Source of the DNA: Hymenobacter lucidus | Lineage (GTDB): Bacteria > Bacteroidota > Bacteroidia > Cytophagales > Hymenobacteraceae | Direction: 5' to 3' | DNA length: 64,000 nucleotides | Assembly: GCF_020447265.1 (NCBI RefSeq) | Contig: NZ_JAJADR010000002.1 | Location: forward strand, 682,001 to 746,000 | Shown: positions 1 through 64,000 of the stretch, in pieces | How the letters are laid out: each line of letters starts with the position of its first letter | Numbering within the stretch: position 1 is the first letter of the stretch | Notes under the pieces: model-generated | Told to the model about the DNA's origin: nothing | Databases searched by the model: none | Seen by the model: the letters and a program-made list of their open reading frames with translations, nothing else | Program-made: the position numbers and the translations under genes

Positions 1-962
1 AGCTCTTGCGGCGCAATAGCTGAGGCATGAATAGGCCGCTGGTTGGGGTCGGCGTAGCGCTCGGCTTTCTGCAGCGTTTTGCCTGCCAGGCGCAGCAGCG
101 GCCCGGTGTCGGTGATACCGTCGAAGGTCCAGCGGTGCGGGCTTTGCTCCCGGGCGTTCAACTGCTCGGCCAGCACCTGCAGTGGCAGCCGCGGCAGCGT
201 GGGCCGCGACTCCAGATCAATCCAGGTGGTGTATTTATACTCCAGTTCGTAGCGTTGTTCGTCGTAGATACTCAGCACGATATCGAAACCGGCCGTGGGG
301 CCGAACAGAGCATAATACGGCAGCGGCTCGGGCGTACGGATTACCACCAAGCCGATTTCGGGGTAGCGCGTGAGCTGCGTAGCGGGGCTTTGCATGATGG
401 CCGCCGCCCCGCGCACCCGCTCGTATTCCAGCTCCCAGGCCGCCCGGCCACTTTCCGGATCAAGCAGCACGTCGGCGAAGCGGGGCAAAAACCACTCGAA
501 CTTCTCTACCGAGGCTTCGTCTTCGCGGCGGCGCAGCACCGGCGCACCGAAGGGCGGGTAGAACAGCTCCTTTTCTTTGGCGTTGAGCCAGCACACCAGT
601 TTCAGTGCGTGGTCGGCGGCCGGATTCGTCCAGTCCAGCTCCCGGAAGTCGCCGAGCAGGGCCGTGAGGCGCAGCAGCGGCTCGTGTTGCAGGGCCAGCT
701 CCGGGTGGAGCATACTCCAGACGCCCACGAAGCCGTCCACATCGAAATGATTGGCCGTTACGACCGTAGCTTCCAGGCCCGGCGTGGCCGGCGCGTGCAG
801 GGCCCGCAGCACCGAGCCGGCGCTGGTATCGTCGCGCAAGGGCAGCGGCGTGGGCGCCCCCCGCCAGTGGGCCAGCACCAGGGCCGCCGCGTTGGCCGTG
901 CTATCCACGACGATGGTGGGCTGCCGGCGCAACGCCTGAAACGGGACAAATCGGTACGACAT
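1..962 (-). CDS. DUF6687 family protein, 3' end beyond window
   Basis: My reverse-strand translation is open from an ATG at 962 to the window edge, about 320 codons, with no stop. It begins MSYRFVPFQALRRQPTIVVD and has an early TANHFDVDGFVGV segment (about residues 75-87). From memory this layout (IVVDSTAN, then a NHFDxDG motif) is the Bacteroidota DUF6687 family, whose function is not known to me. The NHFDVDG segment loosely recalls the metal-binding motif of DHH phosphoesterases, which is inference only. A TAnnTTTG box on the reverse strand at 1007-1014 lies about 45 bases upstream. The C-terminus is missing. Confidence 0.8.
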   Translation of the reverse strand, partial: MSYRFVPFQALRRQPTIVVDSTANAAALVLAHWRGAPTPLPLRDDTSAGSVLRALHAPATPGLEATVVTANHFDVDGFVGVWSMLHPELALQHEPLLRLTALLGDFRELDWTNPAADHALKLVCWLNAKEKELFYPPFGAPVLRRREDEASVEKFEWFLPRFADVLLDPESGRAAWELEYERVRGAAAIMQSPATQLTRYPEIGLVVIRTPEPLPYYALFGPTAGFDIVLSIYDEQRYELEYKYTTWIDLESRPTLPRLPLQVLAEQLNAREQSPHRWTFDGITDTGPLLRLAGKTLQKAERYADPNQRPIHASAIAPQE

Positions 963-1006
963 GGCAGAAATACGAACGGAAGCAATAGCGCGGGACCTTC
1001 AGCCGC

Positions 1007-1014
1007 CAAAGCTA
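1007..1014 (-). promoter_or_regulatory. -7 promoter box for DUF6687 gene
   Basis: Reads TAGCTTTG on the reverse strand, a full match to the Bacteroidota -7 consensus TAnnTTTG, 45 bases before the start codon. No clear -33 TTG was found. Confidence 0.45.
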
Positions 1015-1034
1015 GGCGGCCGGGCTCATAGCTC

Positions 1035-1364
1035 CTACTTTCGCCGCCGGTTCGAAATATGCTCCACCCGGCTGCGGCGCACCCAGTGCAGATATTTTTG
1101 CAGCTCAGGGGCCAGCTGCAGCGCCTCCACCGTGGCGTAGCGGCGGGCCAGCTCCCGGTTGGTAAGCAGCAGATGCACGGTGCTGTGGCAAGGCTGGCAA
1201 AGCGCTACCGTGGGCCCGTAGCGCCCTCCTTCTTCGCGCGGCACCAGATGATGCCGCGACACAGTGCTTACCTGCCGCTGGCACAGCTCACAGCGCGGCT
1301 CGGAACTGGCCGCAAGCCGGTGGGACTCCGGCCAGTTTATTTGCTTGGCAGATCGGCGAGACAT
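1035..1364 (-). CDS. HNH endonuclease family protein
   Basis: A 109-residue protein from ATG 1364. A 14-residue longer reading is possible but lacks family-like sequence. It shows a compact HNH/zinc arrangement: CELCQR, then SRHHLVPRE, then CQPCHSTVH, with paired CxxC/CxxC motifs expected to hold a structural zinc and HH/H as catalytic residues. Small stand-alone HNH proteins of this length are common in Bacteroidota and their targets are mostly unknown. It lies upstream of the DUF6687 gene on the same strand with about 70 bases between, so co-transcription is possible, although that gene has its own -7 box. No methyltransferase or phage gene is nearby to suggest restriction or packaging. Confidence 0.82.
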   Translation of the reverse strand: MSRRSAKQINWPESHRLAASSEPRCELCQRQVSTVSRHHLVPREEGGRYGPTVALCQPCHSTVHLLLTNRELARRYATVEALQLAPELQKYLHWVRRSRVEHISNRRRK

Positions 1365-1447
1365 AAATAAAAGAGGAGCAAGCGGTTGGGCTGCACCACT
1401 TGGCATAGTTTTTATAAATGGCTACCGACGAGAAATAAAAAAAGATG

Positions 1448-1479
1448 TTGCATCTGCATTCAATTTAATTCTATATTTG
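1448..1479 (+). promoter_or_regulatory. Bacteroidota promoter (-33 TTG, -7 TATATTTG)
   Basis: TTG at 1448-1450 is followed after 21 bases by TATATTTG at 1472-1479. This fits the TTG-N17-23-TAnnTTTG pattern. It sits in a conspicuously AT-rich intergenic stretch (about 1365-1629) upstream of the secreted protein at 1630 and implies a leader of about 140 bases. Confidence 0.6.
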
Positions 1480-1629
1480 GTTGCGGAGATGGAGTACGTA
1501 CACTGCCAGGCTACATTTTGGATGTTTTAACAACTTGTCAATGCTTGCTATTACGGGATGGGAAACCCTTAAAAATCCTATTTCTTCTCTCTTTTAATCT
1601 TGTCTTCCTAACCTTTTTACCTACACACC

Positions 1630-2076
1630 ATGAGTGACTTTACTCACAACACTTCACTGCGCCTCTCACATCTGCTCCGGGCAGCCGGCTTAGTGCTGGC
1701 CTTGTTGGTACTGACTCCAACAGCCTCCCATGCCCAGACCTGGCTGGTTTCAACCGACGCCTACATTAAGATGGGAGTCATGGACAAGTTTGGCCAGTTG
1801 GGCACCTACTCGGCCCGCTTCGTAGTCACCGACCAGAGCACCGGCAAGGCGTACGTTCTGGTTAAACAGATTGAAAAAGGCCAGAACGGTATCGACGTTA
1901 TTTTCCCGTCGGAGCCTTCCGACCCTGATTATTTCAAAACCGAGGCAGGCGAGGCCGCTAAGGGCACGCCCGGCCGCTACACCTGGGAATGCCAGGTAGC
2001 CGGCAAGAAAGTAGTAGGGGGCCGCTTCACGTTCCCCGAGGTAGGCAACGATATTACCCAGGTCGACCGGCGCTAG
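1630..2076 (+). CDS. Secreted hypothetical protein
   Basis: A 148-residue protein with a cleavable signal peptide: hydrophobic core LVLALLVLTP, likely cleavage after SHA near residue 35. The mature part of about 113 residues is soluble and probably beta-rich (YSARFVVTDQSTGKAYVLV and a GRYTWECQVAGKK strand pair). I do not recognise the family. It has its own promoter and a strong terminator, so it is probably a single-gene unit. Its AT-rich leader is unlike the neighbouring intergenic DNA. An extracytoplasmic location is well supported; the role is unknown. Confidence 0.75.
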   Translation: MSDFTHNTSLRLSHLLRAAGLVLALLVLTPTASHAQTWLVSTDAYIKMGVMDKFGQLGTYSARFVVTDQSTGKAYVLVKQIEKGQNGIDVIFPSEPSDPDYFKTEAGEAAKGTPGRYTWECQVAGKKVVGGRFTFPEVGNDITQVDRR

Positions 2077-2104
2077 CGCGGGAAGTTTTTGCACTCCGAA
2101 AAAG

Positions 2105-2136
2105 CCCGTTCCTGCGTCGCCAGGAGCGGGTTTTTT
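2105..2136 (+). terminator. Intrinsic terminator
   Basis: Ten-base arms CCCGTTCCTG and CAGGAGCGGG (one G-T pair) around a 6-base loop, followed by six T. It lies 28 bases after the secreted-protein stop codon. Confidence 0.8.
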
Positions 2137-2234
2137 CTGGTTTAGCTGATGCCTTAAACCAGCCGGGGCGCGTATATGAAACCGGCGGCCGTGCAGGCTG
2201 CCGTTGGAAGCTGACCACCTAATACCCAATAGCA

Positions 2235-2540
2235 ATGCCCAAGAAATCATTCAGTGAACTAATCAACAGCCCTGGAATGCCGGTTCTGGTCGACTTTTAT
2301 GCTGACTGGTGCGGGCCCTGCAAAACGATGGCCCCGATTCTGGAACAGGTGGCGGCCCAGCACCAGGGCAAACTCAAAATCATCAAGATTGACGTGGACC
2401 GCAACCCGGCCGTGGCCCAGCAGTTTCGGGTGCAGGGCATCCCCACGCTGATTCTGTTTCACAAAGGCCAACCGGTATGGCGGCAGTCGGGCGTGGTGCC
2501 CGCGCAGCAGCTGAGCCAGACGGTGCAATCTTACCTGTAG
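2235..2540 (+). CDS. trxA: Thioredoxin
   Basis: A 101-residue single-domain thioredoxin. The active site WCGPC occupies residues 25-29 in the usual FYADWCGPCK context. The cis-proline loop GIPTLILF and the closing GQPVWRQSGVVP segment are present. Length matches cytosolic thioredoxins and there is no signal peptide, so it should act as a general cytoplasmic dithiol reductant. It follows a terminator and precedes the TonB-receptor gene by about 200 bases, so it is probably transcribed alone. Confidence 0.93.
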   Translation: MPKKSFSELINSPGMPVLVDFYADWCGPCKTMAPILEQVAAQHQGKLKIIKIDVDRNPAVAQQFRVQGIPTLILFHKGQPVWRQSGVVPAQQLSQTVQSYL

Positions 2541-2714
2541 CAAGCAACCCTTGCCCCTGTTCCCGGCTCTATACAGGAGTATCCCGCTGGTAGGAGTACG
2601 CGGAAACAGGACCAAGCTGCTACCGGCGGCGGCCTGCTGTCGGTAGTACCCTCAGCAACAGGTAGTAGCCGTAAACTATCCGCAGGAATCCGGCGTTTGG
2701 CAAGCCAGGCTGAC

Positions 2715-2722
2715 TACCTTTG
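2715..2722 (+). promoter_or_regulatory. -7 promoter box for TonB receptor gene
   Basis: TACCTTTG fits TAnnTTTG and lies 25 bases before the chosen ATG at 2748. A TTTG at 2696-2699 is a possible -33 with slightly short spacing. This argues for the ATG at 2748 rather than the upstream TTG at 2697. Confidence 0.55.
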
Positions 2723-2747
2723 CGTTAGCCTGTCTCTATTTGCCCCA

Positions 2748-5090
2748 ATGCGTTTATACCTCTCCGCGCTTCAGTTTAGCCTTTTCGTATTCCTTAGTGC
2801 GTTGCCGCTGCTGGCCCATGCGCAACAGCGCTTTACTCTGAGTGGCGTCGTGCGCTCGGCGGCCGACCGTAGCGTGTTGCCGGGGGCCTCGGTGGCCGTG
2901 CCCGCACTCGGTACCGGCGTCACGGCCGATTCGGCGGGCTTTTATTCCCTGACCTTGCCGGCGGGCCGCCACCAGTTGGCTATTTCCTTTATCGGCTACC
3001 AGAGCCAGACGCGGGAGTTGAACCTCGTGAAGTCGCAGCGCCTTTCTTTTAGCCTGCCCGAAGCCAGCAACGAGCTGGGCGAGGTCGTGATTGAGGGCAC
3101 CGGCACGCTGGAACAGAAGCTCCAAACCACCCAAATGAGTGTAGAGCACCTCAACGCCCGCGACGCCAAGCTGCTGCCGGCGCTGTTTGGGGAAGTGGAC
3201 TTGTTGAAAACGCTGCAGCTTAAGCCTGGCGTGCAAAACGGTGGCGAAGGCACCAGCGGACTGTTTGTGCGCGGCGGCTCGGCCGACCAGAACTTGTTTC
3301 TGCTGGATGATGCCCTGGTGTATAACCCGTCCCACCTGTTTGGGCTGTTTTCGGTATTTAACTCCGACGCTATCCAGAGTGTGGACCTCTACAAGGGCGG
3401 GTTTCCGGCGCAGTACGGTGGCCGGCTTTCGTCGGTGGTGGATGTAAAGACCCGGGACGGTAATGCGCAGAAGTTCGGCGTGAGTGGCGGGCTGGGCCTT
3501 ATTTCGTCGCGCCTGACGGTGGAAGGCCCCATTGTAAAGGATAAAGGCTCGTTTGTGCTGTCGGGCCGGCGCACGTATTTCGACGTGTTTACCCGCCAGA
3601 TCAACAAGCTCAACGAGGATACGGAGGATTACAACCCCATTCCCGACTACTATTTCTACGATTTCAACGCCAAGGCCAACTACAAACTCGGCGAGAAAGA
3701 CCAGCTTTTCCTGACCGGTTACTACGGCCGTGACGTTTTCGGCTTCAACAGCACCGGGGGCTTCAACTTCGACTTTACCTGGGGCAACACTGTGGGCTCG
3801 TTGCGCTGGAGCCACGCCTTTTCGCCCAAGCTGTTTCTGAATACCACCGTTTCGACGACGCGCTACCAGTATCAGATTGCCAACAAACTCGACCAGTTCG
3901 GCTTCAGTCTGTCGTCGGAAATCCGCGACTACGCCGTGCGCTCCGACCTCGACTACCTGCTCAACGACAAGCACACCATCAAGCTCGGCGTGAGTGCCAC
4001 AAATCACCGCTTCAACGTGGGCCGCCTGTCGGCCAGCAGTACCGATGGCAGCCTGAATATCGGCTCCGAAACAGTGTATACCGGCCAGGAAGCCTCGGCC
4101 TACGCCTCCGACAACTTCAAGGTGAGTGATAAGCTGCAGTTCGACTACGGCCTGCGCCTCACCGGCTTCCAGAGCGGTACCGACCGGTTTGCGGCCCTCG
4201 AGCCCCGGGGCGCGCTGCGCTACTCACTCACACCTAAAACCTCGCTCAAGGCCAGCTACGCCATGATGTACCAGTATGTGCACCTGGTCAGCAATTCGGG
4301 GGCCTCGCTGCCCACCGACATCTGGTACCCGTCGCGCCTGAACGTGAAGCCCCAACGCTCCCAGCAGGTAGCAACTGGCGTGAGCTTCCTGCTGGGCCAG
4401 GGCAAATATCTGCTCACCAACGAGGTGTATTACAAATGGGCCCGCAACCAGGTAGATTTCCGCGACGGAGCCCAGCTGTTCGGCAATTCCGACCTCGACG
4501 CGGAGTTCCTCTTCGGCAAGGGCTGGGCCTACGGCAACGAGCTGTACCTGGAGAAGAAAGCGGGCCGCACCACGGGCTGGGTAGGTTATTCCCTGGCCTG
4601 GACCCAGCGGCAGTTTCCGGTGCAGCGCGGCAGCAGCGGCGTAAACAACGGCAAGGTATTTTACCCCACCTACGACCGGCGGCACAACATCACGGTGGTG
4701 GGGCTGCACCAGCTCAACACGCGCATCAACCTGACTGCCTCATTCGTCTTTACCTCCGGCGCGCCTACTACACTGCCCTCGGGCCGCTTTCTGCTCCAAG
4801 ACATTTTCGGCGACGATGTGGAAGCCGTGCCGATTTACCCCGACCGCAACACCTACCGCATGGCCTCCTACCACCGCATCGACCTGGGCATGGTGTACAA
4901 GCTGCGGCCCAAGCACGGCGAGTCGGACCTGACTTTCTCAGTGTATAACGCCTACAACCGGCGCAACCCCTACTTCATCTACTTCGAGCAGGTGCGTAAC
5001 AAGGAAACCGGTGACGTAACCAATTTCCGGGCGCGGCAGGTTTCTTTATTTCCGGTTATTCCCTCGGTGACGTATAACTTTAAGTTCTAA
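2748..5090 (+). CDS. TonB-dependent outer-membrane receptor
   Basis: A 780-residue outer-membrane receptor. Order of parts: signal peptide (about 1-25, ending LLAHAQ); a carboxypeptidase-regulatory-like beta domain (about 28-105, with GVVRSAADRSVLPGASV and a GFYSLTLPAG turn); a plug domain (about 115-230, with GLFVRGGSADQNLFLLDDA and YKGGFPAQYGGRLSSVVDV); then a 22-strand-type barrel to the C-terminal YNFKF, the aromatic end typical of barrel assembly. It should import a ligand using TonB/ExbBD energy. The DUF4249 lipoprotein gene follows 32 bases later, a recurrent Cytophagales pairing. The ligand cannot be read from sequence; no SusD-like gene is present, so this is not a standard glycan Sus pair. 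Confidence 0.92.
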   Translation: MRLYLSALQFSLFVFLSALPLLAHAQQRFTLSGVVRSAADRSVLPGASVAVPALGTGVTADSAGFYSLTLPAGRHQLAISFIGYQSQTRELNLVKSQRLSFSLPEASNELGEVVIEGTGTLEQKLQTTQMSVEHLNARDAKLLPALFGEVDLLKTLQLKPGVQNGGEGTSGLFVRGGSADQNLFLLDDALVYNPSHLFGLFSVFNSDAIQSVDLYKGGFPAQYGGRLSSVVDVKTRDGNAQKFGVSGGLGLISSRLTVEGPIVKDKGSFVLSGRRTYFDVFTRQINKLNEDTEDYNPIPDYYFYDFNAKANYKLGEKDQLFLTGYYGRDVFGFNSTGGFNFDFTWGNTVGSLRWSHAFSPKLFLNTTVSTTRYQYQIANKLDQFGFSLSSEIRDYAVRSDLDYLLNDKHTIKLGVSATNHRFNVGRLSASSTDGSLNIGSETVYTGQEASAYASDNFKVSDKLQFDYGLRLTGFQSGTDRFAALEPRGALRYSLTPKTSLKASYAMMYQYVHLVSNSGASLPTDIWYPSRLNVKPQRSQQVATGVSFLLGQGKYLLTNEVYYKWARNQVDFRDGAQLFGNSDLDAEFLFGKGWAYGNELYLEKKAGRTTGWVGYSLAWTQRQFPVQRGSSGVNNGKVFYPTYDRRHNITVVGLHQLNTRINLTASFVFTSGAPTTLPSGRFLLQDIFGDDVEAVPIYPDRNTYRMASYHRIDLGMVYKLRPKHGESDLTFSVYNAYNRRNPYFIYFEQVRNKETGDVTNFRARQVSLFPVIPSVTYNFKF

Positions 5091-5122
5091 GCCTTTCCGG
5101 TGTTTTCGCGGGGCCTATATCT

Positions 5123-5980
5123 ATGACTTGCCTTCTTCCCTTGACGTATACTCTTCTTAAATCCCTGCGGTGCGGTGCCGTGGCGGGCCTGCTGTGCTTG
5201 ATTTTCACGGGCTGCAACCTGCAGAAAGACATTGATGTGGAGCTGCCCGCCGTGCCCTCACAGCTGGTAGTAGAGTGCTACCTGGAGCCCGGCCAGGTGC
5301 CCCGCCTCACGGTGAGCGAAACCGTGCCCTACCTGAGCAGCCCCACTCCTACTCTGCTCACCGACGTATCGGTGGTACTTACGCTGCCCTCGGGTCAGAA
5401 AGAAGCCTTCCGCTTTACGCCCGGCCTCGATACGCTGACCCAGAAATTCTTTACCCATAAAGGCAAAAATCCATTGGTGGCCAAACCCGGTGACACCTTC
5501 AAGCTTGACGTGCAGGACACTCAGGGCCGCCACGTAACGGGCACGGCCACTATGCCGGCTCTGGTTCCGATTGACTCCATCCGCTGGAAATTCAACGATA
5601 AGTCGACCGAGGAGCGGCGGGCCTACCTGCTGGTGAAATTCCAGGACCCGGCCGCCACCGCCGACTTCTACCGCCTTCAGATTCACAAGGACAGCATTTC
5701 GAAGGACCCCAACCGCGACTTCGAGCTCGATGACCGCCTCACTAACGGGCAGCTCATGACCCTGGGCACCAGCTACCGGTATTCCACCAACGATACGCTG
5801 CTGGTCACGCTCTACCACATCGACCAGCCCTACTACCGGTTTCTGCAGTCGGTGAATGATGCCCAGAACGCCAACGGCAACCCCTTCGCCCAGCCCGCCG
5901 CCGTGCGCTCCACCGTCGAGGGCGGTGTGGGCGTCTTCACGATTCTGAGCTATAACCGTAAGCAGGTTATTGTGCGGTGA
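5123..5980 (+). CDS. DUF4249 family lipoprotein
   Basis: A 285-residue lipoprotein. The signal peptide ends in a lipobox (LIFTGC, Cys about residue 31). The mature start QKDIDVELPAVPSQLVVECY and the following PRLTVSETVPYL region match the DUF4249 pattern as I remember it. The family is found almost only in Bacteroidota beside carboxypeptidase-regulatory TonB receptors, as here, and is thought to be a surface partner of the receptor; its biochemical role is not established. It is probably co-transcribed with the receptor. It is followed by a TTAGTTG/CAACTAA inverted repeat. Confidence 0.85.
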   Translation: MTCLLPLTYTLLKSLRCGAVAGLLCLIFTGCNLQKDIDVELPAVPSQLVVECYLEPGQVPRLTVSETVPYLSSPTPTLLTDVSVVLTLPSGQKEAFRFTPGLDTLTQKFFTHKGKNPLVAKPGDTFKLDVQDTQGRHVTGTATMPALVPIDSIRWKFNDKSTEERRAYLLVKFQDPAATADFYRLQIHKDSISKDPNRDFELDDRLTNGQLMTLGTSYRYSTNDTLLVTLYHIDQPYYRFLQSVNDAQNANGNPFAQPAAVRSTVEGGVGVFTILSYNRKQVIVR

Positions 5981-6081
5981 TAGTTGTTTGTTATCAGTTG
6001 TTAATTGTCAGTTGTCAGTGCGGTGCTTAATCCTACTAACAACCGACAACTAACAACTAACAACTAACAACTAACAACTAA
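5981..6081. repeat. TTAGTTG/CAACTAA inverted simple repeat, copy 1
   Basis: The left part (5981-6019) is made of TTGTTA/CAGTTGTC-like units. The right part (about 6035-6081) is tandem AACTAACA units in the opposite sense, so RNA from either strand could fold. It lies between the convergent DUF4249 gene and purine nucleoside phosphorylase gene. Related copies are near 18081-18266 and 58197-58292. Confidence 0.7.
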
Positions 6082-6083
6082 AC

Positions 6084-6902
6084 CTATTGCCGCTCCAGCA
6101 CCGCTTTGAGCAAAGCCGTGAGGCGGGGCTCAGCTTCGGCCGCTACCCGCAGAATATCAGCAATGGCGACGCGCTTGAGCTTACCGGGCGAGCATAAATC
6201 GGTGATGACGGAAATGGCCAGCACCGGCAGGCCCGCATGTACGGCGGCAATAACCTCGGGCACGGTGCTCATGCCCACCGCGTCGGCCCCGATAGTGCGC
6301 AGGTAGCGGTATTCGGCGGGCGTTTCGAGCATGGGGCCGGGCAGGCTGGCGTACACGCCGCGCCGCACTTTGTGGGCAAAGCCCAGAGCCTGGGCCGCGT
6401 CCTGGGCCTGGGTAAGCAGGGCGTGGTCGTAGGGCTCCAGCATATCGGGAAAGCGCGGGCCCAATTCGTCGAGGTTGCGGCCCACCAGCGGGTTGGTCGG
6501 CTGCAGGTTGATGTGGTCCTCAATCAGCATCAGGTCGCCGTAGTCGTAGTCGGGGTTCAGGCCGCCGCTGGCATTGCTCACAAACAGCTTCTGAATGCCC
6601 AGCAGCTTCATTACGCGCACCGGAAACACCACCTGCGGCATGCTGTAGCCCTCGTAATAGTGAAAGCGCCCCTGCATAACGAGCACCCGGCGGCCGGCCA
6701 GCGTACCGGCCAGCAAATTGCCCGAGTGGCTTTCGACCGTGGAAACCGGGAAGTGCGGAATATCGGCGTAGGGCAGCGTGAAGGCAATATCGATATCGTG
6801 GACCAGGGCGCCCAGGCCGGTGCCGAGGATGATACCAAATTCGGGCTGAAAGTCGCCGATGCGTTGACGAACATGGGCGGCGGCTTCTTGGAGTTGTTGC
6901 AT
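6084..6902 (-). CDS. Purine-nucleoside phosphorylase (trimeric class)
   Basis: A 272-residue protein from ATG 6902. The longer reading from a TTG at 6980 would start inside a palindrome and is less likely. Family features: GIILGTGLGALVHDI near the N-terminus, HSGNLLAGTLAGRRVLVMQGR, FVSNASGGLNPDYDYGDLM, YASLPGPMLETPAEYR, and GMSTVPEVIAAVHAGLPV followed by ISVITDLC. These are the phosphate- and purine-binding segments of the PNP/MTAP type. It should split inosine/guanosine with phosphate in purine salvage. A TACCTTGC sequence on the reverse strand (6922-6929) may be its -7 box. Confidence 0.93.
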   Translation of the reverse strand: MQQLQEAAAHVRQRIGDFQPEFGIILGTGLGALVHDIDIAFTLPYADIPHFPVSTVESHSGNLLAGTLAGRRVLVMQGRFHYYEGYSMPQVVFPVRVMKLLGIQKLFVSNASGGLNPDYDYGDLMLIEDHINLQPTNPLVGRNLDELGPRFPDMLEPYDHALLTQAQDAAQALGFAHKVRRGVYASLPGPMLETPAEYRYLRTIGADAVGMSTVPEVIAAVHAGLPVLAISVITDLCSPGKLKRVAIADILRVAAEAEPRLTALLKAVLERQ

Positions 6903-6969
6903 GCAGGTGTTGTTAGGGCCGCAAGGTAGTGCTTGCGCCAGGAGTTTGTAATGAGCGGGGTTGACTTGG

Positions 6970-7025
6970 GGTTCAAACAATTCTGGCCAAACAATTTAAA
7001 TTGTTTGGCCAGAATTGTTTGAACC
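6970..7025. repeat. 56-bp perfect palindrome (copy A)
   Basis: I paired it base by base: 28 bases on each side of the axis between 6997 and 6998 are fully complementary, with no loop. It contains ACAATTTAAATTGT at the centre and CAAACAATTCTG toward each end. It begins 17 bases after the sppA stop codon (reverse strand) and upstream of the PNP gene. A related 70-bp palindrome is at 36871-36940. Confidence 0.95.
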
Positions 7026-7042
7026 GTCCGAAGTCGGAATAC

Positions 7043-8803
7043 TTACCGCACGTTCAGCTCAAACGGCAGCCGGGCCTGCACGCCGGTCATGGTCGAGAGC
7101 TTCTTGTACTGCTCGTATACGGGGTAGAGCGGGCCCATTTCCTCGCGCACGAAATGCATGCGGGCTTCTTCACTGATGCCGCTGAACACGTTTTCGAGCA
7201 TATTCTTCTGGCGCGGCAGGCGCTGAATTTTATAGTCGCTGGGCTCCAGGTTGGCGCGGCGGGCCGCAATGCGCAGGGCATCATCAAACGAGCCGAGCAC
7301 GTCCACGAGGCCCCGCTCCTTGGCTTCGGCGCCCGACCATACCCGGCCCGAAGCGAAGCGCCGCAGCCGTTCGACGGGCATGTGGCGGCCCTGGGCGGCT
7401 TTGGTGGTGAAGTCGGCGTAGATGCGGTTTACCTCATTCTGAAACTGCTGCTTCTCGTAGGCCGACAGTGGCCGGGTGATGGTCGGAAAGTCCGAGAACT
7501 TGCCCGTCGTAACCCGGTCGGTGGTGATGCCGAGCTTGTCGCGCAGCAGGGGCTCGATGTTGGGCAACACCCCAAACACGCCAATGCTGCCGGTAATAGT
7601 GCTAGGCTGGGCCACAATGGTGTCGCAGGCCATGGCAATCATGTAGCCGCCCGAGGCCGCCACGTCCGACATAGAGCAGATAATGGGCTTCACCTGTTTG
7701 GTGAGGGCCACTTCGCGATAAATGATGTCAGAAGCCAAAGATGAGCCGCCGGGCGAATTCACGCGCAGCACCACAGCCTTCACCTTGTCGTCGAGGCGGG
7801 CCTGGCGGATGGCCTCAGCGAAGCGGGTGCTGCCGATGCTGCCGTTGCCGCCCTTACCCGTCACGATGTCGCCCTCGGCGTAGATGACGGCAATGCGGTT
7901 GTCGCTGCTGCTCTCGTCGTCATCATCGGCCGATTTGGTGTAGTCCGACAAGCCCACGAGGCTGAGCTTTTTGTCTTTGGCCACGCCCACTTTGCCCTTC
8001 ATGTAGTCGAGGGCCTGGTCGTAGTAGCCCAGGTTGGTCACGAGGCCGTAGCGCTTGGCATCCTCGGCGTTGTGTACCAGCGTCGAGTCGTTGATGACCT
8101 TGAGGCGGGCGGGGTCAATCTTGCGCGACTTGGCCACGTGGGCCAGCATGAAGTCGTTGAGCGAGTTGAGGAACGAGGAGGTCTGCAGGCGGGCAGAGTC
8201 CGACATACTGTCGCGGAAAAACGGCTCGACGGCGCTTTTAAACGAGCCCACGCGGAAGATCTGGGCATCGATACCGGCCTTCTCGAACAGGTTCTTGTAG
8301 TACATCGTCTCGGAGCTGGCCCCGTTGAATTCGAGCGTGCCCTGCGGATTGAGGTAGATTTTGTTGGCTACCGAAGCCAGGTAGTAGCTACCCTCCGACT
8401 GCGCGTCGGCGTAGGACACGATAAACTTGCCCGACTTCTTGAAGTCGAGCAGGGCCTCGCGGATTTCCTCCAGTGAGGCGCGGCCGGCCTGTACCAGCTC
8501 CACGTTCAGGAAAATGCCCTTGATGTCGCCGTCGTTCTTGGCCCGCTTGATGCTGGCCTTGATGTTGTCGAGCCCGATGTTATCGGCCTGGCTGCTAAAC
8601 AAAGCCCCCAGCGACTCGCGGCTTTCGCGCTCGTCAATCGGCTTGTCGAGCTTAAGCTCCAGCACCGAATCCTTGGCCACGGTCACGCTGTCGTCGTCGC
8701 TGACGGCGGCTACCAGCATACCCAGCCCGATGATGAAGGTGACGAACCCAAACAGGACGAGCCCGGTGAGGGTGGCCAGTACGTATTTCAAAAACTGTCT
8801 CAT
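7043..8803 (-). CDS. sppA: Signal peptide peptidase SppA, 67K type
   Basis: A 586-residue membrane protease from ATG 8803; the open frame extends 22 residues upstream but the TACATTTG promoter box at 8839-8846 lies in that extension. One N-terminal membrane segment (YVLATLTGLVLFGFVTFIIG) precedes a duplicated SppA fold. The first half carries the catalytic lysine region VGSFKSAVEPFFRDSMS. The second half carries VLRVNSPGGSSLASD and the nucleophile region SDVAASGGYMIAMACD. Length matches the long (E. coli-like) class. It should degrade cleaved signal peptides in the membrane. It lies downstream of rarA on the same strand and ends at the perfect palindrome, its likely terminator. Confidence 0.94.
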   Translation of the reverse strand: MRQFLKYVLATLTGLVLFGFVTFIIGLGMLVAAVSDDDSVTVAKDSVLELKLDKPIDERESRESLGALFSSQADNIGLDNIKASIKRAKNDGDIKGIFLNVELVQAGRASLEEIREALLDFKKSGKFIVSYADAQSEGSYYLASVANKIYLNPQGTLEFNGASSETMYYKNLFEKAGIDAQIFRVGSFKSAVEPFFRDSMSDSARLQTSSFLNSLNDFMLAHVAKSRKIDPARLKVINDSTLVHNAEDAKRYGLVTNLGYYDQALDYMKGKVGVAKDKKLSLVGLSDYTKSADDDDESSSDNRIAVIYAEGDIVTGKGGNGSIGSTRFAEAIRQARLDDKVKAVVLRVNSPGGSSLASDIIYREVALTKQVKPIICSMSDVAASGGYMIAMACDTIVAQPSTITGSIGVFGVLPNIEPLLRDKLGITTDRVTTGKFSDFPTITRPLSAYEKQQFQNEVNRIYADFTTKAAQGRHMPVERLRRFASGRVWSGAEAKERGLVDVLGSFDDALRIAARRANLEPSDYKIQRLPRQKNMLENVFSGISEEARMHFVREEMGPLYPVYEQYKKLSTMTGVQARLPFELNVR

Positions 8804-8838
8804 GGGAAAAGGAAAGGAATAGCGCGTTGGATAGTCAA

Positions 8839-8846
8839 CAAATGTA
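8839..8846 (-). promoter_or_regulatory. -7 promoter box for sppA
   Basis: Reads TACATTTG on the reverse strand, a full TAnnTTTG match, 35 bases before the sppA ATG. It supports start 8803. Confidence 0.55.
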
Positions 8847-8949
8847 GAAGGCTTTCGGCACTCCTGCATAGAGGCGAAAAACCGGGCCGGGGTTGCCTGT
8901 AGCAGTACTGACGAAAGCGGCCCGCCAATATTTTAGGCTGGTGAGTAAC

Positions 8950-9013
8950 GAAACGTCATATCGAGGCATGGGGCGCATCAAGCCGGGGCCGCAGCATCTC
9001 GCATGCTGACGTT
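8950..9013. repeat. Short GTCA-ended inverted repeat between rarA and sppA
   Basis: Ends AACGTCA (8952) and TGACGTT (9006) are inverted, and the interior (ATCGAGG, GCATCTCGCATGCTGACG) resembles the larger dispersed elements elsewhere in the window. It lies 3' of rarA. It looks like a degenerate member. Confidence 0.5.
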
Positions 9014-9034
9014 CAGAAGGTGTTCAACTTTGTC

Positions 9035-10372
9035 CTAATACCCGTACTTCTGGCCCCACCACTGCTTTAGGCGCTCCTGAATCTTAGTTTCTTGGGCATT
9101 GTGGCCGGGCTCGTAGAAGCGCTGGCCGCTCAGGGCGGCGGGCATGAACTCCTGGGCGGCGAAGTTGCCGGCGTAGTCGTGCGAATACTGGTACTCGTCG
9201 CCGTAGCCCAGCTCTTTCATGAGCTTGGTGGGCGCGTTGCGCAGCGGAATGGGCACGGGCTGCACGCCCTGCTGGCGCACCAGGGCCCGGGCCGCCCGGA
9301 TGGCCTTGTAGCTGGCGTTGCTCTTGGGCGAAGTAGCCAGGTACACCACCGTCTGGCCCAGAATAATGTCGCCTTCGGGCATGCCGATAACCGTGACGGC
9401 CTGGAAGCAGCTCTGGGCCAGCATCAGGGCGTTGGGGTTGGCCATGCCCACGTCTTCGGAAGCCAGAATGAGCAGGCGGCGGGCAATGAACTTGGGGTCT
9501 TCGCCGCCTTCGAGCATTACGGCCAGATAGTAGAGCGCCGCGTTGGGGTCGGAGCCGCGTATACTCTTAATAAAGGCCGAAATGACGTCGTAGTGCATTT
9601 CGCCGCCTTTGTCGTAGCGGGCCAGGTTTTGCTGAGCCAGCTGCTGCACCACGGCATCGGTGATGACGATTTCGCCGGTTTTAGCATCCGGCAGGCTCGA
9701 TTCCACCACGATTTCGAGCAGGTTGAGCAGCTTGCGCGCATCACCACCCGAAATCATGAGCAGCGCCCCATACTCGGCCACGCGCACTTTTTTCTGCTGT
9801 AACTTCTCGTCTTCCGCCAGGGCCTTGTCTACCAGCTCGGTCAGCACTTCCTTGCTCAGGGGCTCCAGCACGTACACCTGAGCCCGGCTGAGCACGGCCG
9901 GAATCACCTCGAACGACGGATTCTCGGTGGTAGCCCCAATGAGCGTGACGATGCCCTGCTCCACGGCGCCCAGCAGCGCATCCTGCTGCGACTTGCTGAA
10001 GCGGTGAATTTCGTCGATAAACAGCACCGTGCCGCGCTGCTTACGGGCCCGCTCTATCACGTCGCGCACGTCTTTTACGCCGGCATTCACGGCGCTGAGG
10101 GCCGCAAAGGGCTGACCCAGAGCCTCGGCCAGCAGGTGGGCCAGGGTGGTTTTGCCCACGCCCGGCGGCCCCCACAGGATCAGGGACGGTAGGCGCTTGG
10201 CATTCAGGTAGCGCCGCAGCACGCCGTCGGGGCCCACCAGGTGCTGCTGGCCGGCGTATTCGTCGAGGGTGCGGGGGCGGCGGCGCTCGGCCAGGGGCGC
10301 GTTGGCCGCCGCGGCGGGCCGGGTAGGCGTGGCCGAAGGTTCGGAGTCGAAAAGGGAGCCGGTAGTAGCCAT
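9035..10372 (-). CDS. rarA: Replication-associated recombination protein RarA (AAA+ ATPase)
   Basis: A 445-residue clamp-loader-like AAA+ ATPase from ATG 10372 (MATTGSLFDSE); the reading upstream of it has no family character. Walker A is GPPGVGKTTLAHLLAEAL, Walker B is LFIDEIHRFSKSQQDALL, and a TTENPSFEV sensor-1 and an AVLSRAQVYVLEPL arginine-finger region follow. The C-terminal half holds the MgsA tetramerisation region (GSDPNAALYYLAVMLEGGEDP). It should act at stalled replication forks, interacting with SSB. It is upstream of sppA and divergent from the EamA gene. Confidence 0.94.
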   Translation of the reverse strand: MATTGSLFDSEPSATPTRPAAAANAPLAERRRPRTLDEYAGQQHLVGPDGVLRRYLNAKRLPSLILWGPPGVGKTTLAHLLAEALGQPFAALSAVNAGVKDVRDVIERARKQRGTVLFIDEIHRFSKSQQDALLGAVEQGIVTLIGATTENPSFEVIPAVLSRAQVYVLEPLSKEVLTELVDKALAEDEKLQQKKVRVAEYGALLMISGGDARKLLNLLEIVVESSLPDAKTGEIVITDAVVQQLAQQNLARYDKGGEMHYDVISAFIKSIRGSDPNAALYYLAVMLEGGEDPKFIARRLLILASEDVGMANPNALMLAQSCFQAVTVIGMPEGDIILGQTVVYLATSPKSNASYKAIRAARALVRQQGVQPVPIPLRNAPTKLMKELGYGDEYQYSHDYAGNFAAQEFMPAALSGQRFYEPGHNAQETKIQERLKQWWGQKYGY

Positions 10373-10523
10373 AGGAAAGGAAACAGCCGGGCCCGCGGCA
10401 AAAGCTACGGGCCGGGCAAAGAAGTACGGGATAAAAAGGACGCGTAGGCACCGGAAAACGTTCGGCTGGCCTGTTGATACGCGAATACCACTCAAAGGTC
10501 CGCAAAGCTAAAGTTTGCGCTAC

Positions 10524-10531
10524 TACCTTCG
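10524..10531 (+). promoter_or_regulatory. -7-like box abutting EamA start
   Basis: TACCTTCG (one mismatch to TAnnTTTG) ends 6 bases before ATG 10538. At that distance the transcript would begin at or next to the start codon. Confidence 0.45.
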
Positions 10532-10537
10532 CCGCTC

Positions 10538-11479
10538 ATGAAGAATTCTCTCCGCGTCCACGCCGCTTTGTTTATCGTGGCCGTCATCTATGCCGCCAAC
10601 TACAGCCTTTCCAAAGACGTGATGCCGCACTACATGGGCCCTTTCGGCATCGTGACGCTGCGGATTCTGGGCGCGGCGCTGTTCTTTGCCCTCGTCAGCC
10701 GGCTCGTAGCCCCTAAAGACCGTATCCGGGGCCGCGCCGACAATATCCGGGCAATTCTGTGCGGCATTATCGGCATTGGCGGCAACCAGCTGCTGTTCTT
10801 TTCGGGCCTGAATTTCACTTCGCCCATCAATGCCTCCCTGCTGCAAACCATTGCCCCGATTGTGGTGGTCGTGGCCTCGGCCGTGCTGCTGGGCGAGAAA
10901 ATAACCCTGCTGCGGGTGCTGGGCATCGTGCTGGGCGGCATCGGGGCGGCCACCGTTATTCTGAGCCGCACGGCGGGCAATATCGTGTACCCCAATGCCA
11001 CGCTGGGCAACATCTTTATTCTGCTCAATGCCACGGCTTTCGGGGTGTATTTGGTGCTCGTGACGCCCCTGATGCGCAAATACCACCCCTTCACGGTACT
11101 GGCCCGCATTTTCCTGGTGGGGGCCTTCGTGGCCGTGCCCTTCGGCTGGCGTGGCGTGCTGGCCGCCGACTACAGTAGCTTCCCGCTCTACATCTGGGCC
11201 GAAATCGTGTACATGATTGTCTGCCTCACGATTCTGGCTTATCTGCTCAACAACTGGGCGCTGAAATACGCCTCGCCGGCTTTGCTGGGCGTGTATATTT
11301 ACCTGCAACCCATTCTAGCGGTGCTCATTGCCGTGAGTCTGGGCAAAGACCATTTCACCGGGGCGCGGGCCCTGCAGGCCGCGCTGATATTCGGCGGCGT
11401 GTTTCTGGTGAGCCGCAAGCCCAAAGCAGCCCCGGCCCCCGCGGATGACGCTATTCCACTAGAGCCGGTGCAGGATTGA
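10538..11479 (+). CDS. EamA/DMT family transporter
   Basis: A 313-residue inner-membrane protein with two EamA repeats of five predicted helices each (about residues 8-140 and 155-292). First repeat: ALFIVAVIYAANYSLSKDVM and NQLLFFSGLNFTSPINASLLQTIAPIVVVV. Second repeat: a FGVYLVLVTPLM helix and ASPALLGVYIYLQPILAVLIAV. This is the drug/metabolite exporter topology; the substrate cannot be told. The C-terminus is a short charged tail (KPKAAPAPADDA). It is divergent from rarA and followed about 50 bases later by a GNAT gene that may be co-transcribed. Confidence 0.9.
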   Translation: MKNSLRVHAALFIVAVIYAANYSLSKDVMPHYMGPFGIVTLRILGAALFFALVSRLVAPKDRIRGRADNIRAILCGIIGIGGNQLLFFSGLNFTSPINASLLQTIAPIVVVVASAVLLGEKITLLRVLGIVLGGIGAATVILSRTAGNIVYPNATLGNIFILLNATAFGVYLVLVTPLMRKYHPFTVLARIFLVGAFVAVPFGWRGVLAADYSSFPLYIWAEIVYMIVCLTILAYLLNNWALKYASPALLGVYIYLQPILAVLIAVSLGKDHFTGARALQAALIFGGVFLVSRKPKAAPAPADDAIPLEPVQD

Positions 11480-11528
11480 CGTTCTCATTTAATCCGTAAT
11501 ATCGCACTAGTATTATATAGACGGCCTC

Positions 11529-12089
11529 ATGACTACGCCTAGCTCTACTCCTTACCACCCGGTGCCGGTGCTGGAAACGGCCCGCCTGCTGCTGCGCGGC
11601 TATAAGCCCGACGACCTGCCAGCTTTCCTGGCTATGTTTCAGCAGCCAGAGTTTTACCGCTACCTCACCGGCAAGCCGGTAGTAGAAGAGGAAGCTTGGA
11701 CCACGATTCTGCGCAGCGCGGGCCATTGGGTGCTGCAGGGCTTCGGCTTCTGGGCGGTGGAGGAAAAAGCCACCGGCCGCTTTATCGGCTCCGTCGGCTT
11801 CGTGGATCGGAAGCGCGACATCGTACCGGCCATCAATGGGGCCCCGGAAATCGGCTGGGTACTCGACCCCGCCATTCACGGCCGGGGCTACGCCTCCGAA
11901 GCCGTGGAAACGGTGCTGGCCTGGGGCGACGCGCATTTCCGGGGCGCCCGCACCGTCTGCATTATGGACCCCGACAACGAGGCTTCCCGTCGCGTGGCCG
12001 AGAAGTTTGGCTACCGCGAATACGCCCGCACCACGTACCACGACAAGCCCACGGTGATGCTGGAGCGTGCGGCGCAGCCGCTGCTGTAA
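11529..12089 (+). CDS. GNAT family N-acetyltransferase (RimJ/RimL-like)
   Basis: A 186-residue single-domain acetyltransferase: LETARLLLRGYKPDDL at the start is the RimJ/RimL entry motif, EIGWVLDPAIHGRGYASEAVETVLAW contains the acetyl-CoA loop (H-G-R-G-Y-A), and ACIMDPDNEASRRVAEK-like sequence (VCIMDPDNEASRRVAEK) is the motif B helix. Such proteins acetylate small molecules or protein N-termini; the acceptor is not predictable here. It sits between EamA and the TonB-domain gene on the same strand. Confidence 0.9.
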   Translation: MTTPSSTPYHPVPVLETARLLLRGYKPDDLPAFLAMFQQPEFYRYLTGKPVVEEEAWTTILRSAGHWVLQGFGFWAVEEKATGRFIGSVGFVDRKRDIVPAINGAPEIGWVLDPAIHGRGYASEAVETVLAWGDAHFRGARTVCIMDPDNEASRRVAEKFGYREYARTTYHDKPTVMLERAAQPLL

Positions 12090-12173
12090 CGCACAGCTTC
12101 GGAGCAAGTGCCCGCGCTATTTGCGTAAATTTGGAGCTAGATTTTATCTATAGCTCCTCCGAATTCTCGCTTT

Positions 12174-13136
12174 ATGCTCTTGTTACGCGGCAGCCTGCTT
12201 CTGCTGATTTCCCTGACCGCCACTGTTGCTTTTGGGCAAGCCAAACCGGCCGCCAGTCCGGCCCGGCCCGATACCACTTTGGCAAAAAAATATACCTACA
12301 CCGAAACAATGCCGGTGTTTCCGGGTGGGCAGCAGCGCATGATGGAGTTGCTCACCGACAGTCTGCGCTACCCGCCCCTGGCCCTGCGCGACCAAGCCCA
12401 GGGCAAAGTATTCCTGTCGTTTACCATCGACCCTACCGGCATCATGACCAATATCGTGGTCAAGCAAGGAGTACGGCCTGATCTGGACGCGGAGGCTTTG
12501 CGGCTGCTGCGCCGCCTGGTGCCCATCCGGTGGCAGCCAGGCACCCAAAATGGCCGGCCCGTATCGGTGGTGTATACCGTGCCGCTTACTTTCAGCATCA
12601 GCAATAAGCTGCAACCACTCGCGCCCGACTCGCTCGACGCGGCGCCCGGTCCGGCCATTGTGCTGCCCACGCGCAGCTGGTCGGCGGGCAGCAAGGCGCT
12701 GCCGGCTGATAAGGGCGTGATTTACGGCAGCTTTGTACAGCGGCTGGGCTTCAGCAGCGGCGGCCTGGGCCAGTACGTGCGCCTGCACAACCTGACGACC
12801 CATAAAGTAGTGCGCATTCTGGTGAAGCCCGTGATGCGCAGCCGGCCGGAAAACGAGTTTTGCGTAGCCCTGCCACCGGGCCGCTATGCCTTGTATCAGT
12901 ACGAGTACAACTACGGCTTCGAGCAGGTGCGCAAGCTCCGCAACAGCCCCCCACTGGCCGACACCCGCTACATTTTCGTAGTGCAGCCGGGGCAGCTGCA
13001 CTACGTCGGCACCTGGGATTTGAGTCAGCCGATGCAGCCCCGTTTCAGCAGCCACAAACCTGAGCTGGACCAGCGCATCGGCGCGGAATACCCGGCCCTG
13101 CCGCTGGCCGAAGCTGTGGAAGCACTGCCCAAATAA
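12174..13136 (+). CDS. Secreted TonB C-terminal-domain protein with extra beta-rich domain
   Basis: A 320-residue protein. A cleavable signal peptide (LLLLISLTATVAFGQ, about 1-21) is followed at once by a TonB C-terminal fold (about residues 45-142: MPVFPGGQQRMMELL, LRYPPLALRDQAQGKVFLSF, VVKQGVRPDLDAEALRLL). There is no membrane anchor and no proline-rich spacer as in true TonB. The second half (about 165-320) is an unfamiliar beta-rich domain with YVRLHNLTTHKVVRILVKP and LPPGRYALYQYEYN. Probably a periplasmic or surface protein that borrows the TonB fold rather than an energy transducer. Possibly in one unit with the two genes upstream. Confidence 0.8.
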   Translation: MLLLRGSLLLLISLTATVAFGQAKPAASPARPDTTLAKKYTYTETMPVFPGGQQRMMELLTDSLRYPPLALRDQAQGKVFLSFTIDPTGIMTNIVVKQGVRPDLDAEALRLLRRLVPIRWQPGTQNGRPVSVVYTVPLTFSISNKLQPLAPDSLDAAPGPAIVLPTRSWSAGSKALPADKGVIYGSFVQRLGFSSGGLGQYVRLHNLTTHKVVRILVKPVMRSRPENEFCVALPPGRYALYQYEYNYGFEQVRKLRNSPPLADTRYIFVVQPGQLHYVGTWDLSQPMQPRFSSHKPELDQRIGAEYPALPLAEAVEALPK

Positions 13137-13208
13137 GTGCCGCATTTTCGCGCTACCAAAGCTTGTTACATCCTTATGCTCAGCAGCAAGAATCCTTCAC
13201 ATAGGTAA

Positions 13209-13760
13209 ATGTCTACAAATCTGATGACCGAATTTCTCCAAAAATTAAAGCTGGTAGATTATTTCACCGCTGAGCTGGAAATTGAGCAAGCTGAATTTGC
13301 CGGCAAGCTGCAGAAATCGGTCGACAAGGCTGACATCGGCATGTTCTCGGGTATTGCCGACATTTTTTCCGCGAGTAAAAACCAGTTCAAAGGTTCGGTC
13401 GATGGAGCCGGCTTCAGGCTCAAGCGCAAAAGAAAGCTCTTCGACACAACCAGGAGTCTGGCTCTGGCCGAAGGCACTTTTTCGCAGCAGGATCAGCTAC
13501 TGGTTATTGCCACGAAAGTCAATGGCTTCTCCGGCATGATGATTCCGTATTTTATCTTTTTGCTGATCTTCTACTGCTTATTTGTTGGCGGCTTCTTTCT
13601 GATGGCCAGCAGCACGGGCCGGCAGGTAGCGCTTATGCTGCCATTCGTAGCGCTGCACGCGGCCATCATGTTTGGCATTCCCTATTTTATGATGCGCAGA
13701 AGCGTGAAACAGATGAAAGCCAACCTGGTGCGCGAGTTCGATGATGCCAGCAGAAAGTAG
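13209..13760 (+). CDS. Two-helix membrane protein, unknown
   Basis: A 183-residue protein. The soluble N-terminal part (about 1-110) has a charged helical start (LKLVDYFTAELEIEQAEFAG) and a basic RLKRKRKLFD patch. Two membrane segments follow (about 112-134 MIPYFIFLLIFYCLFVGGFF and 142-160 ALMLPFVALHAAIMFGIPYF), then a basic cytoplasmic tail. I do not recognise the family. Base composition is visibly less GC-rich than in the flanking genes. A 48-codon ORF begins 6 bases after its stop. Confidence 0.65.
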   Translation: MSTNLMTEFLQKLKLVDYFTAELEIEQAEFAGKLQKSVDKADIGMFSGIADIFSASKNQFKGSVDGAGFRLKRKRKLFDTTRSLALAEGTFSQQDQLLVIATKVNGFSGMMIPYFIFLLIFYCLFVGGFFLMASSTGRQVALMLPFVALHAAIMFGIPYFMMRRSVKQMKANLVREFDDASRK

Positions 13761-13766
13761 CGGCCT

Positions 13767-13913
13767 ATGACCGTACAATCAATCACCGAAGAGTGGCGGG
13801 TGAAAGTATTTGGGGACAACCTCGGCATAGATGACTACGACACCGAAGCCCTCTTGCCACAGGAAGCCCAAGCCATTATTAGGCAACAGCCGTTTCACCA
13901 GTTGGTGAACTGA
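13767..13913 (+). CDS. Small ORF, 48 residues, unknown
   Basis: ATG 13767 to TGA 13913. It begins MTVQSITEEWRVKVFGDN and is acidic and soluble (DDYDTEALLPQEAQAI). It lies 6 bases after the membrane-protein gene and just before a bidirectional terminator, so it would be the last gene of that transcript. The composition is plausible for coding and there is no membrane segment. It may be a real small protein or the remnant of a longer one. Confidence 0.45.
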   Translation: MTVQSITEEWRVKVFGDNLGIDDYDTEALLPQEAQAIIRQQPFHQLVN

Positions 13914-13925
13914 GGTGACTATACA

Positions 13926-13959
13926 AAGAAAAAGCCTGGCTTACTCAGCCAGGCTTTTT
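13926..13959. terminator. Bidirectional terminator between small ORF and lpdA
   Basis: GCCTGGC (13934-13940) and GCCAGGC (13948-13954) enclose a 7-base loop, with A-rich sequence on the left and five T on the right. It can serve the convergent genes on both strands. Confidence 0.85.
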
Positions 13960-13979
13960 CTTTCAATCAATCCGAAAGA

Positions 13980-15374
13980 TTACAGGTGAATTACTTCGCC
14001 GTAGGCAGCGGCAGCGGCTTCCATGATGGCCTCGCTCATGGTGGGGTGCGGGTGCACCGACTTGATGATTTCGTGGCCGGTGGTTTCGAGCTTGCGGGCT
14101 ACGACTACCTCGGCAATCATTTCGGTTACGTTGGCGCCAATCATGTGGGCACCGAGCCACTCGCCGTACTTCTTGTCGAAGATGACTTTCACGAAGCCAT
14201 CCTTGGCACCGGCGGCCGAAGCCTTGCCCGACGCCGAGAAGGGGAATTTGCCGACCAGAATATCCAGGCCTTTGTCGCGGGCTTCTTTCTCAGTGAGGCC
14301 GACGCTGGCAATTTCGGGCTGGGCGTAGGTGCAGCCGGGAATGTTCTGGTAGTTGAGCGGCTCGGGGTGGTGGCCGGTAATCTGCTCAACGCAGATGATG
14401 CCTTCGGCCGAGGCTACGTGGGCCAGCGCGGGGCCGGGCACGATGTCGCCGATGGCGTAGATGCCGGGCACGGACGTCTGGTAGTAGTCGTCCACGATGA
14501 CGCGGCCCTTCTCCACCTTGATACCCAACTCTTCCAGGCCCAGGTTTTCGAGGTTCGTGACTACGCCAGCGGCGCTAAGCACGATGTCGCAGGCAATCTG
14601 CTGCTCACCCTTGGCCGTTTTCACGGTTACGTTGCAGCCGGCGCCGGCGGTGTCCACTTTGGTTACCTCAGCGGCCGTCATTACCTCGATGCCGATTTTC
14701 TTGAAGGACTTCTCCATCTGCCGGCTCACTTCCTCGTCTTCCACGGGCACGATGCGGGGCAGGTATTCCACCACCGTTACCTCCGTGCCCATGGTACGGT
14801 AGAAGTAGGCAAACTCGACGCCGATAGCGCCCGAGCCCACGACTACCATCTTCTTGGGCAGCGCGGGCAGCGTCATGGCCTGGCGGTAGCCGATGATTTT
14901 CTTGCCGTCAATTGGCAACGCGGGCAGCTCGCGCGAGCGGGCCCCGGTAGCCAGAATGATGTGCTTGGCTTCCACGGTTTCTTTCGAGCCGTCTTCTTTG
15001 GTCACCTCCACCTTGCCGGGAGCCAGCAGCTTGCCCACACCCGATACGGTTTCGATTTTATTCTTTTTGAACAGGAAGTTGATGCCCTTGCTCATGCCGT
15101 CGGCCACGCCGCGGCTGCGCTTGATAACAGCTTCGAAGTCGAAGCCAGTCTCCCCCACTTTCAGACCGTAGTCCTGGGCGTGCTGGAGGTACTCATACAC
15201 CTGGGCCGTTTTGAGCAGGGCTTTGGTGGGAATGCAGCCCCAGTTGAGGCAGATTCCGCCGAGCGACTCGCGCTCTACCACGCCTACTTTCAAGCCGAGC
15301 TGGGAAGCCCGGATAGCAGCTACGTAGCCTCCGGGGCCGCTGCCGATAACGACCAGGTCGTATTGCAATGCCAT
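13980..15374 (-). CDS. lpdA: Dihydrolipoyl dehydrogenase
   Basis: A 464-residue E3 flavoprotein from ATG 15374 (MALQYDLVVIGSGPGGYVAA); a longer open frame upstream is not family-like. FAD-binding GSGPGG is at residues 11-16 and the redox disulfide GGICLNWGCIPTK is at Cys42/Cys47. The NAD-binding VVVGSGAIGVEFAYF and the dimer-interface HPHPTMSEAIMEA with the catalytic His are present. It reoxidises dihydrolipoamide of the pyruvate, 2-oxoglutarate or glycine-cleavage complexes. No E1/E2 genes are adjacent, so it is a stand-alone, probably shared, E3. A TATCTTTA box lies upstream at 15492-15499. Confidence 0.96.
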   Translation of the reverse strand: MALQYDLVVIGSGPGGYVAAIRASQLGLKVGVVERESLGGICLNWGCIPTKALLKTAQVYEYLQHAQDYGLKVGETGFDFEAVIKRSRGVADGMSKGINFLFKKNKIETVSGVGKLLAPGKVEVTKEDGSKETVEAKHIILATGARSRELPALPIDGKKIIGYRQAMTLPALPKKMVVVGSGAIGVEFAYFYRTMGTEVTVVEYLPRIVPVEDEEVSRQMEKSFKKIGIEVMTAAEVTKVDTAGAGCNVTVKTAKGEQQIACDIVLSAAGVVTNLENLGLEELGIKVEKGRVIVDDYYQTSVPGIYAIGDIVPGPALAHVASAEGIICVEQITGHHPEPLNYQNIPGCTYAQPEIASVGLTEKEARDKGLDILVGKFPFSASGKASAAGAKDGFVKVIFDKKYGEWLGAHMIGANVTEMIAEVVVARKLETTGHEIIKSVHPHPTMSEAIMEAAAAAYGEVIHL

Positions 15375-15821
15375 ATTGGTTTGGGTTTTAGAAAGAGCTG
15401 GCACTAACCTGCAAGTCAGGTTAAAATCACCTCTTCTTGTTGCAACTAAAAAGAATCTGCCACTGAGCCTGCGTGGCCCACTATGGTGGGGTAAAGATAA
15501 GGAGCGAATCCGTCTTGCCGCACTATGCGCCGCTTTCTGCCGGGCCCGGTTTTCTAACCTCTGCCCGCTGTCCTTGCTCATTCATTCTGCCCAGAGGAAA
15601 CCTCTTTCTGCCAGGCTTGTTTTTCGGGCTCTTTCCTACTCAGCTGCTTGTGTGCCCACGGCCACACCCGGCCCCCGCCGGCCAGGCGCTTTTTTTGCGC
15701 AAAATGGTAACCTCTGCGCCTGCTTCACGTCTACACGCTGAGCACGCCCTACGCCACTTATGCCGGGCTGCCGGCCAGGTTCGTGCGGTGGGTTTTGTTC
15801 TGACAGTCTGCTTTTTATAAA
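15375..15821. other. Intergenic region between divergent lpdA and TPR gene
   Basis: 447 bases. I see the reverse-strand -7-like box of lpdA and a small hairpin (AACCTG/CAGGTT at about 15408-15424). I found no RNA gene, repeat-family member or convincing ORF in the remainder; the open frames here lack protein-like composition. Confidence 0.5.
15492..15499 (-). promoter_or_regulatory. -7-like box for lpdA
   Basis: Reads TATCTTTA on the reverse strand, one mismatch from TAnnTTTG, about 117 bases before the lpdA start. Confidence 0.35.
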
Positions 15822-16580
15822 ATGAAGAAAATCCTACTACACCTCGTAGCCGGTACCGCTACGGTTCTGCTTACCACCCAGTGCGCCTCCACCGCCGAAA
15901 ATGATACGCCGGGCTCCCGCCGGGCTGTGTCTACGGAAACCTCGGCCGCGCGCCTGCCCACGGCTTCGGCCGTAACGGAGGCCTCGGCCGCTACGGCTGC
16001 GCCGGTGGCTACCACCCCCACGGCCAGTACGGCCCCCACGCCGACGATAGTAGAGCCGGCGGCCCGCAAAAACAACGCGGACTACAAAGCCGATATCCGC
16101 ACGGCCGATGCGGCTCTGAAAGCCAAGCCCAAGGATGCCGAGGCGCTGCTGTTGCGGGCCAAGGCCAAAAGCCACCTGAAAGACTACCGCGAGGCCGTGA
16201 CGGACTACAACACGGTGCTGCGCCTGAAGCCTACCAACGCCGAAGCCTACTACAACCGGGGCCTCACACGCCTTAAACTCAAGGAATATACGCCCGCCAT
16301 CAGCGACTTTTCCAAAGCCCTGAAATACCGTCCCGACGATAAGGAGGCCTTTTTCGGCCGGGGCGCGGCTAAGATGCAGCTCTTCAACTTCAAGGGTGCC
16401 ATTCCGGATTTCAGCAAGGCCATCGGCCTCGACAGCGCCTACGCCGATGCCTGGGAGTACCGCGGCATCAGCTACTCCTCCATCAATAAGCCCAAGGAAG
16501 CCAAGCTGGACCTGGAAAAAGCCGCCAAGCTAAACCCCGAAGCCACCAAAAGCCTGCGTCGCTACGCGGGAAAGGAATAG
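15822..16580 (+). CDS. TPR-repeat protein, probably exported
   Basis: A 252-residue protein. The N-terminal hydrophobic segment (LVAGTATVLLTTQC) ends in Cys21, an atypical lipobox (TTQC), so lipidation is possible but uncertain. A low-complexity Ala/Thr/Pro linker (about 25-80) follows. Then come about five tetratricopeptide units (about 85-250), clearest in DAEALLLRAKAKSHLKDYRE, NAEAYYNRGLTRLKLKEYTP and YADAWEYRGISYSSINKPKE. The repeats predict a protein-protein interaction scaffold in the cell envelope. It is convergent with the flavoprotein gene across a dispersed repeat. Confidence 0.85.
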   Translation: MKKILLHLVAGTATVLLTTQCASTAENDTPGSRRAVSTETSAARLPTASAVTEASAATAAPVATTPTASTAPTPTIVEPAARKNNADYKADIRTADAALKAKPKDAEALLLRAKAKSHLKDYREAVTDYNTVLRLKPTNAEAYYNRGLTRLKLKEYTPAISDFSKALKYRPDDKEAFFGRGAAKMQLFNFKGAIPDFSKAIGLDSAYADAWEYRGISYSSINKPKEAKLDLEKAAKLNPEATKSLRRYAGKE

Positions 16581-16623
16581 GTATTGGTTGCTGATTGGTG
16601 ATTATTTTTCGACTCTCCTGCTT

Positions 16624-16792
16624 CATCTGACGTCCGCAGAGCAAAGGGCCTTCCTCGCCTACCCCACTGCAGGCTTTACCAACGTAAAAAGCCTTTTCCT
16701 ACTCGTGCGGGAAAGGGCTTTTCACATTTAATGAATCTTGTCACCCAAGTGAGGGAGGTCCTCTGCTGCACTCCATTTCGCTCAGGATGCCA
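16624..16792. repeat. Dispersed inverted-repeat element with internal terminator (alpha type)
   Basis: The left arm contains GAGCAAAGGGCCTTCCTCGCC; the right arm contains GAGGTCCTCTGCTGCAC and CGCTCAGGATG in the opposite sense. Between them is an AAAAGCC / GGGCTTTT hairpin (about 16685-16730). It shares stretches with 35182-35340 and 44330-44499. It separates the convergent TPR and flavoprotein genes. Confidence 0.75.
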
Positions 16793-16830
16793 ACCGAAAA
16801 AACAATCAACTACCAACAAACAACTATCCT

Positions 16831-18075
16831 CTATTTTCCCCCAAACAACAGCTTCACATAAAACCCCGGCTGGCGGAGCCGCTCGCGCAGATTCAGGTCC
16901 AAGAACATACTGGACAGGGTTTCGGCTAGTGTGGCGTTGTTGGCGGCGCGGTTGGCCACGAAGTTGAACAGAGCCGGGAACTGGAGCAGCCGCTGCAGCC
17001 AGTAACTCAGGCGCAGTTCCTGGCCCAGGCGGTGGTATACGGCCGCGTCGTACTGCTTCAGGAAAGCGGCGCTGGTATCGTTGGCGGCCAGGGCGCGGGT
17101 GGCCCAGTCGGCCGCGTGCCGCCCGCTCACCATGGCGTGGCTGATGCCTTCGCCGGTGAAAGGGTCGATAAGGGAGGCCGCGTCGCCGAGCAGCAAGTAC
17201 CCTTCTCCCGAAATGGCGCGGCGCTTCGAGCCCAGCGGCAGCCCGAAGCCCCGCACCGGCGTGAGACGCGTGGCCGTGCCAAACCGCTCCTGCAGGGCCG
17301 GGTGGGTGGCCAGCATTTCGGCTAGCTTCTCGCGCAGGTTCACTTTTTTGGCCGATACCGCCTGGGTCAGCATGCCCACGCCCACGTTGGCCTGGCCGTT
17401 GGGCAAAGGAAAAATCCAGAGGTAGCCGGGCAGAAAGTCCTTGATGAAGTGCAGCTCGATGAAGTTGTCGGGGCTCAGGCCCGTAACGCCTTCGTAGTAG
17501 GCCCGCACCCCGGCGCAATGGTGCTCGGGCTCCATTATGCGCCCCCCGATCTGGCGGGCAAAGGCCGACTGCGCCCCATTGGCTACCAGCAGCACGTTGG
17601 CCGAGGCTACCGCTTCACCACTAGCGGTGCGCAGCAGCCAACGGCCGTCGGCGGTGCGCTCGTGCTGGGCAATATCGACGCCTTCCAGCAGCTCGATTTC
17701 GGGCTTTTGCCGCGCTTCCCGCACCAGAAAGTCGTCGAAGTCGAGGCGCTTGATGACGTGGCCGGCGGGAGCATCGGTAGCGGCATTATACTTGGGCTTG
17801 AACGGTACCGAGAGGCGGCGGCCATTAGGCGCGAAAAAGTCGATGCCCCAGGATGGGATTTGCGCGGCCGAGGCCGACAGGCGGCTGAGCACCTCGGGGC
17901 CTAGTCGGCGCAGCTCACTGATAACCTTGCCGCTCATACCATCACCGCAGATTTTGTCGCGGGGAAACACGGCCTTGTCGATGAGCAGTACTTGCTGGCC
18001 CGCCTTGGCTAGGTGCAGCGCGGCCGTAGCGCCGCCCGGTCCGGCCCCCAGAATACAGATTTCGACGTGGCGCAT
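16831..18075 (-). CDS. FAD-dependent oxidoreductase, geranylgeranyl-reductase family
   Basis: A 414-residue flavoprotein. The N-terminal dinucleotide fold is VEICILGAGPGGATAALHLAKAG, followed by the family motif FPRDKICGDGMSG (the C-G-D-G signature of geranylgeranyl-reductase-type enzymes). The later FAD motif GYLLLGDAASLIDPFTGEGISHAM is also complete. Members reduce isoprenoid double bonds in lipids or quinones or hydroxylate small substrates; which one applies here cannot be decided. In Bacteroidota similar genes may take part in menaquinone or carotenoid side chemistry, but no such gene is adjacent. It is divergent from fabG across a TTAGTTG-type repeat. Confidence 0.85.
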   Translation of the reverse strand: MRHVEICILGAGPGGATAALHLAKAGQQVLLIDKAVFPRDKICGDGMSGKVISELRRLGPEVLSRLSASAAQIPSWGIDFFAPNGRRLSVPFKPKYNAATDAPAGHVIKRLDFDDFLVREARQKPEIELLEGVDIAQHERTADGRWLLRTASGEAVASANVLLVANGAQSAFARQIGGRIMEPEHHCAGVRAYYEGVTGLSPDNFIELHFIKDFLPGYLWIFPLPNGQANVGVGMLTQAVSAKKVNLREKLAEMLATHPALQERFGTATRLTPVRGFGLPLGSKRRAISGEGYLLLGDAASLIDPFTGEGISHAMVSGRHAADWATRALAANDTSAAFLKQYDAAVYHRLGQELRLSYWLQRLLQFPALFNFVANRAANNATLAETLSSMFLDLNLRERLRQPGFYVKLLFGGK

Positions 18076-18080
18076 TTTAA

Positions 18081-18266
18081 TCAGTTGTTAGTTGCTGGTT
18101 GTTCGTTGTTCGGCTGTTTGGCACCACGAAGCAAGGGCGAAGATGCGGACTTAATCCTGGTTTTAAGCCATTCTACCGACGCAGCACCCACTAGCTACGT
18201 ATGCCACAGCCACCGCTTGGCTTTGCGTAAAAACTAACAACGGACAACTAGCAACTAACAACTAGA
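18081..18266. repeat. TTAGTTG/CAACTAA inverted simple repeat, copy 2
   Basis: The left block (18081-18112) has CAGTTGTTAGTTGC-like units and the right block (about 18232-18266) has AACTAACAAC units in the opposite sense, about 120 bases apart. It fills the promoter region between the divergent flavoprotein and fabG genes. It is related to 5981-6081 and 58197-58292. Confidence 0.6.
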
Positions 18267-18270
18267 ACCC

Positions 18271-18278
18271 TATCTTCG
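18271..18278 (+). promoter_or_regulatory. -7-like box abutting fabG start
   Basis: TATCTTCG (one mismatch to TAnnTTTG) ends only 4 bases before ATG 18283, so the predicted transcript is leaderless. Confidence 0.5.
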
Positions 18279-18282
18279 CCGC

Positions 18283-19032
18283 ATGACGAAACTGCTCGAC
18301 GGAAAAGTGGCCCTCATTACGGGTGCTTCCAAAGGAATTGGCCGCGCCATTGCGGTGTATTTCGCCCAGCTTGGGGCTAATGTGGCATTTACTTACCTCT
18401 CCAGCGTGGAGAAAGGCCAGCAGCTGGAACAGGAGCTGGCCGCCCACGGCACCAAAATCAAAGGCTTCCGCTCCGATGCCTCCGACTACGCCCAGGCCGA
18501 AAAGCTGGTGGAAGACGTGGTAGCCGAGTTCGGCAAGCTCGATATTCTTGTCAACAACGCCGGTATTACCATGGACGGCCTGCTGATGCGCATGAGCGAG
18601 CAGCAGTGGGACCAAGTGCTGGCCGTAAACCTGAAGTCGGTATTCAACCTGACTAAGGCCGCCACCAAGCCCATGATGCGCGCCAAAGCCGGCAGCATCA
18701 TCAACATGACCTCGGTAGTAGGCATCAAGGGCAACGCGGGCCAGGCCAACTACGCCGCTTCCAAAGCCGGTATCATCGGCTTCACCAAGTCGGTAGCCCT
18801 GGAGCTGGGCTCGCGCAACATCCGCTGCAACGCCATTGCCCCCGGCTTCATCGAAACTGAAATGACCGGCGAGCTGGACCAGAAAGTGGTGGAAGAGTGG
18901 CGCAAAGCCATTCCGCTCAAGCGCGGCGGCACGCCCGAAGACGTGGCCAAAGCCACCGCCTTCCTCGCCTCCGACGACAGCAGCTACATCAGCGGCCAGG
19001 TGCTGCAAGTGGATGGCGGCATGCTGACGTAA
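18283..19032 (+). CDS. fabG: 3-oxoacyl-[acyl-carrier-protein] reductase
   Basis: A 249-residue classical short-chain dehydrogenase. The NADPH-binding motif ALITGASKGIGRAIA, the NNAGIT motif and the catalytic Ser-Tyr-Lys set (INMTSVVG, then NYAASKAGIIGFTKS) are all present. The C-terminal substrate segment IAPGFIETEMT and SYISGQVLQVDGGM match FabG closely. It performs the first reduction of the fatty-acid elongation cycle in the cytoplasm. Other fab genes are not next to it, so it is unlinked here. It is followed by a long palindrome. Confidence 0.93.
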   Translation: MTKLLDGKVALITGASKGIGRAIAVYFAQLGANVAFTYLSSVEKGQQLEQELAAHGTKIKGFRSDASDYAQAEKLVEDVVAEFGKLDILVNNAGITMDGLLMRMSEQQWDQVLAVNLKSVFNLTKAATKPMMRAKAGSIINMTSVVGIKGNAGQANYAASKAGIIGFTKSVALELGSRNIRCNAIAPGFIETEMTGELDQKVVEEWRKAIPLKRGGTPEDVAKATAFLASDDSSYISGQVLQVDGGMLT

Positions 19033-19063
19033 GAAGCCAAGGTCAGACGAAATCACCACTAAT

Positions 19064-19160
19064 AGCACGTCATGCTGAGCTTGCCGAAGCAGCTCTCCCG
19101 CAGTAGTAACTAAATTACTTTGGCGAGAGAGCTGCTTCGGCAAGCTCAGCATGACGTGCT
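19064..19160. repeat. Inverted repeat, 34-bp perfect arms, 3' of fabG
   Basis: Arms 19064-19097 and 19127-19160 are exact reverse complements around a 29-base loop, and T residues follow. Each arm contains GTCATGCTGAGCTTGCCGAA. The GTCAT..GAGC end is shared with the other dispersed elements. It probably terminates fabG transcription. Confidence 0.9.
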
Positions 19161-19184
19161 TTTTGATAGGTTATTCCCATTCTC

Positions 19185-19856
19185 ATGAAGCCTCGCCTGC
19201 TGCTGTTTCTGCTGCCATTGCTGCTGGTGGCATTTCTGGCCTACCCCCGTCTGCACCGCCGCTACGTGCGCCTGCAGGCCGGCCGCCACGCTGCCACGGT
19301 AGTTGCGGACGCCGCGCCCCGCCTCCACGACGGCGACCTTATTTTTCAGACTTCGCAGTCGGCGCAGAGCCAGGCCATTCAGCTGGCTACCAAGTCGCCC
19401 TACAGCCACTGCGGCATCCTGTTTCGGCGGGGTCGGGAGTGGCGTGTGTTCGAGGCCGTGCAGCCGGTAAGTGAAACGTCATTGGCCAAGTGGATAGCTC
19501 GGGGCAAATACGGCCACTTCGTGGTAAAGCGCCTGCGCGACGCCGAAACCGTGCTGACACCCGCCGTGTTGGAGCGCCTGCAAGCCGCCGGCCGGCAGTA
19601 CCAGGGCAAGAGTTACGACCTCTATTTCGGCTGGAGCGACGAGCGAATTTACTGCTCGGAGCTGCTCTGGAAGATGTACAAAACTGCCACCGGCCGCGAA
19701 ATCGGGCAGCTCCAGACCCTGCGCGAGTTTGATTTGAGCCACCCAGCCGTGCAGGCCAAGATGCGGGAGCGGTACGGCAAGAATATTCCGCTGGATGAAA
19801 AGGTTATTTCCCCGGTGCGGATGCTGGAGAGTGAAGAGTTAGTGACGGTACGGTAG
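19185..19856 (+). CDS. YiiX/YebB-like permuted papain-fold hydrolase
   Basis: A 223-residue protein. An N-terminal hydrophobic segment (LLLFLLPLLLVAFLAY) anchors or exports it. The YiiX-like catalytic set is present in permuted order: LHDGDLIFQTSQSAQSQAI, then SPYSHCGILF with His75, and RIYCSELLWKMY with Cys157 as probable nucleophile. Members of the NlpC/P60 superfamily of this type are amidases or peptidases acting on lipid or cell-wall substrates, so an envelope role is likely. It is a single gene between the fabG palindrome and a convergent phosphatase. Confidence 0.85.
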   Translation: MKPRLLLFLLPLLLVAFLAYPRLHRRYVRLQAGRHAATVVADAAPRLHDGDLIFQTSQSAQSQAIQLATKSPYSHCGILFRRGREWRVFEAVQPVSETSLAKWIARGKYGHFVVKRLRDAETVLTPAVLERLQAAGRQYQGKSYDLYFGWSDERIYCSELLWKMYKTATGREIGQLQTLREFDLSHPAVQAKMRERYGKNIPLDEKVISPVRMLESEELVTVR

Positions 19857-19869
19857 GGCTGCACAATGG

Positions 19870-20451
19870 CTAAACAAGCTTCTGCCAGCCCCGCTTTTCA
19901 ATAGTTCTGACGTTTACTACATCCTTCAAAGTCGCCAGATATTTAGTGAGGCTTAGCAGTTCATTGTCGTCCAGTTGGCCCGTATAAGCCACCGGGTAAA
20001 TGGCATTGCCATAGTTGCTCAACACCTTGAAAGGCGTATCATCAACTATTAATACCCGTTGCAGATCATACCCTAGCCGCCGCACTTTCTTAAGCCGCTT
20101 GGCATATTCATACTGGCTTGAGTAATCGAGATTATAGAATCCAAACTCGTCGGTGTAGGGTACCAAAGCGGGTGTGCAGCGGCTTCTGCCCCAGACAAAC
20201 TCTAGCTGTATGTCGGCCGGGAATATCTCTTTTACTATTTGCTGCACGTAATCGTCGCTGGCCGACGACCACACGGCGAGCCGGAAATGCTGCGCGCAGT
20301 AGCGGATGAATCCATCCAAGTAAGGCCGCTTGTAGACGTAGTAATGGTATAGCTGGAAGTCAAAATCGGGACGCAGCTCTCTGGCAGAAGCGTGAATCAG
20401 GGTTTCGTCTAAGTCCAGTATCAGAAGTATTTCTTTACCCACAGCATTCAT
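19870..20451 (-). CDS. NIF/FCP1-like HAD phosphatase
   Basis: A 193-residue HAD-superfamily protein of the FCP1/SCP (NIF) subgroup. The nucleophile motif is LLILDLDETLIHAS (DxDxT), motif II is LAVWSSASDDYV and motif III/IV is VLIVDDTPFK. In eukaryotes the group dephosphorylates RNA polymerase II tails; bacterial members have unknown substrates. The YYVYKRPYLDGFIRYC segment is also typical of the subgroup. The gene is less GC-rich than its neighbours, which hints at later acquisition. It is convergent with the hydrolase gene, with 13 bases between them. Confidence 0.88.
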   Translation of the reverse strand: MNAVGKEILLILDLDETLIHASARELRPDFDFQLYHYYVYKRPYLDGFIRYCAQHFRLAVWSSASDDYVQQIVKEIFPADIQLEFVWGRSRCTPALVPYTDEFGFYNLDYSSQYEYAKRLKKVRRLGYDLQRVLIVDDTPFKVLSNYGNAIYPVAYTGQLDDNELLSLTKYLATLKDVVNVRTIEKRGWQKLV

Positions 20452-20569
20452 ATCAAGTAATCAAAATTACCCCAATTACTAACGGAACACTATTCATTGC
20501 CGAAGCTGTAATTTCGCCAGCAGTACTGCTTTGCGCTGATCTCCCGGCCCAAAGGAGCAACTTCCCGGC

Positions 20570-20577
20570 TATCTTCG
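20570..20577 (+). promoter_or_regulatory. -7-like box for vWA gene
   Basis: TATCTTCG, one mismatch to TAnnTTTG, 33 bases before the TTG start at 20610. It supports a start near that codon because the frame stays open further upstream. Confidence 0.4.
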
Positions 20578-20609
20578 GGGTTCTTAGTGCTCAATTCTTC
20601 GCTCTGCCT

Positions 20610-22685
20610 TTGCTGTCCACCGCTGCTTCTCCCTGGTTAATTCTGCTGTGCCTGGCCGTGGGCGCGGGTTATGCGGCCCTGTTGTATTCGGCTAAAGCTC
20701 CCTGGAGCAAGCCGGTAAACTACGCCCTGGCCGCCCTGCGCTTCACGGTGGTGAGCTTTCTGTGCTTTCTGCTGCTCTCGCCCTTCATCAAAACGACCAG
20801 CACCACCACCGAAAAGCCCACCATCGTGCTGGCGGTGGATAACTCCCAGTCGGTGGGGCTCTTTACGCCCCCGGCGGTACTAAGCCAGACGACAACTGGC
20901 ATCGCGCAGCTGGCTACCGCGCTACGTGGCAAGGGCTTCGAGGTCGAAACCCGTACGCTCAGCTCCGGCACCCGCCCGGCCCGGCCCGATTCCCTGCGCT
21001 TCCAGGCTCCCGCTTCTGATATTGATGGGCTGCTCACCGGCATCGAGGAAAGTTACGAGGGGCGCAATCTGGCCGGTGTGGTACTCGTCTCGGATGGCAT
21101 CGTGAATCAGGGCCGCAGCCCGGTGTACTCCGAGTTCCAGTTCCCGATTTACAGCGTGGCCGTGGGCGACACTCTGCCCAAGAAAGACGTGCGCCTGGCC
21201 CAACTCACCTACAACCGCGTGGCCTTCAGCGGCAACCGGTTCCCGATTGAGGCCGAAATCGACTACAGCGGCTTTAGCAGCGGGGATGCTTCGGTGCAGC
21301 TGCGCGAAAACGGTCGGGTGCTCGAAACCCGCCGCGTGCCGCTCACCGGTAGCCGGCGCAGCCAGAAAACCTCCTTTCTGCTCACGGCCAACGCGCCCGG
21401 CAAACACCGCTACGAAGTGGTAGTGCAGCCCCTAGCCGGCGAATTCACGACGCTCAACAACAGCAAAAGTGCCTACCTCGAAGTGGTAAAAGGCAAGCTG
21501 CGCGTGCTGCTGGCCGGCGCCGCACCCCACCCCGACCTGAAAGCCCTACGCGCTGCCATTCAGCAAAACGACAACTTCGCCCTGACCACCTACCTGCCCG
21601 GTATTACGCCACTGCCGGCCCAAAACTACGACGTGGCTATTCTGCACCAGCTGCCCGCCCAGGGTGGCGTGGGCGCCGAGGTGCTGGCGGCCGTGAAAAG
21701 CCGCCGCATCCCGACCTTCTACATCGTGGGGGCTCAGTCCGATTTCAACGCTTACAACTCCTTCGGAACCGGCCTCACCATTACGCCCCGCGGCTCCCAG
21801 ACCGACGAGGTAACGCCCCTACTGAACCCGGCTTTTTCGCGCTTCACTTTCGAGGAAGACGCGCTACGGCGTTTCGCGGCGTATCCGCCCACGGCCGTGC
21901 CCTTTGGAGATTTGCGGGTGAATGGCGGCGCCGAAGTAGCGTTGTACCAGCAGGTGGGCCGGCTCAAAACGCGCAAGCCGCTGCTGGTGCTCGGGGGCGT
22001 GCCAGCCCAGCGCCAGGCCACACTGCTCACCGACGGCAGCTGGCAGTGGCGCCTGCAGGAAGCCGCCGACCACAACGACCGGCCCGAGGCCTATGACCGG
22101 CTCATCATCCGGACGCTGCAGCTGCTTACGGCCAATGCCAACAAGAAGCGCCTCGACGTATACCCCACCCAGGACGCGTTCAGCACCGCCGACGACGTGA
22201 CGTTCGGGGCCGAAACCTACAACACTATTTTCGAGCGAATCTACGGCCAGCAAATCAAGCTGGCCCTGACGGATGAGCAGAACCGAACCCGCACCTTCAG
22301 CTTTACCAATAGCGAGGATGGTGCCCCGCTGCACCTGGGTGCCCTGCCCGGCGGCCTCTACCGCTACTCGGCCAGCGCCACGCTCGGTGGCCAGCCCCAG
22401 CAAGACCGAGGCGAATTGTTAGTGCAGGAGCAGCAGCTCGAAACCCTCGAAGCCCGCGCCGACCATAACCTGCTCTACCAACTGGCCCGTCGCAGCGGCT
22501 CGCGCCTGTATTACCCAGGCCAGTTTGCCCAGCTTACCCAGGATATTCAGAAGGCCAACGCCAAGCCCGTGCTCTACACCCAGGAGGATCTGAAGGACCT
22601 GATTAACCTGAAATGGCTGTTTTTCCTGCTCCTGGCACTGATTACGGCCGAGTGGGCTACCCGCAAGTATTCGGGCGGCATCTAA
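20610..22685 (+). CDS. Membrane-anchored von Willebrand factor A protein
   Basis: A 691-residue protein starting at a TTG; no ATG or GTG is suitably placed. Two N-terminal membrane helices (about 8-27 and 37-60) precede a vWA domain with a complete MIDAS motif D77-N-S79-Q-S81. A long, mostly beta-structured periplasmic-type region follows (about 250-640). A final helix (about 662-682, LKWLFFLLLALITAEW) returns to the membrane. This layout matches vWA/glutamine-amidotransferase-like membrane proteins of Bacteroidota, thought to help in envelope or protein-complex assembly. No BatA/BatB or MoxR neighbours are present, so the partner is unknown. Confidence 0.82.
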   Translation: MLSTAASPWLILLCLAVGAGYAALLYSAKAPWSKPVNYALAALRFTVVSFLCFLLLSPFIKTTSTTTEKPTIVLAVDNSQSVGLFTPPAVLSQTTTGIAQLATALRGKGFEVETRTLSSGTRPARPDSLRFQAPASDIDGLLTGIEESYEGRNLAGVVLVSDGIVNQGRSPVYSEFQFPIYSVAVGDTLPKKDVRLAQLTYNRVAFSGNRFPIEAEIDYSGFSSGDASVQLRENGRVLETRRVPLTGSRRSQKTSFLLTANAPGKHRYEVVVQPLAGEFTTLNNSKSAYLEVVKGKLRVLLAGAAPHPDLKALRAAIQQNDNFALTTYLPGITPLPAQNYDVAILHQLPAQGGVGAEVLAAVKSRRIPTFYIVGAQSDFNAYNSFGTGLTITPRGSQTDEVTPLLNPAFSRFTFEEDALRRFAAYPPTAVPFGDLRVNGGAEVALYQQVGRLKTRKPLLVLGGVPAQRQATLLTDGSWQWRLQEAADHNDRPEAYDRLIIRTLQLLTANANKKRLDVYPTQDAFSTADDVTFGAETYNTIFERIYGQQIKLALTDEQNRTRTFSFTNSEDGAPLHLGALPGGLYRYSASATLGGQPQQDRGELLVQEQQLETLEARADHNLLYQLARRSGSRLYYPGQFAQLTQDIQKANAKPVLYTQEDLKDLINLKWLFFLLLALITAEWATRKYSGGI

Positions 22686-22688
22686 ATC

Positions 22689-22774
22689 TGTAACACGAAG
22701 TTCCACTTCGCGGGTCGTTGAACGGCAGTCGTGCTTAGTAAACAACGGCTCGCGAAGGGAAACTTCGCGTTACA
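22689..22774. repeat. GTAAC-ended inverted repeat
   Basis: The left arm starts TGTAACACGAAGTTCC (22689) and the right arm ends AACTTCGCGTTACA (22774); the outer 24 bases pair with three mismatches. It lies between the vWA gene and the lipoprotein gene. This is a different family from the GTCAT elements. Confidence 0.7.
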
Positions 22775-22793
22775 CCCTTTCTTTACTTTTACT

Positions 22794-23192
22794 ATGAAAT
22801 ACGGGTTCTTCTTTCTCGCCTCCCTGCTCATTGCCTGCACTTCCTCGCCCGAAAAGAAGGCCGAGGCCGCCGTGGCCGAATATGTGAGCAACCGCCTCGT
22901 CGACCCGCACTACTACCGCCCCGGCCCGTTTGAAACCAAGCCCTACACCCGTCAGGATTCGGTGGCGTATCTGGCCGGCATTGCCCAACTTAATGCGGAC
23001 AGCACCACCGCCAAACCAGGCACCGCACCGAAAGTAGCGCAAGGCGGCGCGCAGATTGGTACCTTTGTGCGCCACGCCTACCAGGAGCACACCAAAGCCG
23101 GCGACATCCGCCGCGACAGTGGCGAGTTTGTGGTATACCCCAGCGGCGAGGTGGTGCAGCTCATTCCAAGTTACCGGCTCGGGCCACGCTAA
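22794..23192 (+). CDS. Small lipoprotein, unknown
   Basis: A 132-residue lipoprotein from ATG 22794; the open frame extends upstream through the repeat, but the signal peptide begins here (MKYGFFFLASLLIACTSS, Cys15 lipobox LIAC). The mature part has a conserved-looking C-terminal strand pair (GEFVVYPSGEVVQLIPSYR). Family not recognised. It lies upstream of the pseudouridine synthase gene with about 50 bases between, possibly in one transcript. Confidence 0.7.
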   Translation: MKYGFFFLASLLIACTSSPEKKAEAAVAEYVSNRLVDPHYYRPGPFETKPYTRQDSVAYLAGIAQLNADSTTAKPGTAPKVAQGGAQIGTFVRHAYQEHTKAGDIRRDSGEFVVYPSGEVVQLIPSYRLGPR

Positions 23193-23240
23193 GTGTGGTG
23201 CCCTTTTTTCTGATTTCCCTTACCCCAAGTTTTTACCCTG

Positions 23241-24119
23241 ATGCGCTACGTTCTCGTCAACAAACCCTTCGAAGTTCTCACCCAATTTACCGACGAGAAC
23301 GGCCGCGCTACGCTCAAGGATTTCGTGCCCGTTCCCGGCGTCTACCCCGTCGGCCGCCTCGACTACGACAGTGAGGGCCTCGTGCTGCTCACCGACGACA
23401 AGGGCCTGCAGCACCGTCTCTCGGAGCCCCGCTACAAAGTGCCAAAAACCTACCTGGTGCAAGTAGAAGGCCTGCCCACCGAGGAAGCCCTGGCCAACCT
23501 GCGCCGCGGCGTCGACATCAAAACCAGCTACACCGCACCCGCCGAAGCCGAACTGCTGCCCGAGCCGCCCGCCGATATGTGGGAGCGGAGCAAGCCCGTG
23601 CGCTTCCGGGCTGCTATTCCTACCTCGTGGCTGAAAATCACGATTTCGCAGGGCATGAACCGGCAGGTGCGCAAGATGACGGCCGCCGTGGGCTTCCCCA
23701 CCCTGCGCCTCGTGCGCATCCAGATTGCCCACCTGCCCATTGCGGGCCTGGCCCCCGGCCAGTGGCGCGAGCTGACCGAAGCCGAAGCCGCCAAGCTGCG
23801 CTCGGCCTACTCGGCCACCAAAATGCCCGGCGAGCGGACTGTAGGCTCAAAAACGGATGCTGCCGCCGCTGCTAAGCCTGCCGGTGCACCCCGGCCCACC
23901 GGAACGAAACCAGCTGGAACCCGGCCCGCCGGTGCCCGCCCGGCAGCAGGCAAAGCCACTGGCGCGGGCAAACCAGCCGCAGCCGGCAAAGCTGGCCGCT
24001 TCAGCGACTCTGCCGACAAGCCCAAGGGCAAAGGCGGTTTCAAGCCGGCCGGTGGCGGCGCGGGCCGCAAAGCCGGACCCGACCGTAGTGCCGGCGGTGG
24101 CCGCAACTCGGGCCGCTAG
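23241..24119 (+). CDS. RluE-like rRNA pseudouridine synthase with low-complexity tail
   Basis: A 292-residue protein. Residues 1 to about 190 form an RsuA/RluE-type synthase: start MRYVLVNKPFEVLTQFTD, catalytic VGRLDYDSEGLVLLT with the conserved Asp, KTYLVQVEG, and the ISQGMNRQVRKMTAAVG motif. It lacks the N-terminal S4 domain, as RluE does. The E. coli enzyme modifies U2457 of 23S rRNA. After about residue 195 comes a roughly 95-residue Ala/Gly/Pro/Lys-rich basic tail that is probably disordered and could bind RNA. The stop overlaps the GTG of the next gene (TAGTG). Confidence 0.88.
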   Translation: MRYVLVNKPFEVLTQFTDENGRATLKDFVPVPGVYPVGRLDYDSEGLVLLTDDKGLQHRLSEPRYKVPKTYLVQVEGLPTEEALANLRRGVDIKTSYTAPAEAELLPEPPADMWERSKPVRFRAAIPTSWLKITISQGMNRQVRKMTAAVGFPTLRLVRIQIAHLPIAGLAPGQWRELTEAEAAKLRSAYSATKMPGERTVGSKTDAAAAAKPAGAPRPTGTKPAGTRPAGARPAAGKATGAGKPAAAGKAGRFSDSADKPKGKGGFKPAGGGAGRKAGPDRSAGGGRNSGR

Positions 24120-25051
24120 TGAAGCGGAAGCTGCTCTGGCTGTTGCTGCTGGGTTTGCTGGCAGTCAATGCCGTGGCCTTTCTGCACGCCTGGCGCTTCA
24201 CCCACTTCACCGACGAGCCCGGCCTACACACCGAGAACCCCGAGCAGCTTTCGGCGCTGGATAAGGCTGTGGTGCTGCTTACGGGCATCAAAAATCCCAA
24301 GCCGCGCAACAACGCGGTGCCGGCCTTTGCTTTTCGAACGGTTTTGATTCCGAGTCCGAATGGCAAGCTGGAAGCCTGGTACAGTCCGGTAGCATCGGCC
24401 CGGGGTACCGTGGCGCTGTTTCACGGCTACACCAGCAACAAATCGAAGCTGCTGACCGAGGCGGGCGTGTTTCGCCAGTTGGGTTACTCCGTGCTACTGC
24501 TCGATTTTGCCGGCAACGGCGGCTCCGAAGGTTTCCAGACCACAGTGGGCTTCCGCGAGTCGGCGGACGTGGCGGCGGCTTTTGCCTTTCTGCGCCAACA
24601 AACCACGGGGCCAATTATTCTATACGGCGCCTCAATGGGCGCCGTAGCTATTCTGCGGGCTGAGAGTGAACTGGGCGTCAAACCCACGGCAAACATTATC
24701 GAGTGCCCCTACGGCAGCATGCTCCAAACGGCTGAAAACCGCTTTAGCTCCATGCACGTCCCGGCGTTTCCGATGGCCAATCTGCTCGTATTCTGGGGCG
24801 GCGTACAAAACGGCTTCTGGGCCTTCAACCTCGATGCTACTCAATTTGCGCAGCACATTACCACGCCCACGCTGCTCATGTGGGGCGCTGCCGACCCGCG
24901 CGTCACCCGCGCCGAAACCGACGCTATTTACGCCGCCCTGCAAGGCCCCAAGCAGCGCCGCGACTTTCCCGGCGTGGGCCACGAGCCGTACTGGCACAAG
25001 TCCCCCCAGGAGTGGGAAACGACGATTTCGGGGTTTCTGAAGACGCTATAA
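24119..25051 (+). CDS. Alpha/beta hydrolase, membrane-anchored
   Basis: A 310-residue protein from a GTG that overlaps the upstream TAG by one base, suggesting translational coupling. An N-terminal membrane segment (LLWLLLLGLLAVNAVAF) is followed by an alpha/beta-hydrolase fold. It has the oxyanion strand VALFHGYTSNK, nucleophile elbow LYGASMGAVAI (G-x-S-x-G), the acid loop WGAADPRVT and the histidine GVGHEPYW. It resembles BAAT/YqiK-type serine hydrolases; the substrate is unknown. The long hairpin downstream is its likely terminator. Confidence 0.87.
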   Translation: MKRKLLWLLLLGLLAVNAVAFLHAWRFTHFTDEPGLHTENPEQLSALDKAVVLLTGIKNPKPRNNAVPAFAFRTVLIPSPNGKLEAWYSPVASARGTVALFHGYTSNKSKLLTEAGVFRQLGYSVLLLDFAGNGGSEGFQTTVGFRESADVAAAFAFLRQQTTGPIILYGASMGAVAILRAESELGVKPTANIIECPYGSMLQTAENRFSSMHVPAFPMANLLVFWGGVQNGFWAFNLDATQFAQHITTPTLLMWGAADPRVTRAETDAIYAALQGPKQRRDFPGVGHEPYWHKSPQEWETTISGFLKTL

Positions 25052-25419
25052 AAGAATTTTCTTACCCCTACTGAGGTTTATTACCAACGCGAAAAGCCCT
25101 TTGCCGCTCCGCTGGCAAAGGGCTTTTCGCGTTGAATGAGGTTCATTATGGAAGCTAGCAAGATCTTTTCCCGCCTTATAGGATGACAGACGCAGGCTTT
25201 CCTACCAAGCCAGTATCTGCCCCGCTGGCAGGAAATCCGGCGGCGGTGTTTCCCATAAAAGTCAGTCCGTCGTAAAACCGGCCACCTAACTCGGATAAAA
25301 TGACAATGTGTCACAGAAAAACCGCCTTTTTCGGGCTGGTACGCTGCTTGTAATTGGTCGGGAGCGAGTAAATCGCAGCTTTAACCAGACACCCCCAACA
25401 CATACATACAACCAATCCA
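25052..25419. other. Intergenic region upstream of dnaK
   Basis: 368 bases holding the hairpin at 25085-25134 and then about 285 bases before dnaK. A short inverted repeat TGAC-N5-GTCA occurs around 25300-25315. I found no CIRCE element and no clean TAnnTTTG box near dnaK, so its heat-shock control is not visible to me. Confidence 0.4.
25085..25134. terminator. 21-bp perfect hairpin 3' of hydrolase gene
   Basis: Arms 25085-25105 and 25114-25134 are exact reverse complements with an 8-base loop. It contains AAAAGCCCTTTGCC / GGCAAAGGGCTTTT, the same kind of hairpin found inside the dispersed repeats, but here without the outer GTCAT arms. Confidence 0.85.
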
Positions 25420-27360
25420 ATGGGAAAAATAATCGGTATTGACCTCGGCACCACCAACTCGTGCGTGGCCGTTATGGAAGGCAACGAGCCGGTGGTGATT
25501 CCGAATAGCGAAGGCCGCCGCACGACTCCGTCGATTGTGGCGTTCCTCGACAACGGTAAAGGCGAGCGGAAAGTCGGTGACCCGGCTAAGCGTCAGGCCA
25601 TTACCAATCCCCAGAACACGCTCCAGTCGATTAAGCGCTTCATGGGCCGCGGCTTCTCGGAAGTAACCGAAGAGTCGAAGCACATTTCGTACAAGCTGGT
25701 GAGCGGTTCCAACAACACGGTAGCCGTCCAAATCGGCGACCGGCAGTACACGCCGCAGGAAATTTCGGCGATGGTACTGCAGAAAATGAAGCAGACTGCC
25801 GAAGAATACTTGGGCCAGACGGTAACCGAAGCCGTTATTACGGTTCCGGCTTACTTCAACGACGCCCAGCGCCAGGCTACCAAAGAAGCCGGTGCCATTG
25901 CCGGCCTCGACGTGAAGCGCATCATCAACGAGCCCACGGCCGCTGCCCTAGCCTACGGCCTCGATAAAAAGCATAAAGACCAGAAGATTGCCGTGTACGA
26001 CCTTGGCGGTGGCACCTTCGACATCTCGATTCTGGAGCTCGGCGACGGTGTATTCGAAGTACTGAGCACCAATGGTGACACCCACCTCGGCGGCGACGAC
26101 TTCGACCAGGTTATCATCAACTTCCTGGCCGACCAGTTCAGCAGCGAAAACGAAGGCCTCGACCTGCGCAAAGACCCGATGGCCCTCCAGCGCCTGAAGG
26201 AAGCCGCCGAGAAAGCCAAAGTGGAGCTATCCAGCTCGTCGGAGACGGAAATCAATCTGCCCTACGTAACGGCTACCGCTTCGGGCCCCAAGCACTTGGT
26301 GGTGAAGCTGAGCCGCGCCAAGTTTGAGCAGCTCGCCGATTCGCTGGTGCGCCGCTCGATGGAGCCTTGCAAAAAGGCTCTGCAAGACGCCGGTTTGAGC
26401 ACTTCCGACATCGACGAGGTAATCCTGGTAGGTGGTTCGACCCGCATTCCCCGCATTCAGGAGGAAGTAGAGAAGTTCTTCGGCAAGAAGCCTTCGAAAG
26501 GTGTAAACCCCGACGAAGTAGTAGCTATCGGCGCAGCCATCCAAGGCGGCGTACTGACCGGCGAAGTGAAGGACGTGCTGCTGCTCGACGTAACCCCGCT
26601 GAGCCTTGGTATAGAAACCATGGGCGGCGTGATGACCAAGCTCATCGAGAGCAATACCACGATTCCAACTAAAAAGTCGGAAACCTTCTCCACCGCTTCT
26701 GATTCGCAGCCTTCGGTTGAAATCCACGTGTTGCAGGGCGAGCGGCCATTGGCTTCGCAGAACCGCACCATCGGCCGTTTCCACCTCGACTCGATTCCAC
26801 CAGCACCCCGCGGCGTTCCGCAGATCGAAGTAACCTTCGACATTGACGCCAACGGTATCCTGCACGTATCGGCCAAGGATAAAGGCACGGGCAAAGAGCA
26901 GAAAATCCGCATCGAAGCCTCTTCGGGCCTCACCGATGCCGACATCGAGCGGATGCGCCAGGAAGCTGCCGCCAACGCCGATGCCGACAAAGCCGAAACC
27001 GAGCGTATCGTGAAGGTAAACGCTGCCGACTCGATGATTTTCCAGACGGAAAAGCAGCTGAAAGAGTACGGTGACAAACTGAGCGCCGGCAACAAGACGG
27101 CCGTAGAAAATGCCCTTGCCGACCTGAAAAAGGCCCACGAGAGCAAAGACCTCGCGCAGATTGACACCGCCATGGAGGCTATCAACGCCGCCTGGCAGGC
27201 CGCTTCGCAGGAAATGTACGCTCAGGGTGGCGAAGGTCAGCCCCAGGGCTACCCCGGCGGTGGCGAAGGCCAAGCCCCGGGTGGCAATGGCCAGCAAGGC
27301 CAGCCGCACGACAACGTGACGGACGTAGACTACGAAGAAGTAGACGGCAGCGCCAAGTAA
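25420..27360 (+). CDS. dnaK: Molecular chaperone DnaK (Hsp70)
   Basis: A 646-residue Hsp70 of normal length. The nucleotide-binding domain starts [16 protein letters not shown] and has [36 protein letters not shown] and [13 protein letters not shown]. The interdomain linker [14 protein letters not shown] and a complete substrate-binding domain follow. The lid ends in a Gly/Gln-rich stretch and the acidic terminus [15 protein letters not shown], where co-chaperone-binding EEVD-like residues are partly kept. DnaJ and GrpE genes are not adjacent. A strong terminator follows, so it is monocistronic. Confidence 0.97.
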
Positions 27361-27381
27361 TTGTCGCAGCAAAACGCATAG

Positions 27382-27415
27382 AAAAGGCCGGAAGCATATT
27401 GCTTCCGGCCTTTTT
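27382..27415 (+). terminator. dnaK terminator
   Basis: AAAAGGCCGGAAGC (27382-27395) pairs with GCTTCCGGCCTTTT across a 5-base loop and ends in five T. Confidence 0.9.
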
Positions 27416-27519
27416 GCTTTACACCGCGGCCGATTTCAACCTACTGCTGACGAGCTGGGAAAGGCGGTCATTCTGGTTCAGCCTAGCTCGGCCATTCGCC
27501 GAATATCGTCAGACTTGTA

Positions 27520-27527
27520 TACTTTCG
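27520..27527 (+). promoter_or_regulatory. -7-like box for FAD monooxygenase
   Basis: TACTTTCG, one mismatch to TAnnTTTG, 56 bases before ATG 27584. It falls inside the longer open frame and favours the later start. Confidence 0.4.
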
Positions 27528-27583
27528 CCGAATATCTGAGTGGGCCGGCCGTAGCACAGCCAGCCGCGTGCTTTTTCTTACGT

Positions 27584-28729
27584 ATGGCAACTTTCATCCT
27601 TATTGGTGCTGGTATTGGGGGCCTCACCACGGCCCAGGCACTGCTGCGGCAAGGCCACACAGTGCACGTACACGAAGCCGCGCCGGAGCTGCGCGAGGTG
27701 GGCGCCGGCGTGGTGCTAGGCGCCAATGCTATGCGGGCCCTGGCCCGGCTGGGCCTGCAAGAAACAGTACAAACTCAGGGTACGCCCATCACGCAGATTT
27801 CTCTCTGCGACGGGCAGGGAAACTTGCTGCAAGCAGCCGACCCGGCGTTTTTCGCCCGGCAGGTAGGCTACGACAATCTGGGCATTCACCGGGCCGCGCT
27901 GCAACAGGTGCTGTTGGCAGGTTTGCCCGCGGGCACCGTCCGGCTCGGTTCCCGCTTCGAACGTTTTGAGACAATGGCGGATGGAGTAACCGTCTATTTT
28001 ACCGACGGCACGCAGGCTACCGCCGACGCCCTTATTGCCGCTGATGGGCTGCATTCGCAGGTGCGCCGCCAACTCCTGCCCGAGTCTTTGCCCCGGTACG
28101 CGGGCTACACCTGCTGGCGGGCCGTGCTCGATGCCAGCGTCCTGCAGCTGCCGGTCGGCGACTCGTTTGAGTTCTGGGGTAGCGGCGGGCGGCGCTTCGG
28201 GTACGTGCCAGTGGGCCGGGGCCGCGTGTATTGGTTTGCCTGCCTCAACAGCCCCGAGTCCCGTAACACGCATTTACAAAGCTTCCGAGTAGCCGATTTA
28301 CAGCGCACTTTCGCCGATTTCCCTGCTCCCATTCCCGCGCTGCTTGAGCTAACTCAGGATCAGAGCCTGCTTTGGAACGACATTCTGGACTTGCCACCGC
28401 TGAAGCAACTGGCCTACGGCCGTGTACTGCTGCTCGGCGACGCGGGCCATGCCACTACGCCCAACATGGGCCAGGGGGCCGGCCAGGCCGTGGAGGATGC
28501 TGCAGTGCTGGCCGAGTGCGTAGCCGCTGAAGCTGATCTAACTGCCGCATTCCGCGCCTTTGAGCAACGGCGCCTGCCCCGCACCACCCGCATCGTTACT
28601 ACATCATGGCAGCTGGGCAAGATGGCACAGCTGGAAAACCCATTACTTATTGCCCTGCGCAACACGGGTATGCGGCTGCTGCCCAAGGCCATTAGTCAGC
28701 GGCAAATGGCGTGGCTCTACGAGCTATAA
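27584..28729 (+). CDS. FAD-dependent aromatic-type monooxygenase
   Basis: A 381-residue group A flavoprotein monooxygenase from ATG 27584 (MATFILIGAGIGGLTTAQAL); the 23-residue upstream extension is not family-like. Features: the dinucleotide motif GAGIGG, the ALIAADGLHSQVRR (DG) motif that touches both FAD and NADPH, and the second FAD motif VLLLGDAGHATTPNMGQGAGQAVEDAAVLAE. It belongs with PHBH/salicylate-hydroxylase-like enzymes (TetX- and UbiH-like relatives). The substrate is not predictable. It is a single gene, convergent with the exonuclease-fold gene. Confidence 0.88.
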   Translation: MATFILIGAGIGGLTTAQALLRQGHTVHVHEAAPELREVGAGVVLGANAMRALARLGLQETVQTQGTPITQISLCDGQGNLLQAADPAFFARQVGYDNLGIHRAALQQVLLAGLPAGTVRLGSRFERFETMADGVTVYFTDGTQATADALIAADGLHSQVRRQLLPESLPRYAGYTCWRAVLDASVLQLPVGDSFEFWGSGGRRFGYVPVGRGRVYWFACLNSPESRNTHLQSFRVADLQRTFADFPAPIPALLELTQDQSLLWNDILDLPPLKQLAYGRVLLLGDAGHATTPNMGQGAGQAVEDAAVLAECVAAEADLTAAFRAFEQRRLPRTTRIVTTSWQLGKMAQLENPLLIALRNTGMRLLPKAISQRQMAWLYEL

Positions 28730-28743
28730 AGCCAGGGCCAAGG

Positions 28744-29910
28744 CTACGTGGTCAGCTCTTTCTTGGGCTCAGGCTTGGTGGCTTCTTCTTCTTCCTCCTC
28801 GTCTTCTTCCTCAAACCCTTCCTGAATCTTTTCTTCGGCTTCCTGGAAATCCTCCACGTCGGCCTGCTCGCAGTTTTCCTCCTGTTCTGCCTTATCCTGG
28901 GGCTCGTAGCTAAGCTTCAGATAGATGGGAAAATGGTCGGAGCCTACGTAGGGCATACGGTGCATTTCGTCCACCTTAAAGTCGGGCGACACGAAGACGT
29001 GGTCAAGGGGCCAGCGCAGCAGCAAGTGGTCGGCATGGAAGGTGGGCAGCAGGCCGCGGCCCACGCGCGGGTCGAGCAGGCCGCTGATGCGCCGGAACAG
29101 CTCGGAAGTATGGGACCAGGCCACGTCGTTCATGTCGCCGAATACAATGGTGGGCTCCTCTTTACGGTCAATTTCCTTGCCCACCAGCAGCAACTCTGCG
29201 TCGCGCTTCGTACTGGTTTTGGACTCGGCCGGGGCCGGAGGCTTGGGGTGTAGGCCGTAAATGCGCACCCAGGTTTGGCCATCGGCCAGCTGTACACGGC
29301 CGTGCAGGGAAGGCACATCATCATCAAGCAGATACTTAATTTCGCACTTATCCAGGGGCAGGCGCGAGAAAAACAGCAGGCCGTAGGTATTGTCGAGCGG
29401 CTCGTGGCAGGTGTAGGGGTGGGTTTCTTCCAGGGGCTTCAGCTGCTCATACCACCACTGGTCCGTCTCGACAGCCATAATCAGATCGGGGTCTACTTCC
29501 TGGAGTGCGGCCAGTGCTTTGGCGCCCTGCTTGTTGTATTGCAGTACGTTCATTACGGCCAGGCTCAGGTGACGCTTGCCGTCGGCGCGGGTACTATCGC
29601 CAATCTGCTTGCTGGCCACGGGCGTGTAGGGCACGATACGAAACGCCTGATAAACGACAGCCACGCCCAAAGCCCCCATCAGCCCCAGACCCCAATAGCC
29701 GGGCAGCTCTTGCCAGCCCAGTGCCAACGCCCCACCGATAGTCAGCAAGGCAATAGCTACGATCTGCAGGCGGGGGAAGTCGAAAATGCGGATCCACCAA
29801 GCTGTTTCACGTAGCAGCGGCAGCAGCGTGGCTACCAGCGTGGCCACAGCCAGCAGCAGCGTGAGTCCGTGGGCAATTAGGATCCAAAGAGGGGCGTCGA
29901 AGTCGGGCAC
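28744..29910 (-). CDS. Membrane-anchored endonuclease/exonuclease/phosphatase-fold protein
   Basis: A 388-residue protein. Three N-terminal membrane helices (about 8-30, 50-65, 72-92) precede an EEP catalytic domain (about 115-340): VMNVLQYNKQ, LIMAVETDQWW, IYGLHPKPP, TIVFGDMNDVAWS and GSDHFPIYLKL, which provide the metal-binding Asn, Glu, Asp/Asn and Asp-His. The last about 45 residues are a strongly acidic tail (FEEEDEEEEEEATKPEPKKE) coded by near-repetitive GAA/GAG codons. Members of this membrane-bound subgroup cleave phosphodiesters of unknown substrates. It follows purE on the same strand. Confidence 0.87.
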   Translation of the reverse strand: MPDFDAPLWILIAHGLTLLLAVATLVATLLPLLRETAWWIRIFDFPRLQIVAIALLTIGGALALGWQELPGYWGLGLMGALGVAVVYQAFRIVPYTPVASKQIGDSTRADGKRHLSLAVMNVLQYNKQGAKALAALQEVDPDLIMAVETDQWWYEQLKPLEETHPYTCHEPLDNTYGLLFFSRLPLDKCEIKYLLDDDVPSLHGRVQLADGQTWVRIYGLHPKPPAPAESKTSTKRDAELLLVGKEIDRKEEPTIVFGDMNDVAWSHTSELFRRISGLLDPRVGRGLLPTFHADHLLLRWPLDHVFVSPDFKVDEMHRMPYVGSDHFPIYLKLSYEPQDKAEQEENCEQADVEDFQEAEEKIQEGFEEEDEEEEEEATKPEPKKELTT

Positions 29911-29915
29911 TGTGT

Positions 29916-29940
29916 TGAAGGTATGAAGGTATGAGGGCGG
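29916..29940. repeat. GGTATGAA/GGTATGAGG tandem units between purE and EEP gene
   Basis: Two tandem copies of an 8-9 base GGTATGA(A/G)G unit, the same unit that is expanded inside the hybrid glycosyltransferase gene at 37541-37576. Confidence 0.5.
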
Positions 29941-30022
29941 GAAGTGGCGAGGGAAACGCTTTACTGGCGCAGGCCGCGCAGAGTGACGGCAAACTCACCA
30001 ACTCACTATTTCACTATCTCAC

Positions 30023-30574
30023 CTATTCGTCGCTGAAGCCGCCTTTCCGGAGCTCTTCAATAGTGCGCATCACTTTGTCTTTGAGCGAAGTACGGTACTT
30101 TTCCAATACATCGGCCAGGCGGGCGTTGCTCAGGGCCAGCATCTGAGTGGCCAGTACGGCGGCATTGGCAGCCCCGTCGATGGCCACGGTAGCCACGGGC
30201 ACGCCGGCCGGCATTTGCAGCATGGAGAGCACCGAGTCGAGGCCGCGAATGGAGGTAGTGGAGTTGATGGGCACCCCAATTACGGGCAGTGTGGTGAACG
30301 AGGCCAGCATACCCGGCAGGTGGGCCGCGCCGCCCCCACCGGCAATAATGACGCGCATGCCGCGTTTGCGGGCCGTTTCGCCGTACTCGATGAGGCGGTA
30401 GGGCGTGCGGTGCGGCGACACCAGCGTAATTTCGTGGGGCACACCGAACTGGCGCAGCAGCTCGGCCGCGGCACTCATTATTTTCAGGTCGGACTGGCTA
30501 CCCATCACAATGCCCACCAGGGGCGTGTCACGGTAATCGTCGGCGGCCGGAGCCGCGGGGGAAGCAGTAGTCAT
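30023..30574 (-). CDS. purE: 5-(carboxyamino)imidazole ribonucleotide mutase
   Basis: A 183-residue class I PurE. After an Ala-rich lead, the enzyme proper starts PLVGIVMGSQSDLKIM, with the conserved SPHRTP motif (catalytic His), the GGGGAAHLPGMLASFTTLPVIGVP loop and a complete C-terminal helix. It converts N5-CAIR to CAIR in purine synthesis. purK is not adjacent on the downstream side. A TATGTTTG box lies about 78 bases upstream, in a region shared with the divergent marC promoter. Confidence 0.95.
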   Translation of the reverse strand: MTTASPAAPAADDYRDTPLVGIVMGSQSDLKIMSAAAELLRQFGVPHEITLVSPHRTPYRLIEYGETARKRGMRVIIAGGGGAAHLPGMLASFTTLPVIGVPINSTTSIRGLDSVLSMLQMPAGVPVATVAIDGAANAAVLATQMLALSNARLADVLEKYRTSLKDKVMRTIEELRKGGFSDE

Positions 30575-30651
30575 GCAAATAGGAAGAAAAAAAGGCGGGC
30601 GGATTGCCTTACGTGCGCTTGTACGCGGTAGCAGCGCCGTGGTTCAGTTTC

Positions 30652-30659
30652 CAAACATA
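30652..30659 (-). promoter_or_regulatory. -7 promoter box for purE
   Basis: TATGTTTG on the reverse strand, a full consensus match, 78 bases before purE. It is back-to-back with the marC promoter, so the two may compete. Confidence 0.5.
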
Positions 30660-30672
30660 CCATTTTAACCTG

Positions 30673-30702
30673 TTTGCTGATACTCAATCCCTCGTACCTT
30701 TA
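30673..30702 (+). promoter_or_regulatory. Promoter for marC gene (-33 TTTG, -7 TACCTTTA)
   Basis: TTTG at 30673-30676 and TACCTTTA at 30695-30702 are 18 bases apart, close to the expected spacing; the -7 has one mismatch. Leader of about 25 bases to ATG 30731. Confidence 0.55.
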
Positions 30703-30730
30703 CCCGCCTTCCACTTCCCTGCTCCGGTAC

Positions 30731-31348
30731 ATGGAAATACTACTTGCGACCTTTACCACCCTGTTTTCCGTTGTCAATCCCTTCGGAGCCATGCCCGTGT
30801 TCCTGACGCTGACCGAGGACGACTCGCCCGGTCACCGGGCCCAGATCGGGCTGCGGGCCTGCCTGTATATGGTCGCCATTCTGTCGGTATCGTTTTTCGC
30901 GGGGCAATACGTGCTCAACTTCTTCGGCATCAATATTCACCATCTGCGCATTGCGGGGGGTATTCTGCTGATGCGCTCGGCCTTCGATTTGCTTACGCCG
31001 GGCGGCAACCGGGCCAAGGTATCGGACGCGACGCTGGAGGAAAGCATGCACAAGGAAGATATTTCGTTTACGCCCCTGGCTATGCCCATGCTGTCGGGGC
31101 CGGGCTCCATGGCCGTCTGCATCGGCCTGTTTACCAAGAAGCTCACGTACCTGGATATGGGCCTGATTTTCTTCGGTTTTGTACTGGTAGCCCTGGCCGC
31201 GTATATCATCCTGATGTCGTCGCTCCGGCTCACGCGCTTTCTGGGCCGGCCCGGCATGGCCGCCCTGGCCCGCATCATGGGCTTTCTGACGCTGGCCATC
31301 GGCGTTAATTTCCTGGCGACGGCCATTAAAGCCCTGTTTCAGGAGTAG
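30731..31348 (+). CDS. MarC family inner-membrane protein
   Basis: A 205-residue, six-helix MarC/UPF0056 protein from ATG 30731 (MEILLATFTTLFSVVNPFGAMPVFLTLT); the frame is open 19 residues upstream, across the promoter. Family motifs: SVVNPFGAMPVFL in helix 1, the IHHLRIAGGILLMRSAFDL segment, and PLAMPMLSGPGSM. MarC proteins are often named NAAT or multiple-antibiotic-resistance transporters, but the function is poorly established. It is followed by GTCAT-type repeats. Confidence 0.92.
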   Translation: MEILLATFTTLFSVVNPFGAMPVFLTLTEDDSPGHRAQIGLRACLYMVAILSVSFFAGQYVLNFFGINIHHLRIAGGILLMRSAFDLLTPGGNRAKVSDATLEESMHKEDISFTPLAMPMLSGPGSMAVCIGLFTKKLTYLDMGLIFFGFVLVALAAYIILMSSLRLTRFLGRPGMAALARIMGFLTLAIGVNFLATAIKALFQE

Positions 31349-31400
31349 CAGAACGTCGTAACAGAGCGGTGTGGTAGAACGTCTTAATAGAAAGCCACAA

Positions 31401-31443
31401 CAGCACGCGTCATGTCTCGCTCTGTTCGACATGACGCGTGCTG
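31401..31443. repeat. GTCAT-type palindrome with 16-bp perfect arms, 3' of marC
   Basis: Arms 31401-31416 and 31428-31443 (CAGCACGCGTCATGTC and its reverse complement) around an 11-base loop. A further fragment CTCGGCTTCGCTCGGCATGACG lies at about 31482-31503, a second, one-sided copy of the same type of end. Confidence 0.8.
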
Positions 31444-31551
31444 ACGTTGCAGTGCTATATGATTACCATTGCACGCGAAATTTCTCGGCTTCGCTCGGCA
31501 TGACGTCTACTACGCCCTCTACTTTCCTCAAGCCTTTATTCCACCTCCGCT

Positions 31552-32607
31552 ATGGCCGCTTTTGATACCACCGAACACTCGCACCGCCGCTTCAATCCCC
31601 TCACCGGCGAATGGATTCTGGTGTCGCCGCACCGCTCTAAACGCCCCTGGCAGGGCCAGCAGGAAGAGCCCGAAGCCGATGAGCGCCCGGCCTACGACCC
31701 GACCTGCTACCTCTGCCCCGGCAACACCCGCGCCAACGGCGCTGTGAACCCCAGCTACGACAGCACCTTCGTATTCGACAACGACTTTGCCGCCCTGCAG
31801 GCCGATGTGCCTACGGGCTCGGTGAACGTGGGCGGACTGCTGCGGGCCGAGGCCGAATCGGGGGTGGCCCGCGTTATCTGCTTTTCGCCCCGCCACGACC
31901 TGACGCTGCCCGAAATGGAGCCGGCTGCCATCCGCCGCGTGGTGGATGTGTGGACCGAGCAATACCAGGAATTGGGGGCCCGCAAGGATATCAACTATGT
32001 GCAGATTTTCGAGAACAAGGGCTTTATGATGGGCTGCTCGAATCCCCACCCCCACGGCCAGATCTGGGCCCAGCGCACCGTACCCGCCGACCCGGCCAAG
32101 GAAACCGTGCAGCAGCAGGCCTACTTCGAGGAGCACGGCTGCAGCCTGCTGCTCGACTACCTGGCCCTGGAGCTCAGGGAGCAAACCCGGGTGGTGTACC
32201 AGAACGAGCATTTCGTGACGCTGGTACCCTTCTGGGCCGTGTGGCCCTTCGAAACGATGGTACTGCCCCGCCGCCACGTTTCGTCCATCGAGCAGTTGAC
32301 CGACGTCGAAAAGGACAGCTTTGCCCAGGCTCTGCGCGACATTACCATCCGCTACGACAACCTATTCCAGATTTCCTTCCCCTACTCAGCCGGCCTGCAC
32401 CAGCGCCCTACCGACGGTCAAGAGCACACAAGCTGGCATCTGCATATGCACTTCTATCCGCCGCTGCTGCGCTCGGCCTCAGTGCGCAAATTCATGGTGG
32501 GCTATGAAATGCTGGCCAACCCCCAGCGCGACATCACGCCCGAGTGGGCCGCCGAGCGACTCCGCGGCCTGCCCACGGTGCACTACAAGCAGGCGGCTAC
32601 TGCGTAG
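31552..32607 (+). CDS. galT: Galactose-1-phosphate uridylyltransferase
   Basis: A 351-residue GalT. Zinc-site cysteines CYLCPG are at 52-55, [12 protein letters not shown] follows, and the catalytic [11 protein letters not shown] is at about 164-172 with His166/His168. The C-terminal half has the second HIT-like repeat ([18 protein letters not shown]). It swaps UMP between UDP-glucose and galactose-1-phosphate in the Leloir pathway. galK and galE are not adjacent. A repeat hairpin follows, then hemE. Confidence 0.95.
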
Positions 32608-32630
32608 TATGACCCCGCCTTTTTACCAGA

Positions 32631-32741
32631 AAGCCCTTTATCGAACCAACGATAAAGGGCTTTTGCACATTGATAAAACCTGTGGTGGAATAAGTGAGGA
32701 AGGTTCTTCGCTGCACTTCGTTCTGCTCAGGATGACAGACG
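32631..32741. repeat. Terminator hairpin plus one-sided GTCAT-type arm, 3' of galT
   Basis: AAGCCCTTTATCG (32631-32643) and its reverse complement (32650-32662) form a terminator with a 6-base loop and TTTT. It is followed by a single right arm (about 32694-32741) with GAGGAAGGTTCTTCGCTGCA and CTCAGGATGACAG. The left arm is missing, so this is a half element. Confidence 0.75.
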
Positions 32742-32820
32742 AAATAAACCCTGCTCGCAAGCATTGCTGAGCGGCAGGCCGTAACTTGCGCCCGATTTCC
32801 GGCCTTTGCGCCCTCTTCCT

Positions 32821-33870
32821 ATGCTGAAAAACGACCTCCTGCTCCGCGCCGCCCGTGGCGAAGAAACCGAACGAACCCCCGTATGGCTGATGCGCCAGGC
32901 GGGCCGAATCCTGCCCGAGTACCGCGCCCTGCGCGGCCGGCTCAGCGGCTTCAAGGAGCTGGTTGAAACGCCGGAGCTGGCGGCCGAAGTCACGATTCAG
33001 CCTATAGATGCGCTGGATGTGGATGCGGCCATCATCTTCTCCGACATCCTGGTAGTGCCCGAAGCCATGGGCCTTACCTACGAAATGATAGAAGCCAAAG
33101 GCCCGCTGTTTCCCGAAACCATTAAGTCGGCGCAGGATGTGGCCCGCATGCGCATCGCCGACCCTGAGGAGCACTTGGGCTACGTACTCGAAGCCATTCG
33201 CGTGACCAAGCGCGCGTTGAACGGCCGGGTACCACTCATCGGCTTTGCCGGCGCGCCCTGGACGATTCTGGCCTACATGGTGGAGGGCCACGGCTCCAAG
33301 ACCTTCAGCAAGGCCCGGCGCATGCTGTACACCAACCCCGAGCTGGCCCACGAGCTGCTCGACAAGATTACCCGTACCACCATTGCCTACCTGCAGGCCC
33401 AAGTAGAAGCCGGCGCCAACCTGGTGCAGGTATTCGACTCCTGGGCCGGTATTCTGCCCCCCGACCACTACCGTGAATTCTCGGCCCGCTACATTGCCGC
33501 TATCTGCGACGCCATGCCGGCCGGCGTGCCCGTCACGGTGTTTGCCAAAGGCGCGTGGTTTGCCGTCTCCGACTTCGCCCACTTCAACTGCCGCACCATC
33601 GGCCTCGACTGGAACGAAGACCCGCGCCTGGTGCGGGCGGCCATCGGCACGGGCAAAACTCTGCAGGGCAACCTCGACCCCTGCGCCCTCTACGGCACCC
33701 GGGAGCAGGTGCAGCAGGCCACCATCGAGATGCTGCGCCGCTTCGGCCCCCATGGCCACATTGCCAACCTCGGCCACGGCGTCTACCCCGATACCGACCC
33801 GGATAACGTGCGCGTGTTCGTGAATACGGTAAAGGAATTCAGCACCCTGGCGCGGGAAGGCAAGATTTAA
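32821..33870 (+). CDS. hemE: Uroporphyrinogen decarboxylase
   Basis: A 349-residue enzyme from ATG 32821 ([37 protein letters not shown]). The signature [10 protein letters not shown] near residue 25 holds substrate-carboxylate-binding arginines, and the second signature [17 protein letters not shown] and the [14 protein letters not shown] segment are complete. It decarboxylates uroporphyrinogen III to coproporphyrinogen III in heme synthesis. No other hem genes are beside it. It is convergent with the kinase gene over a dispersed repeat. Confidence 0.95.
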
Positions 33871-33908
33871 AGCGTCAGCCTGCGCCTGTCATTGCGCGGT
33901 ATTACTTC

Positions 33909-34068
33909 TGTCATTGCGAGCAACGCGAAGCAATCCGTCCTCTGCGCAGGTCGTCTCGTTCTTTTATTACAAAGCCCTCAACCGTAAGCATCGATTGAGG
34001 GCTTTTCACATTAGACAACTCGGCACGTTTCAGAGGACGGATTGCTTCGGCTACGCCTCGCAATGACA
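33909..34068. repeat. Dispersed inverted-repeat element (beta type), 3' of hemE
   Basis: Left arm from 33909 (TGTCATTGCGAGCAACGCG, then AAGCAATCCGTCCTCTG); the right arm ending 34068 is its reverse complement with a few changes. Inside is a terminator hairpin AAAGCCCTCAA (33971) / TTGAGGGCTTT (33995). It separates the convergent hemE and kinase genes. Confidence 0.85.
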
Positions 34069-34081
34069 CGTCTTTACGCTC

Positions 34082-35101
34082 CTACCCCACCACCAGCCCC
34101 GATTCCTGTGCTTCTTCGAGCAGGCGCTGCTTTTCGATTGGCACCACGCCTACCTGCTCGCACACCAGCCCGCCGCCGAGGTTGGCCAGCGCGGCCATTA
34201 CCGGCGGCGCCAGGCCCAGGGCCACGCACAGGGCGGCAATGCTAATAACGGTGTCGCCTGCACCCGAGACATCGGAAATCATGCGCAGGTGGGCCGGAAT
34301 GTAGCTACGCCCGCTCTGCTCCGACTCGCTGAAGACGCCGCGCTCCGAGAGGGTGACGAGCACGATTTCGGGCTGCAGCACTTCGCGCAGGCGCTGCACG
34401 GCGGCTTCAAATTCGGGCTGGTCGGCGGCGGTGTCGCCGAATTCCAGCTTGAGGCCCTCGCGCAGCTCTTTCAGATTGGGCTTGAACAGGGTGCAGTGCT
34501 GGTAGGCCAGGAAGTTCTTTTTCTTGGGGTCGACGACGGTGGGAATGCCGCGCTGCCGGGCCAGGTCAATGAAGTAGGCTATGCTGCCTGCGCTGAGCAC
34601 GCCTTTATCGTAGTCCTCAAATATGACCACGTCGGCCTGGTCGATGAGGCTTTCGTAGCGCTGCTGCAGCAGACGGGCTTCGTCGGCGTTTAGGTCGGTT
34701 TCCACCTCCGAGTCGATGCGCAGCAGGTGCTGCCCGGCGGCCAGAATGCGCTGCTTCACGGTCGTGGGCCGAAACGCGCTACGGACGATGCCGGCGGCCG
34801 ACAGCTCCTTGTCGCGCAGCAGCTCCAGCAGCTGGTCGCCGCCAGTGTCTTCACCGATAACGGCGCACAGCAGCGGCGTGGCGCCCAGGGCCTGCACGTT
34901 CAGGGCCACGTTGGCGGCCCCGCCCAGGCGCTGTTCGGTGCGGCTCACATTCACCACCGGCACCGGCGCTTCGGGCGAAATCCGCGCAACCTTGCCCCAG
35001 ACGTAGGCATCCATCATCACGTCGCCCACGATGAGCACGGTCAGGCGGTTGAAGGCAGCAAATATGGCGGGCAGAGTGGTCAGGGCAGTAGCAGTCGACA
35101 T
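34082..35101 (-). CDS. RfaE domain I-type carbohydrate kinase (PfkB family)
   Basis: A 339-residue PfkB kinase resembling the first domain of HldE (heptose-7-phosphate kinase): VLIVGDVMMDAYVWGKVARISPEAPVPVV and RLGGAANVALNVQALG near the start, and the ATP/catalytic SDVSGAGDTVISIAAL near the end with the conserved Asp base. The cytidylyltransferase domain of HldE is absent, so it may be a stand-alone HldA-like enzyme making heptose-1,7-bisphosphate or a related sugar kinase. A TACCTTTG box lies 24 bases upstream, so it can be transcribed separately from the aminotransferase gene. Confidence 0.87.
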   Translation of the reverse strand: MSTATALTTLPAIFAAFNRLTVLIVGDVMMDAYVWGKVARISPEAPVPVVNVSRTEQRLGGAANVALNVQALGATPLLCAVIGEDTGGDQLLELLRDKELSAAGIVRSAFRPTTVKQRILAAGQHLLRIDSEVETDLNADEARLLQQRYESLIDQADVVIFEDYDKGVLSAGSIAYFIDLARQRGIPTVVDPKKKNFLAYQHCTLFKPNLKELREGLKLEFGDTAADQPEFEAAVQRLREVLQPEIVLVTLSERGVFSESEQSGRSYIPAHLRMISDVSGAGDTVISIAALCVALGLAPPVMAALANLGGGLVCEQVGVVPIEKQRLLEEAQESGLVVG

Positions 35102-35124
35102 CAGGGCGTTTCAAAGGGAAGCCG

Positions 35125-35132
35125 CAAAGGTA
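35125..35132 (-). promoter_or_regulatory. -7 promoter box for sugar kinase gene
   Basis: TACCTTTG on the reverse strand, full consensus, 24 bases before the kinase ATG. Confidence 0.55.
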
Positions 35133-35181
35133 AACAGGCGCGGCGGAATGGGCAGATAGCTGGGCAGCATGTCTTTTCGGC

Positions 35182-35340
35182 TGTCATCCTGAGCCCTGCG
35201 AAGTACCTTCCTCACCTACCCCACTGAAGGCTTTGCCAATGTAAAAAGCCCTTTCCCGTCGCAACGAGAAAAGGCTTTGTGGTAAAAGGCTGTGTCGTAC
35301 TGCGCAGAGGACGGATTGCTTCGCGTTGCTCGCAATGACA
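35182..35340. repeat. Chimeric dispersed element: alpha-type left, beta-type right
   Basis: The left side (from 35182, TGTCATCCTGAGC, then ACCTTCCTCACCTACCCC) and the interior (GGCTTTGCCAATGTAAAAAG) match the 16624 and 44330 elements. The right side (ending 35340, GAGGACGGATTGCTTCGCG, TTGCTCGCAATGACA) matches the 33909 element instead. The outer arms therefore do not pair with each other. It is 3' of the aminotransferase gene. Confidence 0.8.
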
Positions 35341-35347
35341 TATTTGG

Positions 35348-36571
35348 TTATCCCAGCTTTTCCAGGCACGCTTTGATGCGAGTGAAGGCCTCGCGCAGCT
35401 TTTCATCGGAGGCGGCGGTGCTGAAGCGGATGCAGTTAGGCGCGCCAAAGGCCTCGCCCGTCACGGCAGCTACGTGGCCCTCGTTGAGCATGTATAGGGC
35501 CAGATCGGTGGCAGTGCTGATGCGCGAGCCATCGGGTGCGGTGCGGCCGAAGTAGGCGCTGACGTCGGGGAAGATGTAGAAGGCGCCGCTGGGCGTGGGC
35601 GTTTTGAAGCCCGGAATTTCCTGCACCTGGGTTAGCACCATGTCGCGGCGGCGGCGGTAAGCTTCCACCATCGTATCGGCCGAGGTGCGGCCGCCCTGCA
35701 ACGCGGCCAGGGCCGCGCGCTGGGCTACCGAGCAGGTGCCGGAGGTAATCTGGCTCTGCATTTTCTCGCAGGCGGCGGCAATTTCGCGGGTGGCGGCCAG
35801 GTAGCCCACGCGCCAGCCCGTCATGGCGTAGCCCTTCGAGAAGCCATTGACGGTGATGACCCGGTCTTTGATATCGCCGAACTGGGCCAGGCTGACGTGC
35901 TCCCCTACAAAATTAATGTACTCGTAAATCTCGTCGGCCAGCACGTGAATGCGTGGGTGGCGGGCCACTACCTCGGCAATGCCGCTCAGCTCCTGGCGCG
36001 TAAACACCGAGCCGGTGGGGTTGCAGGGCGAGGAGTACATGATGAGCTTGGTGCGGGGCGTAATGGCCGCTTCCAGCTGCGCGGCCGTTACTTTGTAATC
36101 GTTTTCGAGGGTACCCAGCAGCGTCACGGTTACGCCCTCGGCCAGGCGTACCATTTCCTCGTAGCTCACCCAATAGGGGGCAAACACGATAACCTCGTCG
36201 CCGGGATTTACCAAACTCATCACGGCGTTGGCCAGCGCCTGCTTGGCCCCGGTGCTTACCACAATGTTTTCGGGCTTGTAGGCCAGCTGGTTTTCGCGCT
36301 GCAATTTATCGGCAATGGCCTGGCGCAGATCGGGGTAGCCGGGCACGGGCGTGTACTTGGTGTAGCCCGCATCCATGGCTTTCTTGGCCGCCTCCCGGAT
36401 GTATTCGGGCGTTTCGAAGTCCGGCTCGCCGAAGCTCAGATTAATCACATCAATGCCCTGGGCCATCAGCTCGCGGGCTTTTTTGGCCATGGCAATCGTC
36501 TGGGACTCCTGCAAGGCACTGATGCGGTCGGATAAAATGGAAGGAGCAAGCACGGCGGCGGAATTAAGCAT
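35348..36571 (-). CDS. Aspartate-type aminotransferase (class I, PLP)
   Basis: A 407-residue fold-type I aminotransferase from ATG 36571 (MLNSAAVLAPSILSDRISALQESQTIAM). Family features: INLSFGEPDFETPEYI, the VSTGAKQALANAVMSLVNPGDEV cofactor-binding segment, SPCNPTGSVF, and the Schiff-base lysine in VNGFSKGYAMTGWRVGY. The IRFSTAASDEKL terminus carries the substrate-carboxylate arginine. It resembles the Bacillus/Thermus AspAT subgroup (Ib) and should interconvert aspartate and oxaloacetate. A TACTTTTG box is upstream at 36598-36605. Confidence 0.92.
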   Translation of the reverse strand: MLNSAAVLAPSILSDRISALQESQTIAMAKKARELMAQGIDVINLSFGEPDFETPEYIREAAKKAMDAGYTKYTPVPGYPDLRQAIADKLQRENQLAYKPENIVVSTGAKQALANAVMSLVNPGDEVIVFAPYWVSYEEMVRLAEGVTVTLLGTLENDYKVTAAQLEAAITPRTKLIMYSSPCNPTGSVFTRQELSGIAEVVARHPRIHVLADEIYEYINFVGEHVSLAQFGDIKDRVITVNGFSKGYAMTGWRVGYLAATREIAAACEKMQSQITSGTCSVAQRAALAALQGGRTSADTMVEAYRRRRDMVLTQVQEIPGFKTPTPSGAFYIFPDVSAYFGRTAPDGSRISTATDLALYMLNEGHVAAVTGEAFGAPNCIRFSTAASDEKLREAFTRIKACLEKLG

Positions 36572-36597
36572 ACAAAACAGGTTGGGGGTGGGAGGCG

Positions 36598-36605
36598 CAA
36601 AAGTA
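36598..36605 (-). promoter_or_regulatory. -7 promoter box for aminotransferase gene
   Basis: TACTTTTG on the reverse strand, full consensus, 27 bases before ATG 36571. Confidence 0.55.
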
Positions 36606-36666
36606 GGGATTTGCGAGTGGATTGGCCGGAGGTGAGGCGCGTGCGACAGGTCTATGAAATGGTACA

Positions 36667-36841
36667 GAACGTCCTTCCAAGCGAAGCCGAGGAATCTCGC
36701 GTGCAATGGCATTCGTCTTCCATTGCGGTAAAGATGCTTCGCTAAGCAGCCGCTAGATCAAGCATAGCCGTCTTTTTATGTTGTTCTTTTTCCAACAAAC
36801 TCAGCCAGCGAGATTCCTCGCCTTCGCTCGGAAGGACGTTC
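36667..36841. repeat. Inverted repeat with 34-bp near-perfect arms (gamma type)
   Basis: The left arm 36667-36700 (GAACGTCCTTCC, then GAGGAATCTCGC) and the right arm 36808-36841 pair with two mismatches. The interior of about 107 bases is AT-richer. The GAGGAATCTCGC-type wording resembles the 8950 element. It lies 3' of the hybrid glycosyltransferase gene. Confidence 0.85.
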
Positions 36842-36870
36842 TTTTCAGCCTCTCCGCTCGGAAAGAGCCC

Positions 36871-36940
36871 GCATCAAAACCCAAACAATTCTGAGCAAAC
36901 AATTTAAATTGTTTGCTCAGAATTGTTTGGGTTTTGATGC
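36871..36940. repeat. 70-bp perfect palindrome (copy B)
   Basis: All 35 base pairs on either side of the axis between 36905 and 36906 are complementary, with no loop. It shares the central ACAATTTAAATTGT and the CAAACAATTCTG blocks with copy A (6970-7025), while the three bases between the blocks differ in both arms together. It starts 5 bases after the stop codon of the reverse-strand glycosyltransferase gene. Confidence 0.95.
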
Positions 36941-36944
36941 TCCT

Positions 36945-38954
36945 TTACCCCTGCCGGCCCAGTTCGCGCAGGCAGCGTAGCACGATGCTGACATCCGTGG
37001 AGGGCTCATAGTCTTTGGCGTAGAGCAGCTCGAGGCGGCGGCGGGTGGCTTCGGGCAGGGAAGTGTTGGCGTGGGCAGCATCGGCGGGCGAGAGAATAGC
37101 ACGGGCGGTGCGGCGCGGGGCCACGGCGTGGCGCAGGCCCACCCAGGTGCAGCGGCCGCTGAGCACGCGCAGGCAGTTGCGCAGAAAGCCGGCTTTTTCC
37201 TTTTGCAGCCAGATAAGCAGCGGCGCACTTAGCAGCAGGGCCAGGCTCAGCAGCACGTCGAGCAGGCGCTTGTTGCGGGCGTGCTGGGGCTGGTAGAGGT
37301 TCAGGGCAATATCGAGGGCGTAGTAGTCGCCGGGGGCGTCTTTCGAGGAGCTGCCGATAATGTACTCACTGTCTTCGGGCAGAATCTTGTAGGCCACCGG
37401 CGGCTGCTGGGGCAGCTCCACCATGAGGGCAATAATCTGACTGGCCGACAGGTCTTTGCCGCAGAAAATCAGCTCATCCAGCGCGTAAATGCGGATAATA
37501 TCGTCGAGCTGCCGCACCTCGCCCAAAGAGTCTTCGGTAGGGGTATGAGGGTATGAGGGTATGGGGGCATGAGGGTCGGGCGCGACTACATCGGGCGTGA
37601 CGTAGCCGATGATACGGGCCTGCACGGCGGCCGTTTCCAGGAGTTGGCGCACCCGGCGGCTTTCGGTAGCCGAGCCCACGATGGCCACGTTTTTCTGCCG
37701 CCGCTCGTTGAGGCGCAGGTCGCGGTAGCGGTAGAAATGCAGCGCCAGCCGCCGCCCCACCATGGCCGCAATGCTCCAGACCCCGCCCAAGATGATGAGG
37801 GCTTTGGAAAAGCGGTAGGCGTCGAGGAAGTTGGAAAAGGCCGAAATAAGCACCGTGCCCAGAAAAATACCCCGCACGATGCGCCCGGTTTTGGGAGGCT
37901 GGTCGTAGGCCCCGCTGAAGTAGGCCGACGTAAGCCAGACCACGATGTAGGCGGGCACGGCCACGAGCATAAACTCGGGCGGGTAGTCGGTGCGGACGTA
38001 CTTGTGGTTTTGCTCCCAGTAGTTTTTCAGGAAGTACATGCCCGCGTAAATCAGGCCCGCATCGAGCAGCACGGGTGCGGCCTGTACCAGCAGGCGCTGG
38101 GCCACGGCCAGCCCGGCCCGCAACCAGATGGCCAGGTTTATCAGCAACGAAAACGTGCCGGCGCGCTGGGGGGCAAAGTGCTTGCGGGCAAAAATGACCA
38201 TAGCCCGGTAGAACACGAACACGTAGTTGACGCTCGTGCGCTTAGTACTTTCGCCCTTGTAGTGAATGATGCGGGTGCCGGGGAAATAGTAGTTTTTCCA
38301 GCCGCCCTGGGTGAGGCGGTACGAGAGGTCAATGTCCTCGCCGTACATGAAGTAGTCTTCGTCGAGCAGCCCGACTTGGTCGAGGGCGGTGCGGCGCATC
38401 AGCATAAAGGCACCGCTGAGCACCTCTATTTCGTGGGTTTCGTCTTTATCGAGGTAGCCGAGGTGGTAGCGGCCAAAGGTGCGCGACTTCGGAAACAAAC
38501 TGGCCAGCCCGAAAATCTTGTAGAAGGCCACCGCCGGCGTGGGCAGTCCCCGCTTGCTTTCGGGCAGAAACTTACCCTGGCCGTCGAGCATTTTCACGCC
38601 CAGTCCGCCCCCGTCGGGGTAGGCATCCATGAAGTCGCAGCAGGCCCGGAAGGTGTCTTCCTCCACCACCGTATCAGGGTTAAGGAGCAGAATATACTCG
38701 CCCTGGGCCACGCGCATCGCCTGGTTGTTGGCCTTGCTGAAGCCTGGATTATCCTTATTCTCAATCAAAATGACCTCCGGGAAGCGCGCCCGCACCATGG
38801 CCACTGAACCGTCGACGGAGTTGTTGTCGACGACGAATACCTCGGCCGGCGCGCCCAGCTTTTCCACCGCCCGCCGCACCGACAACAGGGCCTGCTCCAG
38901 AAAATAGCAGACGTTGTAATTGACGATAACGACGGAAAGCTTCACGGAATGCAC
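36945..38954 (-). CDS. Hybrid GT2 glycosyltransferase with degenerate sugar-transferase region
   Basis: A 669-residue protein starting at GTG 38954, or GTG 38945 to give MKLSVVIVNYNV. Parts: a GT2 rhamnosyltransferase-like domain (1-250; VVDNNSVDGS, LLLNPDTVVEED, EDYFMYGEDIDLSYRL); about five membrane helices (270-400); a Rossmann-like module (about 420-550; KNVAIVGSATESRRVRQLLE), as in WcaJ/WbaP-type priming enzymes. The C-terminus (560-669) keeps the framing pieces of the bacterial sugar-transferase domain (NKRLLDVLLSLALLLSAPLL, RVLSGRCTWVGLR, YAKDYEPSTDVSIVLRCL) but lacks the catalytic middle. Likely an envelope polysaccharide glycosyltransferase. A short Pro/His/Tyr repeat at 461-475 is coded by GTATGAGG units. 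Confidence 0.82.
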   Translation of the reverse strand: MHSVKLSVVIVNYNVCYFLEQALLSVRRAVEKLGAPAEVFVVDNNSVDGSVAMVRARFPEVILIENKDNPGFSKANNQAMRVAQGEYILLLNPDTVVEEDTFRACCDFMDAYPDGGGLGVKMLDGQGKFLPESKRGLPTPAVAFYKIFGLASLFPKSRTFGRYHLGYLDKDETHEIEVLSGAFMLMRRTALDQVGLLDEDYFMYGEDIDLSYRLTQGGWKNYYFPGTRIIHYKGESTKRTSVNYVFVFYRAMVIFARKHFAPQRAGTFSLLINLAIWLRAGLAVAQRLLVQAAPVLLDAGLIYAGMYFLKNYWEQNHKYVRTDYPPEFMLVAVPAYIVVWLTSAYFSGAYDQPPKTGRIVRGIFLGTVLISAFSNFLDAYRFSKALIILGGVWSIAAMVGRRLALHFYRYRDLRLNERRQKNVAIVGSATESRRVRQLLETAAVQARIIGYVTPDVVAPDPHAPIPSYPHTPTEDSLGEVRQLDDIIRIYALDELIFCGKDLSASQIIALMVELPQQPPVAYKILPEDSEYIIGSSSKDAPGDYYALDIALNLYQPQHARNKRLLDVLLSLALLLSAPLLIWLQKEKAGFLRNCLRVLSGRCTWVGLRHAVAPRRTARAILSPADAAHANTSLPEATRRRLELLYAKDYEPSTDVSIVLRCLRELGRQG
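37541..37576. repeat. GGTATGAGG tandem repeat inside glycosyltransferase gene
   Basis: About four imperfect 9-base units (GGGTATGAG) in a row, in phase, coding for PHAPIPSYPHTP-like residues at the loop of the Rossmann-like module. A shorter copy is intergenic at 29916-29940. Confidence 0.7.
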
Positions 38955-39198
38955 GAGGGGCGGCGGGTTCGGGGCGGCGAAAGTTACGCAGGAAACGTGT
39001 ATCCCGGCTTTTTAACCCAGGGTGGCCAGCCTAAACCGCACCGAGCCAGCGGCTTTGCCCCACCAGTGGCGCCATTGGTCCCTACAATACGGGTATGTAT
39101 CCACCGGGCATGCTATTCTACCATTATTCCGGTAGGCTTGTAGGGCAACAACGACTTACCCCTTCCTCTATCCTCTTCGCCTTTAAACCATTACCACC

Positions 39199-39906
39199 AT
39201 GTCAAACGCTGCATACTCCATCACCTCATCCAAAACCCTGAGCGTGGCCAGCCCCTTTGGCCTGCTGAATTCCTTTTACCCCCAGCCCGCAACCCTGACG
39301 CCCGCCGAATACACGGGCGAAGAGCTGTTTCGCGGCCTGTTCTTTTTCGAAGGCCAGGTAGCCGCCCAAATTCCCTCGTTCGATGCGTATCGGGCGCTGC
39401 GGCACAGCCTCACCACCGAGCACCCCGAGCGGCTGGCCCGGCACACCGCCACGCTCAACGCCCTGGTGCAGACTGTGCGCAGCAACTGTCCTACTTACTT
39501 CGCCGAGCTGAAGCAGGCTATTCAGTCGGGCAGCAAGGAGCGTATCAAGGTGGCGTTGCGCCAGGGCACGGCCCTGAGCGAGGCTGCGGCTCTGGCCACA
39601 CTGACCACGCCGGAAGCCCGGCAGGCGTTTCTGGCGCGGCGGCACGTAATCCAGACCCTGAACCTGGGCCAGTACAACTTCAAGCGCGAAAAGGACATTC
39701 GGCGTTTTCAGGATGACATCCGGCAGGCGCTGCGCGAGGCGGGCTACCGCGCGGGCGTGGCCCAGGATGCGCCGGTGGTTATTACCGAGAGTGTACATGC
39801 TTGGCTCGATCAGCTGGCCGACCCGTCGAGCATTTGCCAAAAACAGGCCGCCAAGCTGATAGAGGAACTGGCCGGCAGCCTGCACTACATCGGCGCGGCC
39901 GCCTGA
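39199..39906 (+). CDS. SdpC-like protein (antimicrobial-peptide pro-region homologue)
   Basis: A 235-residue protein. Residues about 38-115 resemble, from memory, the pro-region of Bacillus SdpC: YTGEELFRGLFFFEGQV here against FSGEDYFRGLLFGQGEV, and PTYFAELKQAIQSG against PQYMDELKQSIDSK, with similar spacing. The SdpC toxin core, a hydrophobic Cys-paired C-terminal segment, is not present. The rest (130-235) is a soluble, charged, helical region. There is no clear signal peptide. Cysteines are at about 97 and 214. No sdpA, sdpB or sdpI-like gene is beside it. Function unknown; homology is a strong visual match, not tested by a search. Confidence 0.6.
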   Translation: MSNAAYSITSSKTLSVASPFGLLNSFYPQPATLTPAEYTGEELFRGLFFFEGQVAAQIPSFDAYRALRHSLTTEHPERLARHTATLNALVQTVRSNCPTYFAELKQAIQSGSKERIKVALRQGTALSEAAALATLTTPEARQAFLARRHVIQTLNLGQYNFKREKDIRRFQDDIRQALREAGYRAGVAQDAPVVITESVHAWLDQLADPSSICQKQAAKLIEELAGSLHYIGAAA

Positions 39907-39919
39907 TAACCGCCAAAAA

Positions 39920-39950
39920 AAGAGGAAGGCCCACCGGGAGCCTTCCTCTT
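39920..39950. terminator. Bidirectional terminator between SdpC-like gene and recR
   Basis: AAGAGGAAGGC (39920-39930) and its exact reverse complement (39940-39950) around a 9-base loop. A-rich sequence on the left suits the reverse strand. Confidence 0.8.
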
Positions 39951-39974
39951 CGCCTGAGCCGCAAAGGCCGCAGT

Positions 39975-40586
39975 TTATTGCTTCACCTGCCGGGTGCGCT
40001 CCACGATGGAGCGGCCCAGCGTGATTTCGTCGGCATATTCCAACTCGCCGCCCATCGGAATGCCGCGGGCAATGGTACTGATGTTGACGTCGGGAAACTC
40101 GCGCAGCTTGCGCGACAGGAAAAAGGCCGTGGTGTCGCCTTCCATCGTGGGGCTAATGGCCAAGATGATTTCCTTGATTTCCGACTCAGGAATGCGGGTC
40201 AGCAGCGTGTCGATGTGCAGGTCGGAGGGGCCGATGCCCTCAATGGGCGAAATCACGCCGCCCAGTACGTGGTACACACCCTGGTACTGGCCCGTGTTTT
40301 CGATGGCAATTACGTCGCGGATATCCGACACGACGCACACCATCGAATGGTCGCGCAGCTTATTGGCGCAGATGCCGCACTCCTCGGTGTCGGAGATATT
40401 GTGGCAGGTCTGGCAATAGGTTATTTCGAAGCGCATCTTGGCCAGGGCCTCGGCTAGGGAGCTGGTGGCCTCGGTTTCGGCCTTGAGCAGGTGCAGCGTG
40501 AGGCGCAGCGCCGTTTTGCGCCCGATACCGGGCAGCTTGGCCAACTCACCTACCGCGTTTTCTATCAGTTTGGAAGGAAACTCCAT
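39975..40586 (-). CDS. recR: Recombination protein RecR
   Basis: A 203-residue RecR of normal length. It has the helix-hairpin-helix LAKLPGIGRKTALRLTLHLL, a four-cysteine zinc finger (Cys58, 61, 70, 73: YCQTCHNISDTEECGIC), and a Toprim domain starting VCVVSDIRDVIAIENTGQYQG with VLGGVISPIEGIGP. With RecF and RecO it loads RecA at single-strand gaps. The usual dnaX-ebfC context is absent. clpS is upstream on the same strand. Confidence 0.96.
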   Translation of the reverse strand: MEFPSKLIENAVGELAKLPGIGRKTALRLTLHLLKAETEATSSLAEALAKMRFEITYCQTCHNISDTEECGICANKLRDHSMVCVVSDIRDVIAIENTGQYQGVYHVLGGVISPIEGIGPSDLHIDTLLTRIPESEIKEIILAISPTMEGDTTAFFLSRKLREFPDVNISTIARGIPMGGELEYADEITLGRSIVERTRQVKQ

Positions 40587-40592
40587 TAAATA

Positions 40593-40742
40593 TTAATGTG
40601 GTTGAATGTGGGTAATGTGCTGAATGTGGGTAATGTAATGGGAGTGTACTGATAGAATGTTGACGACAGGCTATCCAAACTTTGGGCTATTCGGATAGCA
40701 TATTCGTCACATTTTTCACATTCACCACATTTCTCACATTTC
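40593..40742. repeat. GAATGTGGGTAATGTG / CACATTTCTCACATT inverted simple repeat
   Basis: The left block (40593-40640) has AATGTGG-type units and the right block (about 40707-40742) has the opposite-sense CACATTC units. A GCTATCC / GGATAGC hairpin lies between them (about 40670-40700). It fills the clpS-recR spacer. Confidence 0.6.
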
Positions 40743-41024
40743 CTACAACACGTCGGCCGAAATGCCCCGGTCGTGGATGGCGGTGCACATGTCGGCCAGC
40801 TCCTCATAGGCCCCGTGCTTCACGGTGCACTGGCCCTTATGATGAATCAGCAGGGTGCATTGCTCGGCCTGTTCCGGCTCGTGGCCGCACACGTCGATAA
40901 GCGTCCGGATTACGTGCTCGAAGGTATTAACGTCGTCGTTGTACACGATTAGGTCGCGCACGTCGATAGTTTCCTCCAGCAGCAGTACGTCCTCGTCGTA
41001 GTCGATTTGTGGTTTGGTGGTCAT
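40743..41024 (-). CDS. clpS: ClpS adaptor protein
   Basis: A 93-residue protein from ATG 41024 (MTTKPQIDYDED); the frame is open upstream, but the TACTTTTG promoter box sits in that part. After an acidic 30-residue lead, the ClpS core contains LIVYNDDVNTFEHVIRTLIDVCGHEPEQAEQ (the N-end-rule pocket Asn-Asp-Asp and following helix) and IHHKGQCTVKHG. It hands N-degron substrates to the ClpAP-type protease. No clp ATPase gene is adjacent. The promoter box ends 4 bases before the ATG, so the mRNA is probably leaderless. Confidence 0.93.
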   Translation of the reverse strand: MTTKPQIDYDEDVLLLEETIDVRDLIVYNDDVNTFEHVIRTLIDVCGHEPEQAEQCTLLIHHKGQCTVKHGAYEELADMCTAIHDRGISADVL

Positions 41025-41028
41025 GGCA

Positions 41029-41036
41029 CAAAAGTA
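41029..41036 (-). promoter_or_regulatory. -7 box abutting clpS start codon
   Basis: TACTTTTG on the reverse strand, full consensus, ends 4 bases before ATG 41024. It supports the short start and a leaderless transcript. Confidence 0.6.
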
Positions 41037-41256
41037 CGGAAAAACGGGTAAAAAAGCGCGTTTACCGAGCTTCATCGGCTTAGTATAACCCACTTACGGC
41101 CAGAATCGTTTCCCGGCTCCGGGGTATTCTGAAGCGGGCGGCGCAAGGGCAGACGGACGGCGGCCAGCGGGCCGGAATCATTCGGGGCGGGCGGTGGAGT
41201 TCTTCATAAATCCGGCGTAATTTCCAGCCTTGAACCTTCCTCCCATTTCCCTTTTT

Positions 41257-43422
41257 ATGCTCCACCTCCCTTCGCGTCTGGCTCTCTTGGTTGGGCTGGC
41301 GCTGGTACTGCAGCTGCCAGCTCAGGCTCAGCAGAAGCAGCTTACCATGGAAGACGCCTTCCTCAACCGCGCCCTGCAACCTCAGAACCTGCGGCAGCTC
41401 ACCTGGCTGCCGGGCTCTAACGACGAATTCGCCTACGTGCGCGCCACCAACGGCCAGGATGAGCTGGTGCGCGGCACAGCCGGCACCGATAAGCTCACCC
41501 CCGCCGTCCCGCTGACTCAGCTCAGCACCGCCCTGAAAGCCGCCGGGGCCGACGAAGCCAAGAGCTTCCCGGCCGTGCAGTGGCTGAATGCTACCACGCT
41601 GCTGGTGACGAGCAAAAACCAGGTGTACCGCTACGATGTGGCCTCGGGCCAGGCGGCTAAAGTGGTGAGCTACGCCACTGAGGCCGACAACGTGGAGCTG
41701 GACCCCACTAAAACCCGCGTGGCCTACACCAAGGCCCAGAACCTCTACATTTCCCTGGCGGGCCGCGAAAACGAGGCCGTGACCCAGGAAACCAACCCGG
41801 CCATCGTGAACGGGCAGGCGGCGCACCGCTCGGAATTCGGTATCACGAAAGGCACGTTCTGGAGCCCCCAGGGCCGAAAGCTGGCCTTCTACCGCATGGA
41901 CCAGACGATGGTAACCGACTACCCCATCGTGACGGTGCTGCCCACCCCGGCCCAGGCCACCCCGATAAAGTACCCGATGGCCGGCGACAAAAGCCACGAG
42001 GTAACAGTGGGCGTGTATGACGTGGATGCGCGCAAAACCGTGTTTCTGCAAACCGGGGAGCCCCGGGAGCAATACCTGACCAACATCAGCTGGAGCCCCG
42101 ACGAGAAGTTCATCTACGTAGCCGTGCTGAACCGGGCTCAGAACGTCATGCAACTCAAGCAGTACGACGCCGCCTCGGGCGCTTTCGTCAAGACGCTGTT
42201 TGAGGAGAAAGACGACAAGTACGTGGAGCCCCAGCACCCGCTGCAGTTCGTGCCCGGCCACTCCGATCAGTTTGTCTGGCAGAGTCAGCGCGACGGATAT
42301 AACCACCTCTACCTCTACTCCACCAGCGGCAAGCTGCTGCGCCAGCTCACCAAGGGCAATTTTGTGGTAACCGACGTGCTGGGTTTCGACCCGAAAGGCA
42401 AGGAGGCTGTTTTCACGGCTACGGCCGAAAACGGGCTGGAGCGTCAGATTCAGGCGGTAAGTATGAGCGGCAAAATCCGGCGCATCTCGCAGGGTGCGGG
42501 CACGCACACCGGCACGCTCAGCCCCTCGGGCAAATACGTACTCGATAACTTCAGCAGCAGCACCACGCCCCGCTTCATCCGCACGCTGAGCGTGGCCGAC
42601 GGCAAAGCCGGGCCGGCGCTATTTACGGCCCCCAACCCGCTGGAAGGCTACGCCCTGGGCCAGACCAAGCTGGTAACCGTACCCGCCGCCGACGGCCAGA
42701 CCACGCTGAACGCCCGCGTGATTACGCCGCCCAACTTCGATCCCGCCAAGAAATACCCCACCGTGGTATACCTCTACGGCGGCCCGCACGTGCAGCTGGT
42801 AACCAACAGCTGGCTCAGCGGCTCCAACCTCTGGATGCAGCTGATGGCCCAGAAAGGCTACGTGGTATTTTCCATCGACTCGCGGGGCTCCGGCAACCGG
42901 GGCCGGGCATTTGAGCAGGCCACCTTCCGGCAGTTGGGCACCGCCGAAATGCAGGACCAGCTCAAGGGTGTGGAGTACCTCAAAAGCCTGCCCTACGTGG
43001 ATGCGGCGCGGCTGGGAATCCACGGCTGGAGCTTCGGCGGCTTCATGACGACTACGATGATGACGCGCAGCCCCGGCACGTTCAAGGTGGGCATCGGCGG
43101 CGGCCCGGTTATCGACTGGCGGATGTACGAGGTGATGTACACGGAGCGCTACATGGACACGCCCCAGGAAAATCCCGAAGGCTACAAAACCGCGAATCTG
43201 CTCAACTACGCCGACAAACTGCAGGGTAAGCTGCTGCTCATTCACGGCACCGTGGATGATGTGGTGGTGTGGCAGCACAGCCTCGATTACCTCAAAAAGG
43301 CCATCGACCAGGGCATCCAGCTCGACTACTTCGTGTATCCGGGCCACCCGCACAACGTGGCCGGCAAAGACCGGGTACACCTCTACAACAAGATTACCCA
43401 GTACTTCGACGAGCATCTGTAA
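41257..43422 (+). CDS. Dipeptidyl-peptidase IV (S9B)
   Basis: A 721-residue secreted peptidase from ATG 41257. Signal peptide about 1-25 (LALLVGLALVLQLPAQAQ), then an eight-bladed propeller (about 40-460; SPDEKFIYVAVLNRAQ and repeated beta units), then the catalytic alpha/beta domain. Catalytic residues are in GIHGWSFGGFMTTTMM (Ser), HGTVDDVVVWQHS (Asp) and GHPHNVAGKD (His); the YGGPHVQLVTNSW oxyanion loop is intact. It should remove Xaa-Pro dipeptides from peptides in the periplasm, as in Porphyromonas DPP4. The upstream neighbour clpS is divergent. Confidence 0.93.
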   Translation: MLHLPSRLALLVGLALVLQLPAQAQQKQLTMEDAFLNRALQPQNLRQLTWLPGSNDEFAYVRATNGQDELVRGTAGTDKLTPAVPLTQLSTALKAAGADEAKSFPAVQWLNATTLLVTSKNQVYRYDVASGQAAKVVSYATEADNVELDPTKTRVAYTKAQNLYISLAGRENEAVTQETNPAIVNGQAAHRSEFGITKGTFWSPQGRKLAFYRMDQTMVTDYPIVTVLPTPAQATPIKYPMAGDKSHEVTVGVYDVDARKTVFLQTGEPREQYLTNISWSPDEKFIYVAVLNRAQNVMQLKQYDAASGAFVKTLFEEKDDKYVEPQHPLQFVPGHSDQFVWQSQRDGYNHLYLYSTSGKLLRQLTKGNFVVTDVLGFDPKGKEAVFTATAENGLERQIQAVSMSGKIRRISQGAGTHTGTLSPSGKYVLDNFSSSTTPRFIRTLSVADGKAGPALFTAPNPLEGYALGQTKLVTVPAADGQTTLNARVITPPNFDPAKKYPTVVYLYGGPHVQLVTNSWLSGSNLWMQLMAQKGYVVFSIDSRGSGNRGRAFEQATFRQLGTAEMQDQLKGVEYLKSLPYVDAARLGIHGWSFGGFMTTTMMTRSPGTFKVGIGGGPVIDWRMYEVMYTERYMDTPQENPEGYKTANLLNYADKLQGKLLLIHGTVDDVVVWQHSLDYLKKAIDQGIQLDYFVYPGHPHNVAGKDRVHLYNKITQYFDEHL

Positions 43423-43480
43423 GCCGCTTTGTGGCTAATCTGCCTCTATTCCTGCCATTCCCACCTCCTTGTTCCGCCTC

Positions 43481-44302
43481 ATGAAGTCTTTGCTATTCGC
43501 GGCCGGCGGCCTGTTGCTGCTGTTACTGGGGCCGCCCTCTTTCTGCCAGGCCCAGACGACGATGCCACAACCCGACACGGTACGCATCCGGCACATCAGT
43601 CCCGTTTCGGGCGACATGGTGGAAGTGGCCATCGACTCGGTGGCATTTATCAAGGCCGTAGCCATCAACGAGGTGTTGTTCAAAAACTTCAGCGGGCAGG
43701 CGTTTTTCGGGCTGGGTTTTGCGGCGGCGCAGTACGATGGGCTGAACAACCTGCTACGGGCGTCCGAATATCCCGAGGTGTCGGAAAACCAGCTCAGCTA
43801 CGGCGGTGGCGGCAGCTTCCGCTTCAAGCGCTTCGTGCTGGGTATGGAAGGCGTGGTGTATGAAACCAAGCGCGAAACCGCCGACCGCAAAACGGCCCTT
43901 AGCTCGTCCAACGTCAACAATTACCTGGGCTACGCCTGGTTCAACCGGGCCGCTACTACCTGCTTCATGCCCACCGTGGGCCTCACCTACGGCTCGGCCG
44001 ATATCACCCTGACCGACAAAACCCAGAACACCGGCACTACGGCCATCGGTGTGCTCACCGGCCCTGCCTACTCGCGCACCCTGCACTACCGCAGCACCGG
44101 CCTGGCTTTGGGCGCGCACTACGAGTTCTACCCCTTCGATGCCGTGGTGCTCAAGCGCTGCGTTATCGGGCTGCACCTCACCTACACCGCCCGCCTGGGC
44201 CAGGGCCGCTACTATGCCGACGACTTCAAGCAGAAAGTCTCCGGCCCGGCCCTGAACCCGCTGCTATTCTCGGCCCGTGGGGTGGTCGGCTTCGTGTTTT
44301 GA
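43481..44302 (+). CDS. Outer-membrane beta-barrel-like protein, unknown
   Basis: A 273-residue protein from ATG 43481 with a signal peptide (MKSLLFAAGGLLLLLLGPPS, about 1-26). The mature chain has regularly alternating polar and hydrophobic stretches with many Gly/Tyr/Phe residues (FFGLGFAAAQYDG, SYGGGGSFRFKRFVLGMEG), ending SARGVVGFVF with a terminal Phe, as in small barrels. I infer an 8- to 12-strand outer-membrane barrel. No family is recognised. It starts about 60 bases after DPP IV, so it may be co-transcribed. Confidence 0.7.
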   Translation: MKSLLFAAGGLLLLLLGPPSFCQAQTTMPQPDTVRIRHISPVSGDMVEVAIDSVAFIKAVAINEVLFKNFSGQAFFGLGFAAAQYDGLNNLLRASEYPEVSENQLSYGGGGSFRFKRFVLGMEGVVYETKRETADRKTALSSSNVNNYLGYAWFNRAATTCFMPTVGLTYGSADITLTDKTQNTGTTAIGVLTGPAYSRTLHYRSTGLALGAHYEFYPFDAVVLKRCVIGLHLTYTARLGQGRYYADDFKQKVSGPALNPLLFSARGVVGFVF

Positions 44303-44329
44303 AGCCGATTTAGGAGTGTTATTTACCCT

Positions 44330-44499
44330 GTCATCCTGAGCAAAGCAAAGGACCTTCCTCGCCTGCCTCACCACGGCTTTTGCCATTGTAAAAAAGCCCT
44401 TTCCCGCGCAGACAGGAAAGGGCTTTTACACATCTAATCAGACTTGTCACTCAGGGGAAAAAGGTCCTTCGTTCCGCTTCGCTATACTCGGAATGACAG
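44330..44499. repeat. Dispersed inverted-repeat element with internal terminator (alpha type)
   Basis: The left arm (TGTCATCCTGAGCAAAGC, then GGACCTTCCTCGCC) and the right arm (AAGGTCCTTCGTTCCGC, then CTCGGAATGACAG) are in opposite sense. The interior hairpin AAAAGCCCTTTCCCGC / GGAAAGGGCTTTT lies at about 44392-44430. It closely resembles 16624-16792. It separates the convergent barrel and DUF4132 genes. Confidence 0.85.
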
Positions 44500-44525
44500 A
44501 TAAAGAAAGATAATAGGCGAAATTT

Positions 44526-47051
44526 CTACTGCTTGATCTGCCGGTTTATGGTTTCGTCGGTAATCTTGTCGTCGTTCATCAGCAGCAGGGCTTTGCTCAG
44601 GATAATGGACAGCACCGCGTCGCCTTCGAAGGGCAGGAACACGTCGGTGGCGCCCGGGGCTTTGGTCGAGCGGTCGGGCACGATGCACAGGTACTGGTCG
44701 TTGGGCTCCATCAGGATGTTGCCGCTGCCCAAGTGAATCTTGTAGGTGCGCAGCTGGCCGCGCACCACCAGAAACCTGTCTTTTATTTCGCTCACCTTCC
44801 CTATTTTCATGCGGGGCACCAGCCGTTCCAGGGCCAATTTGCGGTTTTTGGCCACTTCGCCCAGTTCCCCGAAGCTGTAGCTTTCCCAATAGTTGCGGTA
44901 GGCGGGCAGGCCGCCGTTGTCGCGCCACTGCGGGTCGTTGCCCACGCTGCCCACGCCCACAAACAGGTCCACGTCGCGCATCACCTCCGAGAAAACCAGC
45001 GGCGGCACTTCCGGCAGCGGCACCGCCCCGTGGCCATTCACGAAGCGGACCTGGTCGGTGCTGATGTAATTCCAGATGCCGGTGGGGTTCATGGCGTCGT
45101 CGGCATTCACCTCGCTCACCCAAAACTGCGCCTCCAAGCCGTGGGCGGGCAGTTCCAGGGTGGCCGAGTCGGTTTCGTAGCCTTTGTCGTAGGCGCCCAT
45201 GAGGCGGTAGCGCCAGCCCCGCAGCTTGGTGAGGGAGTTGAACTGGTGCTGCCGCAGCACGTGGGCGGCCATGCGGTTGGAGTACGTGCCGGTGCGCTCC
45301 TCGGGCGGTGTGAGCAGGTACAGTTCCCGGAAGGCCTGCTTCAGCGGCTGTCGGCGCTGCTCGTCTTCCAGCAGCTTGCGCCAGGCCAGCACTTCGTCGG
45401 CTGAAGCCAGCACCGGGTGCCAGAGCTGTACCCGCGCCTCGTCGGTCGGCGCGGGCATAGGCTGCCCCTGGGCATCACGCCAGGCGTCGCGCAGCCAGAG
45501 TGCGTCGGTATGAGAACCGCCGGGGTGGTGAAAGCGCCAGATGAGCTGGCGGGTGAGGTAGCTCAGCAGCCCGTGCTCGAAGTAGTACTGCCAGAACCAC
45601 GGCAGCGGCAAGTGGCGGCCTTCGATAAAACTACGGTCGAGCCGCTCGCGCTGGGCGGTCAGGCTTTGCTGCACCTGGGTTTGGGTGCTTTTTAGCTCTT
45701 TCAGCTCGGCGGCGTGGGTTTTCTTCAGGGCTGCCGGCACCGATTTCAGCGCCTTGCCGTCTTTCGACCAGTGCAGCTCCGCTTTGCCATCGGCCAGTTC
45801 CAGCACGGCTTGGTAGTCGCCGCAGGTTAGCTCCAGGCGGCCACCTATGAGCCCGAAACCCGGCACGGCCATGTCCTCAATTTCGGCGGGCGTAACGCCC
45901 AGCGCCACCGAGGCTTTTTCGATGTGGTTACCAATCAGGGCCTGGGTGCTGGTTTGCTTCACCTTCTGGCGCAGGCGTGAAAGGTGCGAAATGCCCGGCA
46001 GCCCGGCCTGGGCCAGCGCCACCACGCAGGCATTGCCCAGGCTGGGCGCCACCGGCCCCTGCCCTGGTACCTTACGGTAGCTCTTCAGGGCCAGCTCGGC
46101 CAATGACGCCAGCATAGCCGGCGTGAGCAACGATGTACTCGTCCAGACCAGGCCCTTAGCTGTGTTCAGGTTGGAGTGCGTGAGCAGGTAGGAGTTGAAA
46201 TAAGCATTGGGCTCGCCGTCGTGGGAGTAGCTTTTGACGGGCAGCTGGGAGAGGCCGTGCAGCCAGGCCCCATACTGCGCGGCCACCGCTGCCTCGCCAA
46301 TAGCGGCAATGGCGGCCACCGCCTCCTTTTTGAACTTGGCCGTGGGCTGCGACCCGCTGGTTTTATGCCAGAGCTGCAACAACTGCAGCCAGAGCCGGGC
46401 CGTAACGGGGTTCAGCTCGGCCACAAACTCGTTCAGCGCCTGCCCGAAAGCATCATCGTTGGAAAAAACTACCGTGGGCAAGGCTTCCTGGTCGCTTTGC
46501 CCCAGCAGGTCCTGAATTTTTATCCGCACTTTCACCAGCGGGCCGTAGGAGGACTGCTCGTCCAGCTTGGCCAGCAGCGCCTTCAGGTAGGCGGTCAGTT
46601 CCTCGTTTAGCGGCTGCTTTTTGGCTTGCTTTTCCAGCTGCGTCAGGGCCGGTACCACGGGATAGGTATAGAGCGAGGCAACAACGGTATCGGGTGTAGC
46701 CTGCTGGCCCAGGTTGAACAGCTCCAGCAGCCGCACGAACCCTGCGTTGCTGAGCTCGATGGTGGAACGCAGCAGCACTTTGAGCAGGGCATCGAGCAGG
46801 TGCCGGGCTTTGCTGTCGTGCGAGAGGCCGGGCTGGGCCTCGGCTGCCGCCAGCACCAGCCGGCCCTTGTAGGCGGCATCCTGGCTTTTGACTTGCTGGT
46901 AGGCGGTCAGCTCCGATAAGGTCAGCTCCCAGTAGTAGCCGTTTTGGGCCTCAAACTCGGTGAGCAACTGCAGCAGAACGGGTTGCATTTCCAGGGCCTC
47001 GGCGCTGGTACTCTGCATTTTGGCAATATACGTTGCACTCTTGGTAGCCAT
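44526..47051 (-). CDS. DUF4132 domain protein (MolR-like)
   Basis: An 841-residue cytoplasmic protein from ATG 47051. The first half is all-helical, HEAT-like (LLQLLTEFEAQNGYYWELTLSELTAY onward). The middle has the DUF4132 signature (KDGKALKSVPAALKKTH, LTAQRERLDRSFIEGRHLPL, YLTRQLIWRF). The C-terminal third contains RWRYRLMGAYDKGYETD and VMRDVDLFVGVGSVGNDPQW, the segment that in relatives follows DUF4132. The family includes E. coli MolR/YehI-type proteins of unknown biochemical role, often beside MoxR/vWA genes; none is here. The 131-residue gene 71 bases upstream on the same strand is a likely partner. Confidence 0.8.
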   Translation of the reverse strand: MATKSATYIAKMQSTSAEALEMQPVLLQLLTEFEAQNGYYWELTLSELTAYQQVKSQDAAYKGRLVLAAAEAQPGLSHDSKARHLLDALLKVLLRSTIELSNAGFVRLLELFNLGQQATPDTVVASLYTYPVVPALTQLEKQAKKQPLNEELTAYLKALLAKLDEQSSYGPLVKVRIKIQDLLGQSDQEALPTVVFSNDDAFGQALNEFVAELNPVTARLWLQLLQLWHKTSGSQPTAKFKKEAVAAIAAIGEAAVAAQYGAWLHGLSQLPVKSYSHDGEPNAYFNSYLLTHSNLNTAKGLVWTSTSLLTPAMLASLAELALKSYRKVPGQGPVAPSLGNACVVALAQAGLPGISHLSRLRQKVKQTSTQALIGNHIEKASVALGVTPAEIEDMAVPGFGLIGGRLELTCGDYQAVLELADGKAELHWSKDGKALKSVPAALKKTHAAELKELKSTQTQVQQSLTAQRERLDRSFIEGRHLPLPWFWQYYFEHGLLSYLTRQLIWRFHHPGGSHTDALWLRDAWRDAQGQPMPAPTDEARVQLWHPVLASADEVLAWRKLLEDEQRRQPLKQAFRELYLLTPPEERTGTYSNRMAAHVLRQHQFNSLTKLRGWRYRLMGAYDKGYETDSATLELPAHGLEAQFWVSEVNADDAMNPTGIWNYISTDQVRFVNGHGAVPLPEVPPLVFSEVMRDVDLFVGVGSVGNDPQWRDNGGLPAYRNYWESYSFGELGEVAKNRKLALERLVPRMKIGKVSEIKDRFLVVRGQLRTYKIHLGSGNILMEPNDQYLCIVPDRSTKAPGATDVFLPFEGDAVLSIILSKALLLMNDDKITDETINRQIKQ

Positions 47052-47122
47052 AGCAAGAATCGGAGGGAGAAAATAGCGCGGCCCGGGGCCAGGGCTGTAG
47101 AACGGCCGGAAGGTAGCCCGCC

Positions 47123-47518
47123 TCAGCCGCCCACCAGCGGCGTGAGCTTGATAAAGCTGGCCGTGGCCCCGCTGCCGAGCCATACTTCCTCTTCCAGGCT
47201 ATCCACCTGCCGGTCGTTGACCAGCACGAAGTAGCTGTTCTGCAGAAATCCTTCCAGGGCCTTATATAGTTGGATTTCGGTGTCAATAGGCTTTGCTTTG
47301 TGCAGCAGCCGAAAGCCGTTCAGCACCCGCTCCGACTCGGTGGGCTGCACCAGGCCCTGGAAGATGTCCTGCTGCCGGCTATTGTAGGCCGCTACTTCCT
47401 GGTACACGCGCTGGGCAATCAGCTCCCGCACGGTGAGCATTTCCTGGGCAATTTCCAGCTCCAGACGGTTGAGGATGCCGCCCGCGACAGTTTCATCCTG
47501 AATGGTGAGTAAGGCCAT
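47123..47518 (-). CDS. Small conserved-looking protein linked to DUF4132 gene
   Basis: A 131-residue soluble protein: MALLTIQDETVAGGILNRLE start, a helical middle (EMLTVRELIAQRVYQEVAAYN), an acidic SDR-free core, and a beta end (YFVLVNDRQVDSLEEEVWLG, SFIKLTPLVGG). I recall similarly worded hypothetical proteins beside DUF4132 genes, but I cannot name a family. It directly precedes the DUF4132 gene and is probably in the same operon. Confidence 0.65.
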   Translation of the reverse strand: MALLTIQDETVAGGILNRLELEIAQEMLTVRELIAQRVYQEVAAYNSRQQDIFQGLVQPTESERVLNGFRLLHKAKPIDTEIQLYKALEGFLQNSYFVLVNDRQVDSLEEEVWLGSGATASFIKLTPLVGG

Positions 47519-47686
47519 ATGAAGAAGATAGTAGGTGACGAAATAAGGAGCCGGCTTAGCAAGACTAAACCCATTAGCCGAGGCAATGTACTAAAAAAGT
47601 TAGTAAACGCAATTCCGTAGCACCCGTTTTTCCCCGGGGGCGTATTGTCCTGATAGTCTTTTGTTCCAACCTGCGCTCCTGCCCCC

Positions 47687-48244
47687 ATGCCCGTTCCCTC
47701 CGCCGAGTTCAAAAAAGCCCTCAAACGCCTGCCCGATGCCGACAAGGAAAAGCTGCTGCTCCGGGCCGTGCGCCGCGACGCGGAGCTCTACGAAACCTTC
47801 GTTTTTGAGCTGCTGCCCGACGTAACGGTGGAGCAGGTGTATGAGCAGACGTCGGACCGGATTCACGAGCTCTTTAACGTAGCCGTGACGGGTCGTCTGC
47901 TCAACCGCAGTCTGAACAAGGCCCTGGGCAAAGCCGTGAAGGAAACGGCCCGCGCCCGGCGCATTACCAAGGATAAGCGCCTGGAAATTGACCTGAACCT
48001 GTACGCGCTGCGCCTGATATTCGACAACTACACCGGCCAGTTCGATTCGCCCTACAACGGCTTCTACGTGAGTACGGCCCGCCTCACGGCCCGCACCGCC
48101 CAGCTGGTTCTCACGGCCCTGCATGAAGACCTGTGGCTGGAATATAAGTCTGAGCTCGACGACTTTCTGGGCCAGCTGCACGGCCGCAGCAAAAGCCGCA
48201 ACCTGCGCTTCGAACTGCCCCGGGAGCTGGTTGTACCCGACTAG
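47687..48244 (+). CDS. Helical cytoplasmic protein, unknown
   Basis: A 185-residue, almost wholly helical, charged protein without signal or membrane segment: KALKRLPDADKEKLLLRAVRRDAELYETF and ALGKAVKETARARRITKDKRLEIDL, ending RSKSRNLRFELPRELVVPD. The layout is like small HEAT or adaptor proteins but I do not recognise it. It is divergent from the DUF4132 pair with about 170 bases between, so a functional link is possible but unproven. Confidence 0.65.
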   Translation: MPVPSAEFKKALKRLPDADKEKLLLRAVRRDAELYETFVFELLPDVTVEQVYEQTSDRIHELFNVAVTGRLLNRSLNKALGKAVKETARARRITKDKRLEIDLNLYALRLIFDNYTGQFDSPYNGFYVSTARLTARTAQLVLTALHEDLWLEYKSELDDFLGQLHGRSKSRNLRFELPRELVVPD

Positions 48245-48343
48245 CACCCGCGGCTACCCAGGCCGGAATTATACAAAACCAAGGGCGGGCTGGATATATG
48301 CTATTTAAGCCCATGATGCTGTACAGGGAGAGAAACTATTGGA

Positions 48344-48351
48344 TAGTTTTG
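48344..48351 (+). promoter_or_regulatory. -7 promoter box for lipoprotein gene
   Basis: TAGTTTTG, full consensus, 59 bases before ATG 48411, and inside the longer open frame. Confidence 0.45.
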
Positions 48352-48410
48352 TTGATTGGGCCGGACTGCCCGGTCCCATGATTCTATCTTTTCCCTCTTT
48401 TCTCTCTGTT

Positions 48411-49142
48411 ATGCAGACATCATTTACACGTATTCTGGCGGGTGCCGCTTTGCTGCTAACGACTAGCTGTGCTGGCAGCTACACGGCCATTCGCCCGAGC
48501 ACCATTACCAGTTATTCTTCGACTACGGCTCCCAACAGCCCGGTGGAATTCAGCTACCAGTACGGGGCCTTATCCCTGCACGGCGGCAACAAGAAGTACC
48601 TGAAAAAGGAGCGCAAGCGCGGCTACCAGACCGTGGCGGTCAGCATTAAGAACAACACGGACGCGGAGCTGAACTTTTCCCGCGACCTGGAGCTGTACTT
48701 CGGCGACCGGCCCGTGGCGCCCGTACCGGCCCTGCAGGCGGCCAACGATATGAAACAGGGCGTGGCCATCTATCTGCTTTATCTGCTGCTGAATTTTCAG
48801 GTGGGCGGCACGGTGACTACCAACCAGTATACCGGCCAGCAAACCACCACGGGCGGCACGTTCATTCCTACGGGCCCCTTCATTGCGGGCGGCAACATGC
48901 TGGGAGCCAGCGGCGCCAACAAGAATATGCGCCTGGAGCTGGTGAAGCACGATTTGACCAACAAAGTGCTGCGGCCCGGCGAAACCGTGTACGGCATCAT
49001 CAGCTTGCGGGAAGTGAATGTGGCCCCGCTGCACCTAGTGCTGCGCAATAGCGCCGCCACTACCCGCCCGGCCAGCCCCATGCCCGCTACCGAGCCCGGC
49101 GCCCCGGCCCAGTCGCTGCCCGCGGGCGGTGGTCAGCGCTAA
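48411..49142 (+). CDS. Lipoprotein, unknown
   Basis: A 243-residue lipoprotein from ATG 48411 (MQTSFTRILAGAALLLTTSCAG, Cys20). The mature part has a beta-sandwich-like core (GYQTVAVSIKNNTDAELNFSRDLELYF) and later LRPGETVYGIISLREVN, typical of envelope beta proteins that present a conserved ridge. A 20-residue hydrophobic stretch (MKQGVAIYLLYLLLNFQVGG) is in the middle. The C-terminus is low-complexity Pro/Ala. No family recognised. A terminator follows. Confidence 0.72.
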   Translation: MQTSFTRILAGAALLLTTSCAGSYTAIRPSTITSYSSTTAPNSPVEFSYQYGALSLHGGNKKYLKKERKRGYQTVAVSIKNNTDAELNFSRDLELYFGDRPVAPVPALQAANDMKQGVAIYLLYLLLNFQVGGTVTTNQYTGQQTTTGGTFIPTGPFIAGGNMLGASGANKNMRLELVKHDLTNKVLRPGETVYGIISLREVNVAPLHLVLRNSAATTRPASPMPATEPGAPAQSLPAGGGQR

Positions 49143-49170
49143 ACCGTCTTTGGTCGTTCCGGAAAAGCCC

Positions 49171-49208
49171 AAAAGCTCCCGTTGCCGTGTGCGACGGGAG
49201 CTTTTTTT
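49171..49208 (+). terminator. Intrinsic terminator after lipoprotein gene
   Basis: AAAAGCTCCCGT (49171-49182) and ACGGGAGCTTTT (49194-49205) around an 11-base loop, then further T. Confidence 0.85.
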
Positions 49209-49282
49209 ATGAGCTGCCTTGCGCCGGGCCTGCCGGCCAGTAGGCTGTTTTCCAACGGGCAGTGACTAATTAAGCCTTTCTT

Positions 49283-50074
49283 GTGCAAAATATAGCCTTC
49301 ATACCTGTGCTCCGTCTGCTCTCCGCCACCGTATTGCTCAGCGGCCTCATTGGCTGCTCCGACGCACCCTCCAACCGCGCTGCTCCCGCTACCACTACGG
49401 CGGCTCCCGATACCGCTGCTATTCGGGCTGCCGCCCGGGAGTTTCGGGTGCATTACAACACGCCCATCAACCTCGACAGCACCGACTATTACCTGCTGCC
49501 CATTTCGGTGGTAGCGCAGGAAGGCGAAGGTCGGGGCGGAAAAAGCGGCTCGTTTTCCAGCTATGAATCGGACGAAAGCTCCAGCTCCAGCTTCGCGGTG
49601 GGCACCTGCTACAACCTGATTTTCCTACAGAAATCAACCCGGCAGGAATATCCATTGCTGCCTCACGGCCGGTTCGTTATTACAGAACTAGATATCGAGA
49701 AGAAGCCCGACGTGCGCTGGCCCTTTCTGTTTTATTCCATTATCAAGGCCGATACCAATACCGACGGCCGGCAGGGTGACGATGATGCCAGTGCCCTGTT
49801 CGTATCCGACCGGAGCGGCCGGCAGCTGCGCCAGCTCACGCCCGACGGCACTCGGTTTCAAACCCGCCTACTGCTGCCCAAAACCAGCCTGATGCTGGTG
49901 GAAGTGCAGCCCGATACCGACCACAACCGCCGCTATACCTACGCCGATGGCTCCTACTGGCTCCGCTTCGACCTGCGCGACCTGAACGCGCCGCCCGTGC
50001 GCCAGCCCGCTCCGGCTCTTACCAAAGCGTTGCAGCAGCAGATGCTGACCCGCCAGAGCCGGGCACCGCAGTAA
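49283..50074 (+). CDS. Lipoprotein, unknown
   Basis: A 263-residue protein read from GTG 49283; an alternative GTG at 49307 would still leave a signal peptide. Lipobox SGLIGC (Cys about residue 25) is followed by an Ala/Thr/Pro linker. The mature domain has FVITELDIEKKPDVRWPFLFYSIIKAD and a Ca-binding-like DTNTDGRQGDDDAS loop, then SDRSGRQLRQLTPDG, like beta-propeller-blade wording. Probably an extracytoplasmic lipoprotein; function unknown. Confidence 0.7.
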   Translation: MQNIAFIPVLRLLSATVLLSGLIGCSDAPSNRAAPATTTAAPDTAAIRAAAREFRVHYNTPINLDSTDYYLLPISVVAQEGEGRGGKSGSFSSYESDESSSSSFAVGTCYNLIFLQKSTRQEYPLLPHGRFVITELDIEKKPDVRWPFLFYSIIKADTNTDGRQGDDDASALFVSDRSGRQLRQLTPDGTRFQTRLLLPKTSLMLVEVQPDTDHNRRYTYADGSYWLRFDLRDLNAPPVRQPAPALTKALQQQMLTRQSRAPQ

Positions 50075-50084
50075 ACAGAATAAA

Positions 50085-50116
50085 AAAAGCCCGCCACATT
50101 GCTGTGACGGGCTTTT
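50085..50116. terminator. Bidirectional terminator
   Basis: AAAAGCCCGCCACA and TGTGACGGGCTTTT (one mismatch) around a 4-base loop, between the convergent lipoprotein and yceI genes. Confidence 0.85.
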
Positions 50117-50150
50117 CATACTCAGCAGTACGAAGCCGTACCGCGCCGGA

Positions 50151-50795
50151 TTATTGCTTGGCAATAACGTTGAAGCTCAGGGTGAAGTCGTTGTCAATGG
50201 CTTTGTCGCCAATGCTTTCAAAGAACGATTTCGAGCCGTATTTGATGTCGAACTGGGTACGGTCGATGGTAGCGGTGCCGGAAGCGGCGGCCACACCGTT
50301 TTTCACGCCGATTTTAGCGGGGAACGTAATTGGCTTGGTGATGCCCTTGATGGTCAGGTTGCCGGTGATGGTGGCATTGTTGGCATCAGCCGCGGCACCT
50401 TTGATAGTCGTAATCTTGGTGATTTTGAACGTCGCGGTGGGGTTCTTCTCGATGCTGAAGAAGTCGTCGGAACGCAGGTGGCCTACCAGTTTGCCGTTGG
50501 TGTCGGCATCGGTGATGTCGGTTACCTTCAGCGAGGTCATGTCCACGAGGAACGTGCCGCCGGTGATTTTGTCACCGTTTACGGTTACGTCGCCGCTCTT
50601 AAACTGCATAGTGCCGCTATGCTGGCCCGTTACTTTTTTGCCTACCCAACCGAGGGTGCTGAGCTGCGGCTGCACTTTGTACACCGTAGCCGCCTTAGTG
50701 CTGGTAGCTACCTTAGGAGCCGAAGGATCTTTGGCTACGGCCGGAGCAGCCATGATAGAAGCAACGAACAGAGCGGAAAGAGCGAATTTTTTCAT
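50151..50795 (-). CDS. YceI family periplasmic protein
   Basis: A 214-residue protein from ATG 50795. Signal peptide (MKKFALSALFVASIMAAPAVAK, about 1-22), then a lipocalin-like YceI beta-barrel: STLGWVGKKVTGQHSGTMQFKSGDV, VDMTSLKVTDITDAD, GHLRSDDFFSIEKNPTATF and TNGNLTIKGITKP-like sequence (ITGNLTIKGITKPITFPAK). YceI proteins bind long isoprenoids such as polyprenyl quinones. It is the second gene of a unit with the upstream MarR regulator, 47 bases apart. Confidence 0.93.
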   Translation of the reverse strand: MKKFALSALFVASIMAAPAVAKDPSAPKVATSTKAATVYKVQPQLSTLGWVGKKVTGQHSGTMQFKSGDVTVNGDKITGGTFLVDMTSLKVTDITDADTNGKLVGHLRSDDFFSIEKNPTATFKITKITTIKGAAADANNATITGNLTIKGITKPITFPAKIGVKNGVAAASGTATIDRTQFDIKYGSKSFFESIGDKAIDNDFTLSFNVIAKQ

Positions 50796-50842
50796 GACTG
50801 AAATGAAGTGAAGAAAAAGCAAAAGGGATTGACTGAGAAACG

Positions 50843-51292
50843 TCAGTCGCGGATTTTATCAAGTAAAGTATTGAGCTGCACAGCCTCTTCGGCCGTCAGG
50901 TTCTGCAGGCCGTTTTCCCGCTTCATCACGCCCTCATCCATGCGCTGCAGCAGATCCAGGCCGGCATCGGTGATGCGGATATCCACGGCCCGGCGGTTGC
51001 TGGGGCACACGGTGCGCGTCACCAGGCTTTTGGCCTCCAGCTTGTCCACGATACGCGAGGCGTTGCTGGTTTTGTCGAGCATGCGCTCAATGAGCAAGTT
51101 GACGGTGGCCGGCTTGGGATGCTGCCCCCGCAGGATGCGCAGAATGTTGAACTGGGGCAGCGTAATATCGAACTCCCGAAACGCGGCCTGTTGCTGCTGC
51201 TGCAGCCAGCCCGCCGTGTACACCAGGTTGATATACCCTTTCTGGTAGTCGCTCTGGAATACGGGCTGCTTGATTTCGTCTTCGATTTTCAT
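50843..51292 (-). CDS. MarR family transcriptional regulator
   Basis: A 149-residue MarR protein; the ATG at 51292 (MKIEDEIKQPVF) is preferred to one 9 bases upstream. It has the winged helix-turn-helix: LPQFNILRILRGQHPKPATVNLLIERMLDKTSNASRIVDKLEAKSLVTR, then the wing VCPSNRRAVDIRITDAG. The start and helix 1 (YQKGYINLVYTAGWLQQQQQAAF) form the dimer interface. It probably represses its own operon with yceI from the inverted repeat at 51326-51345. The ligand is unknown. Confidence 0.92.
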   Translation of the reverse strand: MKIEDEIKQPVFQSDYQKGYINLVYTAGWLQQQQQAAFREFDITLPQFNILRILRGQHPKPATVNLLIERMLDKTSNASRIVDKLEAKSLVTRTVCPSNRRAVDIRITDAGLDLLQRMDEGVMKRENGLQNLTAEEAVQLNTLLDKIRD

Positions 51293-51324
51293 GTAGTGCA
51301 TTCAGCGGGGGCTGGATTACGTTG

Positions 51325-51355
51325 CAAATATATGTACATACATTTAATGTCGCAA
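51325..51355 (-). promoter_or_regulatory. Promoter of marR-yceI operon
   Basis: On the reverse strand TTG (51355-51353) is followed after 20 bases by TATATTTG (51332-51325), a full TTG-N20-TAnnTTTG promoter. The leader is about 30 bases. Confidence 0.7.
51326..51345. promoter_or_regulatory. Probable MarR operator
   Basis: A 20-base inverted repeat (arms AAATATATGT and ACATACATTT, 9 of 10 pairs) overlapping the -7 box and spacer of the marR promoter. Length and position suit autorepression by a MarR dimer. Confidence 0.6.
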
Positions 51356-51451
51356 CACAGTTCCCAAATTTCTTTTTTCTTCCTCCTGGGGTTGGACAGA
51401 ACCGAATCAGGGCAAACGCGTAAGTTCAGCCTGTCAACCAAACTCCGCGCC

Positions 51452-52033
51452 ATGAATCGCCACCTGCTCCCCGCCCTGCTGTTACTGGCCTTGTCGGCCC
51501 CGCTTAGCGCTGCCGCCCAAGGTACGCCCGCTCGCCCAGCCGGAGCCGTAGAAACCGGCAGCAACGACCAGTTTCTGATGCGCGACGGCGAGGTAGTGCT
51601 GCGCCAGGGCTCGGCTACCAAGCCTCTAACCAAGAACGTGGCCCTGCCCAACGGCACGAAAGTAAACTATAAGAGCGGTATTGTGGAGCTGCCCGGGGGC
51701 AAGAAGACCACGCTGAAGGAAGGCGACTACGTAACGATGAAGGGCGACATCGTATTTGCCACGCCCGGCAGCGCCGCCGCTTCGGCCGGCACCGCCCCCC
51801 CGGCTGGTGGGCAATACGAGCAGTACGTGGACCGTAACTCGCCGCCGACTACGGCCGATATGGAAACCCGCCTGAGCAGCCTCAACAGCCGCATCACGCT
51901 CATGGCCCAGAAAATTCAGTTGCTCAACGACAAGATAAGCCTGCTTAGCAGCGGCACCCAGCGCCCCACCGACACGAGCCAGCTCGACCAGCAGATCAAG
52001 GCGCTGGACGCTCAGTTGCAGCAGGTAAAGTAG
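51452..52033 (+). CDS. DUF6799 family secreted protein
   Basis: A 193-residue protein. Signal peptide (MNRHLLPALLLLALSAPLSAAAQ, about 1-23), then a DUF6799-like repeat region: FLMRDGEVVLRQGSATKPLTKNVALPNGTKVNY, GIVELPGGKKTTLKEGDYVTMKGDI. I recall this wording for DUF6799, found in Bacteroidota, of unknown function. The C-terminal half is a coiled-coil (METRLSSLNSRITLMAQKIQLLNDKI). It is divergent from the marR operon. The palindromic terminator follows. Confidence 0.8.
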   Translation: MNRHLLPALLLLALSAPLSAAAQGTPARPAGAVETGSNDQFLMRDGEVVLRQGSATKPLTKNVALPNGTKVNYKSGIVELPGGKKTTLKEGDYVTMKGDIVFATPGSAAASAGTAPPAGGQYEQYVDRNSPPTTADMETRLSSLNSRITLMAQKIQLLNDKISLLSSGTQRPTDTSQLDQQIKALDAQLQQVK

Positions 52034-52068
52034 GATTTCGTTCTGTATCGGCTACTGCTTGTAGTATC

Positions 52069-52109
52069 AACAAAAAAGCGCCACCCATTGCGGGTGGCGC
52101 TTTTTTGTT
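52069..52109. terminator. 18-bp perfect bidirectional terminator
   Basis: Arms 52069-52086 and 52092-52109 are exact reverse complements around a 5-base loop, with A and T tracts on both ends, between convergent genes. Confidence 0.92.
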
Positions 52110-52124
52110 GGCAGGCAGCCAACT

Positions 52125-53069
52125 CTATTTCAACCGGATGCCCCGCGCTTTTAAAACCGTCTGCTTTTTAATCTCCACCAGTTCCTTCACATAGTTGCCA
52201 TACACGGCCGTGGCTTTCCCGTTTTCCACTTTATAGTACGGCGCCGGAAACGTCTTGCTAACCCACTCCGGCGCAGCCTGCGACACATCTATTACGACTG
52301 GCTCCCGGAATTTTATTATTTCCGGCTTGATTCCAGAATCAGGACCGAGGGCAGCGTAATCGGAGGCTGAATAAGGAGCAGCCCACTGGTTGCCGGCCGT
52401 TTTGTACAGACTGTAGTATTGGTATTTCTGATGCACCAGTTCCTGGCAGTATTCACTCACAAACAGGAGTACGTGGCTGTATTTGCTGAAGGCCGGAGTG
52501 CCGTAATGGTCGTAGGCCACAAACCGGATGGTATCCCTGGGAAAGCCGCCGGCAACGTTCTGCAAGACTTTGTACTGCGCGTTATAGCCCCTATCCATCA
52601 TAATAGTGTTGCAATAGTACTTGCGCTTGGCTACGGTCACCTTCACCTTCTCGCCAACGAAAACGAAATGCTTCGGCAGCGTATCCTTGCACGGCACGTA
52701 GGGCTGGCACACTTCGGGTAGTAGCCTGATGCTAATGGCCTTCCTCTTCAGCAAATCCTTCACCGCGTATTTCTGGGGAATATGCTCGAAGGATTCAAAA
52801 TAGAGCGAGTCGCGCAGCCGGGCCCGTATGCTAAACGCCCCGTTGGCTTTGGTCCGCACTCTGTAGACAGTATCAGTTATAATCCACCGATAATCAGCGG
52901 GGTTACGCTGTGGCAAATCCAAGAACTTATTTATCGTATCGTTCAGCACCACCGTTACCCGGTTACGCCCCTTGGTGGAATCCAGTGCCGTGCCTTTGAT
53001 GAGTACCGTTTGGGAATGAGTGACTCCGGAAAGCAGACAGAGGCAGAATAGGAGCAGATATTTTTTCAT
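52125..53069 (-). CDS. Secreted carboxypeptidase-regulatory-like protein, low GC
   Basis: A 314-residue protein from ATG 53069. Signal peptide MKKYLLLFCLCLLSGVTHSQ (about 1-20), followed by a beta domain that reads like the carboxypeptidase-regulatory fold (VLIKGTALDSTKGRNRVTVVLNDT, TKANGAFSIRARLRDSLYFES). The rest (about 120-314) is unfamiliar, with several Cys and Tyr residues. Base composition is clearly less GC-rich than in the neighbours, which suggests recent arrival or relaxed codon use. It lies 56 bases after the epimerase gene on the same strand. Confidence 0.7.
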   Translation of the reverse strand: MKKYLLLFCLCLLSGVTHSQTVLIKGTALDSTKGRNRVTVVLNDTINKFLDLPQRNPADYRWIITDTVYRVRTKANGAFSIRARLRDSLYFESFEHIPQKYAVKDLLKRKAISIRLLPEVCQPYVPCKDTLPKHFVFVGEKVKVTVAKRKYYCNTIMMDRGYNAQYKVLQNVAGGFPRDTIRFVAYDHYGTPAFSKYSHVLLFVSEYCQELVHQKYQYYSLYKTAGNQWAAPYSASDYAALGPDSGIKPEIIKFREPVVIDVSQAAPEWVSKTFPAPYYKVENGKATAVYGNYVKELVEIKKQTVLKARGIRLK

Positions 53070-53125
53070 AGGCGTTTCTTTTAGTTGCCAAGCCAGCGAA
53101 TGGGCAAAATACAACTGCGGCCAGC

Positions 53126-54169
53126 TCAGCCCACCACCGGCCGCAGCGTACTCCAACACACGGGCAAGGCCGTCAGCAGGCCGTGCTGCTCCCGCACCAG
53201 CCCGAAGGGCTCGTCGCGCAGGATGAGGAAGCCGTCGAGGTCACAGACGTCGGCCAGGTGGCTGAGCTGCAACGCCGACCAGATACCCAGCGAGGTTTCG
53301 ACCATGCAACCAATCATGGTTTGCAGGCCGTGGGCGCGGGTTTGTTGTAGTAGCCGGATGCCGTTGAGGTAGCCACCGGCTTTCATCAGCTTCATATTTA
53401 CGCCGTGAAACTGGGCGGCAATTTCGGTGAAGTTGGCCGTGTCAGTCACCGATTCGTCGGCGAAAACCGGGTAGGGTGAACGGCGGCGCAGGTAGCGGTA
53501 GTCATCGGGGCAGGTGGCGGGCATGGGCTGCTCCAGCAGGCGCACGCGCAGGCCGGGCAGCGCCGGCAGCTTTTCCAGGAACCCCAGCAGCGCGTCGGCA
53601 TCGGTCCAGGCTTCGTTGCCGTCGATAATCAGCTCCCGACCGGGCAGGGCCTGCGTTAAAGCCCGCAGCAGCTCGAAGCCGCTTTCCTGGTTGACCTTGA
53701 TTTTGAGCACCGAAAATCGGCTCATCTGCTGCTCGGCCACAAAACCAGCCACCGCGCCGGGCTCCATAATGGGCAGCGTGAAGGCCGTAGCTACCGGCAC
53801 ACTGGGCGCGGCCACGCCCAGCCACGCCGCCACCGACTGCCCCGCCAGCGCCGCCGCCCGGTGCACGAAGGCCGACTCCAGAGCAAAGCGCAGGGCGTGG
53901 GCCGGGTTGTGCATGGCCAGAAACTCCTCCAGCTCGTGCAGCCGCGTAAGCTCCCCTAGCCCGGCCCGCACCAGCGCCTCAAACTCGGCTGTCAGCCCTT
54001 CCGGCGTTTCGCCGTAGCGCACGTTGGGCGCGGCCTCGCCCCAGCCCGAGGCGGCACCCTCCCCCACCCGCACCAGCAGGTTGGTTTTGGTGGTGGAGGC
54101 GTTGCGGGATATTTTCCAGGTGAAGCGGAGCGGCAGCTCATAGGCGGCCAGAGTCCAGGGTAGCGGCAC
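53126..54169 (-). CDS. Enolase-superfamily epimerase (dipeptide epimerase-like)
   Basis: A 347-residue enzyme read from GTG 54169 (VPLPWTLAAYELPLRFTW); the open frame continues upstream to 54247 but has no better start. Enolase-superfamily residues: VLKIKVNQE (first Lys pair), LIIDGNEAWTDADA (Asp ligand), EQPM, VFADESVTD, and NMKLMKAGGYLNGI with the second general base Lys. It fits the L-Ala-D/L-Glu-type dipeptide epimerase group of the muconate-cycloisomerase subgroup, used in murein-peptide recycling. It is divergent from the symporter gene. Specificity is an inference. Confidence 0.82.
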   Translation of the reverse strand: MPLPWTLAAYELPLRFTWKISRNASTTKTNLLVRVGEGAASGWGEAAPNVRYGETPEGLTAEFEALVRAGLGELTRLHELEEFLAMHNPAHALRFALESAFVHRAAALAGQSVAAWLGVAAPSVPVATAFTLPIMEPGAVAGFVAEQQMSRFSVLKIKVNQESGFELLRALTQALPGRELIIDGNEAWTDADALLGFLEKLPALPGLRVRLLEQPMPATCPDDYRYLRRRSPYPVFADESVTDTANFTEIAAQFHGVNMKLMKAGGYLNGIRLLQQTRAHGLQTMIGCMVETSLGIWSALQLSHLADVCDLDGFLILRDEPFGLVREQHGLLTALPVCWSTLRPVVG

Positions 54170-54252
54170 GGCAGATAGGCTAAAGCGGGATACTGTACAG
54201 AGGTACGAAAAACAAGATTGAAACGGGCAATCCGCCACGAAAGCCAAAAACC

Positions 54253-54260
54253 TATCTTTG
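54253..54260 (+). promoter_or_regulatory. -7 promoter box for symporter gene
   Basis: TATCTTTG, full consensus, 40 bases before ATG 54301. No well-spaced TTG was found. Confidence 0.5.
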
Positions 54261-54300
54261 CTGAGTTTCCCGCCGATTTCCTCCTCCGATTTTCTTTCGC

Positions 54301-55719
54301 ATGAAGTTCTCCCGCATTGTTCCCGTGGTTCTGCTGCTACTGGTGGTAGCCCTGGCCCTCACCGTTTTGCACGCCTACAACATTGGTGGCCTGCCCGATG
54401 CCGCCCCCACAATAGCCCGCTGGCTGGCCCTGGCCGTGTTGATAGTGTATGCCACCCAGCGCCGCTCCATTACGTTCTGGATTGTGGTCAGCATGTTTGT
54501 CGGGGCCGAAATCGGACACGACTTCCCGGTGCAGGCCCAAAGTCTGAAGGTGCTCAGCGACGTATTCCTGCGCCTGGTCAAAACCATCATTGCGCCACTG
54601 GTCTTCGCCACGCTCGTGGTAGGTATTGCCGGCCACGCCGACCTCAAACAGGTGGGCAAGATGGGCATCAAGGCCTTGGTGTACTTCGAAGTCGTCACCA
54701 CCTTTGCGCTGTTCATCGGCCTGGCCGCCATCAACTTAACCAAGGCCGGCGTGGGCATCAGCCAGGCCGGGGTGGATGTAGCGGCCGAAAAGCTGCAGAC
54801 CGTGGAGCAAACTACCTCGGATATCATTCTGCACATCTTCCCCGAAAATATTGCCAAATCCATTGCCGAAGGCCAGGTGCTGCAGGTCGTAGTTTTCGCC
54901 ATCATCTTCGCCATCGGCCTGGCCATGGTGCACGGCAAGCACCGCCGCCCGATGCTGGAATTTGCCGAAAGCCTGTCGGAGGTAATGTTTAAGTTTACCA
55001 ACGTGGTCATGTTCTTCGCGCCTATCGGCGTGGGTGGGGCCCTGGCATACACGGTAGGCAAAATGGGCTTTGCGCCCCTGCTGAACGCCTTCAAGCTCCT
55101 GCTGACGCTATACGGTGCCCTGGCCGCCTTCCTGCTGCTGGTGCTGGTGCCGGTGGCCCTCATTGCCCGCATTCCACTCAAGCGCTTCATTCAGGCCATT
55201 GCCGAGCCCGTCAGCATTGCGTTTGCCACTACTTCCTCGGAAGCAGCTTTGCCCCGGGCCATGGAAGCCATGGAAAGCATCGGAGTGCCGCGCCGTGTAG
55301 TGGCTTTCGTAATGCCCACGGGCTATTCCTTCAACCTCGACGGCACCACGCTCTACCTGTCGCTGGCCGCCGTTTTCGTGGCCCAGGCCGCCGGCATCGA
55401 CTTGTCGTTGGGTCAGCAGCTGGTAATGGTGTTTACCCTGATGCTGACCAGCAAGGGCGTGGCCGGCGTGCCGCGCGCGTCCCTGGTGATTCTGCTGGCC
55501 ACGGTGGCATCGTTCAACCTGCCCTCGTGGCCGGTGTTCATCATTCTGGGTATCGATGCGCTGATGGACATGGCCCGCACGGCCGTAAACGTAATCGGCA
55601 ACTGCCTGGCTACGGCCGTAGTAGCCCGCTGGGAAGGCGAGTTTATCGACGATTACGTGGCTCCGCCCATTACCGAGCTGGCCGAAGCCGACAGCAGCCT
55701 GGCCCAGCCGGTACACTAA
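54301..55719 (+). CDS. Dicarboxylate/amino-acid:cation symporter (DAACS, SLC1-like)
   Basis: A 472-residue multi-helix inner-membrane protein. Family marks: a signal-anchor-like first helix (VVLLLLVVALALTVLHAY), SDVFLRLVKTIIAPLVFATLVVGIAG, the re-entrant serine-rich loop ATTSSEAALPRAMEAME, and MPTGYSFNLDGTTLYLSLAAVFVAQA, the NMDGT-type sodium/substrate motif (here NLDGT). The TSKGVAGVPRASLVIL segment and DMARTAVNVIGNCLATAVV complete the core. Members couple Na+ or H+ to uptake of glutamate, aspartate or C4-dicarboxylates. A 23-bp palindromic terminator follows. Confidence 0.93.
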   Translation: MKFSRIVPVVLLLLVVALALTVLHAYNIGGLPDAAPTIARWLALAVLIVYATQRRSITFWIVVSMFVGAEIGHDFPVQAQSLKVLSDVFLRLVKTIIAPLVFATLVVGIAGHADLKQVGKMGIKALVYFEVVTTFALFIGLAAINLTKAGVGISQAGVDVAAEKLQTVEQTTSDIILHIFPENIAKSIAEGQVLQVVVFAIIFAIGLAMVHGKHRRPMLEFAESLSEVMFKFTNVVMFFAPIGVGGALAYTVGKMGFAPLLNAFKLLLTLYGALAAFLLLVLVPVALIARIPLKRFIQAIAEPVSIAFATTSSEAALPRAMEAMESIGVPRRVVAFVMPTGYSFNLDGTTLYLSLAAVFVAQAAGIDLSLGQQLVMVFTLMLTSKGVAGVPRASLVILLATVASFNLPSWPVFIILGIDALMDMARTAVNVIGNCLATAVVARWEGEFIDDYVAPPITELAEADSSLAQPVH

Positions 55720-55734
55720 ATCAAATTTAACATA

Positions 55735-55784
55735 TATAGAAACAACAAAGGCAGGACGCTAGTCCTGCCTTTGTTGTTTCTATA
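55735..55784. terminator. 23-bp perfect hairpin after symporter gene
   Basis: Arms 55735-55757 and 55762-55784 are exact reverse complements with a 4-base loop (GCTA). No long T run lies outside the arms, but T-rich sequence ends the right arm. Confidence 0.9.
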
Positions 55785-55903
55785 ATCCAGAGAACAGAAA
55801 ATATAACCATGCGACGATTTATAGGATTATGTAAACCTGTTGGTGTAATTCGCGGTACAAGCTACGTAGTAGCTAACCCGCCATTCTCTCTAACACCAAT
55901 TGT

Positions 55904-56614
55904 ATGAAGCGTTTAGTTCGGATTTCCTTGTTTAGTTTATTGCTTCTTTCGGTTGGTTGCCGCTCGATGAATAAGGCACTGTTTGCCATTCCAGCGGCTC
56001 CGCTAGCCACACGCCTGCCACTGCTGGACGTGGGCGTGGATGCCAACGTGTTTCAGGCCTCGGCGGGAGCTAATCCCGAAGATGCCCAGAAGCTGTTTCG
56101 GCTGGAGCTGGAGCGCAACCTGATGGATGCCAAGGACACGACTACTTACGGCTCGGTGAAGTTGCAGCTAACCAAATCGGACTTGCAGCGCACGGGCCGC
56201 GGCCTGCACATCTTTCAGCTGGCTACCCTGATGACGCCCACCATCCTGGGTATTCCGGCCGAGTTTTTCCACGGCAACGTGCAGGCCGAAGTTCAGATTA
56301 TCGATGTGAAAGGCAACGTGTTGGCCACCTACACCGGCAAAGGCAAATCCAATATTACGGTAGCCATGTACTACGGCTACTCGCAGAAAGGCTCGCCGCG
56401 CCTGGCCGACGTGCAGGCATTGCGCGAGGCTCTAAACGAAATCCGGCCCCAGCTGGCCGCCGACGCGGCCGCGCTGCGCGAGCAGCTTATTCTGGCCAAA
56501 ACGGCCGGCGTGGTAACCGTCGGCGAGTTGCCCGGTATCAGCACCGACGCGCCGGAGCCGGCCCCCGCCGATTCGACGGCGACACCGGCCGTTACTCCCG
56601 ACACCGGCAAATAA
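55904..56614 (+). CDS. Lipoprotein, unknown
   Basis: A 236-residue lipoprotein: signal peptide with lipobox LLLLSVGC (Cys19). The mature domain has DVGVDANVFQASAGANPEDA near the start and VQAEVQIIDVKGNVLATYTGKGKSNITVAMYYGY in the middle, reading like a beta-sandwich or SHS2-like fold. The C-terminus is low-complexity Pro/Thr/Ala. No family recognised. The upstream stretch of about 120 bases is AT-rich and contains no clear box. Confidence 0.7.
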   Translation: MKRLVRISLFSLLLLSVGCRSMNKALFAIPAAPLATRLPLLDVGVDANVFQASAGANPEDAQKLFRLELERNLMDAKDTTTYGSVKLQLTKSDLQRTGRGLHIFQLATLMTPTILGIPAEFFHGNVQAEVQIIDVKGNVLATYTGKGKSNITVAMYYGYSQKGSPRLADVQALREALNEIRPQLAADAAALREQLILAKTAGVVTVGELPGISTDAPEPAPADSTATPAVTPDTGK

Positions 56615-56634
56615 GCAAGCGTTTTTTCTGACTG

Positions 56635-56674
56635 AAACCGAGCAGGCAACACACATGTGTTGCCTGCTCGGTTT
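56635..56674 (+). terminator. 18-bp perfect hairpin terminator
   Basis: Arms 56635-56652 and 56657-56674 are exact reverse complements with a 4-base loop (ACAT), followed by T residues. Confidence 0.92.
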
Positions 56675-56806
56675 TTCTGGCTTTCGGCCGCATGCGGCCG
56701 GCTGAAAATTGGCCCTCTATGTGCAACCTTTACGGGGCTGGCCGTTCCTTTGGCGCACGATGCGCCGGCACGGCGTGCTACCGTTCCCCCACTTCTTTTT
56801 CCTTGC

Positions 56807-58192
56807 ATGAAACACTCTGTGCAGATCTGGCTGTTAGCGGCCGGGCTTCTGGCGACGCCCCTGGCCCAGGCGCAACAAAAGGCCACTCCGGCCGCCGCTA
56901 AATCCGCTGCCCCGGCCCCGGCTTTCCCCTACCCCATGCAGCAAAAGCAGCTGGCCAACGGTCTGAACGTGGTAACCGTACCCTTCGACTCACCCGGGCT
57001 GGCTTCCTTTTTTCTGGTGGTGCGGGCCGGCTCGCGCGACGAGGTGGAACCGGGCCATACCGGCTTTGCGCACTTCTTCGAGCACGTCATGTTTCGGGGC
57101 ACCGACAAGTACACCAAGGAACAGTACGACCAGGTGCTGAAGTCGGTGGGTGCGTCGGCCAACGCCAACACGTCGTTGGACCGCACTGTGTACCACATGA
57201 CCGGCAACGCGACAATGCTGGAGAAGATGTTTGAGGTGGAGGCCGACCGGTTTCAGCACCTGAAATACTCCGAGCACGACTTCAAGGCCGAAGCCGGGGC
57301 CGTGAAGGGCGAATACACCAAGAACTCGGCCTCGCTCTACACCCAGCTCAATGAGAAAGTAGCCGACGCGGCCTTCGACAAGCACACGTATGAGCACACG
57401 ACCATGGGCTTTTTCAAGGACGTGGTGGATATGCCCAATCAGTACCAGTATTCCCTCTCGTTCTTCGACCGGTTTTACCGCCCCGAATACACCACGCTGC
57501 TGGTGGTGGGCGACGTGAAGCCCGAGCAGGTTAATCAGCTGGCCGATAAGTATTTCAGCATGTGGAAGCGCGGCAGCTACCAGCCCGCAATTACACCCGA
57601 GCCCGAGCAGACGGCCCCGCGCTACGTGCATATTCAGAACGCCAACTTCCCGCCCTTGCTGAGTTTGAGCTACCGGGCCCCGGCTTTCAACGACCAGAGC
57701 AAAGACCTGCCCGCTCTGGATATTCTGACTACGATGCTGTTTTCGGATAACTCGCCACTGTACCAGAAGCTGGTGGTGAAAGAGCAGAAAGTGCGCTTCG
57801 TGGGCGGCTCGCCCAACTACACCCGCGACCCTTACCTGCTCTCGTTGCGGGCCTCGGTGGTGAAAGCAGCCGATATGCCCTACGTGAAGGAGGAAATTAC
57901 CAAAGCCCTGGAGGAGCTCAAAACCAAGCCCATTGATGCCAAGCGCCTCGCCGATACCAAGTCGGCGCTGAAGTACGGCTTCCTGATGGGCCTCGATTCG
58001 CCGGACCAGATTGCCAACGGCCTGGCCGAATTTATCTGGCTGACCGGCAACCCGCAGAGCTTGAACAATTTCTACGCGTTGTATGACCAGGTAACGCCCG
58101 CCGACATTCAGGCTGCCGCCCGCAAGTACTTCGTGCCCGAGCATCTCACCGTGGGCACCATTGGCCCCAACGCCACGGGTGGCATTCAGTAG
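56807..58192 (+). CDS. M16 zinc metalloprotease, catalytic subunit
   Basis: A 461-residue protein from ATG 56807; the upstream frame is open for 50 residues over terminator and leader. Signal peptide (VQIWLLAAGLLATPLAQAQQ, about 1-23) then an M16 domain. The inverted zinc motif HxxEH is complete at residues 89-93 (HFFEH), with the distal Glu in EAGAVKGEYTKN. A second M16 repeat follows. It should act as an envelope peptidase, forming a heterodimer with the next gene's product. The inactive partner is encoded about 107 bases downstream. Confidence 0.93.
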   Translation: MKHSVQIWLLAAGLLATPLAQAQQKATPAAAKSAAPAPAFPYPMQQKQLANGLNVVTVPFDSPGLASFFLVVRAGSRDEVEPGHTGFAHFFEHVMFRGTDKYTKEQYDQVLKSVGASANANTSLDRTVYHMTGNATMLEKMFEVEADRFQHLKYSEHDFKAEAGAVKGEYTKNSASLYTQLNEKVADAAFDKHTYEHTTMGFFKDVVDMPNQYQYSLSFFDRFYRPEYTTLLVVGDVKPEQVNQLADKYFSMWKRGSYQPAITPEPEQTAPRYVHIQNANFPPLLSLSYRAPAFNDQSKDLPALDILTTMLFSDNSPLYQKLVVKEQKVRFVGGSPNYTRDPYLLSLRASVVKAADMPYVKEEITKALEELKTKPIDAKRLADTKSALKYGFLMGLDSPDQIANGLAEFIWLTGNPQSLNNFYALYDQVTPADIQAAARKYFVPEHLTVGTIGPNATGGIQ

Positions 58193-58196
58193 CGTT

Positions 58197-58292
58197 TTTT
58201 AGTTGTCAGTTGGTCGTTATCAGTTGTCAGGCTCCTGACTCAGAAATGATAACGACCAAAAACTAACAACTGACAACAACCAACTAACAACC
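58197..58292. repeat. TTAGTTG/CAACTAA inverted simple repeat, copy 3
   Basis: The left part (58197-58230) has TAGTTGTCAGTTGGTCGTTATCAG-like units; the right part (about 58250-58292) has the opposite sense, with GATAACGACC / GGTCGTTATC pairing exactly. It lies between the two M16 genes, within the probable operon. Confidence 0.65.
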
Positions 58293-58299
58293 TCTTCTA

Positions 58300-59856
58300 A
58301 TGAAACATATTATTTCCCGCTTCCTGCTGGCCGCAGCTTTGGGCACGGCCGCCGTGGCCCCGCTGCAGGCCGCCGACGTAGTGGAGCTGCGCCAGCCCAA
58401 CGCCTCGAAAGTGGTAGTTAAGCTGCAGTTTCGTACGGGTTCCGCTGCCGACCCGGTGGGCAAGGAAGGCCTTACCTACCTTACCAGCCAGCTCGTGGTT
58501 GAAGGCGGTACTAAGGCCATGACGGCGGCCCAGCTCAAGGACTTCCTCTATCCGATGGCCACCAATTACTACGCCACCACCGACAAGGAAGCCACCACAT
58601 TCACCTTCGAGTTTCACCGCGACTTTATCGACAAGTTTTACCCCGTGCTGCAGGGCCTGATTCTGACGCCCAGCTTCACCCAGGAAGACTTCGACCGGCT
58701 TAAGTCCAACCAGCTCAACTATGTAGAGCAAGTAATTCGGGCTTCGTCGGATGAAGACTACAGCAAATTTGCCCTCGAAGACCAGCTGTTTCGCGGCACC
58801 CGCTTTCAGCACATGACGCGCGGCACGGCCGCCGGGGTGCGAGGCCTCACGCTGGCCGACGTGAAAAAGCAGTATGCCGCTGCTTTCGGCCAAGACAACC
58901 TGACCATTGGCATTGCCGGCAACTACCCGGCCGCGTTTGCCAAGCAGCTGAAAGCCGACTTGGAGAAGCTACCCAAAAGCACCGTAAAAACGGTGGTACC
59001 GACCGTGGCCGCGCCCAAAGGCATTCACGTTGAAATCATCAGCAAGCCCGACGCGCTGGGCTCGGCCGTGTACGCGGGCTTCCCCATCCAGACCACCCGC
59101 GCCGCCGACGACTTTGCGGCGCTGATGGTAGCCAACTCCTACCTGGGAGAACACCGCAAAAGCTACGGCCGCCTCTACGACAAGATCCGGACAACCCGCT
59201 CGATGAACTACGGCGACTACAGCTACATCGAGTGGTACGAAAACGGCGGTCAGAACATGCTGCCCGTACCCGGCGTGCCGCGCCACGCCAACTATGCCAG
59301 CCTTTGGCTGCGCCCGGTTCAGATTGCCGAAGGCCTGCGCAAGCAGTACCCTACCGAGCTGGGCACCCTCACGGTGGGCCATGCGCCGTTTGCGCTGCGC
59401 CTGGCCGTGCGCGAAATGGATAACCTGGTGAAGAATGGCCTGAGCAAGGAAGACTTCGACATCACCCGCACCTTTCTGCGCTCCTACGTGAAGCTCTACG
59501 GCACCACGCCGTCCAAGCAGCTCGGCTTCTTGCTCGACTCGAAATTTTACGGCCGCAAAGACTACCTCAAAGAGCTGGATGGGCAACTGGCCAAGCTCAC
59601 GCTCGACGACGTGAACCGGGCCATCAAAAAGCACTGGCAAACCCAGAATATGTACGTCACCATCGTAACGGACGACAGCGAGGCTCAGCCCCTGGCCGAT
59701 GTGCTGAAGCAAAACACGGCCTCGCCCATGAGCTACGCCAAAGTGGTGAGCGAAGGGCTGCCCAAGGCCGTAGTGGCCGAAGACGCGCAGGTGGCTACCT
59801 ACAAGCTGAACGTAACGGAGGTGAAGGTAATTGACACGAAAGACACGTTTAAGTAA
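58300..59856 (+). CDS. M16 family protein, non-catalytic partner
   Basis: A 518-residue protein with a signal peptide (ISRFLLAAALGTAAVAPLQAA, about 1-24) and two M16-fold halves. Where the catalytic protein has HFFEH, this one has LTYLTSQLVVEGG: the zinc motif is absent, as in the beta/inactive subunit of processing-peptidase-like dimers. The substrate-binding half includes GIHVEIISKPDALGSAVYAGFPI and EYGDYSYIEWYENGG-like sequence (YGDYSYIEWYENGGQN). Co-transcribed with the active subunit, with the repeat in between. Confidence 0.9.
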   Translation: MKHIISRFLLAAALGTAAVAPLQAADVVELRQPNASKVVVKLQFRTGSAADPVGKEGLTYLTSQLVVEGGTKAMTAAQLKDFLYPMATNYYATTDKEATTFTFEFHRDFIDKFYPVLQGLILTPSFTQEDFDRLKSNQLNYVEQVIRASSDEDYSKFALEDQLFRGTRFQHMTRGTAAGVRGLTLADVKKQYAAAFGQDNLTIGIAGNYPAAFAKQLKADLEKLPKSTVKTVVPTVAAPKGIHVEIISKPDALGSAVYAGFPIQTTRAADDFAALMVANSYLGEHRKSYGRLYDKIRTTRSMNYGDYSYIEWYENGGQNMLPVPGVPRHANYASLWLRPVQIAEGLRKQYPTELGTLTVGHAPFALRLAVREMDNLVKNGLSKEDFDITRTFLRSYVKLYGTTPSKQLGFLLDSKFYGRKDYLKELDGQLAKLTLDDVNRAIKKHWQTQNMYVTIVTDDSEAQPLADVLKQNTASPMSYAKVVSEGLPKAVVAEDAQVATYKLNVTEVKVIDTKDTFK

Positions 59857-59882
59857 ACCGAATTCCGTCTTCTGACTATAGT

Positions 59883-59918
59883 AAAACCGCTCCAGCACAC
59901 GTTGGGGCGGTTTTTTTT
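59883..59918 (+). terminator. Terminator of M16 operon
   Basis: AAAACCGC (59883-59890) and GCGGTTTT (59907-59914), extended by CCA/TGG, then a run of eight T. Confidence 0.85.
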
Positions 59919-59996
59919 CGTTGGCTGATTAAACGTTGCCGCGCGGCGGGCATCTATGGTCCGGAAATCAGTAACAACGCTACCTGCATCTGCCTT

Positions 59997-60896
59997 ATGA
60001 AAACCTCTCTGCTCAAATCCTGCACCCTGCTTTTGGCTGCGCTGCTCATCGGCTTCGGCACGCTGGCCAAAGGCCGCCACGACGAAAAGCCCGGCCGCAA
60101 AGAAGTACACGCCTATTATCAGGCCAACGTGCTGCCCGTAGTGCGGCAGCAGCGCCAGAAGCTGGAAGCCCAACTGGCCGCCGACGACAAAGCCCAGCTG
60201 GCCACCTACCGCACCCAGCTCCGCGACCTGCGCCTGCGCGGCAAAGCCCTGCGGGAAAGTTTGCGGCCCGCCGGCAGCACCGAAGCCCGCCCCGCCCCGA
60301 CCGACGCCCAGAAGCAGCAGTTGCAGGAGTTGCACTCCCAGAGCCGGGAAATCATGGTGAAAGTGGGGCTGATGGCCAAAAAGTATGAGGCCCCGCTTGC
60401 CCAGCTCACCCAGGAAATTCAGCCCCAAAAAGACAAGTGGAATGCCGACCTCAAGGCTATTGCTGCTAAATATGCCCCGGCCGGGCAGCCCGCCAGCACC
60501 GGTGAGCTGGCCGAGCCGCGTCGGGGAAACCGCCTGGGGGGCCACCACGGCAAAGGCCCGATGGGCCAGTTTTTCCGCCCCGCGAAGTTCCTGCTGCTGG
60601 ACCCCAATGCCCCCGCCCCGGCAGCTGCCACTGGTGGTGCTACTGGCATGAACGTGTATCCAAACCCGGCCGTAGCTACCAATCAGCTGGAATACTCGGT
60701 GAAGAAAGCCGGCCCCGTTACCATCGAAATTCTGGATGGCCGCGGCAACACTCTGCGCCCCGTGCTGCAGAATGAGCAGCAGGAAAAAGGCAGCCACACG
60801 CTCAGCACCAACCTCAGCGACCTGCCGGCCGGTACCTACTTCTACAAAATCACGACCCGCTCGGGCGCCGAAACCAAGCGCTTCGTGAAGCAATAA
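59997..60896 (+). CDS. T9SS-sorted coiled-coil protein
   Basis: A 299-residue protein. Signal peptide (LLKSCTLLLAALLIGFGTLAK, about 1-24), then a Gln/Arg/Lys-rich helical region (about 30-170; VRQQRQKLEAQLAADDKAQLATYRTQLRDLRL) that recalls Spy/CpxP-like periplasmic chaperones, then a Gly/Pro linker. The last about 80 residues are a T9SS type A sorting domain: MNVYPNPAVATNQLEYSV, GPVTIEILDGRG and DLPAGTYFYKITTRSGAETKRFVKQ. It should therefore be exported across the outer membrane and attached to the surface or released. Confidence 0.88.
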   Translation: MKTSLLKSCTLLLAALLIGFGTLAKGRHDEKPGRKEVHAYYQANVLPVVRQQRQKLEAQLAADDKAQLATYRTQLRDLRLRGKALRESLRPAGSTEARPAPTDAQKQQLQELHSQSREIMVKVGLMAKKYEAPLAQLTQEIQPQKDKWNADLKAIAAKYAPAGQPASTGELAEPRRGNRLGGHHGKGPMGQFFRPAKFLLLDPNAPAPAAATGGATGMNVYPNPAVATNQLEYSVKKAGPVTIEILDGRGNTLRPVLQNEQQEKGSHTLSTNLSDLPAGTYFYKITTRSGAETKRFVKQ

Positions 60897-60916
60897 GGCA
60901 GGCCCTTCGTTCGTAT

Positions 60917-60949
60917 AAAAGCCAGCTCCCGTGGGAGCTGGCTTTTTTT
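60917..60949 (+). terminator. Intrinsic terminator after T9SS gene
   Basis: AAAAGCCAGCTCCC and GGGAGCTGGCTTTT around a 2-base loop, followed by T residues. Confidence 0.9.
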
Positions 60950-61008
60950 ATGCACCGCCGATTTACCCCGTTTTAGCCCCCGATACCACAATCTTGCGTT
61001 TGGGGCGC

Positions 61009-61016
61009 TACCTTTA
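61009..61016 (+). promoter_or_regulatory. -7-like box abutting lipoprotein start
   Basis: TACCTTTA (one mismatch) ends 8 bases before ATG 61025, so the leader would be near zero. Confidence 0.4.
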
Positions 61017-61024
61017 CTCTTCCT

Positions 61025-61585
61025 ATGCAACGCAATCTGCTCACCTGGTTTCTTCTGCTCGGCTCAGCTCTGGCTATTTCGGCCTGCTGCGCCAACAACG
61101 AGTGCGTGTGCCTCGACAACACGGACGACGCCGTGTACCTCAAATTCAGCCTCGATTCCCTGGGCGGTACGGGCTTTTTCTACCGGGAGCTCCGCACTAT
61201 CTATATCCGCCGTATTCCGGTGCGCGGTGCCAACGAAACCGCCGTTCTGCCCGCCCCCGATTCCGTTCTGATTACCCGTACCCGCACGCAGCTCCGGGAT
61301 ACCATCGTGCTGAGCCCCACGACGCCGTTTACCAGTAGTGGCCGCCGCTTCGATGCGTATTCTTACGTTATTCGGCTGGCCCGCCGCGAGAAAGACCCAA
61401 AGCCGTTCATTATATCAAATTTATCGGTACAAGGCGTTTTCGACGAAGCCAGCGGCTGCTGCACCTGCTACCGGAATTCAGTCAAAACCTTCAAGCTTAC
61501 CAATGGGCTCAAGAACAACAAGCCCGATACCATACGATACAACTTTTCGGGCCTGCCCGCTCAAACACTGGTGCTGAAGCGCTAA
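61025..61585 (+). CDS. Lipoprotein, unknown
   Basis: A 186-residue lipoprotein: MQRNLLTWFLLLGSALAISACCANNEC, lipobox SAC (Cys21) with several further Cys residues (C22, C27, C29). The mature part is beta-rich (VYLKFSLDSLGGTGFFYRELRTIYIRRI, YSYVIRLARR) and has a GCCTCYRNSV motif near the C-terminus. I do not recognise it. It may be a single-gene unit; the GAF gene starts 119 bases later. Confidence 0.68.
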   Translation: MQRNLLTWFLLLGSALAISACCANNECVCLDNTDDAVYLKFSLDSLGGTGFFYRELRTIYIRRIPVRGANETAVLPAPDSVLITRTRTQLRDTIVLSPTTPFTSSGRRFDAYSYVIRLARREKDPKPFIISNLSVQGVFDEASGCCTCYRNSVKTFKLTNGLKNNKPDTIRYNFSGLPAQTLVLKR

Positions 61586-61704
61586 ATTTTCGGAGCTGGG
61601 CACAGCCGGCCCGACTGCCAGCCCGGTAGCTTACGTATAGGCTTGAGCAGGCTCCGGACATATTGTGAATCAATCCGCCGGGATGCGCTGTTATACCGGC
61701 ACTT

Positions 61705-64000
61705 ATGTTACGAGAACCTACCGTCCGCCCTGCGGCTCCCGCTTCCTCCCTGGCTTTTCCCTTCAAGACGACGCTTAGTCTGGAGCCAATTATTGCCTAC
61801 TGGCAGGCTCGGGAAAACGACCCCAACCCGGGCGTAGCGCTGCTGGCCCGCTCCATCGGCGAGCAGGTGGCCGATGCCCCTTGGTGCCGGGGCGCCATCA
61901 CCGATCTGAGCGTGCTGGATTGCAGCTGCGACCTGGTCGAAACGCTGCTCATGGCTGTGTTCCCGCCCGCGTCGTTCCAAACCGATATCAGCGGGGCCGT
62001 GGCGCCTTTCCAGCGCCTGAGCTTTTACCACACGCCCAAGTTTGCGGAAATTCTGCTCAACCAAAACAAAACCGTTAAGCAGCCGCTCAATTTCGACACC
62101 CGCACCATGGATATCTACATGGCGCGCATGGTGTACCAACTTATTCTGGACAAAATTTACGGCGTTTATCTGCCGTTGCAGGGCACTATCATCTTCACCG
62201 TGCCCGATTACAATATCGGTTCCTACCGGCACTACGGCGTGGGCTACCACTCCTCGTTTGTGGATGTGCGCGTGGTGGGCGAAAAGCCCGAGTTGACCCC
62301 GGAACAGATTGAGCACCTAAGCCACAACCTGCACCGCGCCGACCTTTGGCATGAGCTGCTGCCGCCCGAGCGTTTCGAGCTGGAAGGCTTCAACATTCTG
62401 CACCTGGTGGACGTGACGGAGCAGGAAATCCTTTCGGAGCTGAAGTATGACCTGCTGGAGCGCGACGTGCTGCAGGCCTCCGACCGGCTCGAGCAGATTC
62501 AGGAAAAGTTGCGGGTGCTCTTCGGGCGGCCGTTTCTGCAGCTCGGTATTGCCGCCTACGACGAGAAAAAACAGGCTTTCGTGGATTTTGGCCGCAAAAT
62601 CAACCACAGCTTCCTCACCAAGCAGCTCAACAACCAGGACGCCGGCTCGGGCTTCCGCCGCATCTACAACCAGCTCTTGCAGGACCGCCAGCCCCTGGTG
62701 CTGCAGAACGTGGAGCAGGCCGATATTCCCGAAGACCTGCGCCAGCAGATTCTCGGTATCGGCATCAAAAGCACCATTCTGGCCCTGCTGCCCTACGGCG
62801 ACGATACGGTGGGCTTGCTGGAACTGGGCTCACCCAATATCGGCGACTTGGACGAGTTCTGCATTGAGCAGGTGGCGCAGTTTGTGCCCCTGTTTGCGGT
62901 GGCTGTAAAGCGCAACTCGGAGGAAATCCAGACCCGGGTGCAATCTATCATTAAAGAGAAATTCACGGCCATTCACCCCACTATGGAGTGGCGCTTTACG
63001 GATGCGGCTCTGAACCTGCTCAACAAGCTGGAGGACGGCAACAAAAGCGCCGAAATGGAGGATATTGTCTTTCACGAGGTGTACCCATTGCACGGCGCCA
63101 GCGACATTCGGGGCAGCAGCACGGCCCGCAACGAAGCCATTCAGGGTGACCTGATTGAGCACCTGACGCTGGCTAACAAAGTGCTGAAAAAAGCCTCCGA
63201 TTTCCAGCAGTTGCCGATTCTGGACGAGCTGAAGTTCTACGTCAACAAGAACCTGCGCCGCCTGCGCCAAGGCATCCTGACCGGCGACGAGGTCAGCATC
63301 TTCGAGTCGCTAAAGGCCGAGGTGGAGCCGCTTTTTGAGTATCTGGGCACCAATACCCCCGAGCTGCGCCCCATCATTGCCCACTACTGGAGCAATATTG
63401 ACCCCGAGCTGGGTATTCTGTACAAGCGCCGCAAGGCCTTTGAGCAGAGCGTGACGCTGCTCAACGATACGGTGAGCGACTACCTCGACGAGGAAGAAGC
63501 CAAGGCCCAGCTGATGTTTCCGCACTACTTCCAGCGTTTCAAAACCGACGGCGTGGAGCATAACATCTACGTGGGTGCCTCGCTGGTCGAGAACAAGCCT
63601 TTCGACCTGGTTTTCCTGAAAAACCTGCGTTTGTGGCAGTTGCTGGTAACCGTGGAAATAGCCCGCCTGACGGCCGCCCTGCAGCCCCGCCTAGCCGTGC
63701 CCCTCGAAACCACCCAGCTTATCCTCATTCACGGCCAGCCCTTAAGCATCCGCTTCCGCCAGGATGAGCGGCAGTTCGATGTGGACGGAGCGTACAACAT
63801 CCGCTACGAAATCATCAAGAAGCGGGTGGATAAAGCTACCGTGCTTGGCACCGGGGAGCGGCTTACCCAGCCCGGCAAAATTGCCCTGGTATACGCCCAG
63901 CTCCGCGAAGCTGCTGAATATATGGAGTACATCGACTACCTCCAGGACCGTGGCATGCTGGAGCCCGAGGTGGAAGAGTTGGAGTTGGAAGAGCTGCAAG
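61705..64000 (+). CDS. GAF-domain protein, 3' end beyond window
   Basis: My translation from ATG 61705 (MLREPTVRPAAPASSLAFPFKTTLSLEPIIAYW) stays open to the window edge, 765 codons. It is cytoplasmic, with no signal peptide. An N-terminal part of about 230 residues ends near VDVTEQEILSELKYDLLERDVL. A GAF-like region of about 150 residues follows (QDRQPLVLQNVEQADIPEDLRQ, SIILALLPYG-type core GIKSTILALLPYGDDTVGLLELGS). The rest is helical. It resembles a roughly 790-residue GAF protein of Cytophagales of unknown function. The C-terminal acidic end (EVEELELEELQ) suggests that it is nearly complete. Confidence 0.75.
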   Translation, partial: MLREPTVRPAAPASSLAFPFKTTLSLEPIIAYWQARENDPNPGVALLARSIGEQVADAPWCRGAITDLSVLDCSCDLVETLLMAVFPPASFQTDISGAVAPFQRLSFYHTPKFAEILLNQNKTVKQPLNFDTRTMDIYMARMVYQLILDKIYGVYLPLQGTIIFTVPDYNIGSYRHYGVGYHSSFVDVRVVGEKPELTPEQIEHLSHNLHRADLWHELLPPERFELEGFNILHLVDVTEQEILSELKYDLLERDVLQASDRLEQIQEKLRVLFGRPFLQLGIAAYDEKKQAFVDFGRKINHSFLTKQLNNQDAGSGFRRIYNQLLQDRQPLVLQNVEQADIPEDLRQQILGIGIKSTILALLPYGDDTVGLLELGSPNIGDLDEFCIEQVAQFVPLFAVAVKRNSEEIQTRVQSIIKEKFTAIHPTMEWRFTDAALNLLNKLEDGNKSAEMEDIVFHEVYPLHGASDIRGSSTARNEAIQGDLIEHLTLANKVLKKASDFQQLPILDELKFYVNKNLRRLRQGILTGDEVSIFESLKAEVEPLFEYLGTNTPELRPIIAHYWSNIDPELGILYKRRKAFEQSVTLLNDTVSDYLDEEEAKAQLMFPHYFQRFKTDGVEHNIYVGASLVENKPFDLVFLKNLRLWQLLVTVEIARLTAALQPRLAVPLETTQLILIHGQPLSIRFRQDERQFDVDGAYNIRYEIIKKRVDKATVLGTGERLTQPGKIALVYAQLREAAEYMEYIDYLQDRGMLEPEVEELELEELQ

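Follow-up and report, generated by a model that had tools for sequence, protein, structure and literature searches.

Perfect palindromes in Hymenobacter lucidus as probable operators of an autoregulated helix-turn-helix protein

Palindromes A and B and their neighbouring genes

In this study, we examined two perfect palindromes within a window of 64,000 nucleotides from Hymenobacter lucidus and relate them to a family of helix-turn-helix (HTH) proteins. Palindrome A (6970..7025, without assigned strand) has arms of 28 bp and palindrome B (36871..36940, likewise) arms of 35 bp. A first-pass annotation had described both as perfectly self-complementary and loopless, which they are at exactly these positions. 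Each is built on a 48-bp core (6974-7021 in A, 36882-36929 in B) that reads CAAACAATT-CTGnn-CAAACAATTT followed by its complement, nn being GC in A and AG in B, with the same difference in both arms. The annotation had a whole triplet differing between the shared blocks; the joint change of both arms stands, but it concerns two bases only. The shared blocks form four 9-bp half-sites, two direct repeats and then the inverted ones. In A, the outer half-site CAAACAATT (6974..6982) is repeated directly 14 bp on as the inner half-site (6988..6996), both on the forward strand, and the inverted inner and outer half-sites follow on the reverse strand (6999..7007 and 7013..7021). The corresponding half-sites of B lie at 36882..36890 and 36896..36904 on the forward strand and, inverted, at 36907..36915 (inner) and 36921..36929 (outer) on the reverse strand. 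Beyond the core, A has a complementary extension of 4 bp per side (GGTT/AACC) and B one of 11 bp (GCATCAAAACC and its complement). All eight occurrences of CAAACAATT in the window fall inside A and B, against 0.39 expected, and 800 kb of the same contig hold 14 loopless palindromes with arms of at least 14 bp, whereas 20 block-shuffles gave 0 on average. The two palindromes are far beyond chance.

Both palindromes begin within 20 bases of a reverse-strand stop codon, as the annotation had observed: A lies 17 bp past that of an S49 peptidase gene (7043..8869, reverse strand), B 4 bp past that of a glycosyltransferase gene (36945..38954, reverse strand). They are equally upstream of the next reverse-strand gene, and their position fits a 3′-UTR as well as a 5′ one. 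At A, this next gene encodes a PNP_UDP_1 phosphorylase-superfamily protein of the purine nucleoside phosphorylase type (PNP; 6084..6902, reverse strand), with 67 bp between the end of A and its likely ATG. At B, it encodes a class I/II aminotransferase (35348..36571, reverse strand), 299 bp off, whose likely ATG at 36571 was set by comparison with the related genome G069. These two are the genes that we propose may be regulated. Between B and the aminotransferase gene, TACTTTTG (36598..36605, reverse strand) fits TAnnTTTG, the −7 box of Bacteroidetes.

Given their distance to the stop codons, A and B could be terminators or mRNA 3′-end hairpins, unusually symmetric, of the S49 peptidase and glycosyltransferase genes. 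Consistent with this are their predicted RNA stabilities (−53 kcal/mol for B and −41.3 kcal/mol for A; z of −13.2 and −11.9) and a perfect downstream hairpin with an arm of at least 14 bp at 12 of 30 S49 loci, that of H. lucidus included, these hairpins being of several unrelated sequences. The same contig also holds loopless perfect palindromes with arms of 25-30 bp between convergent genes (C16:65519-65578, 168397-168452, 179065-179120 and 592457-592506), three of which contain a terminator-like GC stem with A/T tract, and terminators of this genome seem to be perfectly symmetric beyond their functional stem as well. Against this, no T-run follows the whole palindromes A and B, and their stem is AT-rich. 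A terminator scan that covered B flagged it through the T's of its own extended arm.

A third copy and the same loci in related genomes

The genome-wide search that the first-pass annotation had proposed, run with the 24-base half and up to three mismatches, returned exactly one further copy in the 5.94-Mb genome (C16:113311-113358, arm 24). It sits between two divergent gene starts and not past a stop codon, 26 bp before the ATG of an HTH gene (C16:113385-113939) and 51 bp before an opposite gene resembling a radical SAM protein (label by eye). A copy so placed is at odds with the stop-codon rule and directs attention to the HTH gene, and the link of A and B to stop codons is probably incidental. 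The 3′-end role implied by the annotation fares badly with a copy in a divergent promoter gap, with the missing T-run and with the lack of one-sided (G-U) intermediates described below, and we regard a terminator as unlikely. The HTH gene encodes a protein of 184 aa with an XRE-like N-terminus and an unnamed C-terminal domain. Its score against the Pfam HTH profile is 16.6 bits (cut-off 25.8), and it aligns with family members that exceed their cut-offs, namely L181 (HTH_31, 34.4 bits, cut-off 27), L185 (HTH_3, 38.7 bits, cut-off 23), L222 and L178. A plasmid or phage origin of the protein was considered and dropped, tblastn giving no match in either collection.

To what extent the palindromes are shared depends on how closely the letters must agree. 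Among 59 relatives, at up to two mismatches, the palindrome was matched in H. lucidus only. A wider search of the genus at up to three mismatches found the palindrome in 5 of 120 genomes, and among GTDB contigs an exact pattern of this type is present only in Hymenobacter metallicola and H. nitidus, at two places each. The A palindrome is shared, at the same place, by H. lucidus, G083 and G069, the B palindrome by these three and G090, and the HTH-leader palindrome by H. lucidus and G090. The G090 copy lies 28 bp upstream of the ATG of a related HTH gene, whose neighbourhood is a different one. A fourth place, site D, after an rplQ-like gene (label by eye), is found in G069 and G001 (2 of 11 genomes). 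The complementary extension at B, 11 bp in H. lucidus, measures 0 bp in G083, 2 bp in G069 and 1 bp in G090 at the same place.

When the loci themselves were compared, 7 of 30 B loci, those of H. lucidus and its six nearest relatives, held a perfect palindrome with an arm of 24-35 bp, a restriction that also argues against a terminator of the glycosyltransferase gene; the remaining 23 had no perfect hairpin (arm of at least 9 bp, loop of at most 14) in the 300 bp read. The words at B differ between genomes, with GTACACTTTT..TGTAACAC in G060, TGTAACAAAA in G068 and TGAAACACTTTT in G067. Perfect pairing is thus kept at the same places in relatives, in some with different letters, and neither a lack of further copies nor a loss of pairing in relatives, which the annotation had named as evidence against its view, was found. 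Separately, a viral source of the motif was rejected, since none of the 12 viral contigs with the two-word pattern is palindromic there. We also observed an imperfect hairpin of about 100 bp in the window (19061-19163, TCATGCTGAGCTTGCCGAAGC type); several relatives have similar hairpins in their S49 and glycosyltransferase gaps.

Two further explanations are touched by this distribution. Perfect inverted repeats are the typical shape of a sequencing or assembly artefact (foldback or adaptor). Yet H. metallicola and H. nitidus, whose genomes were deposited separately, have such palindromes after the same genes, with different letters in H. nitidus, and an artefact is scarcely credible. Near-identical dispersed copies accompanying a particular gene would also suit a small mobile palindromic repeat of REP or MITE type, scattered by a helper protein. 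Against this, the H. lucidus genome has only three copies, and in G060 a different sequence occupies the same three loci. The associated protein has no nuclease or transposase match in Pfam, no target duplication was seen by eye, and the single plasmid match is at chance level (E 0.6). We consider a mobile repeat very improbable.

A helix-turn-helix family with private leader words

The HTH protein belongs to a large family. In ten genomes of the clade its profile finds 9 to 22 matches each, and 38 of the 148 genomes searched in the order have a match, fragments included in both counts; in other genera, matches end by about position 120 of 187 in 22 of 28 matched genomes and cover mainly the HTH part. 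Of the first 30 HTH loci, 14 have a leader with a perfect palindrome (arm of at least 22 bp, loop 0-12), about 16-61 bp before the HTH start, and many other leaders hold arrays of the same kind. The words vary by paralogue ([CT]AAACAAT, TGAAACA, TGCAACA, TGTGACA, TGCTACA), and 60 further paralogues add TTGTCTCC, TGTGACGTTT, CGGAAGCA, TTGTGTC and others. A 7-mer occurs at least three times within 120 bp in 59 of 90 HTH leaders, compared to 5 of 1800 shuffles and 37 of 626 contig ORFs, the latter including at least five that are themselves HTH leaders or contain palindrome A or C; the start codons that define the leaders were assigned by a rule that may have erred in some cases. The other 31 of the 90 leaders have no thrice-repeated 7-mer, and in about nine no array was seen by eye (L174, L178, L190, L195, L203, L209, L224, L225, L227). 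TAnnTTTG has 9 matches in the 90 leaders versus 5.2 in shuffles, and no promoter was located with it. No constant neighbour gene was found across the 30 HTH loci (about 3.5 kb each, labels by eye).

Several individual loci deserve mention. In four genomes (L149, L151, L154 and L156, from G017, G067, G068 and G090), the HTH gene follows a gene resembling a BLUF photoreceptor (by eye), which raises the question of light control; H. lucidus and G083 have a radical SAM-like gene instead. At L173, a tandem run of GCGGGATGCAACAAA precedes a palindrome of the same word in the HTH leader. Finally, H. lucidus has an imperfect four-word site at C16:176092-176142 (L086), with words of GTAACAATT type and spacers complementary at 4 of 6 positions, upstream of an M1-type aminopeptidase-like gene (by eye); it may belong to a different protein of the family.

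If these words are binding sites, they should follow the part of the protein that reads DNA. For the 59 of 90 leaders with a thrice-repeated 7-mer, taken with proteins of at least 140 aa, leader word and recognition helix are correlated when the C-terminal domain is controlled (partial rank correlation 0.29, reached in 0 of 999 permutations). There is also a correlation of word sharing with the C-terminal domain when the helix is controlled (0.23), and part of the effect is thus due to common descent. More telling, among pairs whose C-terminal parts are at least 40% identical, a repeated word is shared in 91 of 126 whose recognition helices are at least 70% identical, in 16 of 165 at 50-70% and in 5 of 165 below 50%. 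Word sharing that follows the recognition helix is the pattern that DNA-binding proteins and their sites should produce. That A and B have their word in common with HTH leaders weighs, too, against the terminator reading.

A further comparison comes from a sister species. In H. lucidus, the CAAACAATT palindrome is found at three places only, the HTH leader, A and B. In G060, a search with the arm RWACACTTTTnnnTGWAACA (at most one mismatch) likewise gave three places only, each palindromic: the HTH leader, the gap between S49 peptidase and PNP genes, and that between glycosyltransferase and aminotransferase genes. Its word is quite unlike that of H. lucidus. To judge from the sequences, it is as if regulator and sites had been re-spelled together. 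In G067 and G090, the leader matches B and not A, and the leader of G083 is merely similar to its own A (0.76) and B (0.70). Across seven genomes, with arms chosen by eye and G001 left out, as no B palindrome was found there, the within-genome similarity of leader and B was reached by 6 of 5040 permutations and that of A and B, which is mild, by 132, whereas that of leader and A was not significant (968 of 5040); these counts are guides, the genomes being related and H. lucidus and G083 having the same B core.

Other genomes fit less neatly. In G069, CAAACAATT palindromes stand at A, B and D; nine of its 19 HTH matches were read for their leaders and show no such word, and a pattern search found no fourth copy. 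Among the leaders read there was also no match for A and B of G068 (12 of 14 read), or for A of G067 (6 of 13), of G090 (6 of 9) or of G001 (11 of 21, one a fragment). The regulators of such leaderless sites may have been lost or lie among the unread leaders, or the link may be looser than proposed.

Taken together, we think it fairly likely that A and B serve as operators, two exported sites of an HTH protein that regulates its own gene and belongs to a large family, mainly confined to the genus, whose members have private words. Under this model, built on sequence comparison, the protein would bind four 9-bp half-sites at A, at B and in its own leader, would repress its own gene through the leader operator, and would modulate PNP from site A and the aminotransferase from site B, both from upstream. 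Many members of the family combine a private leader word with a corresponding change of recognition helix. These ready-made pairs of protein and word make a recognition code, and a joint change of specificity in regulator and target, directly testable.

Perfect pairing and comparison with known systems

Binding of four half-sites would account for the words, and it is important to understand why the bases around them pair as well. Of 30 distinct sites that have four AACA words, 25 show full complementarity of the spacer between half-sites, and spacer complementarity is 92% within sites versus 43% between sites; the count took only sites whose four words lie 14-15 bp apart, which makes the words present by design. 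Across seven distinct cores of 48 bp, 154 of 154 pair cells are standard; 5 of 22 pairs differ in both partners, and no pair differs in a single partner (10 two-sided changes versus 0 one-sided). The first-pass annotation had read the matched changes as the trace of selection for pairing or of hairpin-templated copying, and pairing is indeed kept while letters change. For a terminator, the lack of one-sided pair changes is a further difficulty. In the HTH family, pairing is not obligatory, since five sites have unpaired spacer positions and the leaders of L155, L157, L165 and L175 have repeated words with unpaired spacers or without continuous symmetry.

The same observations bear on a possible RNA hairpin, which, whether protein-bound or not, would control translation or mRNA decay from 5′ leaders or between cistrons. 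The strong predicted stem and the location about 16-61 bp before HTH start codons agree with such a role. However, the four leaders just named keep their words despite unpaired spacers or broken symmetry, the seven cores show no one-sided intermediates of the G-U type, and the words covary with a DNA-recognition helix. An RNA hairpin appears to us quite improbable; the self-complementary spacers, together with changes on two sides only, favour symmetry at the level of DNA over RNA folding.

How this symmetry arises can be viewed in two ways. Quasipalindrome template switching is described in two published accounts (PMC7202029, PMC3820800) as acting at imperfect inverted repeats and extending the identity of their arms. 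Hairpin-templated copying is perhaps the source of the DNA-level symmetry here, and correction of this kind would produce the two-sided changes together with the site-specific extensions; both would equally result if a symmetric or folded DNA target were selected. On our preferred reading as operators, spacer and flank pairing would be a by-product of hairpin-templated (quasipalindrome) copying on an operator that was already nearly symmetric, its half-sites being maintained by protein binding. A bolder version, possible but rather unlikely, is that the folded form itself is selected: the HTH subfamily would recognise or drive an operator cruciform or hairpin that brings the four half-sites together, spacers and flanks would have to stay complementary, and distant copies would be rewritten in concert with the regulator's word. 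Loss of SbcCD as the reason why the palindromes persist was discarded, as SbcD scored above cut-off in 5 of 5 genomes tested. The palindromes offer a clean system in which to ask whether operator symmetry comes about through selection or through hairpin-templated copying.

With regard to earlier work, none of the literature matches listed dealt with this HTH family, and one mentioned Hymenobacter, in a study of LexA. Dispersed palindromes associated with a helper gene are known from REP/RAYT and MITE systems, and dispersed palindromes with an associated gene are also what we find, with the difference of three copies, fixed loci and no nuclease match. The XRE-type antitoxins of the HipB/HigA/PezA type are autorepressors whose autogenous operators have inverted half-sites; HTH matches are in common, with likeness to PezA and HipB among PDB chains. 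In the six proteins scanned, all NCBIfam antitoxin profiles (HipB, HigA, MqsA) remained below cut-off (best 33.4 bits versus 71.65), the word here also occurs at unrelated loci, and no constant neighbour was seen by eye in the 30 HTH loci. Quasipalindrome mutagenesis, known from E. coli and yeast, is here proposed in a role of its own, as maker of operator symmetry. Controller (C) proteins, which are small HTH proteins of XRE type, are encoded next to a restriction enzyme and control their own gene from paired inverted half-sites immediately before it. No restriction gene was recognised near the 30 HTH loci (about 3.5 kb, by eye), unlike in C-protein systems, and the present family further differs in having 9 to 22 matches to its profile in each clade genome (fragments counted) and in protein size, the chains of C.BclI and C.AhdI having 74-77 residues compared to 184 aa here, the C-terminal part of which has no matching solved chain in the PDB. 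In sequence comparison with the PDB, C.AhdI and C.BclI rank among the best matches to the family's HTH part.
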